The position numbers were made by a program, and so were the translations under genes. A DNA stretch of 64,000 nucleotides from Paenibacillus sp. W2I17. Lineage in GTDB: Bacteria > Bacillota > Bacilli > Paenibacillales > Paenibacillaceae. Every line of letters starts with the position of its first letter. Position 1 is the stretch's first letter. Of this stretch, positions 1 through 64,000 are shown piece after piece. The notes under the pieces are model-generated. The model searched no databases. It saw only the letters and a list, made by a program, of their open reading frames with translations, and was not told the origin of the DNA. Location: contig NZ_JAUSXM010000001.1 of the NCBI RefSeq assembly GCF_030815985.1, positions 3,100,001 to 3,164,000 of the forward strand, written 5' to 3'.

Positions 1-187
1 ACCACGTGCCAAATCCGGCGCCACTGTCTCTACACCCCTTACCTGGGATGAGGTTAGAAGTAACGTCTCCATCCAGGATTACCATCTGATGAACATTATT
101 GAACGCTTGAACCAAACCGGTGATTTAATCGCAGCTGTTGAACCCCAACCGGTAGAGCTCATTCTCAAACATTTGAAGAAAAAATAG
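1..187 (+). CDS. LigD polymerase (primase-like) domain, 3' end only
   Basis: This is the last 61 codons of a gene that begins before the window; the frame is open from base 2 to the TAG at 185-187. The tail begins PRAKSGATVSTPLTWDEV, which closely resembles the C-terminal end of the LigD-type archaeo-eukaryotic primase/polymerase domain used in bacterial non-homologous end joining with Ku. The enzyme fills gaps and adds nucleotides at double-strand break ends; in Bacillales the polymerase may be fused to the ligase or separate. Only the end is visible, so fusion state and catalytic residues cannot be judged. A strong hairpin terminator overlaps the stop codon. Confidence 0.75.
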   Translation, partial: PRAKSGATVSTPLTWDEVRSNVSIQDYHLMNIIERLNQTGDLIAAVEPQPVELILKHLKKK

Positions 188-219
188 CCGACTCCCTCAT
201 CACAAGGGTGTCGGCTATT
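183..219. terminator. Bidirectional hairpin terminator between ligD end and yitT
   Basis: A perfect 10-bp stem, AATAGCCGAC at 183-192 with GTCGGCTATT at 210-219, is extended inward by CCCT/AGGG after one T-T mismatch. It overlaps the LigD stop and lies between convergent genes, so it probably ends both transcripts. Confidence 0.75.
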
Positions 220-242
220 ATCATTCATGTATATATCAATCG

Positions 243-1154
243 CTAATGGATACCTTTTTTCTTGAAACGTCCGCCCTTCACGTCATGAATGTTACCGATA
301 GCCACAAAGGCTTGCGGGTCCCAATCTTCAACGATAGTCTTCAGCTTTGCTTCTTCCAGACGGGTGATTACGACAAAAATGATCTTTTTCTCGTCCCCGC
401 TGAATCCACCCTCTCCATCCAGGAAAGTTACACCACGACCAAGACGGTCTGTCAGGGCTGAACCGATATCACGATATTTCTCACTAATGATCCATACCGA
501 TTTGGACTGGTCCAGTCCTTCATTCACAATATCAATCATCTTCATCGCAATATAATATGCAATCATGGAATACAGGGCATTCGGCCAGCCGAATACAAAT
601 CCTGCACCTGCGAAAATAAACACGTTAATGAACAATACGATCTGGCCTACAGACAACGGTGACTTTTCACTAAGCAAGATGGCGACAATCTCCGTACCAT
701 CCAGTGAACCGCCAGAACGGATAACGAGTCCAACACCCACACCCAGGATCAATCCGCCAAATACAGCTCCGAGCAAAGGCTCTCCCGGTGTTAATGCAGG
801 AACATGGTGCAATAATGATGTACCGATGGACATGACCACGATCCCCAGCAGTGTGGATAACGCAAATGTTTTACCAATCTGCTTGTATCCCAGAATCAGG
901 AAAGGCAAGTTGAGCAAGGTCAGGAATATTCCGAGCGGCAGATGTGTAAGCTCTGACACCATAATCGAAATACCTGTAATCCCACCATCAATTACGCCAT
1001 TGGGCACAAGGAATATTTCAAGTGATACAGCCATTAATGCAGCACCAATCAGAATCATCACAATACGTTGCAGCAGCTTTAATGTAAACACCGAGCTTTT
1101 GACCCCGCGGTCAGCTGGCTTGGCTGTTAGTTCTTTCACCGTTACATTGGACAT
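243..1154 (-). CDS. YitT family membrane protein
   Basis: The 303-residue protein has about five to six hydrophobic segments in the first 210 residues (YitT/DUF161 membrane domain) followed by a soluble C-terminal DUF2179-like domain, around residues 215-295, containing the FLDGEGGFSGDEK loop. Length and domain order match the family. The ATG at 1154 follows a G-rich ribosome binding site. YitT proteins are inner-membrane proteins of unknown substrate. The gene seems monocistronic and convergent with the upstream ligD end. Functional assignment stops at family level. Confidence 0.85.
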   Translation of the reverse strand: MSNVTVKELTAKPADRGVKSSVFTLKLLQRIVMILIGAALMAVSLEIFLVPNGVIDGGITGISIMVSELTHLPLGIFLTLLNLPFLILGYKQIGKTFALSTLLGIVVMSIGTSLLHHVPALTPGEPLLGAVFGGLILGVGVGLVIRSGGSLDGTEIVAILLSEKSPLSVGQIVLFINVFIFAGAGFVFGWPNALYSMIAYYIAMKMIDIVNEGLDQSKSVWIISEKYRDIGSALTDRLGRGVTFLDGEGGFSGDEKKIIFVVITRLEEAKLKTIVEDWDPQAFVAIGNIHDVKGGRFKKKGIH

Positions 1155-1503
1155 GGTATCCCCCCCGTTAAATCAGTGTGTGAATCCATTTTATAAATCA
1201 TTTAAATACTCAGGGTGAATCTACATCTAGAAAACAGCAAACTGCGTTCTACATGTACCCTGGCTATACAAGCACAAGCATCTAAAGGCGATATAAAATG
1301 GATTCAAAATGGTCTTCATCCCGGTTTGCACTTTCAAAAGAGAGCAAAAGGGAGCCTGTTTTCCCTCAGACTCCCCTCCTTCACCAAGACATAATTTATA
1401 TATCTATTATATCATAAAAGATCAAATTTGCGCAAAATACTTAGCAAAAAGAAGATAAATTCACAAAAAGTGAACTTATCTTCAGAAATCTGCCCTAAAT
1501 CGG
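1155..1503. other. Intergenic region between yitT and cls
   Basis: This 349-base spacer carries the upstream region of yitT and the 3' flank of cls. I see the cls terminator hairpin at 1350-1375 and an AT-rich tract at 1390-1440. I found no convincing gene, operator or conserved RNA here. Confidence 0.5.
1350..1375 (-). terminator. Probable terminator of the cardiolipin synthase gene
   Basis: GGGAG at 1350-1354 pairs with CTCCC at 1371-1375; read on the minus strand the hairpin is followed by a T-rich stretch. The stem is only 5 bp and the loop long, so the call is tentative. Confidence 0.4.
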
Positions 1504-2943
1504 CTAAAGAAGCGGAGAAAGCATCCGAGAAAGCATTTCTGCGCCTTTTTGCCGTCGTGAACGCTTCTGAAATACCTCCCCATCGATCTGACTGCATTCC
1601 CCGAGATCACGTTCAAAGTCAGTGATCAAACGACGAATCGGAGAGGACTCGAACAGGACAGCCGTCAACTCAAAATTGCAAAAAAAACTGCGCATATCCA
1701 TATTGGCCGTGCCTACCGTTGCAAGCAACTCATCCACAATCATCACTTTGGCATGTACAAAACCTTTGCGATATTGGAAGAACTCAACACCTGCTCGCAG
1801 AAGTTCCTCTACATATGAAAGGGATGCCAAATGAACAAGCTTTGAATCGGATTGATACGGAATGATAATTTTCACATCAACGCCACTGACAGCAGCTGTT
1901 TTGAGTGCCTCATACAGGGCAGGATCAGGAATAAAATAAGGCGTGGTAATGTAAATCCGGTCACAGGCTACCGAAATAGCCCCAAAACACATTTCCTGAA
2001 TGGCATCCCAGTCCTGATCCGGCCCACTGGCCAGAATCTGAATTCGTTCTTCCCCGCTACAGATATGAGGTGGAAACAATTCCACAAGCTGGGGTTCGGT
2101 AATTCGCTCTCCGGAAGCCAATTTCCAGTCGTTCAGGAACGTACTTTGCAGGAAGTACACGGCATCTCCCTCGATCTGCACATGTGTATCCCGCCAGAAA
2201 CCCACCTCTGGATATCGTCCAAGGTAATCATCGCCTACATTAATGCCACCCACGAAGCCAACCTGTCCATCCACAACAACAATTTTACGGTGATTCCGGT
2301 AGTTGACTCTTCGGTCAATTGTTGCAATCAGTGGCGGTAGAAAATAATGAAACTCCACACCGGCATCCTGCAGTTTGCGGATAAAACTCCAGCTCATCTT
2401 GTGACTGCCGAGACCGTCACAAATAAACCGAACCTTCACGCCCTCCTGTGCCTTACGAATCATGACATCCTGAAACTTCGTACTGATCACATCATCACGG
2501 AAAATGTAAAATTCCACATGCAGATGGTGCTTTGCTTTTTCCATTTCCCTCAGTATTGCCGCAAATGCCTCTTCACCATTTGTGAGCACCGTACTGTGGT
2601 TACAACCTGTAATCGGGCTCTCCGACAGATGGGATAACAGGTTAAACAATCGATGCTGGTGACTGAAACGATCGCCAGGCATCTGTTCGACATCTCCAAT
2701 GATGTGGGCTTGTTCCCAGATCGTTTCCTTCATTTCACGGAAGATGCGCGATCCACCCTTGCGGAGTTTTTTTCGTTTGTTATAATCCTGCGCCACGAAA
2801 TAGTACACTACAAAACCGATCAAAGGCACGCAGAACAAAATAAACAACCAAGCCACAGCTTTAGCCGGATTACGAAATTCCAACAAAAGAATTGTGGCTG
2901 CCTGGAAAATAAATACGAGTAATATAATGACCAGCCAGAACAT
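1504..2943 (-). CDS. cls: Cardiolipin synthase
   Basis: The 479-residue protein condenses two phosphatidylglycerol molecules to cardiolipin and glycerol in the membrane. Two N-terminal transmembrane helices (about residues 2-20 and 30-50) precede two phospholipase D catalytic motifs: H218-R-K220 followed by D225, and H397-A-K399 followed by D404. Both HKD triads are intact and the length is typical of Gram-positive Cls. The gene starts at the ATG at 2943 and is alone on its strand, opposite the following CNNM gene. No oddities are seen. Confidence 0.93.
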   Translation of the reverse strand: MFWLVIILLVFIFQAATILLLEFRNPAKAVAWLFILFCVPLIGFVVYYFVAQDYNKRKKLRKGGSRIFREMKETIWEQAHIIGDVEQMPGDRFSHQHRLFNLLSHLSESPITGCNHSTVLTNGEEAFAAILREMEKAKHHLHVEFYIFRDDVISTKFQDVMIRKAQEGVKVRFICDGLGSHKMSWSFIRKLQDAGVEFHYFLPPLIATIDRRVNYRNHRKIVVVDGQVGFVGGINVGDDYLGRYPEVGFWRDTHVQIEGDAVYFLQSTFLNDWKLASGERITEPQLVELFPPHICSGEERIQILASGPDQDWDAIQEMCFGAISVACDRIYITTPYFIPDPALYEALKTAAVSGVDVKIIIPYQSDSKLVHLASLSYVEELLRAGVEFFQYRKGFVHAKVMIVDELLATVGTANMDMRSFFCNFELTAVLFESSPIRRLITDFERDLGECSQIDGEVFQKRSRRQKGAEMLSRMLSPLL

Positions 2944-3319
2944 TCGGCTTCCTCCTCAAGCGGCAAGCTTCATGACCTTGCCCTTCTCTCACCTACACAG
3001 CTTTGACGATTATGTAATCAGCTAATCATAGATACCCAATGTACCCCCTATTCGTAACGTTTACTTAGATAAAACTTTACATAAGCAGACGGAATACTTG
3101 ATTCTGGAAATTCAAATTTCTACTTTGTTCATTGTATATTCTGACTGTGTTACCTTCTACATATCAGTTTAATGATGGAACAGATTCGCATTGTGACACC
3201 AATCTGCTCATTTCACTTTCCAGACTCTTCCTCATTTCTTTGTCTGGAGGTGGTCTTCTTACGTAAAATTAGATATAATAATCGTTAAAAACTTATTACT
3301 TAAAGGAGAACAGTAGTGA
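2944..3319. other. Divergent intergenic region, cls / corC-like gene
   Basis: The 376-base AT-rich spacer must hold both divergent promoters. A TATAAT at 3274-3279 could be the -10 box of the plus-strand gene, but I do not see a matching -35. A strong AAAGGAG ribosome binding site lies at 3302-3308. No gene or structured RNA was recognised. Confidence 0.45.
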
Positions 3320-4678
3320 ATGGACAGTGAGAGGTATGCGTTAAATTTAGTATTGGTTGCGATTTTGATAGGACTTTCGGCGTTTTTTGTTGCAGTGGAA
3401 TTCGCTCTGGTACGGGTTAGACCGAGCCGGATCGACCAAATGATTGCAGAAGGAAACAAGCGTGCGCTGGCTGTTAAACAAGCCGTTGCCAATCTGGACG
3501 GATATTTGTCTGCCTGCCAGCTTGGAATCACGATCACATCTCTGGGACTGGGCTGGCTGGGTGAACCAACGGTAGAGAAAATTCTCCACCCTGTGTTTGA
3601 AAGCTTGCAAATTCCTGAGGCGGTTTCTTCATTCTTATCGTTTGTTATCGCGTTTGCTTCCATCACGTATCTGCATGTTGTGGTTGGTGAACTCGCTCCA
3701 AAAACGATTGCAATCCGGAAAGCCGAGACTGTTGCACTGCTGACGTCTACACCTATCATCTGGTTTAACCGAATTATGTATCCTTTTATCTGGCTGTTAA
3801 ACGGCTCAGCGAACCAACTGGTGAAACTGTTCGGAATCAAACCTGCTTCTGAACATGAAGATGCACACTCCGAAGAAGAGTTGCAGATCATCATTAATGA
3901 AAGCTTTGAAAGTGGTAAAATCAACCAAGCCGAGTTCGGTTATGTAAGCCGGATCTTTGCTTTTGATGAGATGTTAGCCAAAGAAATCATGGTACCCCGG
4001 ACCGATATGGTCTGCCTTTATGTGAATAGAACAAACGAGGAAAACCTGGAGATCATTCGTGAAGAACAATATACACGTTTTCCAGTAGTGAATGAGAGTA
4101 AAGACGATATCATCGGTATCATTAATACGAAACAATTCTTCCTGGAACTTTACGGAAACGATGAACCTGTCGATCTATCCTCCCTGATTCAGCCTGTATC
4201 GGCTGTTCACGAAACAACTCCTGTGAAGGACTTGCTCAAGAAAATGCAGAAGGATGGCGTACATATCGCCGTACTTGTCGACGAATATGGAGGAACTTCC
4301 GGAATTGTAACCATCGAGGATGTGCTTGAGCAGATTGTTGGTGAGATTCGCGACGAGTTCGACGCAGACGAAGTGGAAGATATTCAAGTCATCAATGAGA
4401 ACTATGTCATTATGGATGGCAAGGTTTCCTTATCAAAGGTGAACGACATGTTTATGTCCAGCCTGGATGCAGATGAGTGGGACACCATTGGTGGATGGCT
4501 CTACAGCCATCGTCCCGAGATGAACGAACAGGAAGAATATGAGTTCGAGAATCTAATCTTTGTTTTGCTGGAAAAAGACAAGAATCGGTTCTACAAAGTG
4601 GCCGTTGTTCCCAAGGAACCACTGACCATGTCTGATTATACAGATGAAGACGAGAAAGAGTCCAATTGGTCTAAATAA
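3320..4678 (+). CDS. Hemolysin/CNNM-type membrane protein with CBS pair and CorC domain
   Basis: The 452-residue protein has the DUF21/CNNM transmembrane domain at residues 1-195 (several helices, including ALVRVRPSRIDQM after helix 1), a tandem CBS domain at about 215-335 (with MVPRTDMV and HIAVLVDEYGGTSGIVT), and a C-terminal CorC_HlyC domain ending near 435. Family members act as or regulate Mg2+/Co2+ transport, and B. subtilis YhdP/MpfA exports Mg2+. ATG 3320 follows AAAGGAG with good spacing. The gene is monocistronic, with a strong terminator after it. The hemolysin label is historical. Confidence 0.9.
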   Translation: MDSERYALNLVLVAILIGLSAFFVAVEFALVRVRPSRIDQMIAEGNKRALAVKQAVANLDGYLSACQLGITITSLGLGWLGEPTVEKILHPVFESLQIPEAVSSFLSFVIAFASITYLHVVVGELAPKTIAIRKAETVALLTSTPIIWFNRIMYPFIWLLNGSANQLVKLFGIKPASEHEDAHSEEELQIIINESFESGKINQAEFGYVSRIFAFDEMLAKEIMVPRTDMVCLYVNRTNEENLEIIREEQYTRFPVVNESKDDIIGIINTKQFFLELYGNDEPVDLSSLIQPVSAVHETTPVKDLLKKMQKDGVHIAVLVDEYGGTSGIVTIEDVLEQIVGEIRDEFDADEVEDIQVINENYVIMDGKVSLSKVNDMFMSSLDADEWDTIGGWLYSHRPEMNEQEEYEFENLIFVLLEKDKNRFYKVAVVPKEPLTMSDYTDEDEKESNWSK

Positions 4679-4696
4679 AGCAAATTTATAAATAAG

Positions 4697-4734
4697 AAGA
4701 GGAGCACTTGCCTATATTGGTAAGTGCTCCTCTT
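4697..4734. terminator. Strong terminator after the CNNM/CorC gene
   Basis: AAGAGGAGCACTT at 4697-4709 pairs perfectly with AAGTGCTCCTCTT ending at 4734, followed by a T run. It lies between convergent genes and has T-rich flanks both ways, so it may also end the minus-strand hydrolase transcript. Confidence 0.85.
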
Positions 4735-4798
4735 TTTATATCTCGCCCCATCTGTCACTTCCCCATGTTATCACTCAATTAAGATTGGAATCCCATTT

Positions 4799-6388
4799 TT
4801 AGTTTGATTTTAATACCCACTTCGCAATATCATCGATAATGGCTTTGGAGACATTAGATGGCTCAGCGTACTCTTGACCGATTGAAAGTCCATCATAGCT
4901 GGATAAAAGATGATTTACCTTTGGATAGCTATTGTACGTTACATTGGAATGACCTTGAAGAGACGATTTCCAGGTTTGGAATTGATTCATAGACACCTGC
5001 ACATCGTTTTCGCCTTGTATAACAAGCATAGGTGTATTTTGTGTTTTAGCCAGTTCCGCAGGCACATAATCTCTCTGCTCAAACCACCAATAAGCAGGTT
5101 GAAGTGGAAACGCCTCAGGAAGATGATCTACAGAATATTTTGGATCTTTAACCATCGCAGCCACATTTTTATAAAAATCAGCTTGCCCTTGAATGACATC
5201 CGTGTCTAAACCAAGCTGCTTCATCCGCTCTACCAATTCGTCCTGCTGCTCGGTAAGCACATCCACAAAGCTACTACTTGGTGCAGCAAGTAGAATACTT
5301 CCTGCAATATCATGTTGCTTATCCTCAGCAATGATTAATGGCATTGCAAACCCACCTTGACTATGTCCAGCTACAAAAATCGCTGTAGAATCAATATGTG
5401 CATTCTTTTTAAGCAATTCCACTGCATCGTTTACCTGAACTACGCTCTCTTGTTTTAATGTGAATTTAGGCTGTGAAGCCACCTTATAGGTATGCTCATA
5501 CGTGACCTTATCGTATCTTAATACAGCAACTCCTTGTGAAGCTAAACCTACCGCAAGATCGCGAAACGGCTTTGCACCACCAATGGCAGCATCTTGATTG
5601 CTAGGCCCAGATCCGTGTACCAGAATGACAACCGGGAAAGGTCCCTCTCCCTTGGGCAAAGTTAATGTCCCTGGCAAAGCTAAATCACCCTGACCAACCG
5701 TAATGTCTTGTTCTGTATAGGCAGATGGGTCGTCGTAGCTTGGTTTTTGATACACATCTGGCGTAGCGGCGGCAATATGCAAGTCATCCACAAGTCCGTT
5801 ATGATTCATTCTGACCCTAATATTTAAACGAGTCAGCTCTGTTTTGAACGTATAGGTAACATTGCGATGCACTGTATTATTTTCTACATGCTTAGCTATG
5901 GCTTCACTTGTAATTTTGCCATTTTGTCCTTCTAAAGCTCCCCACAGCTGACTCAACAACGTGGGTGACAACACTCCACTCACAGAGGTATGAACATACT
6001 TGGCAGCCTCCTTGCCATCACCCTCACTTATAAGTGAAATGAATATGTCCTCGGGTGCTGCCTTCAGCGTCTCGGTAAGAAATCCCCCATCCATATAGGT
6101 AACTCCTTTCGTTAACTGAACAGGATTGTTTAAAGATATGGCTTGCCCATTCACCATCGCCTGTTTCTCTCCTACCTTAACTACAATCGTAAGCTCACTT
6201 TTTCGTATTGTGATTTCTCCTGTCTTTTGTTGCCAAGATACCTCTGCCCCATTCTTTTCTGCAATCTCACGAATAGGAACAAGATTTTCACTACCAGCGG
6301 ATTTTTCAGCAGCTTCTGAGATGGATGTCACCGGAAGGATGAGACCTACGAAAGTAAGAGAAAGTAATAGCTTTTTCCAATTGTTCAT
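4799..6388 (-). CDS. Secreted alpha/beta hydrolase with copper-amine-oxidase-like N-domain
   Basis: The 529-residue precursor starts with a signal peptide (KKLLLSLTFVGLILPVTSISEAAE). Residues ~30-110 match the copper amine oxidase N-terminal (stalk) domain common in Paenibacillus secreted proteins (VPIREIAEKNGAEVSW). Residues ~125-210 resemble a DUF3887-type segment, and the rest is an alpha/beta hydrolase with oxyanion-side HGSGPSNQD, nucleophile GHSQGG, acid in QGENDVQV and base in KVNHLL. It is probably an extracellular or wall-bound esterase or peptidase of unknown substrate. ATG 6388 has an AGGAGG ribosome binding site. It lies 58 bases after the DUF1648 gene on the same strand and may be co-transcribed. 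Confidence 0.85.
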   Translation of the reverse strand: MNNWKKLLLSLTFVGLILPVTSISEAAEKSAGSENLVPIREIAEKNGAEVSWQQKTGEITIRKSELTIVVKVGEKQAMVNGQAISLNNPVQLTKGVTYMDGGFLTETLKAAPEDIFISLISEGDGKEAAKYVHTSVSGVLSPTLLSQLWGALEGQNGKITSEAIAKHVENNTVHRNVTYTFKTELTRLNIRVRMNHNGLVDDLHIAAATPDVYQKPSYDDPSAYTEQDITVGQGDLALPGTLTLPKGEGPFPVVILVHGSGPSNQDAAIGGAKPFRDLAVGLASQGVAVLRYDKVTYEHTYKVASQPKFTLKQESVVQVNDAVELLKKNAHIDSTAIFVAGHSQGGFAMPLIIAEDKQHDIAGSILLAAPSSSFVDVLTEQQDELVERMKQLGLDTDVIQGQADFYKNVAAMVKDPKYSVDHLPEAFPLQPAYWWFEQRDYVPAELAKTQNTPMLVIQGENDVQVSMNQFQTWKSSLQGHSNVTYNSYPKVNHLLSSYDGLSIGQEYAEPSNVSKAIIDDIAKWVLKSN

Positions 6389-6446
6389 TGTAATAACTCC
6401 TCCTAATAATTAATTTCATCTATTATATGCATAGAATTATGAGCAT

Positions 6447-7547
6447 TTATTGGCTCAGGACTATGCTTATAACAACAATAGCAATGATGAATAACAGCAG
6501 GACCCAAGATAGTGGACGAGCGAAGTTAATTGTCCAGCCTATTCCATAACGCTTTTCTATGGTTAAAGAAGGATCATTGGCATTGAAGTAAATAAACCCA
6601 AGCTTCCAATAATCATCGTCATTCACAGGCTGCTCCTTAGATCGTTCGTGATCCTCTTGTTGATTACGAATTTTCCCACCGCCTTGTCTGCCTGTGAGAG
6701 ACAGCCATACAACACTTAACACGATCACCACAGGAGTGATGAAGCTAATAGCTGTTAACAAGACCAGATTAGGGACAAACATATTGATCTGAATGAAGGC
6801 AAATAAAATGGTAAGAAGTAAGCCTGTTACAAGCGTAAATAGGGACCATTTACGGCGGAATTGAATATTCTCAGCAGCAAATTGGCCTGGATTAGACGTA
6901 GTAAGCTGTTGTTTGCTTGTTTTAATACTCCAGTTAACCAACATCATAAGTGCAATGATTCCTAGCTGTACAAAATTAATAACCAGTACCGAGAGGTAGG
7001 TTTTAGGCACACTGGAAGTGACATGGCCCTGAAGATCATATTTTATTGGAATGACGTTAGGGAGTGCCTTATAATTCAGGATCGAAATGATCGCAACGGC
7101 TGCAATAATAGCCATGCGAATGAGAAACCAATAGTTGGAATAGGTGAGTTTATTTTGGCGGAAGGTGGTATCGATTTTAACTCTTTGAGGTGCTTCTACA
7201 GTTGTAAGTGTTCCTTTTATCTTTTTCATCTTGAAATGGAATAAGATTTGTAGTGCTGCCCAGTACACAATAAATATCATTGTGCTAACACCGGTAATCA
7301 TTGCGGTAGAATCTTCATTAGCAGATCGGAGAAAATACAGACAGACAAGTATAATCATCCCGTTTCCGATCAGACTTACTGTCGCAAACGTACTTCTTAG
7401 CTTACGTAAGATTGGTGTGTAGTAATTATATTGACTTACCGTAACCCCAAAGCTAATTGTTTCCCTTGTCACATATGGTGCAAAGGATAGAAGTAAGGCT
7501 AATGGAAGAAAGATTAAAATGATAGGTAATATACTAAATAGTTGCAT
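6447..7547 (-). CDS. DUF1648/DUF5808 multi-helix membrane protein
   Basis: The protein has about eight transmembrane helices. A DUF1648-type segment (ALPNVIPIKYDLQGHV) lies around residue 160, and a C-terminal DUF5808-type segment with YWKLGFIYFNANDPSL and a final helix lies near 320-366. GntR-linked members of this family occur with bacitracin- or membrane-stress-type operons in Bacillales; the molecular function is unknown. I prefer the ATG at 7547, about 10 bases after GGGAG, over a GTG three codons upstream at 7556 that abuts the ribosome binding site. The gene follows the GntR regulator by about 20 bases and is almost certainly controlled by it. Confidence 0.75.
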   Translation of the reverse strand: MQLFSILPIILIFLPLALLLSFAPYVTRETISFGVTVSQYNYYTPILRKLRSTFATVSLIGNGMIILVCLYFLRSANEDSTAMITGVSTMIFIVYWAALQILFHFKMKKIKGTLTTVEAPQRVKIDTTFRQNKLTYSNYWFLIRMAIIAAVAIISILNYKALPNVIPIKYDLQGHVTSSVPKTYLSVLVINFVQLGIIALMMLVNWSIKTSKQQLTTSNPGQFAAENIQFRRKWSLFTLVTGLLLTILFAFIQINMFVPNLVLLTAISFITPVVIVLSVVWLSLTGRQGGGKIRNQQEDHERSKEQPVNDDDYWKLGFIYFNANDPSLTIEKRYGIGWTINFARPLSWVLLLFIIAIVVISIVLSQ

Positions 7548-7571
7548 ACATAACACACTCCCTTGATTCCA

Positions 7572-7967
7572 TTATTCTTTGTTGTGACCCATCTTTACAT
7601 CATCATACATTTGGTCTAACACCGCAGATAGTTCCTCTTTGGTCATTCCCCGACATATCGCTTCCGCAATAATCGGTCTTAATTCTCTTTGTTGCTTTTT
7701 CAAAAAATCATCCGTTAAACCAGGCATTCCATCAGGGTTCACTACAACTCCCTTTTGTCTATGAACCAGAATGTATCCATCTTGCTTGAGTAGTGTATAA
7801 GCCTTATTGACGGTGTGAAGGTTAACACCGATATCTGCGGCCAAATTCCGAACCGAAGGTAACGCCTCACCTAGCTGTAACTCACCACTAGCAATACCTT
7901 CAATAATTTGATAAACAAGTTGCGAATAGATGGGAAGTTCGGATTGCATATCCAGTTGAATAATCAA
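7572..7967 (-). CDS. GntR family (YtrA-type) transcriptional regulator
   Basis: This 131-residue protein is a short winged-helix regulator. The GntR DNA-binding domain spans residues ~8-75 (LPSVRNLAADIGVNLHTVNKAY is the helix-turn-helix). Only a short ~50-residue helical tail follows, as in the YtrA subfamily, rather than a large effector domain. Translation starts at a TTG (7967) placed 6 bases after GAAGGTG. It is the first gene of an operon with the DUF1648 membrane protein. A nested palindrome directly upstream is a good operator candidate, implying autoregulation. Confidence 0.88.
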   Translation of the reverse strand: MIIQLDMQSELPIYSQLVYQIIEGIASGELQLGEALPSVRNLAADIGVNLHTVNKAYTLLKQDGYILVHRQKGVVVNPDGMPGLTDDFLKKQQRELRPIIAEAICRGMTKEELSAVLDQMYDDVKMGHNKE

Positions 7968-7983
7968 GGGTTCACCTTCTTTT

Positions 7984-8020
7984 TGTTATCTGTTATATAT
8001 CAAGTATAACAGGTATAACA
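7984..8020 (-). promoter_or_regulatory. Nested palindromic operator of the GntR operon
   Basis: TGTTATA (7991-7997) and TATAACA (8005-8011) form a perfect inverted repeat with a 7-base spacer. Outside it a second pair, TGTTAT at 7984-7989 and ATAACA at 8015-8020, shares nearly the same centre. The site ends 17 bases before the GntR start codon. The GTTATA/TATAAC-type half-sites fit YtrA-like GntR operators; autorepression is inferred. Confidence 0.6.
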
Positions 8021-8044
8021 CGAGTGAGCAATATGTATGAAAAA

Positions 8045-8104
8045 AAGCCGCATACCAATGGCGAGGGCAAACTTACCTGACCCTTCACCATTGATATGCG
8101 GCTT
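8045..8104 (-). terminator. Terminator of the AI-2E-type permease gene
   Basis: AAGCCGCATA at 8045-8054 pairs with TATGCGGCTT at 8095-8104, with a further CAATGG/CCATTG pair inside. On the minus strand a U tract follows (A run at 8039-8046 on plus). Confidence 0.8.
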
Positions 8105-8182
8105 ATCCTGATGAGCTTATCGATGTGATTCAATAACAAACATTAGTAGTGGCACATGACTGCGTTGTATTTCAAATTCCAT

Positions 8183-9256
8183 TTAAGTTTCAGTCTTATC
8201 TTCAACAATCCGATAATGGATTTTGCGAACTATAATTTTCAGAATCATATATAGGGGAATCACGATGATCATACCCAAGATATTTCCCAGGTCAGCACCC
8301 ACGAGCAAAAGGATAACGGTAGTCAGTGGATGAATATCGAGCTGTTTGCCATAGACGTAAGGTGAGATCAGGTTATCCTGAATTTGCTGTGCGATTACAA
8401 TGATGACCAGTGACCAGATCGCCATCGAAGGTGATTCGATAAACGCAACAATGACAACCGGAATAGCTGCCAGCAAAGCACCCACATAAGGGATGAAGTT
8501 CAGAATAATGGATACAACAGTCAGTAGCAAAGCGTAAGGCAAACCTAAGATGAGAAAACCGATGTACATCAGAATCCCCAAGGCTACATTAACAATAACC
8601 CGGCCAACAATATAGTTACTTAGTGCTTCATCGATCTCATGGACGGTTTCTTCCCCATCCTTCCGATAATGTCTTGGCAACAATAAGGTCAGATTCGTTC
8701 CAAACTTGCTGCCTTCCTTGAGCATGTAATACAACATGATCGGGAACGTTGCCAAAATAATAACCAGATTGGATACCACGGAGAATAACCCGGAGACATA
8801 ATTGGTTACCTGAGTGATCCCTTGGCTCAGAACATCGGATAATCGTGAGAATAGATTGGAATCATCAGGCAGGTATCTGGATACAACATTGCTCTTTTCA
8901 AGTGCATTCAACTGATCGCTGAGTGAAGTAACCAACGCTGGAGCATTCTCCACGAAATTCATCAATTGTTCACGCAGGGAAGGCCATACAAGCACACTAA
9001 AACCTGCAAGTATTAATGCAATTACGACATAAATAATCAGAACTGACAATGCACGTTTGATCTTATGCCTTTCCATATAATCGACGAGCGGACGCAGCAG
9101 ATAATAGAAGAAACCGGCAATCAGCAGCGGAATGATGATGATGTGAATCAGTGAGGTCAGGGGGCTGAAAATAAAGTTCACTTTTTCCCCCAGATACACG
9201 ATGAGCAGCAGCAGAATAATCGCTGTGCATATGCGGTAGAACTTGTTATTTATCAA
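8183..9256 (-). CDS. AI-2E family (UPF0118) transporter
   Basis: The polytopic membrane protein of about 357 residues has two N-terminal helices, a long amphipathic periplasm-facing region (~residues 90-150) and a C-terminal block of about five helices containing VSIILNFIPYVGALLAAIP, the family hallmark. Members are putative exporters (TqsA type) or Na+/H+ antiporters; the substrate here is unknown. I favour a TTG start at 9256, ten bases after GGAGGG; an ATG at 9274 lacks a ribosome binding site, and the longest frame starts at 9289. Monocistronic, with its own terminator. Confidence 0.82.
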   Translation of the reverse strand: MINNKFYRICTAIILLLLIVYLGEKVNFIFSPLTSLIHIIIIPLLIAGFFYYLLRPLVDYMERHKIKRALSVLIIYVVIALILAGFSVLVWPSLREQLMNFVENAPALVTSLSDQLNALEKSNVVSRYLPDDSNLFSRLSDVLSQGITQVTNYVSGLFSVVSNLVIILATFPIMLYYMLKEGSKFGTNLTLLLPRHYRKDGEETVHEIDEALSNYIVGRVIVNVALGILMYIGFLILGLPYALLLTVVSIILNFIPYVGALLAAIPVVIVAFIESPSMAIWSLVIIVIAQQIQDNLISPYVYGKQLDIHPLTTVILLLVGADLGNILGMIIVIPLYMILKIIVRKIHYRIVEDKTET

Positions 9257-9415
9257 GAAACGTGATCCCTCCATGCGCTGCTCTGCCAAAGTGACTGCGG
9301 CGTTTATATGTATATCTAGTCATTTATAAGTACCCTTAAATGACAGTCATGCCACAGGCAATGCTGAATATACCCTTTTTTCTTTCCAAAACAAACATTG
9401 GAGCAAAAAAAAGAA

Positions 9416-9431
9416 GCAGGCGTTAGCCTGC
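9416..9431 (-). terminator. Compact terminator overlapping the permease stop codon
   Basis: GCAGGC and GCCTGC (6-bp stem) enclose a GTTA loop that contains the TAA stop of the ABC-2 permease. The minus strand then runs into eight or nine U residues. A terminator this close to the stop codon is compact but functional-looking. Confidence 0.75.
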
Positions 9432-10223
9432 CACATCTCTTTTGCTAAATACAACCCAGGAAATCACCATGAAAATAACGTAATACACCGCCAGAACTGC
9501 AATGGAGAAACCCAGTGTCATTCCTGCACTTGGACCACCCATTAGCGCAAAATCCGCCCCGGAGGTCATGTATTTGCTAAGATCCATGTTGTTGAATAGA
9601 ACATACTTGGCCCACTCATAACGGACCGGATTGAATATGAGTGAGAAAATACTCTGTGAGAACATAATGAACAGGGATAATCCAATCGCAAGTGCACCTG
9701 AACGAAATACGGAGGACACCATAAAGGCAATCGCAAGTGTGATGAACAGATCAACGTACAAATATCCCCATAACGTCAGAGCATTCGTAGCCGGACTACT
9801 GCTTCCTCCCGGAGCATCATGCGAGAAAAGGATATAAGACGTTAGCATGGCCATCGCGATGATCAGCAATGTACTGACAATACTGAAGCCAACTACGGTC
9901 AGATATTTGGAAGCAAGAACTTTGCTTCGTGACCATGGACGGATCAGCAATAGCTTAATGGTTCCCCAGGTAAATTCGCCCGCGACCGATTCCGCTGCAA
10001 TCACAACACAGAAGATCGTGTTCAGGAAAAACGTAATCTGGATGGTCGTTACAGCCGCTTCCCAGTACAAAACTTCATTGGACCCCATGCCTTCTCGCAG
10101 TAACACTGGCATTAATAGCGAGATCAGCGCCAGAATCGCTAACATGATCCAGGTACGGGGACGACGGAAAATTTTCATATTCTCATTCAATATCAGATTA
10201 CCAAAACTACCCAATGCCTCCAC
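9423..10223 (-). CDS. ABC-2 type permease subunit
   Basis: This 266-residue membrane protein has six predicted transmembrane helices and an ABC-2 fold (first helix at ~25-45, AAESVAGEFTWGTIKLLLIRPWSR between helices 2 and 3). The motif following FTWGTIK, LLLRPWSRS-like, is typical of Gram-positive lantibiotic/multidrug-type exporter permeases (YhcI/NatB-like). It partners the ATPase encoded just upstream, whose 3' end overlaps it by 17 bases, indicating translational coupling. The start appears to be GTG at 10223. The substrate is not predictable. Confidence 0.87.
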   Translation of the reverse strand: MEALGSFGNLILNENMKIFRRPRTWIMLAILALISLLMPVLLREGMGSNEVLYWEAAVTTIQITFFLNTIFCVVIAAESVAGEFTWGTIKLLLIRPWSRSKVLASKYLTVVGFSIVSTLLIIAMAMLTSYILFSHDAPGGSSSPATNALTLWGYLYVDLFITLAIAFMVSSVFRSGALAIGLSLFIMFSQSIFSLIFNPVRYEWAKYVLFNNMDLSKYMTSGADFALMGGPSAGMTLGFSIAVLAVYYVIFMVISWVVFSKRDVAG

Positions 10224-11115
10224 CCCCAGTGACTTGCAAGAATTGTTCTTCCAGGGTGTGAGTCACGTTACGAATACCGTATACCTGAAACCCTTCGCTA
10301 ACCAGCTTGGCATTGATATCCGGAATCTGCTCACGAGACACACGTGCCACCAGGACATTGCCCTGTACGGTAGCACCCTGAATCAGATCCGCAGCGCGGT
10401 CAGCATCATTCAGCTCAAAAGCAACTTCGATTAATGCATCCGAACCGGCTTCAGCCCGAAGGTTTCTTACATCAATCAACTTGCCATTCTGGATGATGGC
10501 CACCGTATCACACATCAGCTCCATCTCCGACAATAAATGACTGGATACAAAGACCGTAATACCTTCCTCTTGGGTGAGCTGACGCAAATAATCTCTCAGT
10601 TCCCGTATACCCTGCGGGTCCAAACCATTGGTCGGCTCATCCAGTACAAGCAGCTTCGGTTTATGTAATATCGCTTGCGCGACACCCAGACGCTGGCGCA
10701 TGCCCAGTGAATAGGTTTTGACCTTATCGTGAATACGGGCCGTAAGCCCCACACGTTCAATCGTTTCCGCAATACGTTCTTTCGTAACTCCCGGCGACAT
10801 GCGGGCAAAGTGAACGAGATTCTGGTACCCGGTCAGAAACTTGTACATTTCCGGATTTTCCACAATAGCTCCTACCTGGGCTACCGCTTTTTCAAATTCA
10901 TTCTTCACACTGTGTCCCGAGATGAAAATGTCACCTTTACTGATGGACATCAATCCAACCATCATCCGAATCGTTGTTGTTTTCCCCGCGCCATTAGGTC
11001 CTAAAAAACCAAAAACCTGCCCCGGAGAAATATCCAGAGTCAGGTCGCTGACCAATGATCGGGAGGATATGATTTTGCTGACGCCCTGAATCCGGACGAC
11101 CGGCTCCTGCTGCAT
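10207..11115 (-). CDS. ABC transporter ATP-binding protein
   Basis: The 302-residue ATPase has Walker A GPNGAGKTTT (~residues 39-48), signature YSLGMRQRLGVAQAIL (~135-150), Walker B LLVLDEPTNGLDPQG and the switch histidine in SSHLLSEMEL. A ~75-residue C-terminal extension typical of drug-, bacitracin- or Na+-type ABC-2 exporters follows. ATG 11115 is preceded by GGAGGGG at ideal spacing. It forms a two-gene exporter operon with the overlapping permease. The small Cys-rich gene upstream ends 32 bases before it and may belong to the same transcript. Confidence 0.92.
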   Translation of the reverse strand: MQQEPVVRIQGVSKIISSRSLVSDLTLDISPGQVFGFLGPNGAGKTTTIRMMVGLMSISKGDIFISGHSVKNEFEKAVAQVGAIVENPEMYKFLTGYQNLVHFARMSPGVTKERIAETIERVGLTARIHDKVKTYSLGMRQRLGVAQAILHKPKLLVLDEPTNGLDPQGIRELRDYLRQLTQEEGITVFVSSHLLSEMELMCDTVAIIQNGKLIDVRNLRAEAGSDALIEVAFELNDADRAADLIQGATVQGNVLVARVSREQIPDINAKLVSEGFQVYGIRNVTHTLEEQFLQVTGGGGIG

Positions 11116-11147
11116 TCAATCCCCTCCTTCATGGACGAGCACATCAT

Positions 11148-11399
11148 TCATGCCCGTTTCTCATATGAACATAGTGTATCATAATCTTTAGTATATTGTC
11201 CCGCAAACTGGGATTTCCCCTGACGTTTCGCTTCAACTACACACGCTTCACAGCATCCAAGCGGCATTTCACTCCGGTAGAATCCGGTGCGAAATACGTG
11301 ATTGCCTCCATTGCCCTCTTCCTTCATTTCGACAGAGCTTCTAGTGACCGACACAATCATCCCACAACTGACACAGTAAAAGCGGCCCGTTTCGATCAA
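11148..11399 (-). CDS. Small Cys-rich (zinc-ribbon-like) protein of unknown function
   Basis: The 83-residue protein carries FYCVSCGM near its N-terminus and GCCEACV at about residue 50, two CxxC pairs that could bind one zinc ion. I do not recognise the family. The start is TTG at 11399, preceded by GGGGAAGGA at good spacing, which supports real translation. It lies 32 bases upstream of the ABC exporter operon and behind an intergenic region with three successive palindromes, one a perfect XRE-type box. It may be a regulator or small metal-binding accessory; this is inference only. Confidence 0.6.
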   Translation of the reverse strand: MIETGRFYCVSCGMIVSVTRSSVEMKEEGNGGNHVFRTGFYRSEMPLGCCEACVVEAKRQGKSQFAGQYTKDYDTLCSYEKRA

Positions 11400-11464
11400 T
11401 GATATTCCTTCCCCTCACAAGGAGCTTAGAAGTCCTTGTTATTTGTCGTTAGACGCTGAAAATT

Positions 11465-11479
11465 GATACATTTTGTATC
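11465..11479. promoter_or_regulatory. Perfect GATACA-N3-TGTATC palindrome (XRE-type box)
   Basis: The 15-base palindrome GATACATTTTGTATC lies 66-80 bases upstream of the TTG start of the Cys-rich gene. Two near-identical sites flank the promoter region next to the XRE regulator (32190-32204 and 32223-32237). PBSX Xre-type repressors are known to use GATACA-type palindromes. Confidence 0.5.
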
Positions 11480-11554
11480 TATCTCGTAATTTACTTGACA
11501 CCGGGACTAATGTCAAGGCTTTACCGCCATAAAAACAAGCAAAACGCAAAAAAA

Positions 11555-11592
11555 GCTCCATAAATGCGACAAAAGTCTCGCATTTATGGAGC
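11555..11592 (-). terminator. Terminator downstream of the 173-aa membrane protein gene
   Basis: GCTCCATAAATGCGA and TCGCATTTATGGAGC form a perfect 15-bp stem with a short loop. On the minus strand it is followed by a U run. Because no terminator is visible between VanZ and the next gene, this may be the physical end of the EPS-locus transcript. Confidence 0.88.
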
Positions 11593-11650
11593 CTCATGTT
11601 AGGTAAATGATACAATTCGGTTCAATGTATGGGTTAATATTATTTCCTGA

Positions 11651-12172
11651 TCAGTCACTATTGTCGACATGCGAGGTATCCTCATTCTTCTGATTTGGAT
11701 AATACCAGAGTAAGGTCCACTCATCGCCATCCTCTACCAGATAACAGGTCTGCACAATATCGAATTGGCCAAAGGTACCTGAGTACTTCTGGGTGACCCG
11801 GATTCTGTAGGCTTCAGAAAATGGCTTAACGCCATCGATCACGGTTACATCGAACTCGCGCTCCGGCTTCTCCATTTCCAGCTCAAACGTTTCCACGCCA
11901 AAATGCTGCATAAATATATGTGCTCTGTTCTGTACGTAAGCACTCTTGGGAAACCGCTCTTTCATAAGAGGATGAAAGAGTTCCCACGAACTGCCGAAGT
12001 CACCCGTCTGCTCATATTTGTAAAACTCTTCGGCAACAGCAGCAGCTTCATCCGTTGTATCTGCCTGAAACAAATACGGAATGGTTCTGGCAATCAACCA
12101 CAGCAATAATACAATGATCGTGATGAACCCGATCTTTTTGAGCAAAGCATTCCGGTTCCTTCTTCGCAGCAT
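11651..12172 (-). CDS. Single-pass membrane protein, unknown function
   Basis: The protein of 173 residues has a basic N-terminus (MLRRRNRNALLKK), one transmembrane helix at ~14-33 and an outside domain whose alternating pattern (AVAEEFYKYEQTGDFGSSWELFHPLMKERF ... WTLLWYYPN at the end) resembles small NTF2-like accessory domains; no family is claimed. I chose ATG 12172, not the first in-frame ATG at 12220, because AAGGAGG lies 8-9 bases before it. It follows VanZ on the same strand without a terminator, so it may be the last gene of the long EPS transcript. Confidence 0.7.
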   Translation of the reverse strand: MLRRRNRNALLKKIGFITIIVLLLWLIARTIPYLFQADTTDEAAAVAEEFYKYEQTGDFGSSWELFHPLMKERFPKSAYVQNRAHIFMQHFGVETFELEMEKPEREFDVTVIDGVKPFSEAYRIRVTQKYSGTFGQFDIVQTCYLVEDGDEWTLLWYYPNQKNEDTSHVDNSD

Positions 12173-12256
12173 GTCCAGTCCTCCTTGTCCTACTCCATAC
12201 TTATGATGGATGGCAGACAAGTAGAAGTTGAACGATACATCTAATTTCCTGGGAAA

Positions 12257-12841
12257 TCACTCGCTGTGAATGGAAGTACGCTTTCTTTTTCTGATCCTTC
12301 GGATAATGGACTGAAGTCCTGCATATATGGCAATCCCACAGCAGCCGCCGAGCAAGTCTACTCCAACATCACGTATCGAGCTTGTCCGGTCCGGGCTGAA
12401 CTGTTGAATATACTCATCAATGGAGGCTATAACAAACACCACAGCCAGAGCAGAAACGATACTGGTTACAAGGGATGTTCTTCTGTACCGCAGCCCGCCA
12501 TAGACAAGCACGGCGAGCACAGCGTATACAAATAAATGCGCACTCTTGCGAAAGATGAACTCTGCAAAATCATACGGCCTCTGCTTCAGCGAATACTCAT
12601 ATTCCCCGTAAGTGAATTGCACATCAGGAAGTGTAAAACCGATGTGCAATTTTTGGGACCATTTATGAAGCCAAGGCTGAATGTCTTGCTGTTGAGAGGA
12701 TTGCGTGGACATGGACCAGATGACCAGAATCCAGATCACAATCAACAACAGAGCAATGAGAAATCCGTACGTTCTTCGTACATGCTTTTGTCTCGTGCGC
12801 CCGGAGCCCTCCTCCATCATTTTGATCTTCACCACTTTCAT
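12257..12841 (-). CDS. VanZ-like family membrane protein
   Basis: The 194-residue protein has four predicted transmembrane helices and the VanZ-like pattern: WSMSTQSSQQQ after helix 1, FRKSAHLFVYAVLAVLVYGGL, ASIDEYIQQFSPDRTSSIRDVGVDLLGGCCG (the E-x3-Q and D-x3-N/D-x3 motif region). VanZ gives low-level teicoplanin resistance in Tn1546, but most homologues are of unknown envelope function. It starts 10 bases after the GH74-like gene, placing it at the end of the EPS operon. The ATG at 12841 has a modest GAGAGA ribosome binding site. Confidence 0.85.
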   Translation of the reverse strand: MKVVKIKMMEEGSGRTRQKHVRRTYGFLIALLLIVIWILVIWSMSTQSSQQQDIQPWLHKWSQKLHIGFTLPDVQFTYGEYEYSLKQRPYDFAEFIFRKSAHLFVYAVLAVLVYGGLRYRRTSLVTSIVSALAVVFVIASIDEYIQQFSPDRTSSIRDVGVDLLGGCCGIAIYAGLQSIIRRIRKRKRTSIHSE

Positions 12842-12851
12842 ATCTCTCTCG

Positions 12852-15011
12852 TTATTCTATTGATCCAACATACATGCCTCTGCCATTTGTACCTACATAT
12901 ACCTGACCATAGATTTGACGGTCTGCCACCATAATTTGCGGTTCATTGCCCAGCCCGATTCCAGTACCTAAAGGACCTATATTGTTCCAGGTTACCCCCA
13001 TATCATCGGAACGGAAGAATCCATTCACGTTATTTACGGTACCATATACATAGACAGCCGGAACCAATCTGCCGGGCTGAGCTTTACCAAAGGCAAATAA
13101 TTTGGAATTCTGCACACCCTGGATCTTGGAAAATGTATTTCCCGAGTTCGTTGATGCATATAATCCATCGGTTCCCAGACTCACCCATACATTATTCGCC
13201 ACGCCAGGTGCAGCCTCGACTTTAATGAAGCTTGTATTGATATCCGTATTAATCGGAAGGCGAACCGTATTCGCTTTGGACCAGTTGGCACCTGCATCCG
13301 TAGACCGATACAGATAACCAGCAGCATACATATAAAATTTATATCCATTGATGCGATCCGCAGCCAGTGGATGATTATAGGCAAAGACCATATTCCCCCC
13401 GATGGCCTGAAAAGGGGCACCATTCATATTTTGCCATGTTGCGCCACGATTCGTGCTTCTGACCGGATTACCGGTCTGGGGGTAATAAACAATTACATTC
13501 GGATTGATGGCCGAGTAGGCGACCCTCCCCAGTTTGGAGCCAGCCGGAACATTCATTGGAGTTACCGTAACTCCGTTATTGGAAGAGACAAATAAACGTG
13601 TGGTGGTACCATACCAGTCACTGCTTCCCAGAAATATCATGTAATTCGGATTTGCCTCGTGATAGTCAATACTCACAATTTCTCGCATACCTGAGAGCGG
13701 GATTTTATTAAGAGGAACATCGGTTACATTTTCATGTCTAAATCCGACTTGATCCGTTAAACCACTAAAAAATGAAACACCCTGAGGTGGTGTGGATGCC
13801 GTGAGTGCAACGACTTCTTCATGACCATCGGTAATGGCTTCCCAAGTACTCGCTGTATTGCCAGTCAATCCATTGGTACCATTGATATTTTCCGTTTTGT
13901 ACACGCCAAACCAGTCTGTAGCGTATACGGTGCCCGGATTATGTGGATCAAACTTGATACTGGATGTCGCTGAGAAAAACATGTTGGGTGTCCACCATGA
14001 CGGTTTGGATACCAGCGTTTTGCTCACTGTTGTCCAACTCTGTCCGCCATTAACGGAACGATACAGTGGCAGATTATCCCCGCCTGTTCGAACGGCTGCC
14101 AGGATGTGATTATCATTATTGGGATCAATCGTGATTCCATAATAAGATGAGTAACTGGAGCTGGGTGTTATATTCGTCCACTGCACACCATTGAACTTGT
14201 AAACGCCTTGATTATCCGTTGTCACATACAATGTCCCGTTCTTCGCCACAGTCATACGCGCAGGATATTCGGGGCTTCTCCCGGTAAGTTGCCAAGTGGT
14301 CTGACCATTGCTTCTTGGTGCTTTGCTATACACACCAATGCCGCGAACCCCCGCATACACAACTTGACCTTGCTTCGTCACGGGATTCAATCCATAAGCT
14401 ACACTCCGAATTCCCTCACCGGACAGCCCGCTAGGTACATCCCATACCTTGCTCCACGTGGCTGCACCATCACTGGAAGTGTACAATCCATCATATCGTG
14501 TACCCACGTGCAGGTAATTGGAGTTCGTGGGATTAACCGCGATGCTCTCTCCCATGGCTCGATGGATATTTCCATTTGATTCATTACGAAGATTAAGTCC
14601 GGTTCGAATCCAGGTCTCTCCCCGGTCTGTGGATTTCAGAATATCACTCGGCCCCACGTTCCCGTACTTCCCAGCAGCGATATACACAACATTGGGGTTT
14701 TGCTGATCCAGCGCAATTCCATCCACGCCGTACAGATTGCTGTCCTCATCTCCGAAATGATCCAGTAGTGGGACCCAATCTCCTGAAGCTGCATCCAACC
14801 GATATACTCCTCCAACGTCAGTTCGAGCGTAAACCAGATCAGGCTCAGTCGGATGAATAACCACGCCTGTAACGTACCCCCCACCACCAATAGGTATATT
14901 CTTCCATTGATAGTTTTGAGCTGATTGAACATAATTTGTACTTGCCGGTATCATGAGCATATACATGAGTAGCACAATCAGGGACAATTTCATTAGCCTG
15001 GAGATACGCAT
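12852..15011 (-). CDS. Secreted GH74-like beta-propeller protein
   Basis: The ~719-residue precursor has a signal peptide (LSLIVLLMYMLMIPASTNYVQSA). Mature repeats of the BNR/sialidase type (LKSTDRGETWIRT, YTSSDGAATWSKV, YRSVNGGQSWTTV, YASTNSGNTFSKI) indicate tandem seven-bladed propellers as in GH74 xyloglucanases. The opening WKNIPIGGGGYVTGVV and YARTDVGGVYRLD match the GH74 N-terminal signature that carries the catalytic base Asp; a second Asp in GLTDQVGFRHE aligns with the acid region, though neighbouring residues differ. No carbohydrate-binding module or S-layer domain is present. ATG 15011 is 8 bases after AGGGCGG; a GTG at 15020 is less well placed. Its position inside the EPS operon suggests it trims or releases the polymer rather than plant xyloglucan. 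Confidence 0.82.
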   Translation of the reverse strand: MRISRLMKLSLIVLLMYMLMIPASTNYVQSAQNYQWKNIPIGGGGYVTGVVIHPTEPDLVYARTDVGGVYRLDAASGDWVPLLDHFGDEDSNLYGVDGIALDQQNPNVVYIAAGKYGNVGPSDILKSTDRGETWIRTGLNLRNESNGNIHRAMGESIAVNPTNSNYLHVGTRYDGLYTSSDGAATWSKVWDVPSGLSGEGIRSVAYGLNPVTKQGQVVYAGVRGIGVYSKAPRSNGQTTWQLTGRSPEYPARMTVAKNGTLYVTTDNQGVYKFNGVQWTNITPSSSYSSYYGITIDPNNDNHILAAVRTGGDNLPLYRSVNGGQSWTTVSKTLVSKPSWWTPNMFFSATSSIKFDPHNPGTVYATDWFGVYKTENINGTNGLTGNTASTWEAITDGHEEVVALTASTPPQGVSFFSGLTDQVGFRHENVTDVPLNKIPLSGMREIVSIDYHEANPNYMIFLGSSDWYGTTTRLFVSSNNGVTVTPMNVPAGSKLGRVAYSAINPNVIVYYPQTGNPVRSTNRGATWQNMNGAPFQAIGGNMVFAYNHPLAADRINGYKFYMYAAGYLYRSTDAGANWSKANTVRLPINTDINTSFIKVEAAPGVANNVWVSLGTDGLYASTNSGNTFSKIQGVQNSKLFAFGKAQPGRLVPAVYVYGTVNNVNGFFRSDDMGVTWNNIGPLGTGIGLGNEPQIMVADRQIYGQVYVGTNGRGMYVGSIE

Positions 15012-15032
15012 CTGGTTCACCGCCCTATCCGA

Positions 15033-15953
15033 TCATTTTGAATGTTCTTCAATCATCTGATGTATCCTGTCTCGTTCCGACTGTTCCACGATATAGTAAT
15101 ACACTCCGTCTATTTTCTTGCCCGTGCCTTTAATCTCAACGGATTCAATATGATCCAGTACCGAACGATAATTGGAGAACATCTGCTTCATCTCATCAAA
15201 GGTAACGTCGGTTCTGACGTGAGCACTGACTTCGTCCAGCAACGTCTCCAGTTGCAACACGTTGGATACCTGGACCGTATTCTTCAGCACTTGTTTGATG
15301 ATCTCCCGCTGACGGTCATTCCGCCCGAGATCTCCCTTCGGATCATCATAACGCATCCGCGAAAATCCCAAAGCAGCTTCACCATCCAGATGAATATTCC
15401 CTTGCTCGAACCGGTAACCCTCATAGTCAAATGCAAACGGGTTATTCACATTCACTCCACCCACCATGTCGATGACTTGTGCAAAGCCCTCCATGTTCAC
15501 TTTCATGTAGTAATGTATGGGAACGTTGAGCAATTGTTCCACGGTCTGCACAGACATGTTAACGCCCCCAAAAGCATAGGCATGGTTGATCTTATCCTCC
15601 GTGCCGTGACCAACAATATTCGTTCTGGTATCTCGGGGAATGTTAAACATAAGTGCGGATTGTTTCGCAGGATTAACACTTAATACAATCATGGTGTCGG
15701 AGCGCCCCCGATCATTGGAACGTTCATCCACACCCAGAATCAAAGCATTAAAAGGTTCTTCATTCTCCATGTCCACAGGGAAATCTCCCCCACCCCGCTG
15801 GTCGACAATAGATACCTGCTTGATGGGTTCCCGGGGTTCATACATTTGATCCGCCGCTGATTTAACATGCGAATACAGATACACAGAATATCCAATCATG
15901 ACAACTGCAACAAGGGAAATGGCACCTAATGTTATTTTGATCCCGCGTCTCAT
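15033..15953 (-). CDS. LytR-CpsA-Psr (LCP) family protein
   Basis: The 306-residue protein has one N-terminal membrane anchor (GIKITLGAISLVAVVMIGYSV) and an extracellular LCP domain: ALILGVDERSNDRGRSDTMIV, FNIPRDTRTN, INHAYAFGG, VDMVGGVNVNNPFAF, and LGFSRMRYDDPKGDLGRNDRQREII. The Arg and Asp residues that bind the polyprenyl pyrophosphate are present. LCP enzymes attach wall teichoic acid or capsule to peptidoglycan, so this one probably anchors the EPS. Start ATG 15953 follows CGGAGG at 7 bases; the longer frame from 15992 overlaps the UDP-glucose dehydrogenase gene. Confidence 0.92.
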   Translation of the reverse strand: MRRGIKITLGAISLVAVVMIGYSVYLYSHVKSAADQMYEPREPIKQVSIVDQRGGGDFPVDMENEEPFNALILGVDERSNDRGRSDTMIVLSVNPAKQSALMFNIPRDTRTNIVGHGTEDKINHAYAFGGVNMSVQTVEQLLNVPIHYYMKVNMEGFAQVIDMVGGVNVNNPFAFDYEGYRFEQGNIHLDGEAALGFSRMRYDDPKGDLGRNDRQREIIKQVLKNTVQVSNVLQLETLLDEVSAHVRTDVTFDEMKQMFSNYRSVLDHIESVEIKGTGKKIDGVYYYIVEQSERDRIHQMIEEHSK

Positions 15954-15966
15954 GTTATGGCCTCCG

Positions 15967-17298
15967 TTAGATGACTGCCGTTTTTCTACCATCGATATTG
16001 GTTAGACCTGGACGACCAACGGAGTAGTATTGGAAGGACGTATCTTTAATCTGATCTTCTCCGTAGATGTTTCTTCCATCAATCAGGATGGGTTGATTCA
16101 TATGCGCTGCCAAATCAGTCAGATTAACCTCCATGAACTCTTTCCATTCCGTCAGAACACAGAGTGCATCAGCACCTTCCGCCGCTTTCATGGCACGCTC
16201 TTCCCACGTAATGGATGGGGAATCCACCTCTTTGCGGAAGTTCTCGGTAGCGATGGGGTCATACGCCCGAATCACTGCACCCTGCTCAAGCAAACGCTGA
16301 ATGATCTCAATCGCCGGAGCATCACGAACGTCATCGGTATCCGGTTTGAAAGCAAGCCCCCAGATGGCAATCTCCTTCCCTTCGAGTGAGCCTAGTGCGT
16401 CTTCCAGTTTACGAATGACGTTGAAGCGTTGATCTTTGTTCACTTCCACCACGGACTTCAGCAGTTTGAAGTCATAATCCACATTACCTGCAATTTGAAT
16501 CAGAGCCTGTGTATCCTTAGGGAAACAGGAACCTCCGTAACCAATGCCTGCCTTGAGAAAGGAGGCACCGATTCGTCTGTCATAGCCCATGCCTTCGGCA
16601 ACGCGGCTGACATCTGCTCCTACTTTTTCACAGATGTTAGAAATTTCGTTGATAAATGAGATCTTGGTTGCCAGGAAAGCGTTGGATGCATATTTAATCA
16701 TTTCGGCCGAGCGAATATCCGTAACAATAATCTGATCGGTTAATGGCTGATGCAGCTCTTTCAACGTGGCGACTGCCCGCTCACTATGTGTCCCAATGAC
16801 TATCCGGTCAGGATAGAGCGTATCCTGGACAGCGGTACCTTCTCGCAGGAACTCCGGTACCGATGCCATGTCGAATGGATGATTCGTCAAACTGCTGATC
16901 CATTCCTGAATACGATCGTTGGTTCCGACAGGAACAGTGCTTTTAGTCATTATTATTTTATAATTATCCATATAAGAACCTATTTCTCGCGCGACAAGTT
17001 CAATAAAGCTCAGATTTGCTTCGCCATTAGGCAGGGATGGCGTACCCACCGCGATAATGATGATATCCGAACGACTGATAGCTTCCTGAATGTTGGTGGT
17101 GAAGGACAGCCTTCCTGCTTTCATATTGGCATTCATGATATCTTTCAGACCCGGTTCATAGATCGGAACATGACCGTCCGTTAACATATTCACTTTTTCC
17201 ACATTGTTGTCGACACAGATCACGTTATTTCCCAGTTCCGAAAAACATACGCCCGATACCAAACCCACATACCCTGTGCCAATCACCGTAATATTCAT
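15967..17298 (-). CDS. ugd: UDP-glucose 6-dehydrogenase
   Basis: The 443-residue cytosolic enzyme oxidises UDP-glucose to UDP-glucuronate with two NAD+. It has the N-terminal Rossmann motif G7-T-G-Y-V-G12, the central segment with SAEMIKYASNAFLATKISFINE, catalytic Cys258 in GGSCFPKDT, and the C-terminal UDP-binding domain beginning near ALGSLEGKEIAIWGLAFKPDTDD. Start ATG 17298 has GGGGGAG about 9 bases upstream; the frame is open further, to 17370, but overlaps manC. It supplies the acidic sugar for the EPS and uses the product of galU in the same operon. Confidence 0.95.
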   Translation of the reverse strand: MNITVIGTGYVGLVSGVCFSELGNNVICVDNNVEKVNMLTDGHVPIYEPGLKDIMNANMKAGRLSFTTNIQEAISRSDIIIIAVGTPSLPNGEANLSFIELVAREIGSYMDNYKIIMTKSTVPVGTNDRIQEWISSLTNHPFDMASVPEFLREGTAVQDTLYPDRIVIGTHSERAVATLKELHQPLTDQIIVTDIRSAEMIKYASNAFLATKISFINEISNICEKVGADVSRVAEGMGYDRRIGASFLKAGIGYGGSCFPKDTQALIQIAGNVDYDFKLLKSVVEVNKDQRFNVIRKLEDALGSLEGKEIAIWGLAFKPDTDDVRDAPAIEIIQRLLEQGAVIRAYDPIATENFRKEVDSPSITWEERAMKAAEGADALCVLTEWKEFMEVNLTDLAAHMNQPILIDGRNIYGEDQIKDTSFQYYSVGRPGLTNIDGRKTAVI

Positions 17299-17330
17299 TC
17301 CATAATCTCCCCCATGTTCTAATGTGTTGG

Positions 17331-18713
17331 TTACGCGTGCTTCACATATGTCTGAACAATGTCCTGCCATTCGGTAGACACTCTAACGATATCTTCCTCA
17401 ATCAGCTGGCTACCGATCTGTACTTCAATGATCTCCAGTTCCGTAACGGCTCTGACGGAATGAAGCATACTCCGGTCAATGATCACCGTATCTCCTTGCC
17501 CGATCATTCGGCTCTGCCCATCCAGAATCAATTCCCCTGTTCCCGATACAACCGTCCATACCTCATTGCGAAGCAAATGGTATTGATAACTCAGGTTTTT
17601 CCCGGCACTGATGCAGATTCGTTTGGTGAGAACCTCACCGCCAGCTTCGTTTCTTGTGTAATCCAGAACCCGGTAGCAACCCCACCTACGCTCCTCATAC
17701 ATGGGGCGTTGATCTTCATTCTTCAAGATTTCCTTGATACGTGGGCTGGCTTCTTTGTCACTGACGAGAATGCCATCCGGACTCACGGCGACCACTACAT
17801 CCGACAAGCCCAATATGGCAACCGGAATGTTCAATTCATTGACCAGGTGGGTATTCAGGGAATCTCCCGTAATCCACCCTTTTCCTACCACCGAGCTTCC
17901 CATCTCTTCCGTGAGTGTGTTCCACGTGCCTAGATCTTTCCAGAAGCCGTTATACGGAATAGCGATAATCTGATTAGCCTTCTCGACAACCTGGTAATCA
18001 AAGCTGATCTTGTTCAATCTTCCGTATTGCTTCAGCATTTCGTCATACTGGATCGGCAGTTCCATCTCAATGAGCAGATTAATCAAATAACCAAGCTTAA
18101 AAGCAAAAACCCCGCAATTCCATAATGCGGCCTGCTCAATCATGAGGACCGCATCGGATTCGCAGGGTTTCTCCTGGAACTTCGCTACATTCACGTATTC
18201 ATTGTTATTTTCACTGGAAGATAGGGATTGCGGAATGATGTATCCGTACTTTTCTGACGGGTACGTCGGCACAACTCCCATCAAGGCCAGATCAGCACCA
18301 GACTTATCAAGCATCTCCGGTAAGGTTGCCAGCACTTCGAAGAATTCTTTTTCAACAAAGGGATCTACAGGCAACACTGCAATTGTCTCATTCAGACTCA
18401 CACTCTCTACGGAATACAGATAGGAGGCTGCCAGCGCAATCGCAGGAAACGTATCTCTGCGCTCGGGTTCCACAACCAGTCTCACATCGTCTCCCAGCTG
18501 AGAAGTCAGAATCTCCACCTGTGGCAAACTGGTCGCAATAAGTGCCTCTGATGCAAGTCCGGCATGATTCAGCTGTCGCCATACCCGCTGTACCATGGAT
18601 TCCGGATTTCCCTCTGGCCCATGAAGAACTTTAAGAAATTGCTTGGATCTGGAATCGTTGGATAACGGCCAGAGACGCTTGCCAGAACCACCGGATAACA
18701 GAATGCTTCTCAT
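17331..18713 (-). CDS. manC: Mannose-1-phosphate guanylyltransferase (ManC type)
   Basis: The 460-residue protein begins with the nucleotidyltransferase signature SILLSGGSGKRLWPLSN and SKQFLKVL, and includes FQEKP and FWKDLGTWNTL. The last ~110 residues form a type II mannose-6-phosphate-isomerase-like cupin (WTVVSGTGELILDG, DRSMLHSV). It makes GDP-mannose from mannose-1-phosphate and GTP. Whether the cupin end also isomerises is uncertain; cupin His residues are partly substituted (SYQYHLLRNEVW instead of the usual SLQxHxxRxExW), so isomerase activity may be weak. The ATG overlaps the preceding stop by 4 bases (ATGA). Confidence 0.9.
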   Translation of the reverse strand: MRSILLSGGSGKRLWPLSNDSRSKQFLKVLHGPEGNPESMVQRVWRQLNHAGLASEALIATSLPQVEILTSQLGDDVRLVVEPERRDTFPAIALAASYLYSVESVSLNETIAVLPVDPFVEKEFFEVLATLPEMLDKSGADLALMGVVPTYPSEKYGYIIPQSLSSSENNNEYVNVAKFQEKPCESDAVLMIEQAALWNCGVFAFKLGYLINLLIEMELPIQYDEMLKQYGRLNKISFDYQVVEKANQIIAIPYNGFWKDLGTWNTLTEEMGSSVVGKGWITGDSLNTHLVNELNIPVAILGLSDVVVAVSPDGILVSDKEASPRIKEILKNEDQRPMYEERRWGCYRVLDYTRNEAGGEVLTKRICISAGKNLSYQYHLLRNEVWTVVSGTGELILDGQSRMIGQGDTVIIDRSMLHSVRAVTELEIIEVQIGSQLIEEDIVRVSTEWQDIVQTYVKHA

Positions 18714-19738
18714 AGGGCTGCACCATCCGACAGCACAACCGTACTTGCTCCCTTGCCGGTCTCGGTTGGCTTGTTATATGTGCTGGTCTGATTGGACTCC
18801 AGTCTGCCTGCCGGATTGCTCTTGGTCCAAGCTGCATAATAATTCGAGTTCTTGCCGTATGAATTATCCAGCAGGATGTTCGGTTGATCCAGGAGACAGG
18901 CCAGAATATGTCCATGCAGACGGGATGTCGTGATGGTTCGGTATTGATTGAATTCCTTAATGGCCGTATGTACCATCCGATCAGAGTATTTGTACCACAA
19001 CCAGCGGGCAAAAGAGCTACCCTTCCCTGACTTTAACCGGGACGTAATCATGCGAATGATCTTCCGGTCTACCCGGTTGTACAATGTCTCCCAGTCTTTA
19101 AACGTGGCCTTAGGTCCACTGACGGATTCGTAATGCACCTGATTCTGAGTTTTCTCAATGTCTTTCCGGAAGAAATACAACATCTCTGCGGTAGGCTTGC
19201 TCTTGGACTTAAGAGGCCACAACTGATGCGCCATATCCGGAGATAGATACACATTGGTTTGTTGAAATTCTTTACTGGCTATCTCATAAGATAAGGTATC
19301 CCGGACAAAAAAGTGTACATCCTTATGACGATTGAATACTTGGGCTGTCTTTTTCAATTCAATATCACTCTTATAAAACATCGTCTGTGGCAGAATGACA
19401 ATCCGGTGATTCGGATGCTGGGCAATCATGCGCTCTCTCAATTTCTGATGGGCAGGGTACAGATCACCAAAGTTACCTCCCCCGTGCAACACAATCGTGA
19501 TACCTTCCGGTACCTTGAGGGACAAAGGGCAATCCAGAATGCTGTATCTGGCACGTACATGAATATCATTGTCCCGGAAGAAAGCCTCAGTACCTTTCAT
19601 AATCAACAAGTCGCCACCATTGCTATGCACCGGGTAATCCAAATAATAGATTTCGGTACGCGGTGGAATGACCTTCAAAATCTGACGTAAATGTCCCTTC
19701 AACTCTTCCATTGGATGAATATTGTTAGTGCCCAGCAT
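18710..19738 (-). CDS. Polysaccharide pyruvyl transferase
   Basis: The ~342-residue protein belongs to the polysaccharide pyruvyl transferase (CsaB/EpsO-like) family, which adds ketal pyruvate to a sugar from phosphoenolpyruvate. The motif YLDYPVHSNGGDLLIMKGTEAFF and IVLHGGGNFGDLYP (~residues 95-110) are characteristic, as is the C-terminal TTSRLHGHILACLLDQPNILLDN. I chose the ATG at 19738, since the one at 19744 sits only 2 bases after AAGGAGG. The gene predicts a pyruvylated, additionally acidic EPS. Overlaps with both neighbours support co-transcription. Confidence 0.92.
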   Translation of the reverse strand: MLGTNNIHPMEELKGHLRQILKVIPPRTEIYYLDYPVHSNGGDLLIMKGTEAFFRDNDIHVRARYSILDCPLSLKVPEGITIVLHGGGNFGDLYPAHQKLRERMIAQHPNHRIVILPQTMFYKSDIELKKTAQVFNRHKDVHFFVRDTLSYEIASKEFQQTNVYLSPDMAHQLWPLKSKSKPTAEMLYFFRKDIEKTQNQVHYESVSGPKATFKDWETLYNRVDRKIIRMITSRLKSGKGSSFARWLWYKYSDRMVHTAIKEFNQYRTITTSRLHGHILACLLDQPNILLDNSYGKNSNYYAAWTKSNPAGRLESNQTSTYNKPTETGKGASTVVLSDGAAL

Positions 19739-21113
19739 CTCCATCTCCTCCTTGGGTGACTCTTCTTCTTTTTTTGTTTAACCGTTCATAGAGAAACGGT
19801 ATATCTTCCTTGTCATAGAACATGGCGGCAAACTTCACCTTAAATACAATCTTCATCGCGGCGACAGTAACCACCATTCGTACAATGGATCCGATCAATA
19901 AGGCAATCGCAATTCCGTTGAGCCCCCACAGCGGGGTGAATACAAAGAACAAAGCCACCGTCACCGAGAGTGCAATGAGCTGTCTGATCATTACAAGTCC
20001 TGGCCGACCAAGTGCATTAAATGCGGATGCCAGAATCCAGGAGCCTCCACCAATGATGCATTCCACAGCCAAAATATAAAATGCAACGCTCGCTTCCAAA
20101 AATTCGGAGCCAAACAGAAGACCCATCAGGTAGTTCCCCACAAACATAGTGGGTATTACAATGATCATCATGACCATGAGCGAGATGCGGAAAGCTCTGC
20201 CGACCGTTCGAATAATCTGCTCTTGGGGTAATCCGGTCACTTTTGGAAAAACAACATTGCTAATCGCCGTCTGAACCGCATTGTAGATTCGGGATAACGC
20301 AAATACGACGGAATACAGTCCAAAATCACGCGGGGTGAGCAAAGCCAAAATAATGATTTTATCAAATTGGGTATACAGCGTTCCTAACAATTCAACACCA
20401 TACACCCTGCTGCCATAACCAAAAAGTTTCTTGGCCGAACTCTGGTCCACCCGATCCTTGAACCATCTCAGTCTTAATTCATTACGGTTCGCATAGATAG
20501 CCCACGCCACCACTGAGAAGCTGGTTACAAAATAGATCGCAGCCGCGAGCTGAATGCTCAGCATGCCCAGGCCCCATAACACAAAAAGCCCGCCTACATT
20601 AAACAGGGGGATCATTAACCGGATACCATTATATACAGCGAATTTCTCCCGACTCTGCGAGAGGGCTGATATGAGATTGATGACAATAAGTACAGGAACG
20701 GTAGCAATCGTATACCATCTGGATATCTGCACGACCTCCGGCGGAAAGCTGGAGAGCCAGAAAGGCAATCCAAACCAGGCCACAATGCCAATGATGATGC
20801 ACACCGGAACTTGAAAAAGAAAGCTTAACCGAACATACTGCGCACTCTTCTCGGTTGCGCTCTGTTTGATGTTATAAATGATAGAAGTTGGTAGTCCAAA
20901 TCCGACCAATCCGGTTAAGAGCGCTGGCCAGAACAGGATGGCCGAGAATGCGCCCTTTCCCTCTACCCCGAACATGCGTGACGTCAAAATGGAAGACAAC
21001 ATCGTCAGTGTCATGACCAGCAGATTGGTTCCACTTGTCTGAAATATGGCACTCATTAAGCCGTTTCCTCTGAATACTTTGCGAAGTGCAACTTGCGCCA
21101 TAGCGATCCTCAT
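19725..21113 (-). CDS. Wzx-type polysaccharide flippase
   Basis: This ~460-residue protein has about twelve to fourteen transmembrane helices and the MATE/MOP-superfamily pattern of polysaccharide synthase (RfbX/Wzx) proteins, with TSRMFGVEGKGAFSAILFWPALLTGL near the N-terminus. It would flip the lipid-linked repeat unit across the membrane. The annotated frame starts at 21113, overlapping the GT2 stop; an ATG at 21101 lies at better distance from GGGATGAGG and may be the true start. It overlaps the pyruvyl transferase gene by 7-20 bases. Confidence 0.9.
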   Translation of the reverse strand: MRIAMAQVALRKVFRGNGLMSAIFQTSGTNLLVMTLTMLSSILTSRMFGVEGKGAFSAILFWPALLTGLVGFGLPTSIIYNIKQSATEKSAQYVRLSFLFQVPVCIIIGIVAWFGLPFWLSSFPPEVVQISRWYTIATVPVLIVINLISALSQSREKFAVYNGIRLMIPLFNVGGLFVLWGLGMLSIQLAAAIYFVTSFSVVAWAIYANRNELRLRWFKDRVDQSSAKKLFGYGSRVYGVELLGTLYTQFDKIIILALLTPRDFGLYSVVFALSRIYNAVQTAISNVVFPKVTGLPQEQIIRTVGRAFRISLMVMMIIVIPTMFVGNYLMGLLFGSEFLEASVAFYILAVECIIGGGSWILASAFNALGRPGLVMIRQLIALSVTVALFFVFTPLWGLNGIAIALLIGSIVRMVVTVAAMKIVFKVKFAAMFYDKEDIPFLYERLNKKRRRVTQGGDGDAGH

Positions 21114-22015
21114 CCCTTACTGTTTTGACGAAGCGACCCAACAATCATGCCGTTTCGGTAACATACTTTGGCAAGCTGACGTGTGAACCGATCTGCATTA
21201 TAAATGTAGATCAGTGAGGTTGTGATCCCCTGTGCAAGCTTGATGCCATGTTTGGCCGTACGCACAACACCACGATCCTGATCACGAATGGCATCACTCA
21301 CACCTTGCCAATAGATTCGGCGCAGAAACCAGTTCTTTGTCGTTCGCTCTTTGGCTACTTTATGTTGTACCGCGCCGTACGGCGTGTAATATACCTTGAA
21401 CTTTGTCCGTATTCTTGCAATCAACTCACTCTCTTCGCTGGAGAGGAGGTTGTTCCCCACTCTTCCAAGATCTTCACGGAAGGGAGCCAGTTGATCAAAG
21501 ACAGATAAACGAAAAGCCACATTTGCACCAAATGGAATATAAGGACTTTTCATTTCAGTGACTTCATCTGCAAAATCCAGAATGGTGAACAGTGACCTGT
21601 TCTCCGGTGGAATCCACATTGGCTCAGGCACTTCCCAGATCGGATCAATCTTGCCTCCGACACAACCGATATTTTCATTCATCTCAAACACGCTAACGAT
21701 CTGGTGAATCCAATCCCTGCAAGCAAAAGCATCATCGTCAAGGAACAGGATATACTCGCCGCGCGCCTCGTGAATGGCCCGGTTACGGGCGACAGACAAG
21801 CCTTGCTTTTCTTCCAATACATACCGGATCGAATGGTTCTCATGCTGCAAGATGGTCTGGAGCACGATTTCCCGTGTGTTGTCTTTCGAATTGTTATCAA
21901 TGAGTATGATCTCATAGTCGCTGCTTGCGTAATTCTGTTGTATCGCACTTCGTATGGCCTCTACCGCATCCTGTGCACGGTTATACGTACAGATCGCGAC
22001 GGTTACTTTCATCAT
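21110..22015 (-). CDS. Family 2 glycosyltransferase
   Basis: The ~301-residue protein has a GT-A fold of family GT2: MKVTVAICTYNRAQDAVEAIRSA, NNSKDNTREIV, ARNRAIHEARGEYILFLDDDA with the metal-binding DDD, GGKIDPIWEVPEPMW, and LSSEESELIARI near the acceptor site. I chose ATG 22015 because GGGGATG lies just upstream; the frame is open to 22093 but overlaps the next gene. There is a C-terminal basic stretch with possible membrane contact. The sugar it transfers is not predictable. Confidence 0.88.
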   Translation of the reverse strand: MMKVTVAICTYNRAQDAVEAIRSAIQQNYASSDYEIILIDNNSKDNTREIVLQTILQHENHSIRYVLEEKQGLSVARNRAIHEARGEYILFLDDDAFACRDWIHQIVSVFEMNENIGCVGGKIDPIWEVPEPMWIPPENRSLFTILDFADEVTEMKSPYIPFGANVAFRLSVFDQLAPFREDLGRVGNNLLSSEESELIARIRTKFKVYYTPYGAVQHKVAKERTTKNWFLRRIYWQGVSDAIRDQDRGVVRTAKHGIKLAQGITTSLIYIYNADRFTRQLAKVCYRNGMIVGSLRQNSKG

Positions 22016-22058
22016 TTCATCCCCATATTTTTCAATTAGGTCCACTCGTTCATCTGCA

Positions 22059-23081
22059 CTAACTGGAGTACAGGGTAAGTGTCCTTTGGGCAATCACTGG
22101 CCAATCCAGCCGCTCCAACGCTTTGACAAAACCACTGCCTTCCTGAAACTCCGATTGTTTTAACCGGATCATATTCATTGCCTTGAGCAATCCATCCGGA
22201 TCGGAAGGTTCATAGAGTACCGCACAATCTTCGGGCAGGTATTCCTCCAACAAGCCAATCCGTGGTGCCACCACCGGTTTACAGAAGGTTAATGCCAGAA
22301 TCGCACTACCAGAAGTGGCAATTTGCTTGTATGGAAGAATGATCGAATCGACTGCATCAAAATAATCCGAATATTCATCATCTTCGATAAAATGAAAATG
22401 GGTATGGATATGTCCACTCTTGAGAAATTCATCTCCAAGGTCATAATCCTTTACCTTTTTGCCGGCAATCAACAGATGGGCTTGTTCGGAATCCAGATCC
22501 TTGAATGCCTCCAGCAAATCATCCACGCCCTTGTAAGGCGAGACCTGACCGAAGAACGCATACACATAACTATCCTCCGGGATGCCAAACCGGGAGCGGA
22601 TATTCACGCCTTTTCCCTGATACACTCCCTTGTAATGTCCATGCGGAATAACCTCGATCCGGCTGGAATCAATCCCAAACGTCGAACAGATCTCAGAGAT
22701 CAAGGGTTTACCCATGACAATCAGCTTGGAGCAATTTTGGACCAGTATTTTTCTCATCCAATAATCGAACCGCGTCTTGCCGCTGTTGTGAGGCCAGATG
22801 TTATGCACCGTCCAGAACAATTTGGCCCCTCGCAAGCGTGCAAAACAAATCATCAATACATACAGAATGGACTTGATCACTGTTGTCAGCACGGAAGAGC
22901 CCCTGTAATAGAAGCTGGGCCAATGAAAATGCAGCACATCATTTTTATTCAGTTTGAGTAGATCTCTTTTGGTAAACTGTTTCACTTCCCATCCCTTGTT
23001 CTCAATGGAATCGGATAACAGCTCATTGAATTTATTGTTTTCAATCATCTTGGGCAGCATATACACCGTCGGATTTTCCAT
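22059..23081 (-). CDS. GT4-like glycosyltransferase
   Basis: The 340-residue protein has a GT-B fold resembling glycosyltransferase family 4: the N-domain includes DVLHFHWPSFYYRG and LFWTVHNIWPHNSG, and the C-domain contains YVYAFFGQVSPYKGVDDLLEAF, LLIAGKKV and VAPRIGLLEEYLPEDCAVLYEPSDPDGL. It is probably an inverting or retaining transferase that extends the lipid-linked repeat unit on the cytoplasmic side. AGAGGTG precedes ATG 23081. It is followed directly by the GT2 gene, whose true start lies inside the long frame overlap. Confidence 0.87.
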   Translation of the reverse strand: MENPTVYMLPKMIENNKFNELLSDSIENKGWEVKQFTKRDLLKLNKNDVLHFHWPSFYYRGSSVLTTVIKSILYVLMICFARLRGAKLFWTVHNIWPHNSGKTRFDYWMRKILVQNCSKLIVMGKPLISEICSTFGIDSSRIEVIPHGHYKGVYQGKGVNIRSRFGIPEDSYVYAFFGQVSPYKGVDDLLEAFKDLDSEQAHLLIAGKKVKDYDLGDEFLKSGHIHTHFHFIEDDEYSDYFDAVDSIILPYKQIATSGSAILALTFCKPVVAPRIGLLEEYLPEDCAVLYEPSDPDGLLKAMNMIRLKQSEFQEGSGFVKALERLDWPVIAQRTLTLYSS

Positions 23082-23092
23082 CCAGGCACCTC

Positions 23093-24037
23093 TTACTTTA
23101 GTTTCATTCGCACAGGTTCCTCTGTATACGTTCCAACTGCGCGCCTTGCATGAAATCTCATTAGAAATCCTTGCATCATAATTTTGGTATTACGCTTGAG
23201 CAGCACCCAATCTTTCCACCAAGGATACAGCGATAATGCTTTTTTCAAATAAACGTTATTACGAAGTGTATTTCTCGACCATTCGAGCATTCGATAATGG
23301 TGTAACTGACGGCGCTTCTGTTCCTTGGACATATCATTGTAGTATTTCAAAATAATCTTGCGTTGGCCCTTGTACTTGGCCGTTGTAGAGGTTGAAATTC
23401 GTGGACCACTATGGATGTTAATATCCACCAGCGGTTCTTTTACATTCACGGCGATGTAGCCTCGTTTCAATATACGCAGATAAAAGTCATAATCCTGAGC
23501 GGATGTCAGATTTTCATCGAATCGAACTTCACGGGCCAGTGAGGTAAGTACCATGATTTTGGACGTTTCCCCAATCCAGTTGAATGTAAGCAGATCCTCA
23601 TACCGAATAACATCGCGAGGTTCCACCGACAATTTCCGTTTGACGACCTGATGCTGCTCATTCGTGTATGCGAGATACTTGCTGCAAAAGGTGAATGATT
23701 CCTGTGTTCGTTCCAGCACTTCCGCCTGGGTTTTTATTTTGTCAGGCATCCATTCATCATCATCGTCCAGGAAGGCAATGTACTTGCCATTGGCTTGGGA
23801 TATCCCTACATTCCGTGCATGGTTGGCTCCTTTGGGATATGGAACCCGGATGTACCGAATCCGTGAATCTTCCCGGGCCCAAGCCTGACAGATCTCTGGC
23901 GTCTGATCTTCTGATCCATCATCCACAATGAAAATCTCCAGATACGGATGTGTTTGCTCACGTACACTTCTCAACGCATTTCTCAATAACTCGGCCCGGT
24001 TATGGGTCGTAATGATGCAAGATACCAAGGGGTTCAT
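23093..24037 (-). CDS. Family 2 glycosyltransferase
   Basis: The 314-residue GT-A enzyme shows PLVSCIITTHNRAELLRNALRSV, IVDDGSEDQTPEIC, GANHARNVGISQANGKYIAFLDDDDEWMPDKI with the DDD metal site, and YDFYLRILKRGYIAV. The C-terminal ~80 residues are basic and helical. A RBS AAGGTG precedes ATG 24037. The gene sits in the contiguous block of transferases, 11 bases upstream of the GT4-like gene, so it belongs to the same operon. Donor and acceptor cannot be read from the sequence. Confidence 0.9.
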   Translation of the reverse strand: MNPLVSCIITTHNRAELLRNALRSVREQTHPYLEIFIVDDGSEDQTPEICQAWAREDSRIRYIRVPYPKGANHARNVGISQANGKYIAFLDDDDEWMPDKIKTQAEVLERTQESFTFCSKYLAYTNEQHQVVKRKLSVEPRDVIRYEDLLTFNWIGETSKIMVLTSLAREVRFDENLTSAQDYDFYLRILKRGYIAVNVKEPLVDINIHSGPRISTSTTAKYKGQRKIILKYYNDMSKEQKRRQLHHYRMLEWSRNTLRNNVYLKKALSLYPWWKDWVLLKRNTKIMMQGFLMRFHARRAVGTYTEEPVRMKLK

Positions 24038-24058
24038 TTCATCACCTTTTCCTGTTCA

Positions 24059-25126
24059 CTAGGATACCTTCACTTGAAGTGCATCATATATTCCTGACAA
24101 TCGGCCTACGAGAAGATTCATATCGAACTTATCCGATATAATCGCTCTGTTATGTGAACCCATTCTTGCTCTAATCTCTTCATCCCTGATGAGATATTCC
24201 AGCGCTGATGTCAGCCCGTGCACATCTCCCGGCTCGATTAACAGCCCATTATGACCGGATGTGATCACTTCGGGGATGCCTCCGACGGTGGTCGATATAA
24301 TGGGCAAGCCACAATTCATTGCTTCAAGTATGGCCATAGGTAATCCCTCATGATAAGAAGGCAGGACCAGTAGATCCGCTTCCCGCATCAGCTTTTCCTT
24401 TTGCTCTCCGTTAATCCAGCCGAGTACATTGACACGATCCTCTATTCCATACTGCTGCACGATTGCTTTGACTTCTTCGACTTCACCATCCCCTGCCAGA
24501 TTAAAGGTAGCTGTAACGCCTAGCGCCTTCAATTGCTGAATGGACTGAAGCAGATCGTAGACTCCTTTTCGCTCACCGAGTCTGCCCATGAAGAGAGCAT
24601 TAACGGCTGCTTGTTGTTCTCTCACAAACGGTTCTTTGACAAAGACCCCGTTATATAGAACCTCAATCGCTGTCTCCGGCACAATCGTGACAAAGTATTC
24701 TTTCCACGTCTGGGACAAGACAATCAACTTATCTGCCTGATTCAGAATGTAGTGACAATACTTGCGCTGCAGAGCAAATTGATTGTAGAAATCATCAAAG
24801 CTGGCCGCATGAATATGCAGAATGACTGACTTTCGAAACAACTTTCGTGCGGTTAGCAGAAATAGAGACTTCCGATAAAAGCTCCCATTGTTTGCCATAT
24901 GAATATGCACGATATCCGGCTTGAACGTGTACAGCTTCATCCAGAATTGCATGAATCCCCTTATAAAAATAAGCAGCCGTGAGAACACGCTGCCCGTGAT
25001 ATACGTTTCGACCCGCTGCATGGCATACATTTCCGAGATGGAGGAATCCTCAATGTTTTTGATGACACTCACAATTCCGCCCATATCCTTCAAGGATGAT
25101 CCAACAACCAATACTTTTGGTTTCAT
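24059..25126 (-). CDS. GT4 glycosyltransferase
   Basis: This 355-residue protein has the complete family 4 pattern: N-domain VLVVGSSLKDMGGIVSVIKNI and PDIVHIHMANNGSFYRKSL, C-domain ALFMGRLGERKGVYDLLQSI, NLAGDGEVEEVKAIV, and the E-x7-E motif in PSYHEGLPMAILEAMNCGLPIISTTVGGIPEVI. I chose ATG 25126, 7 bases after AAAGGAG, although the frame extends to 25159. It is probably a retaining transferase adding a hexose to the EPS repeat unit. It lies between the Alg13/14-like pair and the GT2. Confidence 0.93.
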   Translation of the reverse strand: MKPKVLVVGSSLKDMGGIVSVIKNIEDSSISEMYAMQRVETYITGSVFSRLLIFIRGFMQFWMKLYTFKPDIVHIHMANNGSFYRKSLFLLTARKLFRKSVILHIHAASFDDFYNQFALQRKYCHYILNQADKLIVLSQTWKEYFVTIVPETAIEVLYNGVFVKEPFVREQQAAVNALFMGRLGERKGVYDLLQSIQQLKALGVTATFNLAGDGEVEEVKAIVQQYGIEDRVNVLGWINGEQKEKLMREADLLVLPSYHEGLPMAILEAMNCGLPIISTTVGGIPEVITSGHNGLLIEPGDVHGLTSALEYLIRDEEIRARMGSHNRAIISDKFDMNLLVGRLSGIYDALQVKVS

Positions 25127-25164
25127 GATAGACTCCTTTTTTTCATGGTTAATCTTCATACCTC

Positions 25165-25644
25165 TTACAGACTATTCACGTAATTTTTAATGGATGAGAT
25201 CAAATCAGACTGTTTTCTCACATAGGGCTGGAACGTCAGCTCCTCTATGCAAGGAACCAAATTTTGCAATTCAGCCCGACTCTCCGCGACGGCCACATAG
25301 CCGTTTTCCTGAAAAACCTTGGAGATCTCAAGCTGATGGTCATCCACATGCTCGCCCCATTCTTTCCGGCGTGGAATGACAATAACCGGCTTGCCACGTT
25401 CAAGACAATTTGTGATGGAGCCCACACCCGCATGAGAAATAATGCATCTGCTGCGCTCCACATATTCATTCATCTCTTCCTGCGTGAGGAAAGGAATCAC
25501 AGTGAAATTTCGCGGCTGATACTCGGTATATCCGGATTGGGCGACAACCTCTTCTTCAATAATTCCCGCCTCAATCGCCTCATCAATAAGCTCAAACATC
25601 CGATTGAAGGGAAAGCGCTGCGTTCCAACGATAGCAAATATCAA
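25165..25644 (-). CDS. Alg13-like (PssE/EpsF type) catalytic subunit of a split glycosyltransferase
   Basis: The 159-residue protein is the C-domain of a MurG/Alg13-type GT28 enzyme: IFAIVGTQRFPFNRM at the N-terminus and the donor site SRCIISHAGVGSITNCLERGKPVIVIPRRKEWGEHVDDHQLEI. The N-domain is encoded by the neighbouring Alg14-like gene. Such pairs (Cps14F/G, PssD/E) usually make a beta-linked hexose, often beta-1,4 Gal or GlcA, on lipid-linked glucose. Translation probably starts at TTG 25644, embedded in a TTGA overlap with the stop of the partner gene, showing tight coupling. Confidence 0.9.
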   Translation of the reverse strand: MIFAIVGTQRFPFNRMFELIDEAIEAGIIEEEVVAQSGYTEYQPRNFTVIPFLTQEEMNEYVERSRCIISHAGVGSITNCLERGKPVIVIPRRKEWGEHVDDHQLEISKVFQENGYVAVAESRAELQNLVPCIEELTFQPYVRKQSDLISSIKNYVNSL

Positions 25645-26099
25645 AATAAAGCCCCCCTGTACTTCGCATTGGGATAGCTATCCTGCAACGTTTCCCATTG
25701 GATGAAGAACTCATCCGAGATTTTGTACATCAATCTCCCGGTTGCGCTGGAGGAATAGATTTTGGCATAACTTTCGATATAAATCAGCTTGGCACCGAAG
25801 ATTTTACCGATGAGGCAAAAAGGATAGGTAGCTCCTGCCCCTGTTGTAATGATCACCTTTGGGCGCTCACGCAGATATAGAAAGAATGATTTTATAATAT
25901 TAGCCACAAAGATTAGCAAGAACATCGCATTTTTCCGCTCTTGCTGCATCAAGAAGTATACTTTTCCCTGTGCCGAATCTACTTTTCTGCTTTTATTTTT
26001 CTCGGTAATCAGGAAATAATCATGTTCTTCAACCGCAGGAATAATTTTGGTTAATTCATCAAAATGACCGCCTGTAGAACTGATCAAACAGACCTTCAT
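25641..26099 (-). CDS. Alg14-like (PssD/Cps14F type) membrane subunit of a split glycosyltransferase
   Basis: The 152-residue protein has the Alg14/PssD pattern: KVCLISSTGGHFDELTKI, NIIKSFFLYLRERPKVIITTGAGATYPFCLIGKIFGAKLIYIESYAKI, and SDEFFIQWETLQDSYPNAKYRG. It recruits and orients the catalytic Alg13-like partner at the membrane and binds the acceptor lipid. AAAGGAG lies 9 bases upstream of ATG 26099, which overlaps the Wzy stop by 4 bases. Both halves are intact and adjacent. Confidence 0.92.
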   Translation of the reverse strand: MKVCLISSTGGHFDELTKIIPAVEEHDYFLITEKNKSRKVDSAQGKVYFLMQQERKNAMFLLIFVANIIKSFFLYLRERPKVIITTGAGATYPFCLIGKIFGAKLIYIESYAKIYSSSATGRLMYKISDEFFIQWETLQDSYPNAKYRGALF

Positions 26100-27472
26100 G
26101 TTCTAATCTCCTTTGAAAAGGATACGTCCTTGGCTCGCTGTATCTGTATATCCACTTCTGCTTCAGCCCCTGACTTGGATTGAACTCCATTTCCCGTAGC
26201 ATATAACGCGTTCAGGAAGATACAGAATGGAGCAATCAGATGAACCGTGGACAGGGTATTGTCAAAAAAGGAATAGGTCAGGAAACCGATAATCATACCG
26301 GCAAAATACAACCGGATCATGCCGCCCAATCGGAAGTAAACAGCCCGAAACACCAGCAGCAGCGATAGAAACAACAGGATGGCTCCAACTAACCCGCCAT
26401 CGTAATAAAAACGAATGTATTCATTATGCGGAACGACGAATCCAGAAAAAATACTTCCATCATTCGCTACAAGAGTTGAGCCGAGTCCACGTCCAAATAT
26501 CGGATACTCATTTGCTTTGCCAATAAAATAATTCCATGCTACATCCCTTCCCGACAAGCCTTTGCTCTCTGACCTCATCTCATAATTGTCCCACTGCGCA
26601 ATCACCATATAGGCCACAGCGACAACAAACAGAATGAGAGGAATAATGGCACTGACTCTGCCTTTGATGAAGGCTTTCAGTTGATCAAAAAGATAGACCA
26701 GAATAATCGGAATAAGCGCAATAAGCGGCCCCCTCGTTCCCGTCTGGACCAAAATAACCAGATGTGTCAAGGTAAGCATGTAATACAGAACAACCTGATG
26801 GCCTTGCTTGATCTGAATCAGACAGACGCAGATGGAGATAAAACACAACATGGCCAGATGCGCGGCGATGTTAGCTCCCTGTAACCGGGTTACACCCGAC
26901 ATCTCCAGGTTAGTAATGGACAATATGCCGGCGAGTTGCAGAATATAACCACCAGCAAGACTGAACAGCGGCAACCATGCGAGTACACGTATAATTCGTT
27001 GACTGATCTCTCTTGAAAAATGGGGCATCAGCAACAAAAAAGGAACAATGACTCCCAGAAAGGCCTTGAATGGATCGAGCGGACTAACCTTACTGGGCAG
27101 ATCAGATAGAAAATAACTCTCCACAAATAAAAAACCAATCGCCAGTGCAGGATATATCAGATCTTTGCGAATACCAAAGCGTAAAAAAAGAGAGACGACA
27201 AAACCCAGAATCGCCAGCTTGTAGAAGGACAGCGAATCCAGTCCTGCCAGATGAATGCTAAATATTTTATCAATGGACAATGAAAAACTTACGATGAGAA
27301 TCATAAAAATCCAGCTGGGCTGTTTAATATAAACGCCCAGCAGAATCACAGCTATGAGTGCAACAACCGAGACTAGCGGAAGATAGATTGCTGCGAAGAC
27401 AATTACCAGCGAAAAAAGAATGATATTAAACGACTTCATATTCAATGCAGCAAGTATACCGGTCTTTTGCAT
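26096..27472 (-). CDS. O-antigen ligase/Wzy-type polymerase
   Basis: The 458-residue protein has ten to twelve transmembrane helices and the Wzy_C/O-antigen ligase pattern, including VQTGTRGPLIALIPIILVYLFDQ and a large external loop with NYFIGKANEYPIFGRGLGSTL followed by VVPHNEYIRFYYDGGLVGA. This motif (H-N-x-Y) is typical of the family. It most likely polymerises flipped repeat units outside the membrane. Start ATG 27472 follows GAGGTGG. The gene lies between the priming transferase and the Alg14-like gene. Confidence 0.9.
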   Translation of the reverse strand: MQKTGILAALNMKSFNIILFSLVIVFAAIYLPLVSVVALIAVILLGVYIKQPSWIFMILIVSFSLSIDKIFSIHLAGLDSLSFYKLAILGFVVSLFLRFGIRKDLIYPALAIGFLFVESYFLSDLPSKVSPLDPFKAFLGVIVPFLLLMPHFSREISQRIIRVLAWLPLFSLAGGYILQLAGILSITNLEMSGVTRLQGANIAAHLAMLCFISICVCLIQIKQGHQVVLYYMLTLTHLVILVQTGTRGPLIALIPIILVYLFDQLKAFIKGRVSAIIPLILFVVAVAYMVIAQWDNYEMRSESKGLSGRDVAWNYFIGKANEYPIFGRGLGSTLVANDGSIFSGFVVPHNEYIRFYYDGGLVGAILLFLSLLLVFRAVYFRLGGMIRLYFAGMIIGFLTYSFFDNTLSTVHLIAPFCIFLNALYATGNGVQSKSGAEAEVDIQIQRAKDVSFSKEIRT

Positions 27473-27506
27473 ATCTGCTATGCCACCTCAAAGCCAGAAT
27501 CGTGTT

Positions 27507-28205
27507 TCAAAACGCATCCTTCGAACCTACCAGCACCTTGAACGTTCTGAAGATAATTTTGATATCCACCATCATGCTGCGCTCACGGGCATACGTCAGA
27601 TCCAGCTCTACCATTTCTTCAAAACCAACACTATTTCGACCGCTGACTTGCCATAATCCCGTACATCCCGGAATCATCTGAAGACGTTGTCTGTCATAGG
27701 AAGTGTAGTTCTTCACTTCTCTGGGCAGAGCCGGTCTGGGTCCAACGAGACTCATCTCTCCTCTGAACACGTTCCACAACTGTGGCAGCTCATCCAGACT
27801 GGTTTTCCGAATGAACTTGCCAATCCGGGTAATCCGGGGATCATTTTTCATTTTGAACATATTCCCGTTCACTTCATTCTGATCAATCAGCTGTTCCAGC
27901 AGATCTTCTGCATTCGCAACCATGGACCTGAATTTGTACATATGAAACTCTTTTCCATTCTGTCCGACCCGTACCTGACGAAAAAAAACAGACCCCTGCG
28001 GGGCCTCGATTTTGATCAGTAATCCGATGACCGCAAACAAGGGGCACAAAATGATCAAACCTATGAAAGAACCCAGCAAATCGAGCATTCTTTTCATAAA
28101 TAGATACACTTTATCCGCATTTTGTCCTGACATCGTTGATGCATTGTACCCCAGACTTGGGTCCATAACGATCTCCGCTTCCTTCGTTTGGGGAGATGGA
28201 CTCAT
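27507..28205 (-). CDS. Priming sugar transferase (undecaprenyl-phosphate hexose-1-P transferase)
   Basis: The 232-residue protein is a compact (WcaJ/RfbP C-terminal type) bacterial sugar transferase. One membrane segment ([25 protein letters not shown], ~residues 40-64) precedes the catalytic domain with [54 protein letters not shown] and [13 protein letters not shown]. It loads the first sugar phosphate, probably glucose or galactose, on undecaprenyl phosphate. The 5' ATG overlaps the galU stop by 4 bases. It lacks the N-terminal regulatory domain of longer homologues. Confidence 0.93.
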
Positions 28206-29104
28206 TCAAACTCCCCCCCGGCTACATGTTCTACCGACTCTTTTTCCAGAATCTGTTGCAGAGCTTGCAGCATTGGAATTCTAAGTTCCTGTTTTTGCAG
28301 AGCGAAGTCGATGGTTGTCAAAATGAATCCCAGTTTCTCGCCCACGTCATAACGTACTCCCTCGAAATCGTAAGCATACACTCCTTGTGTCTCATTTAAG
28401 CGCTGAATCGCATCTGTTAATTGAATCTCTCCCCCTTGACCAATCTCTTGTTGCTCCAGATGTTCGAAAATCTCTGGACTCAGTACGTATCTCCCCATAA
28501 TCGCCAGGTTGGAAGGCGCTGTGCCTTGGGCAGGTTTCTCTACGAATCTGAGAACCTCTGTCAAACGGCCATCCGATTGAAGCGGGTCCACAATGCCGTA
28601 TCTGTCTGTTTGTTCAGCAAGTACGGTTTGTACGCCAACAATGGAATGTTGAACCTGATCATATTGATCAATCAATTGTTTGGTGCATGGCACTTCCGAT
28701 ACGACGATGTCATCTCCGAGCAACACGGCAAAAGGTTCGTCACCGATAAAGTTACGTGCACACCAGACAGCATGACCAAGTCCTTTGGCCTCTTTTTGTC
28801 TTATGTAGTGGATATCCACGTTAGAGGATTTGCGAACCTCTTCAAGCAGGCCCAGCTTCCCTTTTTCCAGCAAGTTATGTTCCAGTTCAAAAGCGTTGTC
28901 GAAATGATCTTCAATTGCCCGCTTCCCTTTACCAGTTACAATGATGATGTCTTCGATTCCAGAGGCAATGGCTTCCTCAACGATATACTGTATAGTTGGT
29001 TTGTCCACAATAGGGAGCATTTCTTTGGGCATCGCTTTTGTGGCTGGCAAAAATCGTGTACCTAGTCCAGCTGCAGGAATGATTGCTTTTCTCACTTTTT
29101 TCAT
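28202..29104 (-). CDS. galU: UTP-glucose-1-phosphate uridylyltransferase
   Basis: The 300-residue enzyme makes UDP-glucose. It has [35 protein letters not shown] at the N-terminus, LLGDD(I/V)-type sugar nucleotide site at ~107-111, FVEKP, and [18 protein letters not shown]. The C-terminal region ends with [21 protein letters not shown] 29104 follows AGGGTGG; a longer frame to 29158 runs into the structured leader and is unlikely. It feeds both UDP-Glc and (through Ugd) UDP-GlcA. A structured RNA segment precedes it. Confidence 0.95.
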
Positions 29105-29291
29105 AAATACCACCCTATCCTCTTTTTTTTTAGTTTGATAAAAGTTGAACCAGGGCATCTAACCCGTCCTCACGTCATACCTTCGACGATTAACGTCTAA
29201 GGTTCATTGAACCCACAGCATGACCGAGTGCCTACAGTGATAAAGGTGCAGTAGACATTACCTGTTTACTTGGGAGCATTGGATGGAAGGT
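29105..29291 (-). ncRNA. Structured RNA leader in the EPS operon, EAR (epsC motif) candidate
   Basis: The 187-base space between the BY-kinase stop and galU is large for this otherwise overlapping operon. On the transcribed strand it carries a hairpin ACCTT-A-GACG-TTAAT-CGTC-G-AAGGT (29178-29202) that shares bases with an alternative GGTTC-AAT-GAACC hairpin (29200-29212), so the two are mutually exclusive. A further CTAC/GTAG pair and the GGGTTCAA segment indicate more structure. In B. subtilis the processive antitermination RNA EAR lies at the same relative position, right after the epsB kinase gene. Identity to EAR is inferred from position, size and structure, not from a consensus match. 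Confidence 0.5.
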
Positions 29292-29978
29292 TTACTTCTC
29301 TCCGTAGCCCACCGGAACTGCAACGTTTTTGATATTGTTCAGGATTGCGCCCAGGATTCGTGCATTCACATGCTCCAGAGCAGCCTTGGTTTTCTTCACC
29401 AGTTCCTTCTTGACCTTGCCCGAGTTCACGACCAGCAGCACACCATCACACAGCGAACTCACAATGAGTGCATCCGTTACCGCGAGCACCGGCGGTGTAT
29501 CAAACATGATGACATCATATTGATCCTCTAACTTCTCAATCAGCCTTTTCATCCGGTTGGAACCGATCATCTCGGAAGGGTTCGGCGGAATTGGGCCAGA
29601 AGTGAACAATTGGAGATTGTCGATATAACTCTCTCTAAGCACGTCTTCCACACTGTACTGATTAGACAGCACACTACTAAGACCGATATGATTCGGTACG
29701 GAAAACACCTGGTGCAAGGAAGGATTACGCAGATCCGCATCGATCAGCAGAACTTTTTTGCCTTCCTGGGCATAGGTTACCGCCAGGTTGCTAATGGTTG
29801 TGGTCTTGCCTTCGCCGGATTCGGCGGAAGCCACCATGATTTTTTTGATATGACTGTCGATTGAGGAGAACTGGATGTTCGTCCGTAATTTACGGTATCC
29901 CTCCGAGATTTGAGATTTGGAGTTAAAATAGGTCACCAGACTGTTATTTTCATTGGTTAGCCGCGACATATTTGCCAT
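29292..29978 (-). CDS. Bacterial tyrosine kinase (CpsD/YwqD type)
   Basis: The 228-residue cytosolic kinase has Walker A in AESGEGKTT (~residues 52-60), Walker A' VLLIDADLR (~76-84) and Walker B in VIMFDTPP. N-terminal EGYRKLRTNIQFSS interacts with its activator. The C-terminal Tyr cluster is short; only one Tyr is seen near the end (VGYGEK), fewer than in Wzc-type kinases. It controls EPS length with the Wzz-like partner, which overlaps it by 29 bases. Start may be ATG 29978 or, with better spacing to GGGGGA, ATG 29969. Confidence 0.92.
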   Translation of the reverse strand: MANMSRLTNENNSLVTYFNSKSQISEGYRKLRTNIQFSSIDSHIKKIMVASAESGEGKTTTISNLAVTYAQEGKKVLLIDADLRNPSLHQVFSVPNHIGLSSVLSNQYSVEDVLRESYIDNLQLFTSGPIPPNPSEMIGSNRMKRLIEKLEDQYDVIMFDTPPVLAVTDALIVSSLCDGVLLVVNSGKVKKELVKKTKAALEHVNARILGAILNNIKNVAVPVGYGEK

Positions 29979-30705
29979 CCCCCACTTTCTGTTGAGATAC
30001 GTAATTTTTCGTATTTTTCAGATCATCTTTTTTCATTTTGGATATCACTGTAAGCACAGGCAGGCCCAGCTCTTTTTCAAGTTCAGCTTCGGATTTGAAT
30101 GTGTCATCCAGATAATCCAGCAGGAATACGAGTGCAATCGCGAGTACAAGACCTGCGAACAGACTGACAATGATGCTTAATGTGGTTTTCATATTGATTG
30201 GAGATGCGTTACTATCCACTTTTGCTTCACTGAGGATGGCCACATTATCGATTTTCATGATTAGGGGGATTTGAGATTGGAACACGTTGGAGATGGCATT
30301 GACCGTTTTTGCGGCTTTTTCGTAGGTAGTCCCTTGTACAGTTATGCTCATCACTTGGGATTCGCTGGCTGTAGAGACGGAGGTGCTATTCATGAGCTGA
30401 GCAGAGGTTAAGCCTAGGTCCGGATACGTGGTAGCGACTTTATCCATAATGGCGGAAGATTTAATAATTTCTCTGTAAGAGTTAATGAGTTTGATATTGG
30501 TTTGAATCATGCTGAAGTCCATCATCGCCTGGCCTTGAACGTTAGAGGTCTGGTTCACGATCAGTTTGGAACTTGCTTCATAGATGGGCTGGGTGAAGAA
30601 AATGCTTTTAACCCCTGCACCCACACCGGCTATCAAAGCAATTGCAACAATCAACCACAGTTTCTTTTGTAAGAGTCGAAAATATCCTTTCAGTTCCACT
30701 TTCAT
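29950..30705 (-). CDS. Wzz/CpsC-type chain-length determinant (kinase activator)
   Basis: The 251-residue membrane protein has two transmembrane helices (~residues 14-34 and 173-195) flanking an extracellular coiled region, a Wzz domain at the N-terminus (FRLLQKKLWLIVAIALIAGVGAG) and a proline-poor second helix ending LDYLDDTFKSEAELEKELGLPVLTVI, the cytosolic tail that activates the BY-kinase. The ATG at 30705 lies 1-2 bases after AGGAGG; a GTG at 30699 (codon 3) has ideal spacing and may be the true start. It overlaps the kinase gene by 29 bases. Confidence 0.92.
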   Translation of the reverse strand: MKVELKGYFRLLQKKLWLIVAIALIAGVGAGVKSIFFTQPIYEASSKLIVNQTSNVQGQAMMDFSMIQTNIKLINSYREIIKSSAIMDKVATTYPDLGLTSAQLMNSTSVSTASESQVMSITVQGTTYEKAAKTVNAISNVFQSQIPLIMKIDNVAILSEAKVDSNASPINMKTTLSIIVSLFAGLVLAIALVFLLDYLDDTFKSEAELEKELGLPVLTVISKMKKDDLKNTKNYVSQQKVGDGKYVAANQ

Positions 30706-30737
30706 TCCTCCTATACGTTGTGATCTATCCTATGTAA

Positions 30738-31502
30738 CTACCAGATGGACAGTAGCCATTTGCGAGGTTTCCAGCGTTCTGTGACCAGGCACGAATTCGA
30801 TAGAATGTGCGACGCATTCTCTGCCAGCCTTTTAACGGCTTCAGCTCCAAATCGACGCTCGATGGCCCGCTCTCCTTCACTTATGGCAAATGTCCTTTTG
30901 CACGTATCATGTGCATCTGATGAAATGAAATGAAACCCGTTTTCTTTGCAAAAATGAAAACACCACTGCCGAACTTTCCGTCCGAAAAGCCCAGTGAAAG
31001 ATTGAGCTGTGAGCTGACATAGTCCGCCTTGACTCAAGTAATCAGCCAACAACCTTGGCTTCTTCAAAATGACACGATTACGTTCCGGATGAGCAATAAT
31101 AGGGGTAATTCCCGCTATTCGTAATTCATGCAGTATCCTGGGGAACTGTGAGGGAATATGACCAAAGGGCAGTTCCAGCAACATGTAACGACTTCCGGCG
31201 AGTGTGCAGCACTTTCCTGCATATAAGTCTCCAATCAGGTTGTCATGCACCCTGATCTCCTGTCCGGGACGGATCTCCAGGCGAATGTTACGTTTGCGAA
31301 GTTCTGCATGAAGCAGGTTCACGGCCTGATTGACCACCATCGGTTCATTGTTGTATTGCCCGTTCAGGTGATGCGGAGTAGCAATAATGGAGGTAATTCC
31401 TGAGGCTGCCGCCTTCTCAGCCATTGCAACGGACTGCTCCATTCGAACAGGACCATCATCTAGGCCGGATAATATGTGGCAGTGCATTTCAACCATATCC
31501 AA
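30738..31502 (-). CDS. CpsB/YwqE-type protein-tyrosine phosphatase (PHP domain)
   Basis: The 254-residue phosphatase carries the PHP-domain metal motifs: EMHCHILSGLDDGP (HxH), ATPHHLNG, a central IIAHPERN and HFISSDAHDT. It removes phosphate from the BY-kinase, closing the regulatory cycle. It is the first gene of the EPS operon and has AGGAAG before ATG 31502. Upstream is an AT-rich region with an inverted repeat. The C-terminal residues after ~235 are basic, ending KPRKWLLSIW. Confidence 0.93.
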   Translation of the reverse strand: MDMVEMHCHILSGLDDGPVRMEQSVAMAEKAAASGITSIIATPHHLNGQYNNEPMVVNQAVNLLHAELRKRNIRLEIRPGQEIRVHDNLIGDLYAGKCCTLAGSRYMLLELPFGHIPSQFPRILHELRIAGITPIIAHPERNRVILKKPRLLADYLSQGGLCQLTAQSFTGLFGRKVRQWCFHFCKENGFHFISSDAHDTCKRTFAISEGERAIERRFGAEAVKRLAENASHILSNSCLVTERWKPRKWLLSIW

Positions 31503-31651
31503 ACTTCCTGAAATAGTATGAGCCCCCTCGCCCCTTTATTCATTGCGCAAATGCTTTTGGTGTTAAAGAACTAATGCATAACGCTATGAAATATAGTAAA
31601 ATGGCGTTAAGTACATGTTTTGTTCAGAAATTGTTAAGAATCGACTTGGAA
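31503..31651 (-). promoter_or_regulatory. Probable EPS operon promoter with TAACGC/GCGTTA inverted repeat
   Basis: The 149-base spacer holds TAACGC at 31579-31584 and GCGTTA at 31604-31609 (6-bp inverted repeat, 19-base spacer) surrounding an A/T-rich TATATT-like -10 region. It lies about 80-100 bases upstream of the CpsB start. This is the only clear upstream space before an 19-kb run of same-strand genes. Regulator unknown. Confidence 0.45.
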
Positions 31652-32086
31652 TTATATGGTGAAATCAATGTAATGATAGGGTTCCTGCAGAGCCTTTTGT
31701 TCTGTTGCCTTTTCATACTGAAAACGGGAAACCGCGGGAAATTGAACTTCAGTAAGCATTGTGTTTAACTGTCCAGTTATATATAGTTTCTGTTCGTGCT
31801 GAATATGCAAGTTTGAATGATACATTGTGAGCTCTCCGAAGGGCTGTTTCCATTGCAACCTTGCGTGAAGTCGTACACATACATGTTGATCTTCAACATC
31901 CAAACCAATGAGCATTTCTGATGATACCGGCAAGTTCAGGTCGCTCAGGAAGGTGATTGCTTGAGTGTCCATTCCAAGTAACAGAACAGGGCGTCTTTTG
32001 CGGTCTACCATTTTCCCATGAAACTCCTGAATGTACATATGGACATTTAATTTCATATCAGCCCATTCCTGAATTATTGAATACAT
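31652..32086 (-). CDS. Small protein with PilZ-like outline, unknown function
   Basis: The 144-residue protein begins at ATG 32086 after AAAGGAA. Residues ~20-100 have a beta-rich pattern reminiscent of a degenerate PilZ domain: DRKRRPVLLLG (RxxxR-like), then DTQAITFLS in place of the D/N-x-S-x-x-G motif, LPVSSEMLIGL and VCVRLHARLQW. Classical c-di-GMP-binding residues are largely absent. It lies between the EPS operon and the XRE regulator, on the EPS strand, and has a plausible promoter overlapped by an XRE-type box. A role in controlling EPS synthesis is an inference. Confidence 0.5.
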   Translation of the reverse strand: MYSIIQEWADMKLNVHMYIQEFHGKMVDRKRRPVLLLGMDTQAITFLSDLNLPVSSEMLIGLDVEDQHVCVRLHARLQWKQPFGELTMYHSNLHIQHEQKLYITGQLNTMLTEVQFPAVSRFQYEKATEQKALQEPYHYIDFTI

Positions 32087-32434
32087 GATTTCATTCCTTT
32101 AGAATGGATTAGCCTACATGGACTGCCTCCACTTCCTTCTCACAGGTATATGGTCCAGGCAACAAGGAGATACTTAAAATATTCCAAATGATACATTTTG
32201 TAACTCCATACGTCCAATTTACGATACAATACGTATCATGTCAAGCGGTATTTGGACATGGTTCTTTTGATTTACGACAATTTGAGATGTCCTTAGACAG
32301 ACCTATTTACAAATGGAAATGGGTTAGAGGAAACATATGAGGAGTTACTCTTTTGCAGGAAAGCTGCCCTGATCAAACACTTGGCTCAGGATTGTTTCAA
32401 TATATATTTGATGTCGTTCAGGGGGAAATAGCTT
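32087..32434. promoter_or_regulatory. Divergent regulatory region with two XRE-type boxes
   Basis: Between the PilZ-like gene and the XRE regulator lie GATACA-TTT-TGTAAC (32190-32204) and GATACA-ATA-CGTATC (32223-32237), each one base from GATACA-N3-TGTATC. On the minus strand a -35 TTGGAC (32217-32212), 18-base spacer and -10 TATCAT (32193-32188) form a promoter for the PilZ-like gene; the first box overlaps its -10 and the second lies just upstream of -35. This arrangement suits repression by the adjacent XRE protein. Confidence 0.55.
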
Positions 32435-32803
32435 ATGAGCTACGGAAATCGCATTGCTGAATTACGGGAACAGCGGGGACTTACTCAAGAAGAACTTGCG
32501 AGCTCCATTCATATTACCAGAGCTGCTCTCTCCCACTACGAGAAGAACCGTCGTAAACCGGATTTCGAAGTGTTAACGAGACTTGCTGACATCTTTGAGG
32601 TGTCTATTGATTATCTTATAGGACGTACAAAGCAAAGCGATGTTGTGATGGATGAAGATGTACGTGAATTCGTTGATACCTTGGAGTTATCGGATAAGGA
32701 AGTGTTGGAACGCTTCGATCTGATGATTGATGGGAAGTCCTTAACAGAAGAAGAGGCACGTCGTTTTATTGCGTTTGTCCGAATGGAACGCAGTATGGAC
32801 TAA
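32435..32803 (+). CDS. XRE family transcriptional regulator
   Basis: The 122-residue protein has a helix-turn-helix domain at residues 4-65 (RIAELREQRGLTQEELASSIHITRAALSHYEKNRRKPDFEVLTRLADIF) and a short helical C-terminus with an acidic region (DVREFVDTLELSDKEVLERFDLMID). The recognition helix, with TRAALSHYE, is close to that of the PBSX repressor Xre (SRARYSHYE as I remember it), consistent with GATACA-type operators. It is divergent from the PilZ-like gene and the EPS operon, like a local regulator. It has its own terminator. Confidence 0.9.
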   Translation: MSYGNRIAELREQRGLTQEELASSIHITRAALSHYEKNRRKPDFEVLTRLADIFEVSIDYLIGRTKQSDVVMDEDVREFVDTLELSDKEVLERFDLMIDGKSLTEEEARRFIAFVRMERSMD

Positions 32804-32816
32804 ACCCGAAAAGAGG

Positions 32817-32860
32817 ACCCAGTTCCCGAGAGATAACTCTCTGGCTTCTGGGCTTTTTTT
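32817..32860 (+). terminator. Terminator of the XRE gene
   Basis: CCCAG (32818-32822) pairs with CTGGG (32848-32852); an inner GAGAG/CTCTC stem strengthens it, and seven T follow. Confidence 0.75.
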
Positions 32861-32899
32861 GTGTCTTAATTCCCTTCCATTCCATGCTTGTCTATTGTG

Positions 32900-33055
32900 T
32901 CAAGGACGCTTGTTGTTGACGGAGGATACGAAATGGTTCCAACGCTCCGGGTCGATTCCGCATTGCAGTAAAACCTTCATGATGTCCATCTGGGTTGCTT
33001 CGACTTGTTTACCTGTCGGCCTACGATCGTCCCTGTTTGGATGCTTCATATTCAT
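32900..33055 (-). CDS. Possible 51-aa protein, unknown
   Basis: A minus-strand frame starting at ATG 33055 encodes a 51-residue protein (MNMKHPNRDDRRPTGKQVEA at its start, ending SSVNNKRP). GAGAGG lies about 10 bases before the ATG and codons look like those of local genes, so it may be real. The frame is open upstream to 33223 but codon quality drops. I do not recognise a family. It lies between xre and gltB on the gltB strand, inside 482 bases that otherwise hold only the XRE terminator and a hairpin. Confidence 0.42.
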   Translation of the reverse strand: MNMKHPNRDDRRPTGKQVEATQMDIMKVLLQCGIDPERWNHFVSSVNNKRP

Positions 33056-33189
33056 TCCGCTAACCTCTCTTATCTTTATACTTTCCCTGCCCTCCAAAAC
33101 TAGCCTTATTATACTTGAGAAAGTTCCTCGATGTTGTCGTCTCATGGCGATAACGTTTTTTGAAGGGGTTCTAATTTTGTCGAAAGCAA

Positions 33190-33235
33190 AATAGGAGCAA
33201 TATGGTGCCGGAATGGCAACCATATTGCTCCTATT
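33190..33235. terminator. Long hairpin downstream of gltB
   Basis: AATAGGAGCAATATGG (33190-33205) pairs perfectly over 16 bp with CCATATTGCTCCTATT (33220-33235), loop 14. On the gltB strand it lies 51 bases after the stop; the downstream U tract is imperfect (TTTTGCTTT). It is the likely gltB terminator. Confidence 0.7.
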
Positions 33236-33285
33236 ATTCTTAATACAACCTGTTCATGCACTTATACCTTTGAACAAGGAAGTTA

Positions 33286-36200
33286 TTAACCTCCAGCACG
33301 TGCAAGTTCACGCATATTCGCTTCAAACGCTGCAAGCAGCGCTGCTTCTCCAGTCAAACCTGTTGCCTGAATCCGTTCGATCTGTTCTGTCATACGTTTG
33401 AAGTCCTTCGGAATAACCCGAACGAACTGATTCAGCGCATCTTGCCAGTTATCCAGAACGCGCTGACCAACAGCACTTCCTGTATTGGCAACATGACGTT
33501 GAATCATGCCTCGCAGATCTGCACTTTCGGCCACATCTTCGATACGCTCCAAAAGAACCATTTCCAGATTACAACGTTTCAGGAATGTGCCTTCCGGATC
33601 ATACACATAGGCAATACCTCCGGACATCCCTGCTGCAAAGTTACGACCTGTATCGCCCAGTACAACGACACGTCCACCTGTCATATACTCACAACCATGG
33701 TCGCCTACACCTTCAACGACTACTTTGGCGCCCGAGTTACGTACAGCAAATCGCTCACCCGCAATACCACGGATATACGCTTCGCCGCTTGTTGCTCCGT
33801 AGAGAGCCGTGTTACCGATAATGATGTTATCTTCCGCCTCAAACGTTGCTTTCGGAGAAGGCATCACGATCAGTTTACCTCCGGACAGTCCTTTACCTAC
33901 GTAGTCATTGGAATCCCCTTCAACGGTCAAGGTCATACCTTTAGGTACAAAGGCCCCAAAGCTTTGTCCGGCAGAGCCGACAAATTTGAATTTAACCGTA
34001 TCTTCAGGCAATCCTGCGAGTCCATATTTGCGTGTGATCTCACTACCCAAAATGGTACCTACTGCACGGTTAACGTTTGTAATTGGAAGCACCGCTTCAA
34101 CCGGTTGACCGGATTCAATAGCAGACTGTGCCAGTGGCAGCAATTGTTGCATATCCAGCGTTTCTTCCAATTGGTGATTCTGATGCTGTGTGCGGTAACG
34201 TGCAGAGCCTTCCGGCATTTCAGGCACATGCAGCAATACAGACAGATCCACACCTTTTTTCTTCCAGTGATCTACGGCTTCTACCGTTTCGAGGCAATCT
34301 GTACGTCCGACCATCTCCTGAATAGTACGGAAACCAAGATCAGCCATGATCTCACGCACATCTTCAGCAACAAATCGCATGAAGTTAACCACATGAGCTG
34401 GATCACCCATATAATTTTTACGCAATTCCGGATTCTGTGTCGCTACACCAACCGGACAAGTATCCATTTGACAGACACGCATCATGATACAGCCAAGTGC
34501 AACGAGCGGTGCTGTAGAGAAACCATATTCTTCTGCTCCAAGCAAGGCTGCAATCGCCAAGTCACGACCGTTAAGCATTTTGCCGTCTGTTTCGAGGACA
34601 ACACGGTCACGCAGATTGTTCAGCATCAACGTTTGATGTGTCTCTGCAAGACCTAGTTCCCAAGGCATACCTGCGTGGCGAATCGAACCTTGCGGTGATG
34701 CACCTGTACCACCGTCATAACCGCTGACGAGGATAATATCGGCACGGCCTTTGGCTACACCAGCTGCGATGGTACCCACGCCCACTTCCGATACCAGCTT
34801 CACGTTAATCTCAGCACGCGGATTGGCATTTTTCAAGTCATAGATCAACTCTGCCAGATCTTCGATCGAGTAGATATCGTGATGCGGTGGTGGCGAGATC
34901 AGACCTACACCTGGTGTTGAACCACGGACTTCAGCAACCCAAGGATACACTTTGCGTCCTGGCAGCTGTCCGCCTTCACCTGGTTTAGCTCCCTGAGCCA
35001 TTTTAATCTGAATCTCATCGGCATTAACCAAGTAGTTGGATGTAACACCAAAACGTCCGGATGCTACCTGTTTAATCGCACTGCGACGGGAATCCCCGTT
35101 GCTATCTTTAATGAAGCGAGCCGGATCTTCTCCACCTTCACCGGTATTGGATTTACCTCCAACACGGTTCATAGCAATGGCAAGATCTTCATGCGCCTCT
35201 TTACTGATCGAACCAAAGGACATTGCACCTGTTTTGAAACGACGCATAATATCTTCTACGGATTCAACTTCTTCGAGTGGAATGGAATCTCCAACTGGTT
35301 TCAGTTTCAGCATGGAGCGAATGGTCAACAGTTGATCATTCTCACCTTGTACAAGTTTGGAATATTTTTTATACAGCTTGTAATCCCCAGTGCGTACCGC
35401 ATGTTGCAGGGTATGAATGGTTTGCGGATTAAACAGATGCTCTTCTCCGTCGTTACGCCATTGATAATCCCCACCGGAATCCAATACTTTATCGTTACCG
35501 TCTTTTTCCGTAAAGGCACGGTTATGATGTGTCAGCGCTTCGGCTGCCACTTCTTCCAACCCAATTCCACCGATACGGGAAGGTGTCCAGGTAAAGTAAC
35601 GGTCAACGAAGTCTGATTTCAGACCTACCGCTTCGAAGATTTGAGCTCCACGATACGATTGAATCGTAGAAATCCCCATTTTGGACAACACTTTAGTAAC
35701 GCCTTTGGTAGCAGCTTTAATGTAGTTTTTCACTGCTTTCTCATGCGAGATACCACGCAGCAACCCTTGCTGGATCATGTCATCCAGCGTTTCAAAGGCC
35801 AGATAAGGGTTCACCGCACTTACACCGTAACCCAGCAGCAACGCGTAGTGGTGAATATCACGCGGCTCTGCCGATTCAAGCATAATGCTGACTTTTGTTC
35901 TGGTTCCCTGGCGAATCAGATGGTGATGCAGACCTGCTACAGCAAGCAATGCAGGAATGGCAGCATTCTCTGCGTCCACACCGCGGTCAGACAGGATCAG
36001 AATGTTATGACCTTTGTCGATGACACGATCTGCAGCTTCGAAGAGCAAATCCATCGCTTTGCGAAGTCCTTCTGCTCCTTCCGCAGCGGTGAAGAAGATT
36101 GGAATCGTCATGGAGCGGAAGCCTGGGCGACGCACATGGCGAATCTTCGCAAAGTCTTCATTGGACAATACCGGTGTATCCAGACGGATCTGGCGACAAC

Positions 36201-37884
36201 TCTCCGGTTCCGGATTCAGCAAGTTGCGCTCAGGACCGATGGTTGTTGCCGTAGACGTTACAATCTCTTCACGGATTGCATCGATTGGCGGGTTGGTTAC
36301 CTGGGCGAACATCTGTTTAAAGTAGTTGTACAGACGCTGCGGACGATCCGACAGAACAGCCAGCGGTGCATCATAACCCATCGAACCCGTAGCTTCCATA
36401 CCGGTTGTTGCCATGGGCTCCAGGATTTTACGCAGTTCTTCAAATGTATAACCATATGCCAGTTGAAGCTGGGTCACGTTATCATGTTTTGGATCAGGAA
36501 GTTCCGGTGCTTCCGGCAACTCGCTCAGATCCATCAAATGCTCATCAAGCCAATCCTGATACGGATTCTCGGCTGCAATGATTGCTTTTACTTCCTCATC
36601 CGCGATAATGCGGCCTTCTTGTGTATCCACAAGCAACATCCGACCTGGACGCAGACGATCTTTGTACAGGATCTCTTCCGGCGCGATATCAAGTACCCCA
36701 ACTTCGGAGGACAGGATAATACGGTCATCCTTGGTTACATAATAACGAGCTGGACGCAAACCGTTACGGTCAAGTGTTGCACCAATTTGCAAACCATCTG
36801 TAAAGGCCATTGCTGCTGGTCCATCCCAAGGCTCCATCATCGTGCTGTGATACTCATAAAATGCTTTTTTGGCAGGGTCCATTCCCTCATCCGTGCTCCA
36901 AGGTTCAGGAACCATCATCATGGCCACGTGTGGCAGAGAACGGCCGCTCAGATACAGGAACTCCAGCGTGTTATCAAACATGGCTGTATCCGAGCCGTCC
37001 GGATTGATGACCGGTTTTACTTTCGCGATGTCGTTACCAAACAACTCGCTCTCGAACAAGGACTGTCTAGCATGCATCCAGTTCACGTTACCACGCATCG
37101 TGTTGATCTCACCGTTGTGGATCATGAAGCGATACGGGTGGGCACGTTCCCAGCTTGGGAAGGTGTTTGTACTGAAACGGGAATGCACGAGTGCAATAGC
37201 CGATTCAACAAGGTCTTGCTGCAGATCCAGATAGAACTCTCCCACCTGTTCCGTTGTCAGCATGCCTTTATATACAATTTTGCGACAAGACAAGCTTGGT
37301 AGGTAGAATGAACCGCCTTCTGCTTCATCTGCCGAATAACGAATAGCCAGCTCAGCGCGTCTGCGAATAACATACAGCTTACGCTCGAATCCAAGCTCAT
37401 CCTTCACATCTGCTGATCTTCCAATGAACACCTGACGTACATAAGGTTTCGCTGCAAGTGCAGAACGGCCAAGCATTTCATCAAAAGTAGGAACATCCCG
37501 GAAACCCAGGAACGTCTGTCCTTCTTCTTCAATAATCTTCTTAAGGCTCTCTTCATGTGCACTACGAATGGCAGGGTCTTGGGAAAGGAACAACATCCCT
37601 ACGCCATAGAAGCCCTGTTCAGGCAATGCAAAACCAAGACGTTCCGCTTCCTGTGCAAAATAGCGATGTGGAATCTGAATCAGGATACCTGCTCCGTCAC
37701 CGGAATTCGGCTCACTTCCCTGTCCTCCACGGTGCTCCATGTTACTAAGCATGGTCAGTGCCTGACTAACGATATCGTGTGAAGGTACTCCTTTGATATT
37801 GGCAACAAAACCCATTCCGCATGCGTCTTTTTCGAACTGCGGGTCATACAGACCCTGTTTTGGAGGTAATCCGATGTGTCTCAT
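33286..37884 (-). CDS. gltB: Glutamate synthase large subunit
   Basis: The ~1532-residue NADPH/ferredoxin-type enzyme converts glutamine and 2-oxoglutarate to two glutamates. The N-terminal nucleophile is Cys22 in [12 protein letters not shown], after a 21-residue propeptide typical of the family. Following domains: type II amidotransferase ([29 protein letters not shown]), central domain, FMN synthase domain ([11 protein letters not shown]), the 3Fe-4S cluster Cys in [16 protein letters not shown], and the C-terminal beta-helix. I chose ATG 37884; the open frame extends to 37938. The small subunit gltD is not adjacent, unlike in many Bacillales operons. Very long antisense open frames within it are shadows. 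Confidence 0.97.
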
Positions 37885-38556
37885 GGAACGCAACCTTTCT
37901 ATAATGAAGTATTTCGGAAAGATCAAGAACATAGGCAACAGGCAACAATGAAACGGGAGGAGCTGGCCTTTCGCTTGCGATAGAGCCTGCTAGATAGAAG
38001 AGGTGACAGCATGAGACTGTCAAAAATAATGCCTGCTATTGGGCAGAAGCCATTGTAATGAGATGAGCTGATCCGGACGATCCGGCAAACAGCCTGTATA
38101 AATCAACACGCAGCCGCTGGCACGGCTACTGAAATGGAGCGACGTTTTTTTGATATAGTTCTATTATTTTAACACCGACCTAACATCAGCGCAATTTAAA
38201 CTTTTTAATACCTCTGATAAGAAATGTTTTGCAGTACAGCTTTACAGTAGTGACGTTTAAATTCATCTCTTTTTCGAATAATTATACACTTTTTATGCCA
38301 GAGTACAACTGAATTAAATTGCTGACAGAAGAAAATCATTCCATGTGCAGCCTGCGTTTATCCATAATTCCACCAAATTTTCACTGCTTAAGCCAGCGAA
38401 ACTTTACTTCTCTATGCATTTGTATACAAAATAGCCTGCAACCCCTTTTTGGGGCCACAGGCTATTTGCACTATTTGACTACTATATTGCATAATTTCAC
38501 TACAAGAAAATAAAGTTTTTTTCAAAAATATGACCCTGCTGAAGATCAGGTTCGAC
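37885..38556. other. Long upstream region of gltB and 3' flank of yhgE
   Basis: The 672-base spacer includes the gltB promoter region (AT-rich around 38150-38310), a weak TGACAG/CTGTCA inverted repeat (38004-38022), and the yhgE terminator (38429-38467). I looked for a T-box or known amino-acid leader upstream of gltB and saw none. No gene was recognised here. Confidence 0.45.
38429..38467 (-). terminator. Terminator of the YhgE/Pip gene
   Basis: AAATAGCCTG (38429-38438) pairs perfectly with CAGGCTATTT (38458-38467), with an inner CCCC/GGGG. On the minus strand U-rich sequence follows. A/T flanks make it potentially bidirectional. Confidence 0.8.
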
Positions 38557-40839
38557 TTATGCCGTCACAACTTGACCAGAATCAGCCTGTTCGACTTCTT
38601 TTTTCGGACGTCTGCCATTCCAGAGGAAGTAAGCAAGCGTCAGCAGAATGGATACCCCTGCATAGATGCTAAGAATACCTGCCTGATGCCACATCACATC
38701 CAGATTACCACTCGATACAACGGCTTTGAAGCCCATAATGCTGTGTGTCATTGGCAACCAAGGGCTAAATGCTTGAAGCCATGATGGTATCAGTTCTACC
38801 GGGAAGGTTCCTGCACTAGCCGCAAGCTGGAAGACCAGAAGCAGAATGACAACATAACGTCCAGGCAGATCCAGCCAGGTTACAAGTGCCTGAACAATCA
38901 ACATGAAGGTCAGCCCCGTAATAATGGTAAACAGGTAGAACAACCCTACGCTGTGCGTCTCCAGTCCAAGACCATATAACATGAAACTTGCCACAATAAC
39001 CGATTGGAAAATGCTCACGGAGCCAAATACCAGTGTCCGGCTGACAAAACGATTCCAGCCTGTTGCACCAGGTACGGACGTTTCCCGCATTTTCAATACA
39101 ATCGTGGAAATCAACGATCCCACAAACAGACCGATCGACAGGAAGAACGGTGTCAATCCTGTACCATAATTGCTTACGTTCTCTGCTGTGTTCTCCGAGG
39201 AGTTTACAGGTTCAGCGAACATGTTCACCACATCATCCGTTTTCTTAACTTCGGATGTTTTCTGAGCGGCATCATTCAGCTTGGTTGCCAGTTCACTTGA
39301 GCCATCTTTTAGCTCGGTAAGACCGTCAGCCAGTTTGCCCGCGCCATCACCCAGTTGCTTGGAACCATCGGTTAGTGAATTAACGCCACCACTTAGTTTA
39401 CCTACACCCGTTTGCAAAGCTGTTGTCCCTGAGCCCAGCTGCTTGGCACCATCTGCAAGCAATGTACCGCCACTTGCAGCATCACCCAATTTGCCACTGA
39501 ACTGCTTCAGACCATCGGAGAGCTGTGCTCCTCCTTGCTTAAGCTGCCCGGCACCAGCCAGCAATTGCTGCTGACCATCCACCAGTTGGTTCGCACCAGC
39601 AAGAAGTTGCTCCTGACCTCCATGAAGCTCGGCTGCACCCGCAGCCAGCTGCTGGTTACCCTGATGCAGTTGATCTGCACCCTGTGCAAGTTTCTGCTCG
39701 CTTTCATGCAGTTGTGCACTGCCGTCAGCGACAGCCTCACTTGCCGCAAGCAGTTTCTGTACATCCGCATTTTCGGCCAGTTCGGGGTTTGATGCAGCAA
39801 GCTGTTTCAATCCGGCGGCTACACCCTGTGCTCCATCAGCCACCTTGGAACTGCCATCTACAGCCGATTGCAGGCCTGTTGCCAGTGTACCGCTGCCCTG
39901 AACGGCACTTTGCAGACCATCGGACAGCTTCGCACTGCCCTGTTCTGACGATTTCAGGCCAGCCTGCAACTTACTTGTGCCATCCAGTGAAGACTGGAGT
40001 CCGGTTTCCAACTTCGCACTGCCATCCTTCAACTGATCTGCTCCGCTCTGAAGCTGGCTCGAAGCAGCTGCCTGAAGTTGTTGCAGACCCGATACAAGAT
40101 TCGATGTTCCACTTTCAAGCTTGGTTGCCCCTGTATGCAGCGCGTTAACACCATCACTTAATGGAGAAAGTCCTTCCTGAAGTTCAAGCGTTCCGGATGC
40201 AAGCTTCGCCAGGTTATCCTTGAGCTTAACCGCACCATCATCCAGTTTGCCTGCACCCGTATTCAGTTCACCAGCCCCGTCGCCTGCCTCAGCCAAGCCA
40301 TCCGATACTTCGGAGAACTTGTCGAGCAATGTCTCTGCATAGGATTCCGTTACTTTGGCTGAAACTTTTGCTTTCAGGTCCTTAATAGCGGTCTTACCGA
40401 TCTGCGCACCGACAAAGCTGTAATTGCCATTCGGTTCATAGATCAAATCAGCCGGCTCCGGCTTGTCATCGAGCAATGTTGTTGCTTGGGATGAGAAGTT
40501 CTCCGGAATCGTAATTTGCATATAATATTTGTCATTACTCATGCCTTCTTTGGCTTGACTGGCACTGACAAAATCCCATTTGAAATCGGCATTTTTCTTC
40601 AGCTCATCCACCAGATCACTACCTACATGGAGGGATTTGCCCTCCAGCTCAGCGCCTTTGTCCAGATTGACAACGGCAACCGGCATCTCATCCACATGAC
40701 CATACGGGTCCCAATAGGCCGCCAGATAGATGCCACTATACAGGATCGGTATAAACATAATTGCAATAACAGGGATCAACACCTTCGGGTTTCTCACGGC
40801 CGATCCCACATCCTTGAAAAACACGGATAAAGATTTCAT
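38557..40839 (-). CDS. YhgE/Pip-domain membrane fibre protein
   Basis: The 760-residue protein has a first transmembrane helix (~residues 16-36, VLIPVIAIMFIPILYSGIYLA), a conserved N-terminal Pip domain (AYWDPYGHVDEMPVAVVN), a long extracellular repeat region at ~185-530 and a C-terminal ABC-2-like block of five helices (FFLSIGLFVGSLISTIVL and following). The central region is built from 7-residue-like repeats of L-x-x-G-x-x-x-L (SGTLELQEGLSPLSDGVNAL and many more). ATG 40839 has AAGGGGAG upstream. Related proteins include YueB of B. subtilis and L. lactis Pip, phage receptors. A TetR gene just upstream probably regulates it. Confidence 0.9.
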   Translation of the reverse strand: MKSLSVFFKDVGSAVRNPKVLIPVIAIMFIPILYSGIYLAAYWDPYGHVDEMPVAVVNLDKGAELEGKSLHVGSDLVDELKKNADFKWDFVSASQAKEGMSNDKYYMQITIPENFSSQATTLLDDKPEPADLIYEPNGNYSFVGAQIGKTAIKDLKAKVSAKVTESYAETLLDKFSEVSDGLAEAGDGAGELNTGAGKLDDGAVKLKDNLAKLASGTLELQEGLSPLSDGVNALHTGATKLESGTSNLVSGLQQLQAAASSQLQSGADQLKDGSAKLETGLQSSLDGTSKLQAGLKSSEQGSAKLSDGLQSAVQGSGTLATGLQSAVDGSSKVADGAQGVAAGLKQLAASNPELAENADVQKLLAASEAVADGSAQLHESEQKLAQGADQLHQGNQQLAAGAAELHGGQEQLLAGANQLVDGQQQLLAGAGQLKQGGAQLSDGLKQFSGKLGDAASGGTLLADGAKQLGSGTTALQTGVGKLSGGVNSLTDGSKQLGDGAGKLADGLTELKDGSSELATKLNDAAQKTSEVKKTDDVVNMFAEPVNSSENTAENVSNYGTGLTPFFLSIGLFVGSLISTIVLKMRETSVPGATGWNRFVSRTLVFGSVSIFQSVIVASFMLYGLGLETHSVGLFYLFTIITGLTFMLIVQALVTWLDLPGRYVVILLLVFQLAASAGTFPVELIPSWLQAFSPWLPMTHSIMGFKAVVSSGNLDVMWHQAGILSIYAGVSILLTLAYFLWNGRRPKKEVEQADSGQVVTA

Positions 40840-40930
40840 GTCATTTTCTCCCCTTAATCTCTCTGCTCCATGAGCAGGAATAACCATAATGAAATACAAT
40901 GTCGCATTCCAGAAAACATACTGAAACACG

Positions 40931-40959
40931 AAGTGACCACTTTCCTCAAACGGTCACTT
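40931..40959 (-). promoter_or_regulatory. Inverted repeat upstream of yhgE/pip, candidate TetR operator
   Basis: AAGTGACC (40931-40938) and GGTCACTT (40952-40959) form a perfect 8-bp inverted repeat with a 13-base spacer, about 100 bases before the yhgE start. TGACC/GGTCA half-sites recur upstream of the neighbouring TetR gene. Confidence 0.5.
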
Positions 40960-41043
40960 TAGGACAAAAAAACAACCTGTCTTCCGACAAGCCTCCCTGC
41001 TTGATACGTGAAAATCCATATATTATAGTAGATTAAATTCGGA

Positions 41044-41625
41044 TTACGTTATAGCAGCAATTCCTTCCATTAAGAAAAGGCGAAAGTAAGTCTTGATTTC
41101 CTCTTTGCTCAGCGGTTGATGTTGTTTGCTCCAGTCTGAGGTGAGTGCAATGTACAGGCGAATCATCATAAATGCGACAACTTGTGGATCACAATCTCGA
41201 ATCTCTCCATTGTCTTTTGCTTTCTCAAGCTCCTTAGCCAGAAAGTCGGAGATTACTTTCTCCACCTTGTCCAAACCTTCCTTGGCCTGCAGCGTTCCAA
41301 AGTCCTTCAGCTCCTGAGATAACTTAACGAGCAGGTCGTGATCACGACGAAACTCTAACAAGGCATCCAGTACCCGAAACAGATTATCGAAAAATGCACT
41401 TTCCAGATGTACTTCACGATGCGCGATGTTTTTCATTTCCTGAATCACTTCTACCAGGATCTGATCAAACAACTGTTCCTTATTGGTGAAAAACGTATAG
41501 ATCGTTCCTTTGCCAACGTTCGCAATCTTGGCGACCTGATCCATCGTCGTTGCTTTGTATCCAAACATGGCAAACGACTGGGCTGCTGCATGAATAACCT
41601 GCTGTCTCCTGTCAATCGGAGCCAT
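41044..41625 (-). CDS. TetR/AcrR family regulator
   Basis: The 193-residue protein has an N-terminal helix-turn-helix (RQQVIHAAAQSFAMFGYKATTMDQVAKIANVGKGTIYTFFTNKEQLF, residues ~8-52) and a variable C-terminal ligand domain. ATG 41625 follows AAAGGAGGG. It ends ~205 bases upstream of yhgE on the same strand. TetR_N regulators beside yhgE/pip occur in other Bacillales and usually repress it, as the shared half-sites here suggest. Ligand unknown. Confidence 0.92.
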   Translation of the reverse strand: MAPIDRRQQVIHAAAQSFAMFGYKATTMDQVAKIANVGKGTIYTFFTNKEQLFDQILVEVIQEMKNIAHREVHLESAFFDNLFRVLDALLEFRRDHDLLVKLSQELKDFGTLQAKEGLDKVEKVISDFLAKELEKAKDNGEIRDCDPQVVAFMMIRLYIALTSDWSKQHQPLSKEEIKTYFRLFLMEGIAAIT

Positions 41626-42007
41626 CGTATCCCTCCTTTAATCACATTCATTGTTCAATCGCTCTACATAAATGACCAAAAATACAATTCAGTCATTCGG
41701 TCAAAAACTACAATACCACCTTCGAAAACAGATTGCAACCCTAACATTTTAAAAATTGTGTTAATATTTTTTAACCTAAATGCAGTGGAAACTCCTTCTG
41801 TCGTCGTCTATAGTGTAAGATGACTCAGATAATACGTGTATATAATGAAGTTTAAGTTGTCTCATTGTAAGATATATGGTGTAAATATTTATAGAAGAAA
41901 CATGATTTTGTGCTTCAATGTATATTCTTGTAGTAACGCATTCCATAGCTAGAATAAACAATGAATATCTTCATTTTGAATTAAAACTTATGAATAAAGG
42001 TGAACTC
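41626..42007. other. Divergent intergenic region, tetR / glycolipid synthase
   Basis: The 382-base region is AT-rich. It holds the TGACC/GGTCA site of the TetR gene (41673-41703) and, at 41841-41846, a TATAAT that could be the -10 of the plus-strand gene without a clear -35. No gene or RNA was recognised. Confidence 0.45.
41673..41703 (-). promoter_or_regulatory. Candidate autoregulatory TetR operator
   Basis: TGACC at 41673-41677 and GGTCA at 41699-41703 flank a central GTCA (41692-41695) that with the first half-site gives TGAC-N15-GTCA. On the tetR strand the site reads TGACCGAATGACTGAAT, a composition common for Gram-positive TetR operators. It lies about 50-80 bases before the tetR start. 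Confidence 0.5.
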
Positions 42008-43222
42008 ATGCGAAAACCAAGAGTGCTCTTATTATCGGAAGGTTTCGGTACCGGTCACACTCAGGCCGCTCATGCGCTGGCACATGGCATCAAAAAAGTC
42101 AGTCCACATGTTCACAGTCGTGTCATTGAACTAGGCAAATTTTTGAACCCAACGGTAGCTCCACTAATTTTCTCTGCATATCGAAAGACACTATCGGTTC
42201 AACCCAAACTGGTCAGCCTGTTGTACCGCACACAGTACAATAAATCATTAAATGGTTTTACCAAGCTGGCGTTGCACCGAATTTTCTATACACAGACGGC
42301 ACAGGTCGTATCCCAACTGAAACCCGATGCGGTGATCTGTACCCATCCTTTTCCGAATGCTGTTATCTCCCGGCTCAAACGCCAGGGTCTGAATATCCCG
42401 CTCTATACGGTTGTGACGGATTATGACGTGCACGGAACATGGATTAATCCGGAAGTGAACAAATATCTGGTCTCTACCCCTCAGGTCAAAGCATTGCTTG
42501 AGATTCGGGGTGTCGATCCCTCCCATATTCAGATCACGGGAATCCCTGTGCATCCAGACTTCTGGGAAGCAGGAGATAAGGTGAAGCTACGGGAAGAGAT
42601 GGGGCTTCAGAACATGCCTACGGCGCTGCTTATGGGTGGTGGATGGGGACTTTCGTTTGATGAGGACCATATGAAAGCTCTCACGTCATGGGCAGATCGT
42701 GTTCAATTGGTCTTTTGTCTAGGAAGCAATGAAAAAATGATTGCAAAAATGAAGGAAATGCCTTGCTTCCAGCATCCGAATATTCGTATTCTGGGATACA
42801 CACGGGAAGTAAGCAAACTGATGGATGTATCCGATGTACTGATTACGAAGCCAGGTGGCATGACATGCACCGAAGCGCTGGCCAAGGGTCTACCTATGTT
42901 GTTCATTCCTCCGATTGCAGGTCAAGAGGAAGAGAACTGTGAATACTTTGTACAAGCCGGATATGGCCAGGTCATTCACTCTGCCGACGTGATTACCAAT
43001 CGTTTCAGACAACTAGTTGAGCAGGCATCTACTCAAACTGAAAGCCCGCTGAACGTAGCGCATATTTCAGGTAACCATTCGGTCTATGATCCGAAGTGCT
43101 GTGCTCAAGCTGTTCATGACTTATTGTTCCCGACTACAGCCGAAGTCACAACAACCTCCGTGGAGCGCTTCACAGCCGGAATTGCTACCACGTCCTTGTC
43201 AGGTACCAGAATACCATTCTGA
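42008..43222 (+). CDS. UgtP-like processive diacylglycerol glycosyltransferase (MGDG synthase family)
   Basis: The 404-residue GT28 enzyme resembles B. subtilis UgtP/YpfP: N-domain RVLLLSEGFGTGHTQAAHALAHGI and THPFPNAVISRLKRQG, C-domain ILGYTREVSKLMDVSDVLITKPGGMTCTEALAKGLPMLFIPPIAGQEEEN, the donor-binding region. It makes glucosyl-diacylglycerol, the usual lipoteichoic acid anchor and membrane glycolipid. I chose ATG 42008, 7 bases after AAAGGTG, over earlier in-frame ATGs at 41990 and 41918. Strong terminator follows. The exact product (Glc or Gal, processivity) cannot be inferred. Confidence 0.88.
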   Translation: MRKPRVLLLSEGFGTGHTQAAHALAHGIKKVSPHVHSRVIELGKFLNPTVAPLIFSAYRKTLSVQPKLVSLLYRTQYNKSLNGFTKLALHRIFYTQTAQVVSQLKPDAVICTHPFPNAVISRLKRQGLNIPLYTVVTDYDVHGTWINPEVNKYLVSTPQVKALLEIRGVDPSHIQITGIPVHPDFWEAGDKVKLREEMGLQNMPTALLMGGGWGLSFDEDHMKALTSWADRVQLVFCLGSNEKMIAKMKEMPCFQHPNIRILGYTREVSKLMDVSDVLITKPGGMTCTEALAKGLPMLFIPPIAGQEEENCEYFVQAGYGQVIHSADVITNRFRQLVEQASTQTESPLNVAHISGNHSVYDPKCCAQAVHDLLFPTTAEVTTTSVERFTAGIATTSLSGTRIPF

Positions 43223-43292
43223 TGCCTCTGGGGGCCTATAGAACAGCTCTCACGAGGTGTTATAGGGGACAAGACAATTGCTCACGATATAC

Positions 43293-43334
43293 AAAGAAGG
43301 TTCCCTTCCAAATTTTTGGAAGGGAACCTTCTTT
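43293..43334 (+). terminator. Strong terminator after the glycolipid synthase
   Basis: AAAGAAGGTTCCCTTCCAAA (43293-43312) pairs almost perfectly with its complement ending at 43334, followed by T-rich sequence. Confidence 0.9.
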
Positions 43335-43496
43335 TATTTTCACTAATTCCACCGTATGATTTGGTAGAAAAAAGGGTAATTTAGAGTATAACGATATTTT
43401 AAATAACGAAATAAAACTACGATTCAGGCTTTTTCTAGGGCCGTGTGATGCACACACAGTTAACTACCCTGCCTGTTTGCAGAATTTACGGGTCGA

Positions 43497-44354
43497 TTAC
43501 TTGTAAAAAGTATGATGACCGATCGTTTTTACTTTTTTCTGCGAGCGAGCAACTGTCAGATCGTCGGCAAGCGTCAATGATAAGAAATAATACGTATCAT
43601 CGGCAACTTCCTTCTTCCCGTTCAACGCAGCATTCACTGCTTTGATGCTGTCCTCGTTGGGAACCACACGTTTCATACGTCCGTTCGCTACAGGACTAAA
43701 CTGGGATTTCTGATAGATGACCTTGTAAATGGTATCGGGAAAATTGGCTGACCGCAGCCGGTTTAAGACAACATTGGCAACTGCCACTTTGCCTTCGTAC
43801 GGTTCACCTTCCGCTTCTGCCATGACGATTTTTTGCAGCAGATGCAGTTCTTTATCGGACACACTGTATGACCAGGTTGCAAGTTTCGAGTCTTCCTGGT
43901 TCAGAAGTTTGGTCCGTGTAAAGTATAGTTTTTGGGGGGGAGTTGTTACAGCAGCGACTTCTTTGGCACGTTTCACTTTGGCCAATTTCAGTGCAGCTTC
44001 TTTTTTGGCTTTGGCCGCAGCTACCGCTCTAGCTTTGTTCTTGGCCTTGGCTTCTTGCAGTTCCTGCTCTTCTTGAGCAGTCGTAAGCCAGTTCTTCGCT
44101 GGCAGAGATTCAGTCCACGCTACGGTTTGGGCAGACAGATTAGAAGACAGACTTGTCCCATCTTCCATCATGCGCCTCTCTTCTTGCGTAGATGTTTGGT
44201 TATTTTGCACAGAAGCCGCAAGTTCGGTCATCTGTTTACTTTCACTAGCTTCATTCCACTTCCCCGTCGCCTGAACGACATTTACCCCCACTATACATAC
44301 AAGCAGCACTGATAACATCGGTGCTACCCAACGATTTTTGCTTATAATGTTCAT
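43497..44354 (-). CDS. SleB-type cell wall hydrolase (Hydrolase_2 domain)
   Basis: The 285-residue precursor has an N-terminal signal-anchor (VAPMLSVLLVCIVGVNVVQATG), an Ala/Lys-rich coiled linker (~85-125; KAKNKARAVAAAKAKKEAALKLAKVKRAKE) and the C-terminal Hydrolase_2/SleB domain from ~165. Catalytic Glu lies in IVMAEAEGEPYEGKVAVANVVLNR, with SQFSPVANG and DDTYYFLSL. It lacks a PG_binding_1 domain. It probably acts as lytic transglycosylase/amidase-like wall enzyme, not necessarily in spore germination. AGGAGG lies before ATG 44354. Monocistronic. Confidence 0.88.
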   Translation of the reverse strand: MNIISKNRWVAPMLSVLLVCIVGVNVVQATGKWNEASESKQMTELAASVQNNQTSTQEERRMMEDGTSLSSNLSAQTVAWTESLPAKNWLTTAQEEQELQEAKAKNKARAVAAAKAKKEAALKLAKVKRAKEVAAVTTPPQKLYFTRTKLLNQEDSKLATWSYSVSDKELHLLQKIVMAEAEGEPYEGKVAVANVVLNRLRSANFPDTIYKVIYQKSQFSPVANGRMKRVVPNEDSIKAVNAALNGKKEVADDTYYFLSLTLADDLTVARSQKKVKTIGHHTFYK

Positions 44355-44484
44355 TCGAAGATTCCTCCTGTCGAAACAATTCCCTTAACTAAGTAACCCA
44401 AAAAAAAGAATTTGAATAACGTTGGCTAATATTACATAGGGATAAACGTTATGTCAATGTGATTTTATGGCATAAAAATGATTA

Positions 44485-45087
44485 TCAGGAAAAAGTGAAC
44501 GTATCCACGACCTCATACATTGGCGATTGCCCCAGCCTTGTCACATAAAGTACAATGTCCTCCACCATCCATGAATTAGCACCTGTGGAATGTTCCGGAA
44601 GCACTCCAGATACCCCTTTATTTTCATTACCTGGAAGCTGTCCCAGATATTTTCTGGCAATGGTAATGTGCGGAGCATAAGGTCTTAATTCAGCTTCATA
44701 CCCAAGGGGCGAAGTCGCCTGCACGATTTGTTTTTGCAATGAAAACAAGCGTTCTAACTCTCCGCTAACACCTTTCCAAAGCACCTTAGGTGCTTCTTCA
44801 AGTCCAAATGTGCCCCAGTCGGAAAGCTGAAGTTCAAACGGCTGAAATCCGCTTGCTGCTGAGCGCAATGCTTTTCGCAGGTGCCCGATGTCACTAACTA
44901 ACGTATCCCCCAGAAATTGCAAGGTTATATGATAATCTCTATGATCTGTCCATTTACGAAAATCTAGCTTGTTCTGAACAAGCCTCGCATCCATCTGAAG
45001 AGACTGCTGAACAGCAACAGGAAGACGAATTGCTACAAACAATCTTTCCCGTCGGGATGAATGATCCTGATGTGATTGGTTATTCAT
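44485..45087 (-). CDS. thpR: RNA 2',3'-cyclic phosphodiesterase (ThpR/LigT)
   Basis: The 200-residue 2H phosphoesterase has two HxT/S motifs: DYHITLQFLGD (H53/T55) and PHITIARKYLG (~140-145). It opens 2',3'-cyclic phosphate RNA ends. Start ATG 45087 lies 8 bases after GAGAGG; a GTG at 45096 is three codons upstream and overlaps the RBS. The length is typical. It appears monocistronic. Confidence 0.92.
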   Translation of the reverse strand: MNNQSHQDHSSRRERLFVAIRLPVAVQQSLQMDARLVQNKLDFRKWTDHRDYHITLQFLGDTLVSDIGHLRKALRSAASGFQPFELQLSDWGTFGLEEAPKVLWKGVSGELERLFSLQKQIVQATSPLGYEAELRPYAPHITIARKYLGQLPGNENKGVSGVLPEHSTGANSWMVEDIVLYVTRLGQSPMYEVVDTFTFS

Positions 45088-45294
45088 TGCATACACCTCT
45101 CTAAAGTTCGCTCTATTATTTCATAACTATACATATCGTTTCAAGTTGGGTAAGTATAGAGTGACACAAATATAACCATTTGCAAATAAGGCTAGATTCC
45201 TGCATTTCCCACCTTAATGCACATCCAACACCAAATCTGATACACTTTAATTATCAAACTCATCAAACTATTTATCTCAGGAGGACCACACATT

Positions 45295-46251
45295 ATGGGT
45301 AAAATTGTATGTTTTCCATCTCTATCCGAAGAACAGCAACAACGCATTCAGAATGCTGCACCGGGATACACCCTGAAATTCGGAAAAGCCAAGGAATTGG
45401 ACCCCGCTGAGTTGAAAGAAGCTGAGATTATTCTCGGCTGGTCCCCACTTGTCACAGAACATGCATTGAAACAGGAAAGCCTGTTGAAGTGGGTTCAGGT
45501 CTGGTCTGCTGGCGTGGACAATCTCCCCTTCGCAGATTTGCAACAAAAGAACGTTCAGGTCACCAGTGCAAATGGAGTTCACGCGATTCCAATCACCGAA
45601 ATTATTCTGGGCATGATGTTGTCCCACAGCCGCTGGCTGAGACAAGCTATGCTGCATCAACAGCAGGCCGAATGGAAAGCTCCTGCCAAACCACTGCCAG
45701 AACTGCATGGCAAAACAGCGGTCATCGTTGGTGTAGGTGAGATAGGTACGGAAACAGCCCGTATTCTCAAAGCACTCGGCATGCGCACGATCGGAGTTCG
45801 CCGCTCAGGTAAGGATGTCCCCAATGTGGACCAAATGTACGACATGACCGGTTTACATGAAGCCTTGAGCCAGGGCGATTATGTAATTAACATTTTACCG
45901 CTAACCGATGAAACCAAACATATATATGATCAAACTGCATTTGAGCAGTTCCGATCTGGTTCATGCTTCGTCAATGTGGGCCGTGGCCCCAGTGTGAAAA
46001 CGGAAGCGTTGCTGAATGCACTCCAAAACGGCCAAGTTGCCTTCGCCGCACTGGACGTGTTCGAAGAAGAACCTCTTCCCGCAGACCACCCGCTATGGGG
46101 CATGGATAACGTGTTAATTACGCCCCATATCGCAGGAAGTACAGAGCAATACGCGGATCGAGCAGTCGATATTTTCGTCAAAAATCTGGAAGCTTACGTC
46201 GCTGGCGATACCCTGCCGTTGAACCTTGTGGATTATAGTCATAAATATTAA
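45295..46251 (+). CDS. D-2-hydroxyacid dehydrogenase
   Basis: The 318-residue NAD(P)-dependent dehydrogenase contains a Rossmann motif (VIVGVGEIGTETARIL), the substrate region, catalytic Arg in NVGRGPSV, Glu in DVFEEEPLP and His in TPHIAGSTEQ. ATG 45295 is preceded by AGGAGG. The closest relatives are GhrA/GhrB-like or hydroxypyruvate/glyoxylate reductases; the substrate is uncertain. It is monocistronic; the 149-nt palindromic element lies after its stop. Confidence 0.9.
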   Translation: MGKIVCFPSLSEEQQQRIQNAAPGYTLKFGKAKELDPAELKEAEIILGWSPLVTEHALKQESLLKWVQVWSAGVDNLPFADLQQKNVQVTSANGVHAIPITEIILGMMLSHSRWLRQAMLHQQQAEWKAPAKPLPELHGKTAVIVGVGEIGTETARILKALGMRTIGVRRSGKDVPNVDQMYDMTGLHEALSQGDYVINILPLTDETKHIYDQTAFEQFRSGSCFVNVGRGPSVKTEALLNALQNGQVAFAALDVFEEEPLPADHPLWGMDNVLITPHIAGSTEQYADRAVDIFVKNLEAYVAGDTLPLNLVDYSHKY

Positions 46252-46319
46252 CACAAACACCCGTTCCCATGCAATATTGTGCAAATCAGATCAACGATAT
46301 CAATTGAACTAAAGAATAC

Positions 46320-46468
46320 TTACACTTACAACTTCGATGACAGAACAACCTTCCGATCACTGTTATTCCCAGATTTTTTTAATTCACTTTTATAAAGGTG
46401 AAAATCTGTGAATAAAGGCGAACGCTCCGCTTCTTCAGGTTATTTCTGTCCTCTACGTTCTAGTGTAA
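46320..46468 (+). repeat. 149-nt structured palindromic repeat, copy A
   Basis: The element is bounded by TTACACT (46320-46326) and AGTGTAA (46462-46468). Inside, ACAGAAC-AACC pairs with GGTTATTTCTGT, and the core hairpin TTATTC-CCAGATTTT (46363-46377) pairs with AAAATCTG-T-GAATAA (46401-46415). The apical stem is TTCAC/GTGAA. The conserved 3' segment AAAGGCGAACGCTCCGCTTC follows. Three further copies (B-D) share the core and conserved segment. Confidence 0.8.
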
Positions 46469-46498
46469 ACGGTTAGTTCAAAGGATATGTAAGCAATA

Positions 46499-46543
46499 AA
46501 AAAATCTACCTCTGGAAATTTCCCTAGAGGTAGATTTTTTTGT
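46499..46543. terminator. Bidirectional terminator after the TRM11-like gene
   Basis: AAAAAATCTACCTCT pairs with AGAGGTAGATTTTTT around GGAAATTTCC, giving A and T tracts on both sides. It separates convergent genes. Confidence 0.88.
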
Positions 46544-46552
46544 TTTTTACGC

Positions 46553-47530
46553 TTACATACACAGCCAAATATGACGTATAAACGTGCCTTTGTGTACTGT
46601 TCGGTACTCTTTTACCGTCCATCCCGCTTCCAACAAGTGCTCTTCTACCCACTCTGTGGAAACAATCACCGCCCGTTTTGCCAATCTGCGCAAACTCCCC
46701 AGCATGGCTCGTTGCTCAGCATCCGGAAGTACAGAGCAGAGGTTATAGGGCATGTCCAGAATTGCTGCATCATACAAATCTTGCAGTTCATTCATATCCC
46801 CCAGTGTGATTCGATCTGAATCATATCCATAATGCGGCAAATTGATTCGCGCACCTCGGACAGCCAGCGGATTGAGATCGTTACCTTTTGCATCAATTCC
46901 CATGGATAAAGCCTCAATCACAACCGTTCCCATACCACAGCATGGATCAAGCAAGCGATGACTTTCTACTCTCGGAACGGCAATATTAACCAGCGCTCTG
47001 GCGAGCATGATGCCAAATCCAGTTGAGTAATTTTGCGGCTTCTGCCGGTGAATCTGCCATGATCGATCCACTTCTGTCCACTGGCCCAAGATCCATTTTT
47101 CTCCTGTTCGGATTAGGCCGAAAGTCACCTTAGGTTGTTTCATCTGTGCCTTGCCCTTAATGCACATGCCGATTTCTTTTTCCAGTTGACGAGACTGTGC
47201 ATAATCAGGGGGTTGATCCCCTTCTTTCAGACAAATCACCTTAAATGTCTCTTCTGGCAACAGCTGGATCTCTTTGGCAAGAGGAAGCAGATCAGTCACG
47301 CTGCCCCCTTCGCCGATCACGTCCAGTCTGCCATGGATAAAAGGACTGCGTCCAGGTGAAATACATCGTTCGGACCACACATACGACCCCATATCCATAC
47401 GGATCTCCGAACTCGGTTCAAGCAGCGTATTCAGCTCCAGCATGCATAATTCTTGCTCGTTCTCGTGGCAAGCAAAGGTGTAGAGGTGTTTCCCAGAAGT
47501 AGCGTAAATACCAAGTGTTTCATCAGGCAA
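46553..47530 (-). CDS. TRM11-like SAM-dependent RNA methyltransferase
   Basis: The 325-residue protein has an N-terminal THUMP-like region (~1-160), then a Rossmann methyltransferase: RLLDPCCGMGTVVIEALSMGIDAKGNDLNPLAVRGARINL (motifs I-II) and AAILDMPYNL (motif IV, D-x-P-Y). Archaeal and bacterial relatives methylate tRNA guanosine N2, e.g. at position 10. The translation start may be TTG 47530, 4-5 bases after GAGGGGG. The gene is convergent with the hydroxyacid dehydrogenase. Substrate is inferred from family only. Confidence 0.83.
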   Translation of the reverse strand: MPDETLGIYATSGKHLYTFACHENEQELCMLELNTLLEPSSEIRMDMGSYVWSERCISPGRSPFIHGRLDVIGEGGSVTDLLPLAKEIQLLPEETFKVICLKEGDQPPDYAQSRQLEKEIGMCIKGKAQMKQPKVTFGLIRTGEKWILGQWTEVDRSWQIHRQKPQNYSTGFGIMLARALVNIAVPRVESHRLLDPCCGMGTVVIEALSMGIDAKGNDLNPLAVRGARINLPHYGYDSDRITLGDMNELQDLYDAAILDMPYNLCSVLPDAEQRAMLGSLRRLAKRAVIVSTEWVEEHLLEAGWTVKEYRTVHKGTFIRHIWLCM

Positions 47531-47872
47531 AATCCCCCTCTCCTTCCTTCATTAATCATGTTTCTTCTATATAAATAGTAAGCTCATTGAAGACATATCA
47601 AATACGACTCATACGTTTGCTTTCAGGTAGTCATTGTATACAATGTTAAGCTCCTAGACAACTATCTATTTCCTTGCACGTATCTATTTGGAAAGAAAAA
47701 AAATAAGGTGTTCCCATTGTTTAGGAACGCCTTACTTTATTTTGAGATTATAACATTGGAAACCTAATCATTCTTGCCAGCAAACGTTATAGGCCAACAG
47801 CTCATATATCATACTGATTTCTCACCAATTGCCGCCTGCGTGATTCCAGCTTCTTCTATTATAAGAAGAAGG
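47531..47872. other. Intergenic region upstream of the TRM11-like gene
   Basis: This 342-base region contains a perfect 14-bp palindrome CATTGTATACAATG (47632-47645), the hairpin at 47704-47734 and a second weak hairpin just after the chemoreceptor stop (47850-47871). The palindrome could be an operator for the methyltransferase gene. Nothing else was recognised. Confidence 0.45.
47704..47734. terminator. Bidirectional-looking terminator downstream of the chemoreceptor
   Basis: TAAGGTGTTCC (47704-47714) pairs with GGAACGCCTTA (47724-47734) with one G-T-type position; A tract upstream and T tract downstream. It lies ~140 bases after the chemoreceptor stop. Confidence 0.75.
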
Positions 47873-49585
47873 TTATATTTTTAATTTTTCAATGGATGTA
47901 AGCAAATCTTCCGATAATTCTTTCAGACTTTGAATGCTGCCGCTAATCGTCTCCATGGAACTTACCTGTTCTTCCGCCGATGCAGAAACTTCTTCCACAC
48001 TCGCTGCCGATTGTTCCGAAACAGCGGAAATCTGCTGACTGAAATCATTCATTCTTCCGCTTGCTTCCTGCATGCCTGCCAGTCCATCTGTCATAGTACT
48101 GATGACACCAACCATGCCTTCCACCGATTCATTAATTGTACGGAAGAGTTGACCTGAAGTAAGCACATGTTCCTGACCCAGTTCGGTCTCCTGAACGTTC
48201 GTACGTAATTCCGCAACCACCCCTTGTGACTCCTGCTGAATATCCTCGGTAATCGCCGTGATCTCTTCAACCGAAGTCTGCACAGCCTCAGATAACTTCC
48301 GCACTTCTGATGCCACTACGGCGAATCCGCGTCCACTCTCTCCCGCACGTGCTGCCTCAATGGAGGCATTCAATGCCAGCAGATTGGTTTGGCGTGCAAT
48401 GTCATGAATGACCTGAACCAGCTTGGAAATATCTTCATTTTTACGATTCAACCGTTCCATTTTGTTCATGGAAGCCGAGACCGAACCGGAAATCTGTTGC
48501 ATCTGCTGCACGGACTGTTCCATCGCCTTGCGACCATTCAACCCTTGCTCCAGTACAAGATCCGACATGACGCGCAGTTGGCTGCCTTGTTCCGTATGAT
48601 TTTGAATGTGATCATTCAACACTTCAACCGTACGGGCTGATTCCACGGCTGTCTCTGCCTGGCTCTCCGCGGCCTTGGCTGACTCTTCCATGGTCACAGC
48701 AATCTGGCGACTACCAATCTTAACCTCTTCTGAGGATATTGCCAGTTCCCCACTTTGCAGATTGACAGCTTCCGCAATTCGTCTGACGCTCAGAACCATG
48801 GAAGTCAGGTTACCTTTCATGTCATTCACCGCTTTGGCCAGAACACCAACTTCATCCTCATGTTTGGTATGTATGTCCTGAACATTCAATTGGCCTTCTG
48901 CAATCAGTTTCACCGCACTAATGACACGTAGCAGTGGTTTCACGACCTGTGAACGAATAATCGGAATGCTGATCGCTGTAATGGCAATCATCACAAGAAC
49001 ACCGATAATGATGATTAATCTACCATCCTGTACCGATCTGATCGTTTGGGCCGCCGCAAGATTGGATTGTTCCTGATTGTATTCCACAAGATAATCGAGA
49101 TCGACTTGCATGGTGTCAAAGGAATCAGCACCTTTATCAGCTACTTCCTTCGCCAGCTGTGTCTGACCCTCATCACTCAGCTTGATCGATTGCGTATTAA
49201 TCTTGAGATACGCTTCCCATTTGTTCTTGAACGCGGCCCAGTGTTCGAGCTCATCCGCAGACTTCTCCTGCTGATCATAGATTTTAATCGCCTGCGTCGT
49301 TTCACGAATATACTTGGTACGCTCTTCTGACAAGAATGCCTTGTCTGTTTCTTCCGCGTCAAAGTGACGATAACTTAGTGACAGGACATGCTCTGTGGTA
49401 TAATTTAAACGGTTAATTTGCTGGATTGATGGCATCCAATTGTTCGTAATTTCATTAGTGTTGGTTTCAATTGAATTCATCCGGGTGACAATCGTGACAC
49501 TCAAAATAATTAAACAGAGGATTAACAAGTAGAACGCGATGCTGATACGCAGACCGATACTCTTGATCTTGAATCTGCTGAACAT
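47873..49585 (-). CDS. Methyl-accepting chemotaxis protein
   Basis: The 570-residue receptor has a first transmembrane helix (~10-31), a four-helix-bundle-type external domain (~32-187), a second helix (~188-208), a HAMP domain (~210-262, with [28 protein letters not shown]) and the cytoplasmic signalling domain with the CheA/CheW-binding hairpin [35 protein letters not shown]. The likely methylation helices flank it. Ligand unknown. ATG 49585 follows a GGGGG-type RBS. Monocistronic. Confidence 0.95.
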
Positions 49586-49777
49586 ATGATTTCCCCCTTG
49601 ACCTCTTCGGTCATCCCGAATTCAGGTGCTTATGTCATTGTTTTCCCTTCTTTTGACCTCTTGTCAAAAGAACTTCTCTATATTATATCGATAGGAAAAT
49701 AGACGTAAAGTATTATAACATTATTTTGTCATTAAGATGCTTGATTTTGTAAAAGATTGTTGAATCTTGACAAAGTC

Positions 49778-49832
49778 CAAACCGAAGAGCTGCAGCATAC
49801 GGTAAAGTCCCGATCTGCAGCTCTTCGGTTTG
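49778..49832. terminator. Perfect 18-bp hairpin downstream of the LLM oxidoreductase
   Basis: CAAACCGAAGAGCTGCAG (49778-49795) pairs without mismatch with CTGCAGCTCTTCGGTTTG (49815-49832). The U tract is poor, but the position, 38 bases after the oxidoreductase stop, fits a terminator. Confidence 0.7.
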
Positions 49833-49869
49833 TTCGGATTTCAACGGCTACCGTCATAAAGCGATCAGC

Positions 49870-50886
49870 CTAGTTCAGTATTGCTGTCACATGCTCAGCC
49901 AGCAATCGATATGAATCCAATCTGCGTTCATAATCTGGTCCTGCCGTAACCAGAAGCAACCTTTCCGTATCCAGCCTGCGACTCACCTGTTGCAATCGCG
50001 CCCATACCTGCTCAGGTGTACCTGCATAGTGCCGTACCGATTCATTTTGATCACTAACGGCCTCATCATTCGGATTAGAGACCGCGATACCACTTGAATT
50101 CGGCTCGGTTGAACGTTCTTTTCCATCCAGTTTGCGTCTCTCCGCCATGTTAAGACTCCAGCCCAAAGCATCCGTCTCTGACTCGGCACACAATACGCTG
50201 ACTGCCACCATTACCTCAGGCTCCTTCATCGTTGCACTAGGAATAAATCCTTCTCGGTATCGCCTTACAGCCTCTGTACCATCGGCATCACTCATGAATT
50301 GACCAAAGACATATCCCATGCCAAACCGTGCCGCAAATTCTGCACTCTTCACGTTAGTTCCCAGCATCCAGAGTGATAACGGAAGCTTGGGAATCGGACG
50401 AGCTGTCACGGGATGATCCTCGTACATGTAGCGGTCTTCGAGCAGTTCTGTGAGTGCCGCGAGCGATTCAGGCAGCTTGGACACATGCTGCAAGTAATTG
50501 CCACTGAGTGCCATCGTGGCATGAGGTCCACCGCCAGGAGCACGTCCGAGCCCAAGCTCAATGCGCCCTGGATAGAGCGCAGCCAGCAGGCGGAACGACT
50601 CCGCAACCTTGAGTGGGCTATAATGCGGCAACAAGACCGCACCAGAGCCAAGTTGGATCGTTGTTGTCCTTGCTCCGATGTGCGATAACAGTACTTCGGG
50701 AGAGGCCGATGCCAGTTCAGCCATATCATGATGCTCTGATGTCCAGTATCGGGCGTATCCCCAAGCCTCGGCATGTTGCGCAAGTGTCACCGATTGTTGA
50801 AGTGCCTGTTCCGCTGTGGCATCGTTTAACCTTGGCACAAGGTCAAGTACGCCCAGACTGAACGTCTCACTCATTCGCTTAGCCAC
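49870..50886 (-). CDS. LLM class flavin-dependent oxidoreductase
   Basis: This ~338-residue TIM-barrel protein has the luciferase-like monooxygenase pattern: LGVLDLVPRLNDATAEQALQQSVTLAQHAE, AEAWGYARYWTSEHHDMAELASASPEVLLSHIGARTTTIQLGSGAVLLPHYSPLKVAE, LYPGRIELGLGRAPGG. It probably uses FMNH2 or F420-like cofactor; Gram-positive relatives are mostly FMN-linked. The start is uncertain: an ATG at 50895 abuts AAAGGGAG, while a GTG at 50886 has 9-base spacing. Substrate unknown. Confidence 0.88.
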   Translation of the reverse strand: MAKRMSETFSLGVLDLVPRLNDATAEQALQQSVTLAQHAEAWGYARYWTSEHHDMAELASASPEVLLSHIGARTTTIQLGSGAVLLPHYSPLKVAESFRLLAALYPGRIELGLGRAPGGGPHATMALSGNYLQHVSKLPESLAALTELLEDRYMYEDHPVTARPIPKLPLSLWMLGTNVKSAEFAARFGMGYVFGQFMSDADGTEAVRRYREGFIPSATMKEPEVMVAVSVLCAESETDALGWSLNMAERRKLDGKERSTEPNSSGIAVSNPNDEAVSDQNESVRHYAGTPEQVWARLQQVSRRLDTERLLLVTAGPDYERRLDSYRLLAEHVTAILN

Positions 50887-50916
50887 GCGTCTCATCTCCC
50901 TTTATATCGGTTAGTT

Positions 50917-52332
50917 TTAATCCAGATCGTAGATGGAACCCACCTTCAGACCGTATAGTTCATTATATATTTTCTCGGCAAATGCATCCGTCATTCCTGC
51001 GATGTAATCGATCACCATGTGTTCCCAAGTCCAGATCGGCTGGGCTTTGGCTTGATCCTTCTCATACCGCTGCAGCCAGTCGGATGGAATAATGGATTTG
51101 GACGTTTCCGGATCGAGGAATGCATCCCATAATCGCTTAATCATCCACTCACTGCGCTTCTGTAGCCGCTGTACACGTAGATCACGAATCATGGTCACCC
51201 AGGCAAAACTCTTGAGCACACTCACCGTACGCAGCATATCAAGGTCTTCAGCCCCTTCACGGACAAAAGTTACCTTCTTCCAGTCGCCGTCGTCAATAAC
51301 GCCCAGGCTGCCTACAAAAAAGCTCACCCAATAGGCTTTCACTTCACGACGGGTACGCGAGTAATCATGCTCGCAGAACGGCATCTTCTCATTCCAGATG
51401 CGCAGGAACGAAGCGAGGACCTCTTCTACCTTTTGTCCAATCGCTTCTCGGGTCCATCCGTTCCAGAACAGATCCTCCAGCGTTGTAATTTTATCCACAA
51501 TCAGTCGATTCACATGCGGATCTTGCAGGAAATGCTCATGTACTTCAATTTTGCCTGCTTTGATGCCATCCTCCAGGTCATGTGAGGAGTACGCAATATC
51601 GTCGCAAAGGTCCATCAACTGTGCTTCCAGCGTCTTCTTGCCTGCCGGCACGTTCCAGCGATCACGGATCTCCCGAATATATTGCCACTCATGATGATAC
51701 ATGCCTTTTTTGCTCTCTGTCCCAGGGTACGGATATTTGTTGATTCCTAGTAATACCGCATCAGACAGGTTCAGTCCGTCGATATCTTCACGTTTCTCCA
51801 AGTGCATAATGAGACGGAAGTTGTGCGCATTGCCTTCAAAATGCTCGTATTTCCGTTTTAACTCAGCACGTACTTCAGACTCGACCTTGGGAACTTTGGC
51901 GCTGCGGCTTTTTTTCATGATTTTCTTAGCCTCGGTGTTGATGAGGTCATCCAGAATACCATCTAATACTTCCTCACCTTTATGTCCAAACGGCGGGTGA
52001 CCAAAATCATGTGCGATTGCAGCGCACTCCACCACTTCTGAATCAATAATAAGGCCGGGGTTATCCGCGCGGTCCCAGTCTACCTCAGGAAAACGGCGAA
52101 TCAGACTTCGGGCAGCCTCTCGTGCAATCTGTGCCACCTCCAGGGAATGGGTCAAGCGAGTACGATAATAATCACCCGTCCCTGCGCCAAACACCTGCGA
52201 TTTGCCCTGTAACCGACGGAAGGTCGGTGAATGAATGAGTCTCGAATAGTCCCGTTCATACGCTGCACGAGATCCATCCAATTTGGTTAATTCAGGATAT
52301 TGTCTATGTTCTCTCAGATCGTTCCATTGCAT
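50917..52332 (-). CDS. dgt: Deoxyguanosinetriphosphate triphosphohydrolase (dGTPase)
   Basis: The ~471-residue HD-domain enzyme hydrolyses dGTP (or dNTPs) to deoxynucleoside and triphosphate. It has the YERDYSRLIHSPTFRRLQGKSQVF motif, His62 in RTRLTHSLEVAQIAREA and the HD pair His108-Asp109 in AAIAHDFGHPPFGHKGE, then helical C-terminal regions ending MTDAFAEKIYNELYGLKVGSIYDL. I chose ATG 52332, which follows TAGGAG, over the open frame to 52422. Gene spacing suggests monocistronic expression. Confidence 0.94.
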   Translation of the reverse strand: MQWNDLREHRQYPELTKLDGSRAAYERDYSRLIHSPTFRRLQGKSQVFGAGTGDYYRTRLTHSLEVAQIAREAARSLIRRFPEVDWDRADNPGLIIDSEVVECAAIAHDFGHPPFGHKGEEVLDGILDDLINTEAKKIMKKSRSAKVPKVESEVRAELKRKYEHFEGNAHNFRLIMHLEKREDIDGLNLSDAVLLGINKYPYPGTESKKGMYHHEWQYIREIRDRWNVPAGKKTLEAQLMDLCDDIAYSSHDLEDGIKAGKIEVHEHFLQDPHVNRLIVDKITTLEDLFWNGWTREAIGQKVEEVLASFLRIWNEKMPFCEHDYSRTRREVKAYWVSFFVGSLGVIDDGDWKKVTFVREGAEDLDMLRTVSVLKSFAWVTMIRDLRVQRLQKRSEWMIKRLWDAFLDPETSKSIIPSDWLQRYEKDQAKAQPIWTWEHMVIDYIAGMTDAFAEKIYNELYGLKVGSIYDLD

Positions 52333-52577
52333 GGGGATCACTCCTAGCCGACTGTCTCTATTTTGAGTGATTATACACAACATCTGTGGTTTCGAAAAGT
52401 AAAACCTGTCTGCGATTGTCATCTCTTCTTACATCAACTTGTAATGAACAGTCATCTTCTCTTATTATACCCTGCCAGACTATCATCCGTGCATCTAAAT
52501 AACAATGATTCATATTGAACTCATTATTCACATATGCTCGCCCCCATAGCAGAACAACCATAAGTACTCACTGTGCC

Positions 52578-52726
52578 ACCAGATGGCCGTTCCGGTTACG
52601 GATCGCTCTTATGATCGCTGTTGTCTCCAGGTTTTCTGAATTCCCTTTACTAGGGAAAAACCCGGAGACAAAGGCGAACGCTTCGCTTCTTCAGAATCTA
52701 TTCCGTCCCCTTCACTACTTTTGCTG
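52578..52726 (+). repeat. 149-nt structured palindromic repeat, copy B
   Basis: Copy B aligns with copy C without gaps. Its core hairpin TTGTCTCC-A-GGTTTT (52621-52635) pairs with AAAACC-C-GGAGACAA (52657-52671); the apical stem is TTCCC/GGGAA. An outer ACGGA/TCCGT pair lies at the position of ACAGAA/TTCTGT in copy A. GGCGAACGCTTCGCTTCTTC and CACTACTTTTGC are conserved. The element lies between two minus-strand genes, so it is read antisense in any transcript. Confidence 0.8.
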
Positions 52727-52869
52727 TCCTTTAAATACAATAATGGTATTCATCATTCAGCTCGCTAAAATCAAGTGAAAATCAAGTTCAATTTAGAAAA
52801 TATCATCATTTGATTCAATGATAGTCTGTCTCCCCCGCGCCCTACCCGTTGTGGGTAAAAACAAAAAAA

Positions 52870-52896
52870 CCGACAGGACTGAAACGCCCTGTCGGG
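52870..52896 (-). terminator. Terminator of htpG
   Basis: CCGACAGG (52870-52877) pairs with CCTGTCGG (52888-52895). On the minus strand it is followed by about seven U. It begins 25 bases after the htpG stop. Confidence 0.85.
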
Positions 52897-52920
52897 GTGG
52901 AGATGGTGGGTGTAACGGTA

Positions 52921-54801
52921 TTACACCATCACCTTACAGATATCGTTGGTGAACTCTACTGGATCTTGAATTGGCAATCCTTCGATTAACAATGCTTGGT
53001 GGTACAGGAGGCTAGTGTAGAGGTTCAGCTTTTCCTGATCCTGTGCGAAAGCGTCTTTCAACGATTTGAAGACATCGTGATTCACGTTGATTTCTAGCAC
53101 TTTGTCGGCTTGTACGTTTTCGCTGTTCGGCATAGCTTTCAAGATTTTCTCCATTTCAATCGTCAGCTCACCTTCGGTGGACAAACATACCGGGTGGCTT
53201 CTGAGACGTTTGGAAGCTTTAACCGCTTTGACTTTACCCGCTAATTGAGCTTGCATCGCTTCAAACAACTCTTTGTTGTCGTTGTCCTGTGCGTTCGTTT
53301 CTTCTTTGTCTGCGCTATCTTCGATGCCCAGGTCACCACTGGAGATGGATTTGAATTCTTTCTCCTTGTAGTTCGTGATCATCTTGATTGCGAACTCGTC
53401 GATGTCATCGGTAAAGTACAATACTTCGTACCCTTTCTCAAGAACACCCTCGATCTGCGGCAGCTTCTCAATACGGCTAATGGACTCACCAGATGCATAG
53501 TAGATGTACTTCTGATCTTCCGGCATTCTGGAGACGTATTCGTCCAGGCTCACGAGTTTGCTCTCTTTGGAAGACGTGAACAACAGCAGATCCTGCAATG
53601 TATCCTTATTCACACCATAGTCGCTGTATACACCATATTTCAATTGACGACCAAACGCTTGGTAGAACTTCTCGTAGTTCTCACGCTCGTCCTTCAGCAG
53701 GCTTTGCAGTTGACTCTTGATTTTGTTCTTAATGTTCTTCGCGATCAGGCTAAGCTGACGGTCATGTTGCAACATCTCACGAGAGATGTTTAGGGAAAGA
53801 TCTTCGGAATCCACCATACCTTTAACAAATCCAAAGTAATCTGGCAACAGATCCCCGCATTTATCCATGATCAATACACCGTTGGAGTAGAGTTCAAGGC
53901 CTTTTTCATACTCTTTGGTGTAGTAGTCAAACGGCGTGTTCTCCGGGATAAACAGGATTGCATTGTATACCACTGCGCCATCTGCGCTGATGTGCAAGTG
54001 TTTGAGCGGTTTGTCAAAACCGTAGCGTTTTTCCATATAGAAGTTATTGTAGTCTTCTTCGGTCAACTCGCTTTTATTTTTACGCCAGATCGGCACCATG
54101 CTGTTCACGGTTTGTTCTTCTTGGTATTCCTCGAACTCGTTCTCCGTGCCCTCTTTCGGACGTTGACCCGTTACATCCATCTTGATCGGGTAGCGAATGA
54201 AGTCGGAGTATTTCTTGATGATGGATCTCAGGCGGTACTCTTCCAAAAATTCGTCATACGAATCTTCTTCGGTATTTTCTTTGATCGTCAGGACGATCTC
54301 TGTACCTACGGAATCTTTTTCAGCTGGTGTGATTGTGTAACCATCCGCGCCTTCGGACTCCCATTTCCAAGCCTCGTCGCTGCCCAGCGTTTTACTCGTT
54401 ACGGTCAGCTTGTCCGCCACCATGAATGCCGAGTAGAAACCAACCCCGAATTGTCCAATGATGTTGTGGCCGTCTTTAGCCTCATTTTCCTTCTTGAACG
54501 CCAGGGAACCACTCTTCGCGATAACCCCCAGATTATTCTCTAGCTCTTCCTGCGTCATACCAATACCGGTATCTGTCAGTGTGAGCGTGCGGTTTTCTTT
54601 GTCAATCGTAAGCTTGATGAAGTAGTCCTCTTTGTTGAAAACGAGCGCATCGTCCGTAAGTGCTCTGTAATAAATTTTATCAATGGCGTCACTGGAGTTG
54701 GAGATCAATTCTCTCAAAAAGATTTCTCTTTGGGTGTAAATGGAGTTGATCATCATATCCAGCAAACGTTTGGATTCTGCCTGGAATTCTTTTTTAGCCA
54801 T
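52921..54801 (-). CDS. htpG: Chaperone HtpG (Hsp90)
   Basis: The 626-residue Hsp90 family ATPase shows all N-terminal ATP-site motifs ([56 protein letters not shown]), a middle domain with [11 protein letters not shown] and a C-terminal dimerisation domain. ATG 54801 is used; the frame starts earlier at TTG 54822 but that contains the AAAGGAG ribosome binding site. Upstream, a sigma-A-like promoter is overlapped by a perfect CIRCE element (55305-55331), suggesting HrcA repression rather than the class III control of B. subtilis htpG. Confidence 0.97.
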
Positions 54802-54970
54802 GAATGGTTGGACTCCTTTCAAATTGGATATCGAATGATTTGATTAAAATAGAAAGTAAATCCTTGAGTTTTCCATGCAAAACATACGGGTGCCAGAAAA
54901 TCATTCGAAGCTTAAACGCTTGATCATCATATCCAATAGATTGGCTAATCTTCAAAATGTATGACGTTCT

Positions 54971-55119
54971 GCAATGTAGCCGTTCCGGTTACGAATCGTT
55001 TTTCGGATCGCTGTTATCCCCGTATTTCTTTGATTCCCTTTTTAAAAGGGAGAAATCCGGCGATAAAGGCGAACGCTCTGCTTCCTACAAATCGATTTCG
55101 TCCCCTGCACTACTTTTGC
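54971..55119 (+). repeat. 149-nt structured palindromic repeat, copy C
   Basis: Ends GCAA-T-GTAG (54971-54979) and CTAC-TT-TTGC (55110-55119) are complementary. The core hairpin TTATC-C-CCG-T-ATTTC (55014-55028) pairs with GAAAT-C-CGG-C-GATAA (55052-55066), with apical CCCTTTTTAAAAGGG. Next to it an ACGAA/TTCGT pair is kept. It lies in the long 5' untranslated region of htpG, antisense to it. Confidence 0.8.
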
Positions 55120-55304
55120 ATTTGATCAGGAACTTATTTAAGGATTAGAGCCTTCTATTAAAATGGATTCTGTTGATTAAGCAAACATTTCGCTTCTTCC
55201 GGTTCTGTTGCATACCTTGGCTTCGCATGTCCTACTCAGGTTCAATATCTATTTTCGAAAACAGAATCATTCCATATGTAGTCGTGTAGTAAAAACATCA
55301 TCTG

Positions 55305-55331
55305 TTAGCACTCTAATGATCGGAGTGCTAA
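55305..55331. promoter_or_regulatory. CIRCE element (HrcA operator)
   Basis: TTAGCACTC (55305-55313), nine bases, GAGTGCTAA (55323-55331): a perfect match to the CIRCE consensus used by HrcA. It lies immediately downstream of a minus-strand promoter pointing at htpG, about 500 bases from its start codon. No other gene is close enough to be the target. Confidence 0.9.
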
Positions 55332-55343
55332 ACCCTTCCTTTT

Positions 55344-55372
55344 ATATAACATATGGGAAAATTGGGTGTCAA
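55344..55372 (-). promoter_or_regulatory. Sigma-A promoter for htpG
   Basis: On the minus strand: -35 TTGACA (55372-55367), 17-base spacer, -10 TTATAT (55349-55344). The predicted start near 55337 is directly before the CIRCE element. This gives htpG a leader of about 530 bases. Confidence 0.7.
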
Positions 55373-55466
55373 TACGTAGGCGGTTATTTTAACTAAAAGA
55401 TCAAATAACTCTTTAACTTTTGCACATTACCAATTATTTTAACGTAATCCCGCGGGTAAAACAAAA

Positions 55467-55494
55467 GCCGCCTCGAACCAAAGTTCGAACCGGC
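55467..55494 (-). terminator. Hairpin terminator, possibly of the ABC importer operon
   Basis: GCCG..CGAAC-CAAA-GTTCG..CGGC forms an interrupted stem; on the minus strand U-rich sequence follows (TTTTGTTTT). It is the first such hairpin after the permease gene and would lie between that operon and the htpG promoter. It also contains the palindrome CGAAC-N4-GTTCG (55474-55487). Confidence 0.55.
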
Positions 55495-55663
55495 ATGGGG
55501 AAAGATTGTGATGTGTCTGTGCTTTAGTAGATAGCGTTAAAACATATCCATCTAATGTACCTTGGAGTATCCTCGGCCTTACTGTGTTGAGACTGATGTA
55601 TTAGCATGTTCGCATGTTGGTATTGTGGTTGCTTGAATGTCTTGAGCAGCATGACAGTCATGC

Positions 55664-55858
55664 GCTAACGAATCTCAGAGGCGTTATTTAGCCTTTTTGG
55701 GATGACTTCATAAACTAAGAATCGTAATCACGCTATTTCTCGACTTTAGCCAACCTTTTGAGACTTTCCGCAGGTTTTCGCAAAATAGCGCGTGTGAGGT
55801 TCGTTAGAATGGGGAATTGAGTGGAAATCGTAAAATAAGGTCTCCCGAGTTCGTTAGA
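55664..55858. repeat. Inverted/direct repeat group around TTCGTTAGA
   Basis: GCTAACGAATCTCAGAGGCG...TATTTAG (55664-55691) is the imperfect reverse complement of AAAATAGCGCGTGTGAGGTTCGTTAGA (55782-55808). The latter recurs in direct orientation, 50 bases on, as AAAATAAGGTCTCCCGAGTTCGTTAGA (55832-55858). The group spans about 195 bases, has no coding capacity, and resembles an intergenic repeat family. Confidence 0.6.
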
Positions 55859-56005
55859 GTTGAAGCAAATGTTGGCGTTACAGCTTCAGATAGGATTGTG
55901 ATAATAATTAGTGCTTACGGTTAGTGTTAACGTTAGCTTTGGCACGCATGCTGCGTTACAGAAGAAGTTAGGCTTGCAGAGCTAGAGTTTCAAATCAAAG
56001 TTGCA

Positions 56006-56187
56006 GTTTGAGTTCGAGCTTGGGTTACAAGTTACGGTTACGGTTACGGTTACGGTTACGGTTACGGTTACGGTTACGGTTACGGTTACGGTTACGGTTA
56101 CGGTTACGGTTACGGTTACGGTTACGGTTACGGTTTGAGTTTGAGTTTGAGTTTGAGTTTGAGTTTGAGTTTGAGTTTGAGTTTTGA
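56006..56187. repeat. Two abutting hexanucleotide arrays, (GTTACG)17 and (GTTTGA)8
   Basis: Seventeen perfect GTTACG units (56031-56132) are followed in register by eight perfect GTTTGA units (56133-56180) and one 7-base GTTTTGA. Degenerate units GTTTGA, GTTCGA, GCTTGG, GTTACA precede (56006-56029). The array ends six bases before the permease stop codon (56193-56195), so it is in the 3' untranslated region of the importer operon. The array gives VT or TQ dipeptide repeats in one minus-strand frame, but this is not supported as a gene. Confidence 0.92.
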
Positions 56188-56192
56188 TAATT

Positions 56193-57092
56193 CTACTTTT
56201 TCGCCATTTTAGGATCAAGGGTGTCACGCAGGCCATCGCCCATTAGGTTGAAGCCGAGAACGGTCAACATAATGGAAACGCCGGGGAAGATCAGTGTCCA
56301 CGGTGCTTTTTGTATAAACTGACGGGAGTCTGACAGCATTTTACCCCATTCGGGATCGGGTGGTTGTGCGCCCATGCCTAGAAATCCGAGCGCAGCAGCT
56401 TCGATGATCGCAGTCCCAATTCCAAGTGTACCCTGCACAATCAGCGGAGTAAGGCTGTTGGGCAAGATGTGGCGAAACAAGATTCGCCCATTGCCCGCTC
56501 CAAGTGTCCGTGCCGACGTAATGAATTCCTCCTGTCTCAAGCTGAGTACCCGTGAACGCACCAATCTTCCGTAGGTCGGGATGTTCACGATGGCGATGGC
56601 GAGCAGTGCATTTTGCAACGACGGGCCCAATATCGCCACAATGGCGATGGCTAGCAAAATCCCCGGAAAGGCGAGCAAGATATCAAATAGACGCGAGATA
56701 AGCATGTCCGCCCATTTTCCATAAAATCCGGCAATCAGACCAAGCAGCGTACCCGCAATAATGGAACCAATGACGGAGAAAAAGCCCACCCACAAGGAAA
56801 TACGCGCCCCATGCAGCACTCTGGAAAACACGTCACGCCCCAGATCATCAGTACCAAACCAATGCTCTGCCGAAGGGGCCTGAAGCCGATCCACCAGCAC
56901 CTGTTCCTTGTAATCGTAAGGTGCGATGTATGGCGCGAGGAAGGCCAACAGGATAAAAAATACGATAATAATCAGACCTGCAAGCGCAAGCCGATTTCTC
57001 CGAAACGTTCTCCACGCTTCCCGCCATGGACCGGATGTGCTCGCCGACGCAGCGTCAATGGATGGTCCGGTATTGGTCGATAATTTGGCCAT
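56193..57092 (-). CDS. ABC importer permease, DppC/OppC type
   Basis: The 299-residue membrane protein has six helices and an N-terminal extension (OppC_N, FRRNRLALAGLIIIVFFILLAFLAPYIAPYD), EQVLVDRLQAPSAEHWFGTDDLGRDVFSRVLHGARISLWVG, and the EAA-type cytosolic loop YGRLVRSRVLSLRQEEFITSARTLGAGNGRILFRHILPNSL contacting the ATPase. ATG 57092 follows AAAGGAG. It is the last gene of the operon; the hexamer array starts at its stop. Confidence 0.93.
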   Translation of the reverse strand: MAKLSTNTGPSIDAASASTSGPWREAWRTFRRNRLALAGLIIIVFFILLAFLAPYIAPYDYKEQVLVDRLQAPSAEHWFGTDDLGRDVFSRVLHGARISLWVGFFSVIGSIIAGTLLGLIAGFYGKWADMLISRLFDILLAFPGILLAIAIVAILGPSLQNALLAIAIVNIPTYGRLVRSRVLSLRQEEFITSARTLGAGNGRILFRHILPNSLTPLIVQGTLGIGTAIIEAAALGFLGMGAQPPDPEWGKMLSDSRQFIQKAPWTLIFPGVSIMLTVLGFNLMGDGLRDTLDPKMAKK

Positions 57093-57144
57093 GCGGTGTC
57101 TCCTTTCTTGGATATGAATATAACAAAAGATCAGCGCGTTCTAT

Positions 57145-57294
57145 TACACTCAAGCACTACGATTGGCAGTATCATCTTCTGATTGCTGTTATCCCCCAGA
57201 TTATATTGATCCACCTATTTAAAGGTGAAAATCCGGTGATACATGCACAGCCTATGCTTCCGATGTAGCTTTCTTTTAGAAAGCTTTTAGCTTC
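57145..57294 (+). repeat. 149-nt-type palindromic repeat, copy D (degenerate)
   Basis: The core TTATC-CCCC-AGATT (57189-57202) pairs with AATCCGGTGATA (57230-57241), with apical CACCT/AGGTG, and starts with TTACACT like copy A. The conserved GGCGAACGC segment is degraded and the 3' end is unclear. It lies in the 232-base gap between the two permease genes, so it sits inside the operon transcript. Confidence 0.6.
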
Positions 57295-57324
57295 GATTCT
57301 GCAGATTGGTTCTTGATGGAGTTC

Positions 57325-58329
57325 CTATTTATAACTAATACGAGGATCAAACACGGCGTAGAGCAAGTCCACAATCAGGTTGATTACCACGAAAAAGAAC
57401 GCCACGATCAGAATGCCACTCTGGATCACCGGATAGTCCCGCGAACTAATTGCTTCATATATATAACGTCCCACGCCCGGCCAGGCAAAGATCGTTTCGG
57501 TCAACACCGCACCCCCGAGCAATGACCCAGTCTGGATGCCGATAACCGTGAGGACGGGAATAAACGCATTTTTGAGCGCATGTCCATATACGACAAAAAA
57601 CGGACCCAGTCCCTTCGCCTTTGCTGTACGAATGTAATCGGAACTCATCACTTCCAGCATGCTGGAACGGGTCATCCGGGCAATAACAGCCATTGGAATC
57701 GTTCCCAGTGCAACACTTGGCAGAATCAAATGTTTCGTTACGGTCCACAACTGATTCCATTGTCCAGCAATCATCGTATCCAGCACATACAAGCCCGTAA
57801 TGGCTTCCACCGGATCACGTGCATTCATGCGCCCAATGGACGGCAGCCACTGCAACTTGTTCGCAAACAGCCATTGTTCCATCAGACCGAGCCAGAAGAT
57901 CGGCATGGATACACCCACCAAAGCAATGACCATACAGCAATAATCAAACCAGGAGTTGTGCTTCCATGCACTGACAATACCGGCATTCACCCCAATAATG
58001 ACAGCAAACAACATACTTGCCATCGTTAATTCAAGGGTTGCTGTCAGATAAGGCACAATTTCCTGGGCAATAGGCACCTTGGTTCGGATGGATGTTCCAA
58101 GGTCGCCTTTGAGCAAATCGCCCAAGTAGGCGAAATATTGCTGGAACCAGGGTTTATCCAGACCGAGCTGGTCACGGAGGGCCTGCTTGGATTGTTCGGT
58201 TGCCTTTTGCCCAAGTATGGTCTCGGCCGGGTCACCCGGGATGGCGTGGATGATGGAAAAGACAATCAGAGTCATGCCCAGCAGTACGGGCAGCAACACA
58301 AGCACACGTTTGACAATATAGCTGTTCAA
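57325..58329 (-). CDS. ABC importer permease, DppB/OppB type
   Basis: The 334-residue membrane protein has six helices: RVLVLLPVLLGMTLIVFSIIHAIPGDP (first), TKVPIAQEIVPYLTATLELTMASMLFAVIIGVNAG, and the ATPase-contact loop RMTRSSMLEVMSSDYIRTAKAKGLGPFFVVYGHALKNAFIPVLTVIG. The start appears to be TTG 58329, 8 bases after AGGTG. It lies between the binding-protein gene and DppC, each separated by over 200 bases containing hairpins, unusual for this operon type. Confidence 0.93.
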   Translation of the reverse strand: MNSYIVKRVLVLLPVLLGMTLIVFSIIHAIPGDPAETILGQKATEQSKQALRDQLGLDKPWFQQYFAYLGDLLKGDLGTSIRTKVPIAQEIVPYLTATLELTMASMLFAVIIGVNAGIVSAWKHNSWFDYCCMVIALVGVSMPIFWLGLMEQWLFANKLQWLPSIGRMNARDPVEAITGLYVLDTMIAGQWNQLWTVTKHLILPSVALGTIPMAVIARMTRSSMLEVMSSDYIRTAKAKGLGPFFVVYGHALKNAFIPVLTVIGIQTGSLLGGAVLTETIFAWPGVGRYIYEAISSRDYPVIQSGILIVAFFFVVINLIVDLLYAVFDPRISYK

Positions 58330-58367
58330 TCCTGTTCACCTGCCTTCGACATATCGTGCAAAAATAA

Positions 58368-58448
58368 AAAGCGCCGGCAGACACGTATGCTTTGGATAGT
58401 TACGTCCGGATGTGGGTTCTGCCAAGCATTGCGTCTCACCAGCGCTTT
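58368..58448 (-). terminator. Strong internal terminator/attenuator between binding protein and permeases
   Basis: AAAGCGC (58368-58374) pairs with GCGCTTT (58442-58448). Inside, GG/CC, GAC/GTC, ATGC/GCAT and TTGG/CCAA continue the stem with small bulges. On the minus strand the hairpin is followed by a run of U (TTTTTATTTTTG). It would lower permease transcription relative to binding protein, a common stoichiometry control. Confidence 0.75.
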
Positions 58449-58537
58449 GAGAGAAAGAATTAAAACGTAACTACTCCGAACTGTAGTGCCATCTTCAGAT
58501 CGCAGTTATCCTGAAATGGATAAGTTCAGCTTACAGC

Positions 58538-60190
58538 TTACTCAAAATAAGCACCGGCATAGGATTCGGTGCCCAGTGGAGAAGGGACGAAACCTTTCAG
58601 GTTGGCTTTACCCGCCAGAATTGGCGTCGTGTGTACCAGAGGAATCCATGGTGCGTCTTCCTTGATCATCGCCTGCGCTTGTTTGTACAGTTCAGCACGC
58701 TTGTCCTGATCGGTTTCTTTCTGTGCACCCGTCAGCAATGTGTGTAATTCTTCGTTTACATAATAACTGCGGTTATTGCTTGGAATGGCATCTTTATCCA
58801 GCAGTGTATACAGGAAGTTATCTGGGTCACCATTGTCACCTGTCCAGCCGAGCATGTAAATGTCGTCCTTCTCCCCGGCCTTTGTATCTTCGAGATACGT
58901 TGCCCACTCCGGTGATTCGATGGTGACGGTCACTCCGATTTTCTCAAAATCAGCCTGGATTGCTTCCGCAACCTTCTTGCCATCAGGCATATACGGACGG
59001 GATACCGGCATCGCATAGAAGGTTACCGGATCAGGCAATCCGTCAGGGAAGCCAGCTTCGGCGAGTAGAGCTTTTGCTTTTTCCAGATCATATGGGTAAT
59101 CCTCAATGGTATCGTTGTATCCCCACAGCGTTGGAGGCATCGGGTTCACAGCAGGCTCTGCTTGTCCAGCAAAAAACGCATCAATGAGGGCCTGTTTGTT
59201 CACCGCATGGTTGAGGGCTTGTCTGACTTTGACATTATCAAATGGTTTCTTCTTGAAGTTAAAGCCGATGTACGCCACGTTGAACGGTGGACGCTCGATC
59301 TTCTGTAACTCGCTGTTGCCCTCAAGAATGGACAGATCGTCCGGGTTCAGGTCTTCCATGACATCAATCTCGCCGTTTTGCAGGGCATTGAAGCGAGCTG
59401 TATTATCCGGAATGGAACGAACGATTACTTTGTTCAGCTTTGGGAGTCCTTCTTTCCAATAGTCCGCGTTTTTCTCCAGGGTGATGGAGTCGTTACGCTT
59501 CCACTCTTTGAATACAAATGGGCCGGTGCCCACAGGCTCGCTCTTGAAGTTTTCTTTCTTCTCCTGAATCGCGGTTGGGCTGGCAATGCCAAATGGCGTC
59601 ATCGCAATATTTTGCAGGAAAGGCGCTTGTGGCTGGTTCAAAGTGAACTCCACCGTAGTCTCGTCCGTCGCCTTCACTTCCTTGATCACACGTCCGTCCT
59701 CTGGACCAAACATGGAGTCGTAATAATCGAAGGAATCTCCCTCGAATTTATATTCACTCGCCGGATCGCCCCAGCGGTTGAAGTTGAACACAACAGCCTC
59801 TGCGTTGAAGTCAGTTCCATCATGGAATTTCACACCGGACTTCAGCTTAAACACATACTTGAGCCCATCCGCCGAAATCTCCCAGCTCTCTGCTAGTCCA
59901 GGAATGACCTCTGTTCCGCCTTCCTTGTAGTCCAGCAATGAATCAAACACCTGATGCCCAATCTTCAGCGACTCCCCATCGGTTACAATCGCCGGGTCGA
60001 GTGCTACGGAATCCCCACCACGCCCCATAATCATCGTATCCTGCGCTACCGTTTCGGTTGGAGGGTCGGTTCCTTCTGCCGGAGCAGGCGTAGTCTCTCC
60101 ACTCTCGTTACTGGAGCAACCAGACAACACCAATACGGTACTTAAGGCCATCGTTAGAACACCGGACATCCATTTTTTTCTCATTCGCAT
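58538..60190 (-). CDS. Peptide-type ABC importer substrate-binding lipoprotein
   Basis: The 550-residue precursor has a signal peptide and lipobox (VLVLSGCSSNESGE; Cys is lipidated) and then family 5 binding-protein sequence: VIPGLAESWEISADGLKYVFKLKSGVKFHDGTDFNAEAVVFNFNRW, LNQPQAPFLQNIAMTPFGIASP, VRQALNHAVNKQALIDAFF. The start is ATG 60190 (AAGGG upstream), with an ATG at 60184 also possible. It probably binds oligopeptides or opines; specificity is not readable. ATPase genes (dppD/dppF) are absent from the operon. Confidence 0.93.
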   Translation of the reverse strand: MRMRKKWMSGVLTMALSTVLVLSGCSSNESGETTPAPAEGTDPPTETVAQDTMIMGRGGDSVALDPAIVTDGESLKIGHQVFDSLLDYKEGGTEVIPGLAESWEISADGLKYVFKLKSGVKFHDGTDFNAEAVVFNFNRWGDPASEYKFEGDSFDYYDSMFGPEDGRVIKEVKATDETTVEFTLNQPQAPFLQNIAMTPFGIASPTAIQEKKENFKSEPVGTGPFVFKEWKRNDSITLEKNADYWKEGLPKLNKVIVRSIPDNTARFNALQNGEIDVMEDLNPDDLSILEGNSELQKIERPPFNVAYIGFNFKKKPFDNVKVRQALNHAVNKQALIDAFFAGQAEPAVNPMPPTLWGYNDTIEDYPYDLEKAKALLAEAGFPDGLPDPVTFYAMPVSRPYMPDGKKVAEAIQADFEKIGVTVTIESPEWATYLEDTKAGEKDDIYMLGWTGDNGDPDNFLYTLLDKDAIPSNNRSYYVNEELHTLLTGAQKETDQDKRAELYKQAQAMIKEDAPWIPLVHTTPILAGKANLKGFVPSPLGTESYAGAYFE

Positions 60191-61125
60191 ACGTACAACA
60201 CCCTTCCCTGTCTCATAATGTGTGTGATGCTGGCATGAAAGATCTCCAATGTTGGCAATCGGTTTGGTGCTATGTATCATATAAAAGGCTTTAGATGCCT
60301 GCGATACCTGTGTTAAGGTTCTGGGAAAAGTAAGGCATGTATATGAAATGTAAAAATAGCATGGGATACGTATGGAATACAGGTAAATATCAGATCAACG
60401 TGCACTGGATTAAGAACATGAATTGATTACTTTTATAGAAAAAGAAAAGGTTCAACAACGTATCTTGTGAGATGAATCTATGAAATTGAATGAAATTGTT
60501 GCGTTTTATTTGAACTAAGGTCAATAAGCAACAGCGAATGGGTACGGACCGATAAAAGCAAGTTTAAGTTGGTAGATTAAAAATACTGATGGGCATATGG
60601 ATACTACGCTGCTGGCTATGCTATAAAGTCTGCTCCTTGAGCGGGTCGCGGATCATTTTGAGTATGGAGTATGGAGTATGGGAGCTGGACTAGGTATCGT
60701 TTGCAATACGGACGAAAGAAACTCAACATAGGCTAGGTTGTTTGATGAATCGTGTAAGTTGTTTAAGGTGGTGGCTTTCTCTTGCAGATTGGATGTGTAA
60801 AATGTATGAACGAGTCATCTTGAGATGTTGGATTGTACAACAGGGAGACATTACAATAACGTCATATGTTATGGTTTTGTCATGATGAGGAGGATTGTGT
60901 AAATAAACTGTGGTGAAAAACAATTTCGTGTAACTTACTTTACATCACATTAATCAATTAGACAAGAGATTTACAGACATAAGTCTTCAACTTTATTATA
61001 TGTGTTAATATCACTTACACAAAACACAAAAAAGGAACACAGTTCGACAAAAAAGCGTCTCGTGTTCCTTCTCCACTCAATCCACATTCAGATAAAATCA
61101 ACATATTAATTTGCTGAGAATCAGC
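60191..61125. other. Intergenic region between importer operon and endolysin gene
   Basis: This ~935-base AT-rich region holds the importer promoter and the endolysin terminator (61032-61070). A GAGTATG triplet repeat occurs at 60658-60678. A 66-codon minus-strand frame at 60723-60923 lacks a good ribosome binding site and is not called. It may contain the prophage boundary, but I could not identify att repeats from one side. Confidence 0.45.
61032..61070 (-). terminator. Terminator of the endolysin gene
   Basis: AAGGAACAC pairs with GTGTTCCTT over 9 bp; an A run upstream on the plus strand supplies the U tract on the minus strand. It ends the phage lysis module. Confidence 0.85.
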
Positions 61126-62073
61126 TCACTTTTTAAACAAACCTCTGCGATGCATCACGGTAATAAAACGGTAAAAATCATAACTCGCCCCATTATCGAT
61201 ACTGAACAATGGATTTTTGGTGTCATATGCCAGTGCTGCATCCACAGCTGCCTTTGCCCATACTGGAACTTCCATTTGCTGACGCGCCTGCAGTTTGTCG
61301 ACCTGGGATTTGAGCGCATCAAACGCTGCTTTCTCTTCGGCTGTCATCGGTTCGCCCCCTTTCGGTGGTTCGGTTGGTGGATTCGGATGACTTGGATTCG
61401 TTGGATTGGATGGCTCCGGTGGTTTCGGAGTGGCTGCTGCGTATCTTGCTCTGAGCTGTGCCGCTGTTCCCTCGAATTCATTCATATCCACGTTGCCACT
61501 AATACCATTCACCTTGCCCGAATCCGTATACTGCCAGAACGTCCAACGCTTCCATGCCGGCTGGTCTTCCGGTACACGGGTGTTGCTGTAACGTGCGATC
61601 CACAGATCGTATGAGCTGAGTGATGTATCAAAATTCCCGGCAAATGAATTGCCCGTGTATATGATCGGTTTCACACCTGTCAGACGTTGTAATTCGGTTA
61701 AAAAAGCTTTGGCAACTGTATTCATCTGCGCTTTGCTCAGGTTGCCGGGGTTGTTCTCGTAGTCCATGACGGGTGCAAGTTGTAACGCTTTGGCCCCTCC
61801 AACTTTGTTAAGTGTGTTGGCATAATGCGCCGCTTCGGCCTTGGCACCATCGGTAGATGTCGCACGGAAGAAGTGATACGTTCCGACCAGCATGCCCGCC
61901 GCCAGTGCACCGGTTACATTTTTCTGGTAATTTGGATCGGTATATGTCTGTCCCTCGGTTGCCTTGATGAATACAAATGTCATGCCACTCGCCTTCACCT
62001 TCGCCCAGTCAATATTGTCCTGGTAACGAGAGACGTCAATGCCCTGTGTGTTGCCCGAACTTCTCGTTTGCAT
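61126..62073 (-). CDS. GH25 lysozyme-type phage endolysin
   Basis: The 315-residue muramidase hydrolyses the MurNAc-GlcNAc bond. The GH25 domain (~residues 10-195) contains QGIDVSRYQDNIDWAKVK (first catalytic Asp), VFIKATEGQTY, APVMDYENN (catalytic Asp-x-Glu) and WTFWQYTDSGKVNGISGNVDMNEF. A proline-rich linker (PKPPEPSNPTNPSHPNPPTEPP) leads to a C-terminal helical tail with a coiled-coil and ending FYRFITVMHRRGLFKK. ATG 62073 follows AAGGG; frame extends to 62118. It follows a holin, so it is the lysis enzyme. Confidence 0.93.
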   Translation of the reverse strand: MQTRSSGNTQGIDVSRYQDNIDWAKVKASGMTFVFIKATEGQTYTDPNYQKNVTGALAAGMLVGTYHFFRATSTDGAKAEAAHYANTLNKVGGAKALQLAPVMDYENNPGNLSKAQMNTVAKAFLTELQRLTGVKPIIYTGNSFAGNFDTSLSSYDLWIARYSNTRVPEDQPAWKRWTFWQYTDSGKVNGISGNVDMNEFEGTAAQLRARYAAATPKPPEPSNPTNPSHPNPPTEPPKGGEPMTAEEKAAFDALKSQVDKLQARQQMEVPVWAKAAVDAALAYDTKNPLFSIDNGASYDFYRFITVMHRRGLFKK

Positions 62074-62325
62074 GTTTCTCACACCCTTTATGCGGCAAAT
62101 TGCCGTTTGTATCAGCATTTTACATCATTCGATTCAAGCGTTCCTAAGTACAAGTATAGACAGATTAGAGCATTCTGATCTATACATTGCTGATTGGATG
62201 TCACTCTCTGGATTGATACAAAATGTTCCTATAGTTAATGCGGTTGGATCAGGGGTTGCTTGTGTGCGTGTCCTTGATGTGTTTTATATATGTGTAGTTT
62301 CACGTGCTAGCTTGCTATAGTCGCA

Positions 62326-62823
62326 TTACTTCTTACTATCCCCAGCCTGTGAATCTATGTCATCCGGATCTTCCTGTGAAAAAGAGTCTTTGGCACTTGG
62401 GGAGAAGTTACCGGGGAGCTCCCCGGTTCCCCCTTTGCCCTTTAGCACTTCAATGGCTTGCCGAATCACAGGCGGAATGGGAGCGCCCAACTTGCCTCCA
62501 TTCTCGATAATGGACAATAACTCATTTGCGATATAAAAAAAGGCGACCGCATCCCTGAACAAATGTCCGTCTCCCAGAACACCGTCCACCAGATGAGCCA
62601 CCGATACCATTGCAAATATAAATACCTTTCGTGCGATGCCGAACATCCCAACGTTACTTTCTAACTTGCCACTCATACCCGCCGCTGCGATGCCCGTTAG
62701 GTAATCGAGGATGACGAATACGAGTAGTACACCGAGCACGCCTGACCAGCCTCCGAAGAAGTAGGTTACTGAGCTGCTCATGAGTGCAATTCCCCATTTC
62801 CATAGGGTATCCCATCTTTCCAT
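62326..62823 (-). CDS. Phage holin (toxin-secretion/lysis holin family)
   Basis: The 165-residue protein has three predicted transmembrane segments and the family pattern FFGGWSGVLGVLLVFVILDYLTGIAAA ... KVFIFAMVSVAHLVDGVLG ... FRDAVAFFYIANELLSIIENGGKLGAPIPP. It makes the membrane hole for endolysin release. A good GGAGG lies before ATG 62823. The C-terminal charged tail (EDPDDIDSQAGDSKK) is typical. It lies upstream of the endolysin with a 252-base gap to its start. Confidence 0.92.
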   Translation of the reverse strand: MERWDTLWKWGIALMSSSVTYFFGGWSGVLGVLLVFVILDYLTGIAAAGMSGKLESNVGMFGIARKVFIFAMVSVAHLVDGVLGDGHLFRDAVAFFYIANELLSIIENGGKLGAPIPPVIRQAIEVLKGKGGTGELPGNFSPSAKDSFSQEDPDDIDSQAGDSKK

Positions 62824-62946
62824 GGTTTCACCTCCATTAAGTTACTTCTATTGCTTAAATTACATAATAGTATAGTTTCAATCCACTTTAGAAATCTTAA
62901 TCCTGAACAACATCTCACTTTAATGACCATATTCGATGGGGCGCTG

Positions 62947-64000
62947 CTATTCTGTTGCGAAATAATTGTATGTTCTTTGATTTGTTATTCCTGTACCACT
63001 GACATTAAATCCATCTACAGTAGGTACTATTTTATCATCAACTGACAAGCCGTTATCCAGACCTGCTATTCTGTTAAAAAAACTTGTACCTCCTAAACTG
63101 TAATTATTTCTTGGTGATTCTTCACTATAAATACCAAAATAAATATACATTGGTGTATTAGTAGCATTTGCAAACGTAATGTGCCGCGGTTTAAATCCCA
63201 ATCCAGTTACTGATCCGGCTCCATTCGACCCTATAACAAATTGTCCTGTAGCAAATCGCTTACCAGTCTTAATTAACTGCACCTTGCTTGCAAGCGTTGA
63301 CCATGTGTCATTCATGGATGCACTACCTCCCATGGCGTTAACGGCATCCACGATCCCATTTTTAGCGTTAACGCCAGATTGAAAAACATCAGGACTCCAT
63401 GCGCTCCATATATTATCCATACATGTTCGCATGTACAACGTTGGTGTATTATGCGTATCCAATCTTGATGCACGTTGAATTACATGAGTTGGTGCGTTTG
63501 AATGCACAAGGACTTCGACGTAAAACCAAGCGTTAGCCACACCACCCGGTCCATTTATAGCGTTGAAACAATCGTACTGTCCACCAGTCTTTATATTATT
63601 CAAGTTAGAACTGTGGGCGAGTTGAATAACGCTACCGTTATCCTGTGTAATTTTGTACTTCTGCCATGGCTTATTGTCTACGTAGTTTTTAAGTGTATCT
63701 CCACTTGGAATAGCAATTTTTAACATGGATAAGGCTGCCACATTCTGCTGCACGGTATCAGTCAGATTCATAAGCAACGCCTTTTCGTTGTCTGCGATTG
63801 AGCCAATAAATGACACTACCGGAGATGTGTCCATCATCAGGTATGTGAAGCTGTAACCCGCGGATGGATCATATAAAGCTTGAGGTATTTGGGATGTTAT
63901 CCCATTACTTCCTCCATCCACATAATCTAACCATTTCGGTTTGTCTGGTTTGCTGTCACGGAAAATACTGTTGATCTTACGCGGCGTGTGTTTTGTAAGG
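62947..64000 (-). CDS. Phage tail fibre protein, 3' part
   Basis: The frame is open through the right window edge, reading LTKHTPRKINSIFRDSKPDK there, so the first in-frame GTG (63921) is not the true start. The C-terminal ~350 residues include a coiled linker (DNEKALLMNLTDTVQQNVAAL), a pyocin-knob-like domain (GQYDCFNAINGPGGVANAWFYVEVL, TLYMRTCMDNIWSAWSPDVF), a repeat-type segment NAKNGIVDAVNAMGGSASMNDTWSTLASKV and a beta-rich tip. It is the receptor-binding or distal tail protein of a prophage or tail-like bacteriocin. The holin and endolysin follow. Confidence 0.85.
   Translation of the reverse strand, partial: LTKHTPRKINSIFRDSKPDKPKWLDYVDGGSNGITSQIPQALYDPSAGYSFTYLMMDTSPVVSFIGSIADNEKALLMNLTDTVQQNVAALSMLKIAIPSGDTLKNYVDNKPWQKYKITQDNGSVIQLAHSSNLNNIKTGGQYDCFNAINGPGGVANAWFYVEVLVHSNAPTHVIQRASRLDTHNTPTLYMRTCMDNIWSAWSPDVFQSGVNAKNGIVDAVNAMGGSASMNDTWSTLASKVQLIKTGKRFATGQFVIGSNGAGSVTGLGFKPRHITFANATNTPMYIYFGIYSEESPRNNYSLGGTSFFNRIAGLDNGLSVDDKIVPTVDGFNVSGTGITNQRTYNYFATE

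Follow-up and report, generated by a model that had tools for sequence, protein, structure and literature searches.

What kind of element recurs in this Paenibacillus DNA, what moved it, and what could its fold be doing? The recurrence itself is real: in the window (the whole stretch of 64,000 nucleotides analysed here), model R1 gives four strong matches to the palindromic element of the original prediction, copies A (169.9 bits), B (121.7 bits), C (123 bits) and D (80.4 bits). R1 was built from 33 sequences including A–D, and its window scores are therefore by construction. Independent support for B comes from a plain search with C as the query (78% identity, E 1e-25), and for D from model R2, which was built without D and scores it at 32.5 bits (E 7e-7). 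The remaining R1 and R2 rows in the window score lower, lie on the minus strand and for the most part echo the palindrome. Throughout, the plus strand of the element is the strand of copies A–D as listed, and the favoured strand is its complement.

Architecture and copy number

The element had been described as a 149-nt unit, which turned out to be its inner part only. The whole of copy A, a short form, extends from TIR to TIR over about 46297–46488 (plus strand), with 16-nt terminal arms that are 88% complementary; R1 matches 46320–46468 (plus strand). The end search and arm pairing place the left terminal inverted repeat, a degenerate TATAAGTTGAACTAAA, at 46297–46312 (plus strand) and the right one at 46473–46488 (minus strand). 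The conserved core of A occupies 46346–46445 on the plus strand, its favoured fold strand being the minus strand (R2 97.5 bits, E 3e-25, with A in the R2 alignment). Copy B (about 52578–52726, plus strand; core 52604–52701; R2 93.5 bits) lies between a dGTPase-like gene and htpG, and copy C (about 54971–55120, plus strand; core 54997–55096; R2 86 bits) directly upstream of htpG (52921–54822, minus strand). Both represent older subfamilies without TATAAGTTGAAC ends. Copy D (about 57144–57295, plus strand; core 57172–57269) is flanked by two minus-strand ABC-transporter permease genes, and its favoured strand is co-directional with both. The 149-nt alignment breaks down in the 3' half of D, which has an additional hairpin module of ~39 nt that is also found in relatives.

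The full element measures ~188 bp, or ~227 bp in the long form with the ~39-nt module, and has the inverted ends TATAAGTTGAACTAAA...TTTAGTTCAACTTATA. Four is the number of window matches but not the total: the proposed search for further copies found at least 150 in the genome, while R2 found none in eight 20-kb stretches of the same genome chosen where no match was listed. Among 150 listed copies, 59 have both ends at ≤4 mismatches, 35 have one and 56 have neither; at ≤3 mismatches, there are 126 end-like matches against 3 for a reversed control pattern. The length from TIR to TIR is 183–192 or 216–234 bp in 44 copies, and internal-deletion derivatives are also seen. Mechanically called ORFs of at least 80 aa are overlapped by 22 of the 150 listed copies.

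Insertion sites, ends and spread

Empty sites in sister species, used for the target-site duplication check that the original prediction had suggested, reveal a duplicated TA at CTAG or CTAA. Of 32 filled/empty comparisons, made within Paenibacillus, three are clean TA duplications (two CTAG, one CTAA), two more fit such a duplication with small differences, and 27 are diverged, internally deleted or unreadable. TA is found on both sides of 29 of the 44 own copies that have both ends at ≤3 mismatches. Tenzen and Ohtsubo reportedly described in 1991 a preference of IS630 for CTAG. In sister species, the same ends bound a transposase in 5 of 30 DDE_3 loci (four genomes), all five with CTA...TAG flanks, and the L343 transposase proteins belong to the IS630 family (NCBIfam). 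The sequence common to MITE and IS is limited to about the terminal 18 bp. The window's own genome gave no match to the DDE_3 transposase, so movement there would be past or donor-dependent.

The inverted ends, the TA duplication and an IS630-family element of sister genomes that shares those ends fit one option of the original prediction, a mobile MITE with degenerate ends. Judged by its sequence, the element is a short, many-copy, non-coding MITE with inverted ends and target duplication, and its movement probably depends on an IS630 (Tc1/mariner-type) transposase acting in trans. We infer that the transposase of the sister species moved these particular copies.

The core reaches much further than the genus. 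Our models found it in all 75 same-genus genomes; 13 of the family's 19 genera had it, as did 17 of the order's 34. When 299 genomes were sampled across the class, 27 matched, all within the same family. The number of copies per genome ranges from dozens to at least 150. Three g30 genomes, which are closely related (flanks ~97% identical), each have their sole copy found at the same place with the same surroundings. Phage and plasmid records searched with copy A yielded no match. In IMG/VR, R2 finds the element in 21 of 30 motif-bearing stretches. Among the ends in other genera, the g2 consensus is TATAAGTTGAAC-like; those of g9 are different and gave no assignable duplication. Given its spread, the core appears older than the ends of the element and outlives their replacement.

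A covarying fold with a preferred strand

The compensatory changes first noticed in four copies hold at scale. Against a tree-aware null, 17 of ~18,900 column pairs covary at E<0.05 on 203 copies, all of them mainly Watson-Crick and nested. The test was a purpose-written script modelled on R-scape, which drew on 60 null sets and extrapolated the tail. Its input comprised 116 of the 150 own copies (long forms left out) and 89 other-genus copies; thinning at 93% identity kept 203 of 205 rows, and 198 of 359 alignment columns were used. A second test on 30 copies gave 94 double-change cells against 18.0 in shuffles; among 804 cells, only one carried a one-sided standard change and 31 were unpaired. 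RNAalifold, run on alignments of 266 and 166 rows, returned an empty structure.

The favoured strand forms a long hairpin with interruptions; its features are a 2x2 internal loop that is conserved, a junction and a GC(GNA)GC mini-hairpin. Non-canonical pairs persist across genera, T66.G122 in 187 and G67.A121 in 198 of 203 copies, and the loop and junction motifs are conserved in sequence as well. The claim of selection on the fold and not on the sequence is supported by the tree-aware covariation, although these motifs are conserved too and arm-to-arm copying may have contributed. In single-copy folding, which covered A and C, the fold of A is clear against shuffles (z -4.5, 0 of 200 as good) and that of C less so (z -1.95, 8 of 200). 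In line with the original prediction, which recognised no known family, the whole window has no Rfam 15 match at gathering score; with the threshold lowered, part of the window and five other-genus loci yielded nothing but sub-threshold matches far below the curated scores. The retention of one single-strand fold across relatives while the letters change hints at some job for the fold.

On the plus strand, A.C outnumbers G.T among wobble-type cells (238 vs 66), which indicates tolerated wobble pairs on the opposite strand. Overall there are few wobble pairs, an unusual trait for an RNA. Folding is also better on the opposite strand for 105 of the 116 own copies and for 73 of the 89 from other genera. 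DNA parameters favour the same strand (115/116 own, 73/89 other), so folding does not separate RNA from DNA. By crude ORF calls (no usable neighbour for 5/150 own, 4/96 Paenibacillus-locus and 11/89 other-genus copies), the favoured strand is co-directional with genes at 88 of 102 tandem sites in the own genome and at 59 of 71 in other Paenibacillus loci. Tandem sites in other genera show no co-direction (23 vs 22; 20 vs 23 under a different ORF rule), and 21 of the 89 copies there are at convergent sites; an orientation bias as a general property is thereby ruled out. GC skew was used to infer the replichores; in 118 of the 150 listed copies the favoured strand then falls on the leading-sense side, the lagging-strand template, a bias that equals the gene-strand bias (0.78) and is not cleanly separable from transcription. 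Replication direction alone does not set orientation: tandem genes on the lagging strand divide into 5 with genes and 6 with replication, and convergent/divergent sites give only 25 vs 18. Gene direction alone does not fit these own-genome site counts either.

What the fold may do

We consider it likely that this is an IS630-moved MITE with an older folded interior, working mainly as RNA in neighbouring messages. An IS630-family transposase encoded elsewhere would recognise the TATAAGTTGAAC... ends and move the element into TA, with CTAG preferred and the TA duplicated, and the interior would be an older domain surviving changes of ends. In the messages of adjoining genes the fold would act mainly as RNA, as a leader, operon spacer or tail, where it may govern processing or stability and, in addition, help the host to tolerate insertions.

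A purely selfish palindrome could gain the same covariation by template switching between its arms (quasi-palindrome correction), with no selection on the fold. Double changes do far exceed one-sided standard ones, and the internal-deletion derivatives show an unstable palindrome. However, such correction would be expected to erase the persisting T66.G122 and G67.A121 and the one-sided mini-hairpin, and the wobble asymmetry, which singles out one strand, and the loop and junction motifs conserved across genera also speak against it; we regard this origin as unlikely. It also seems improbable that the fold acts as ssDNA on the lagging-strand template, for instance during transposition coupled to replication or as a hairpin bound by protein. 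The position of the favoured strand on that template and the DNA-parameter folding would agree with this, G.T also beats A.C in DNA hairpins, and the conserved GC(GNA)GC resembles the very stable d(GCGAAGC) mini-hairpin, but the replichore bias does not exceed that of gene strand, and at convergent/divergent sites the split is only 25 vs 18.

Conservation with covariation over half of the order's sampled genera, and the single copy found in the same surroundings in three g30 genomes, would suit a host cis-regulatory RNA (leader or riboswitch-like) picked up and spread by MITEs. Such an origin is quite doubtful, given that genomes contain from dozens to at least 150 copies and that many other-genus copies are at convergent sites, and the common copy of the g30 genomes, being close relatives, may be simple inheritance. 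Least credible, to the point of being nearly discounted, is a REP-like element that owes its mobility to a RAYT/Y1 (IS200/IS605-type) transposase: the repeat is indeed small and palindromic, lies mostly between genes and prefers one strand, but it has a TA duplication, 16–19-bp inverted ends common with the IS630 element and CTAG targeting. For the TIR-bearing copies, with ends and target duplication of IS630 type, the earlier label REP-like is not supported.

Beyond the IS630-moved MITE with RNA action, we tentatively suggest that the core may be an unrecognised structured RNA or ssDNA class, found up to now in the order of Paenibacillus alone and handed on between MITE families that differ in their ends, hence in their transposases, because the fold itself acts (in host tolerance, message processing or spread).

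IS630-type bacterial MITEs are already known, and ERIC is at least one widely spread TA-bounded family. One close counterpart is RUP of S. pneumoniae, with IS630-Spn1: it too is small and non-coding, with inverted ends resembling an IS630-family IS, terminal TA and a folded transcript, but it is set apart, by description, by its ~107 bp and its pneumococcal host from an element of ~188/227 bp whose core spans much of an order (PMC2229807, PMC3049150). ERIC, as described in PMC2229807, is likewise a MITE bounded by TA; its ends are inverted and its transcript forms a long stem-loop. It differs in its hosts, and no cognate IS is reported in that account. Since ERIC occurs in E. coli as well as in other enterobacteria (PMC2229807 Table 1), the present element is not alone in having a wide host range. 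Correia/NEMIS, again TA-bounded, parallels it in having short (~107 bp) and long (~155 bp) forms differing by an internal insert, and RNase III processing of its transcript has been proposed; by the description in PMC2229807 its host is Neisseria, with no cognate IS reported there. The bcr1 repeat of the Bacillus cereus group, from the same class, resembles the element in its ~150 bp, dozens of copies and conserved stem-loop, but is described as TTTAT-associated and present in one species group only (PMC2267715, PMC6542083). IS630/ISY100, bacterial Tc1/mariner elements, also duplicate a TA target (PMC2170065) but are autonomous, whereas the element here has no transposase gene.

What stands out against these families is a covarying, strand-preferring fold that persists through half of the order's sampled genera while the ends change. 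The covariance models would allow the annotation of many copies for which Rfam offers no match. This genome alone has at least 150 natural copies, at many positions and in both orientations, so that the effect on neighbouring messages could be measured, and the general question of why there are conserved folds in bacterial MITEs becomes testable.

Repeat copies in the window and the genome

Searches of the window with a covariance model of the element (R1) and with a second model limited to the core, its conserved folded interior (R2), found the four palindromic repeats where the original prediction had placed them, at 46320-46468 (copy A), 52578-52726 (copy B), 54971-55119 (copy C) and 57145-57294 (copy D). 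R1 matches all four by construction, as its alignment consists of 30 A-type copies (including A) together with B, C and D. Copy B is recovered by a plain sequence search using copy C, and copy D by R2, whose alignment excludes D. With copy A as a nucleotide query, the best 40 of 203 candidates all match across most or all of its length. The repeat had been described as four copies, but the genome of this strain holds at least 150 full-length R1 matches, each with E ≤ 2.2e-13 (150 of 150 scored, from 2677 first-look candidates).

The strand favoured for the fold is opposite to the one originally given; this strand, R, is the minus strand in all four window copies. Copy A lies between convergent genes, copies B and C flank htpG on either side, and copy D is located between a pair of dipeptide/nickel-type ABC-transporter permease genes, with R in the direction of the genes for B, C and D. 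Adjoining copy A between the convergent genes (46489-46550) is a terminator-like inverted repeat of 25 nt (88%), which also has runs of T and A. Two pure hexamer microsatellites, GTTACG x17.5 and GTTTGA x8.7, occupy 56031-56184, just past the 3' end of the permease gene at 56193-57092 (minus strand), and could be a contingency locus. The window also contains a full-length epsC RNA (RF01735, a cis-regulatory family by its Rfam label) at 29152-29263 on the minus strand, scoring 106 bits. In genome G000, two C-type copies with near-alike sequence and a common flank lie 182 bp apart (6677557-6677705 and 6677739-6677887), apparently a tandem duplication.

Ends, insertion sites and probable transposase

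The 149-nt boundaries of the original prediction are not the ends of the element: when 30 copies were aligned with their flanks, conservation ran past them into inverted repeats. At ≤3 mismatches, 126 matches to the end pattern CTATATAAGTTGAACTAAA are found, versus 3 for the reversed pattern used as a control. Measured between these terminal inverted repeats, the 44 copies of this genome with both ends at ≤3 mismatches fall into two length groups, 183-192 bp and 216-234 bp, and the long form has an extra hairpin module of ~39 nt, which copy D carries. At ≤4 mismatches, both ends are present in 59 of the 150 copies, a single end in 35 and no end in 56. Internal-deletion derivatives that retain the ends measure 100 bp (L061:6695-6794), 105 and 129 bp (L072:6976-7080 and 8651-8779) and even 43 bp (L070:2006-2048), and such a derivative is also present at the nominally "empty" site L227/L194. 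Since these derivatives hold little beyond the two ends, the palindrome undergoes internal loss.

Filled and empty sites were compared using 2.3 Mb from the strain's own genome and at least 120 stretches from other genomes, the 80 titles listed for these being Paenibacillus throughout. Element-like sequence is present in 32 of the 55 gap pairs, and a TA duplication is readable to the base at three of these 32: at CTAG in L233/L135 and in L085/L269, and at CTAA in another L233/L135 site. In each, TA flanks the filled site on both sides and the empty site has a single TA. Two further pairs are compatible with TA duplication, L150/L207 with a substitution adjoining the site and L100/L282 on the left side, and the remaining 27 either have diverged, carry internal deletions or cannot be read. 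Reportedly, a CTAG preference of IS630 was described by Tenzen and Ohtsubo in 1991, to go by the title. TA is found on both flanks in 29 of the 44 copies with good ends, and duplication of a TA target is attributed to the IS630 family in the available part of PMC2170065.

The transposase domain DDE_3 (PF13358) has no match in the strain's own genome; within the genus, 21 genomes have one, out of a total of 75 that counts the strain's own. In five of 30 DDE_3 loci, from four genomes (L322, L327, L342, L343 and L344), the transposase is bounded by the ends seen in the repeat, ~1.16 kb apart and with CTA...TAG flanks in all five. In L343 the gene takes the form of two reading frames (165 and 176 aa), both of which match IS630-family models. 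By eye, the likeness between the repeat and these insertion sequences is confined to about the terminal 18 bp. Probable movement of the element in trans via an IS630-family transposase is well supported at the sequence level.

Covariation, strand preference and probable role of the core

The proposed covariation is significant in a larger alignment of 205 copies from nine genera, of which 203 were retained. Against a tree-aware null, in which substitutions were mapped on the tree and reshuffled along branches 60 times with the tail extrapolated (own script, R-scape-like), 17 of ~18,900 column pairs reach E < 0.05. Each of the 17 is predominantly Watson-Crick (67-100% of cells), and all are mutually nested; they map to two helices (outer and second), a short junction helix, an inner stem and a mini-hairpin of two pairs. 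Compensatory change is likewise borne out in 30 cross-genus copies, with double changes at 21 of 27 pairs and 94 double-change cells versus 18.0 (sd 3.4) in shuffles. Slid structures give 38-54% paired cells versus 96% for the unshifted structure in these copies, a comparison biased toward the structure because it was derived from the same sequences. The 2x2 non-canonical positions between inner stem and junction are nearly fixed (187/203 and 198/203).

On the originally given strand, the helices contain 238 A.C versus 66 G.T cells, or 136 versus 66 without one dominant column pair; since an A.C cell corresponds to G.U on the complementary strand, R is the strand that tolerates wobble. Among the 116 own copies, R is the better-folding strand in 105 with RNA parameters and in 115 with DNA parameters; for the 89 copies from other genera the figure is 73 under either set, so that folding cannot tell RNA from DNA. 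R is co-directional with genes at 88 of 102 tandem sites in the strain's own genome and at 59 of 71 in other Paenibacillus loci, but at just 23 of 45 in other genera (20 of 43 under another ORF rule). Of the 150 own copies, 118 have R on the leading-sense strand, close to the share of genes there (0.78). A simple reading for Paenibacillus would be that the stem is followed on the opposite strand by a long run of T, so that insertion that way would harm read-through and be purged.

Most likely, the core acts at the RNA level in the host message, as suggested by the wobble pairs on R, the co-direction with genes in Paenibacillus and the positions in leaders and operon gaps. Alternatively, it may work as single-stranded DNA: the mini-hairpin on R reads GC(GNA)GC, which resembles the unusually stable d(GCGAAGC) hairpin. 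Copying from arm to arm within the palindrome may yield part of the covariation; the fixed mismatches and the one-sided mini-hairpin argue against copying as its whole cause.

Distribution and classification

R1 matches 75/75 genomes of the genus (E ≤ 1e-10), 93/118 genomes and 13/19 genera of the family (E ≤ 1e-6), and 77/119 genomes and 17/34 genera of the order, three further families included (E ≤ 1e-4); the strain's own genome is counted in each, and match numbers per genome are lower bounds. Class-wide, R2 matches 27 of 299 sampled genomes, all in the window's own family, and has no match in the other 272 (252 of them outside the kinship listing) under the stricter filters applied above 40 genomes, which lose weak matches. 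Eight other genera have 27 to 117 copies per genome. One genome of family f4 and three closely related genomes of genus g30 have a single copy each, the latter at the same location (L445/G218, L446/G235 and L448/G221), in L445 between what are presumably a ROK-like kinase gene and an alpha-L-fucosidase-like gene. Copies in genus g2 have TATAAGTTGAAC-type ends, near those of the strain studied here, and copies in genus g9 have different ends, for which no target duplication could be fixed. With ends that change from group to group, the core seems to be the longer-lived part; the empty-site evidence is from Paenibacillus only. Among predicted viral contigs (IMG/VR), 21 of 30 motif-bearing stretches (L471-L500) carry the element; these are perhaps prophages or mis-bounded host DNA.

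Bacterial MITEs, small transposons without their own transposase, are mostly TA-bounded, folded and <200 bp, according to the available text of PMC2229807, which names E. coli and other enterobacteria as hosts of ERIC and treats RUP with IS630-Spn1 as an exception for its proposed IS partner. BOX, RUP and SPRITE are described as following the coding-strand bias, at ~61-63%, and as being in excess between convergent genes (PMC3049150, in part). In the part of PMC6542083 available, bcr1 is limited to the B. cereus group. No Paenibacillus MITE or similar structured repeat is among the literature matches listed, a scope that excludes most subscription papers and ISfinder. From these comparisons, the element is filed as an IS630-type MITE, a known kind. 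It stands out within that kind as a family that spans much of an order and whose covarying core shows a strand preference and lacks a match in Rfam 15.
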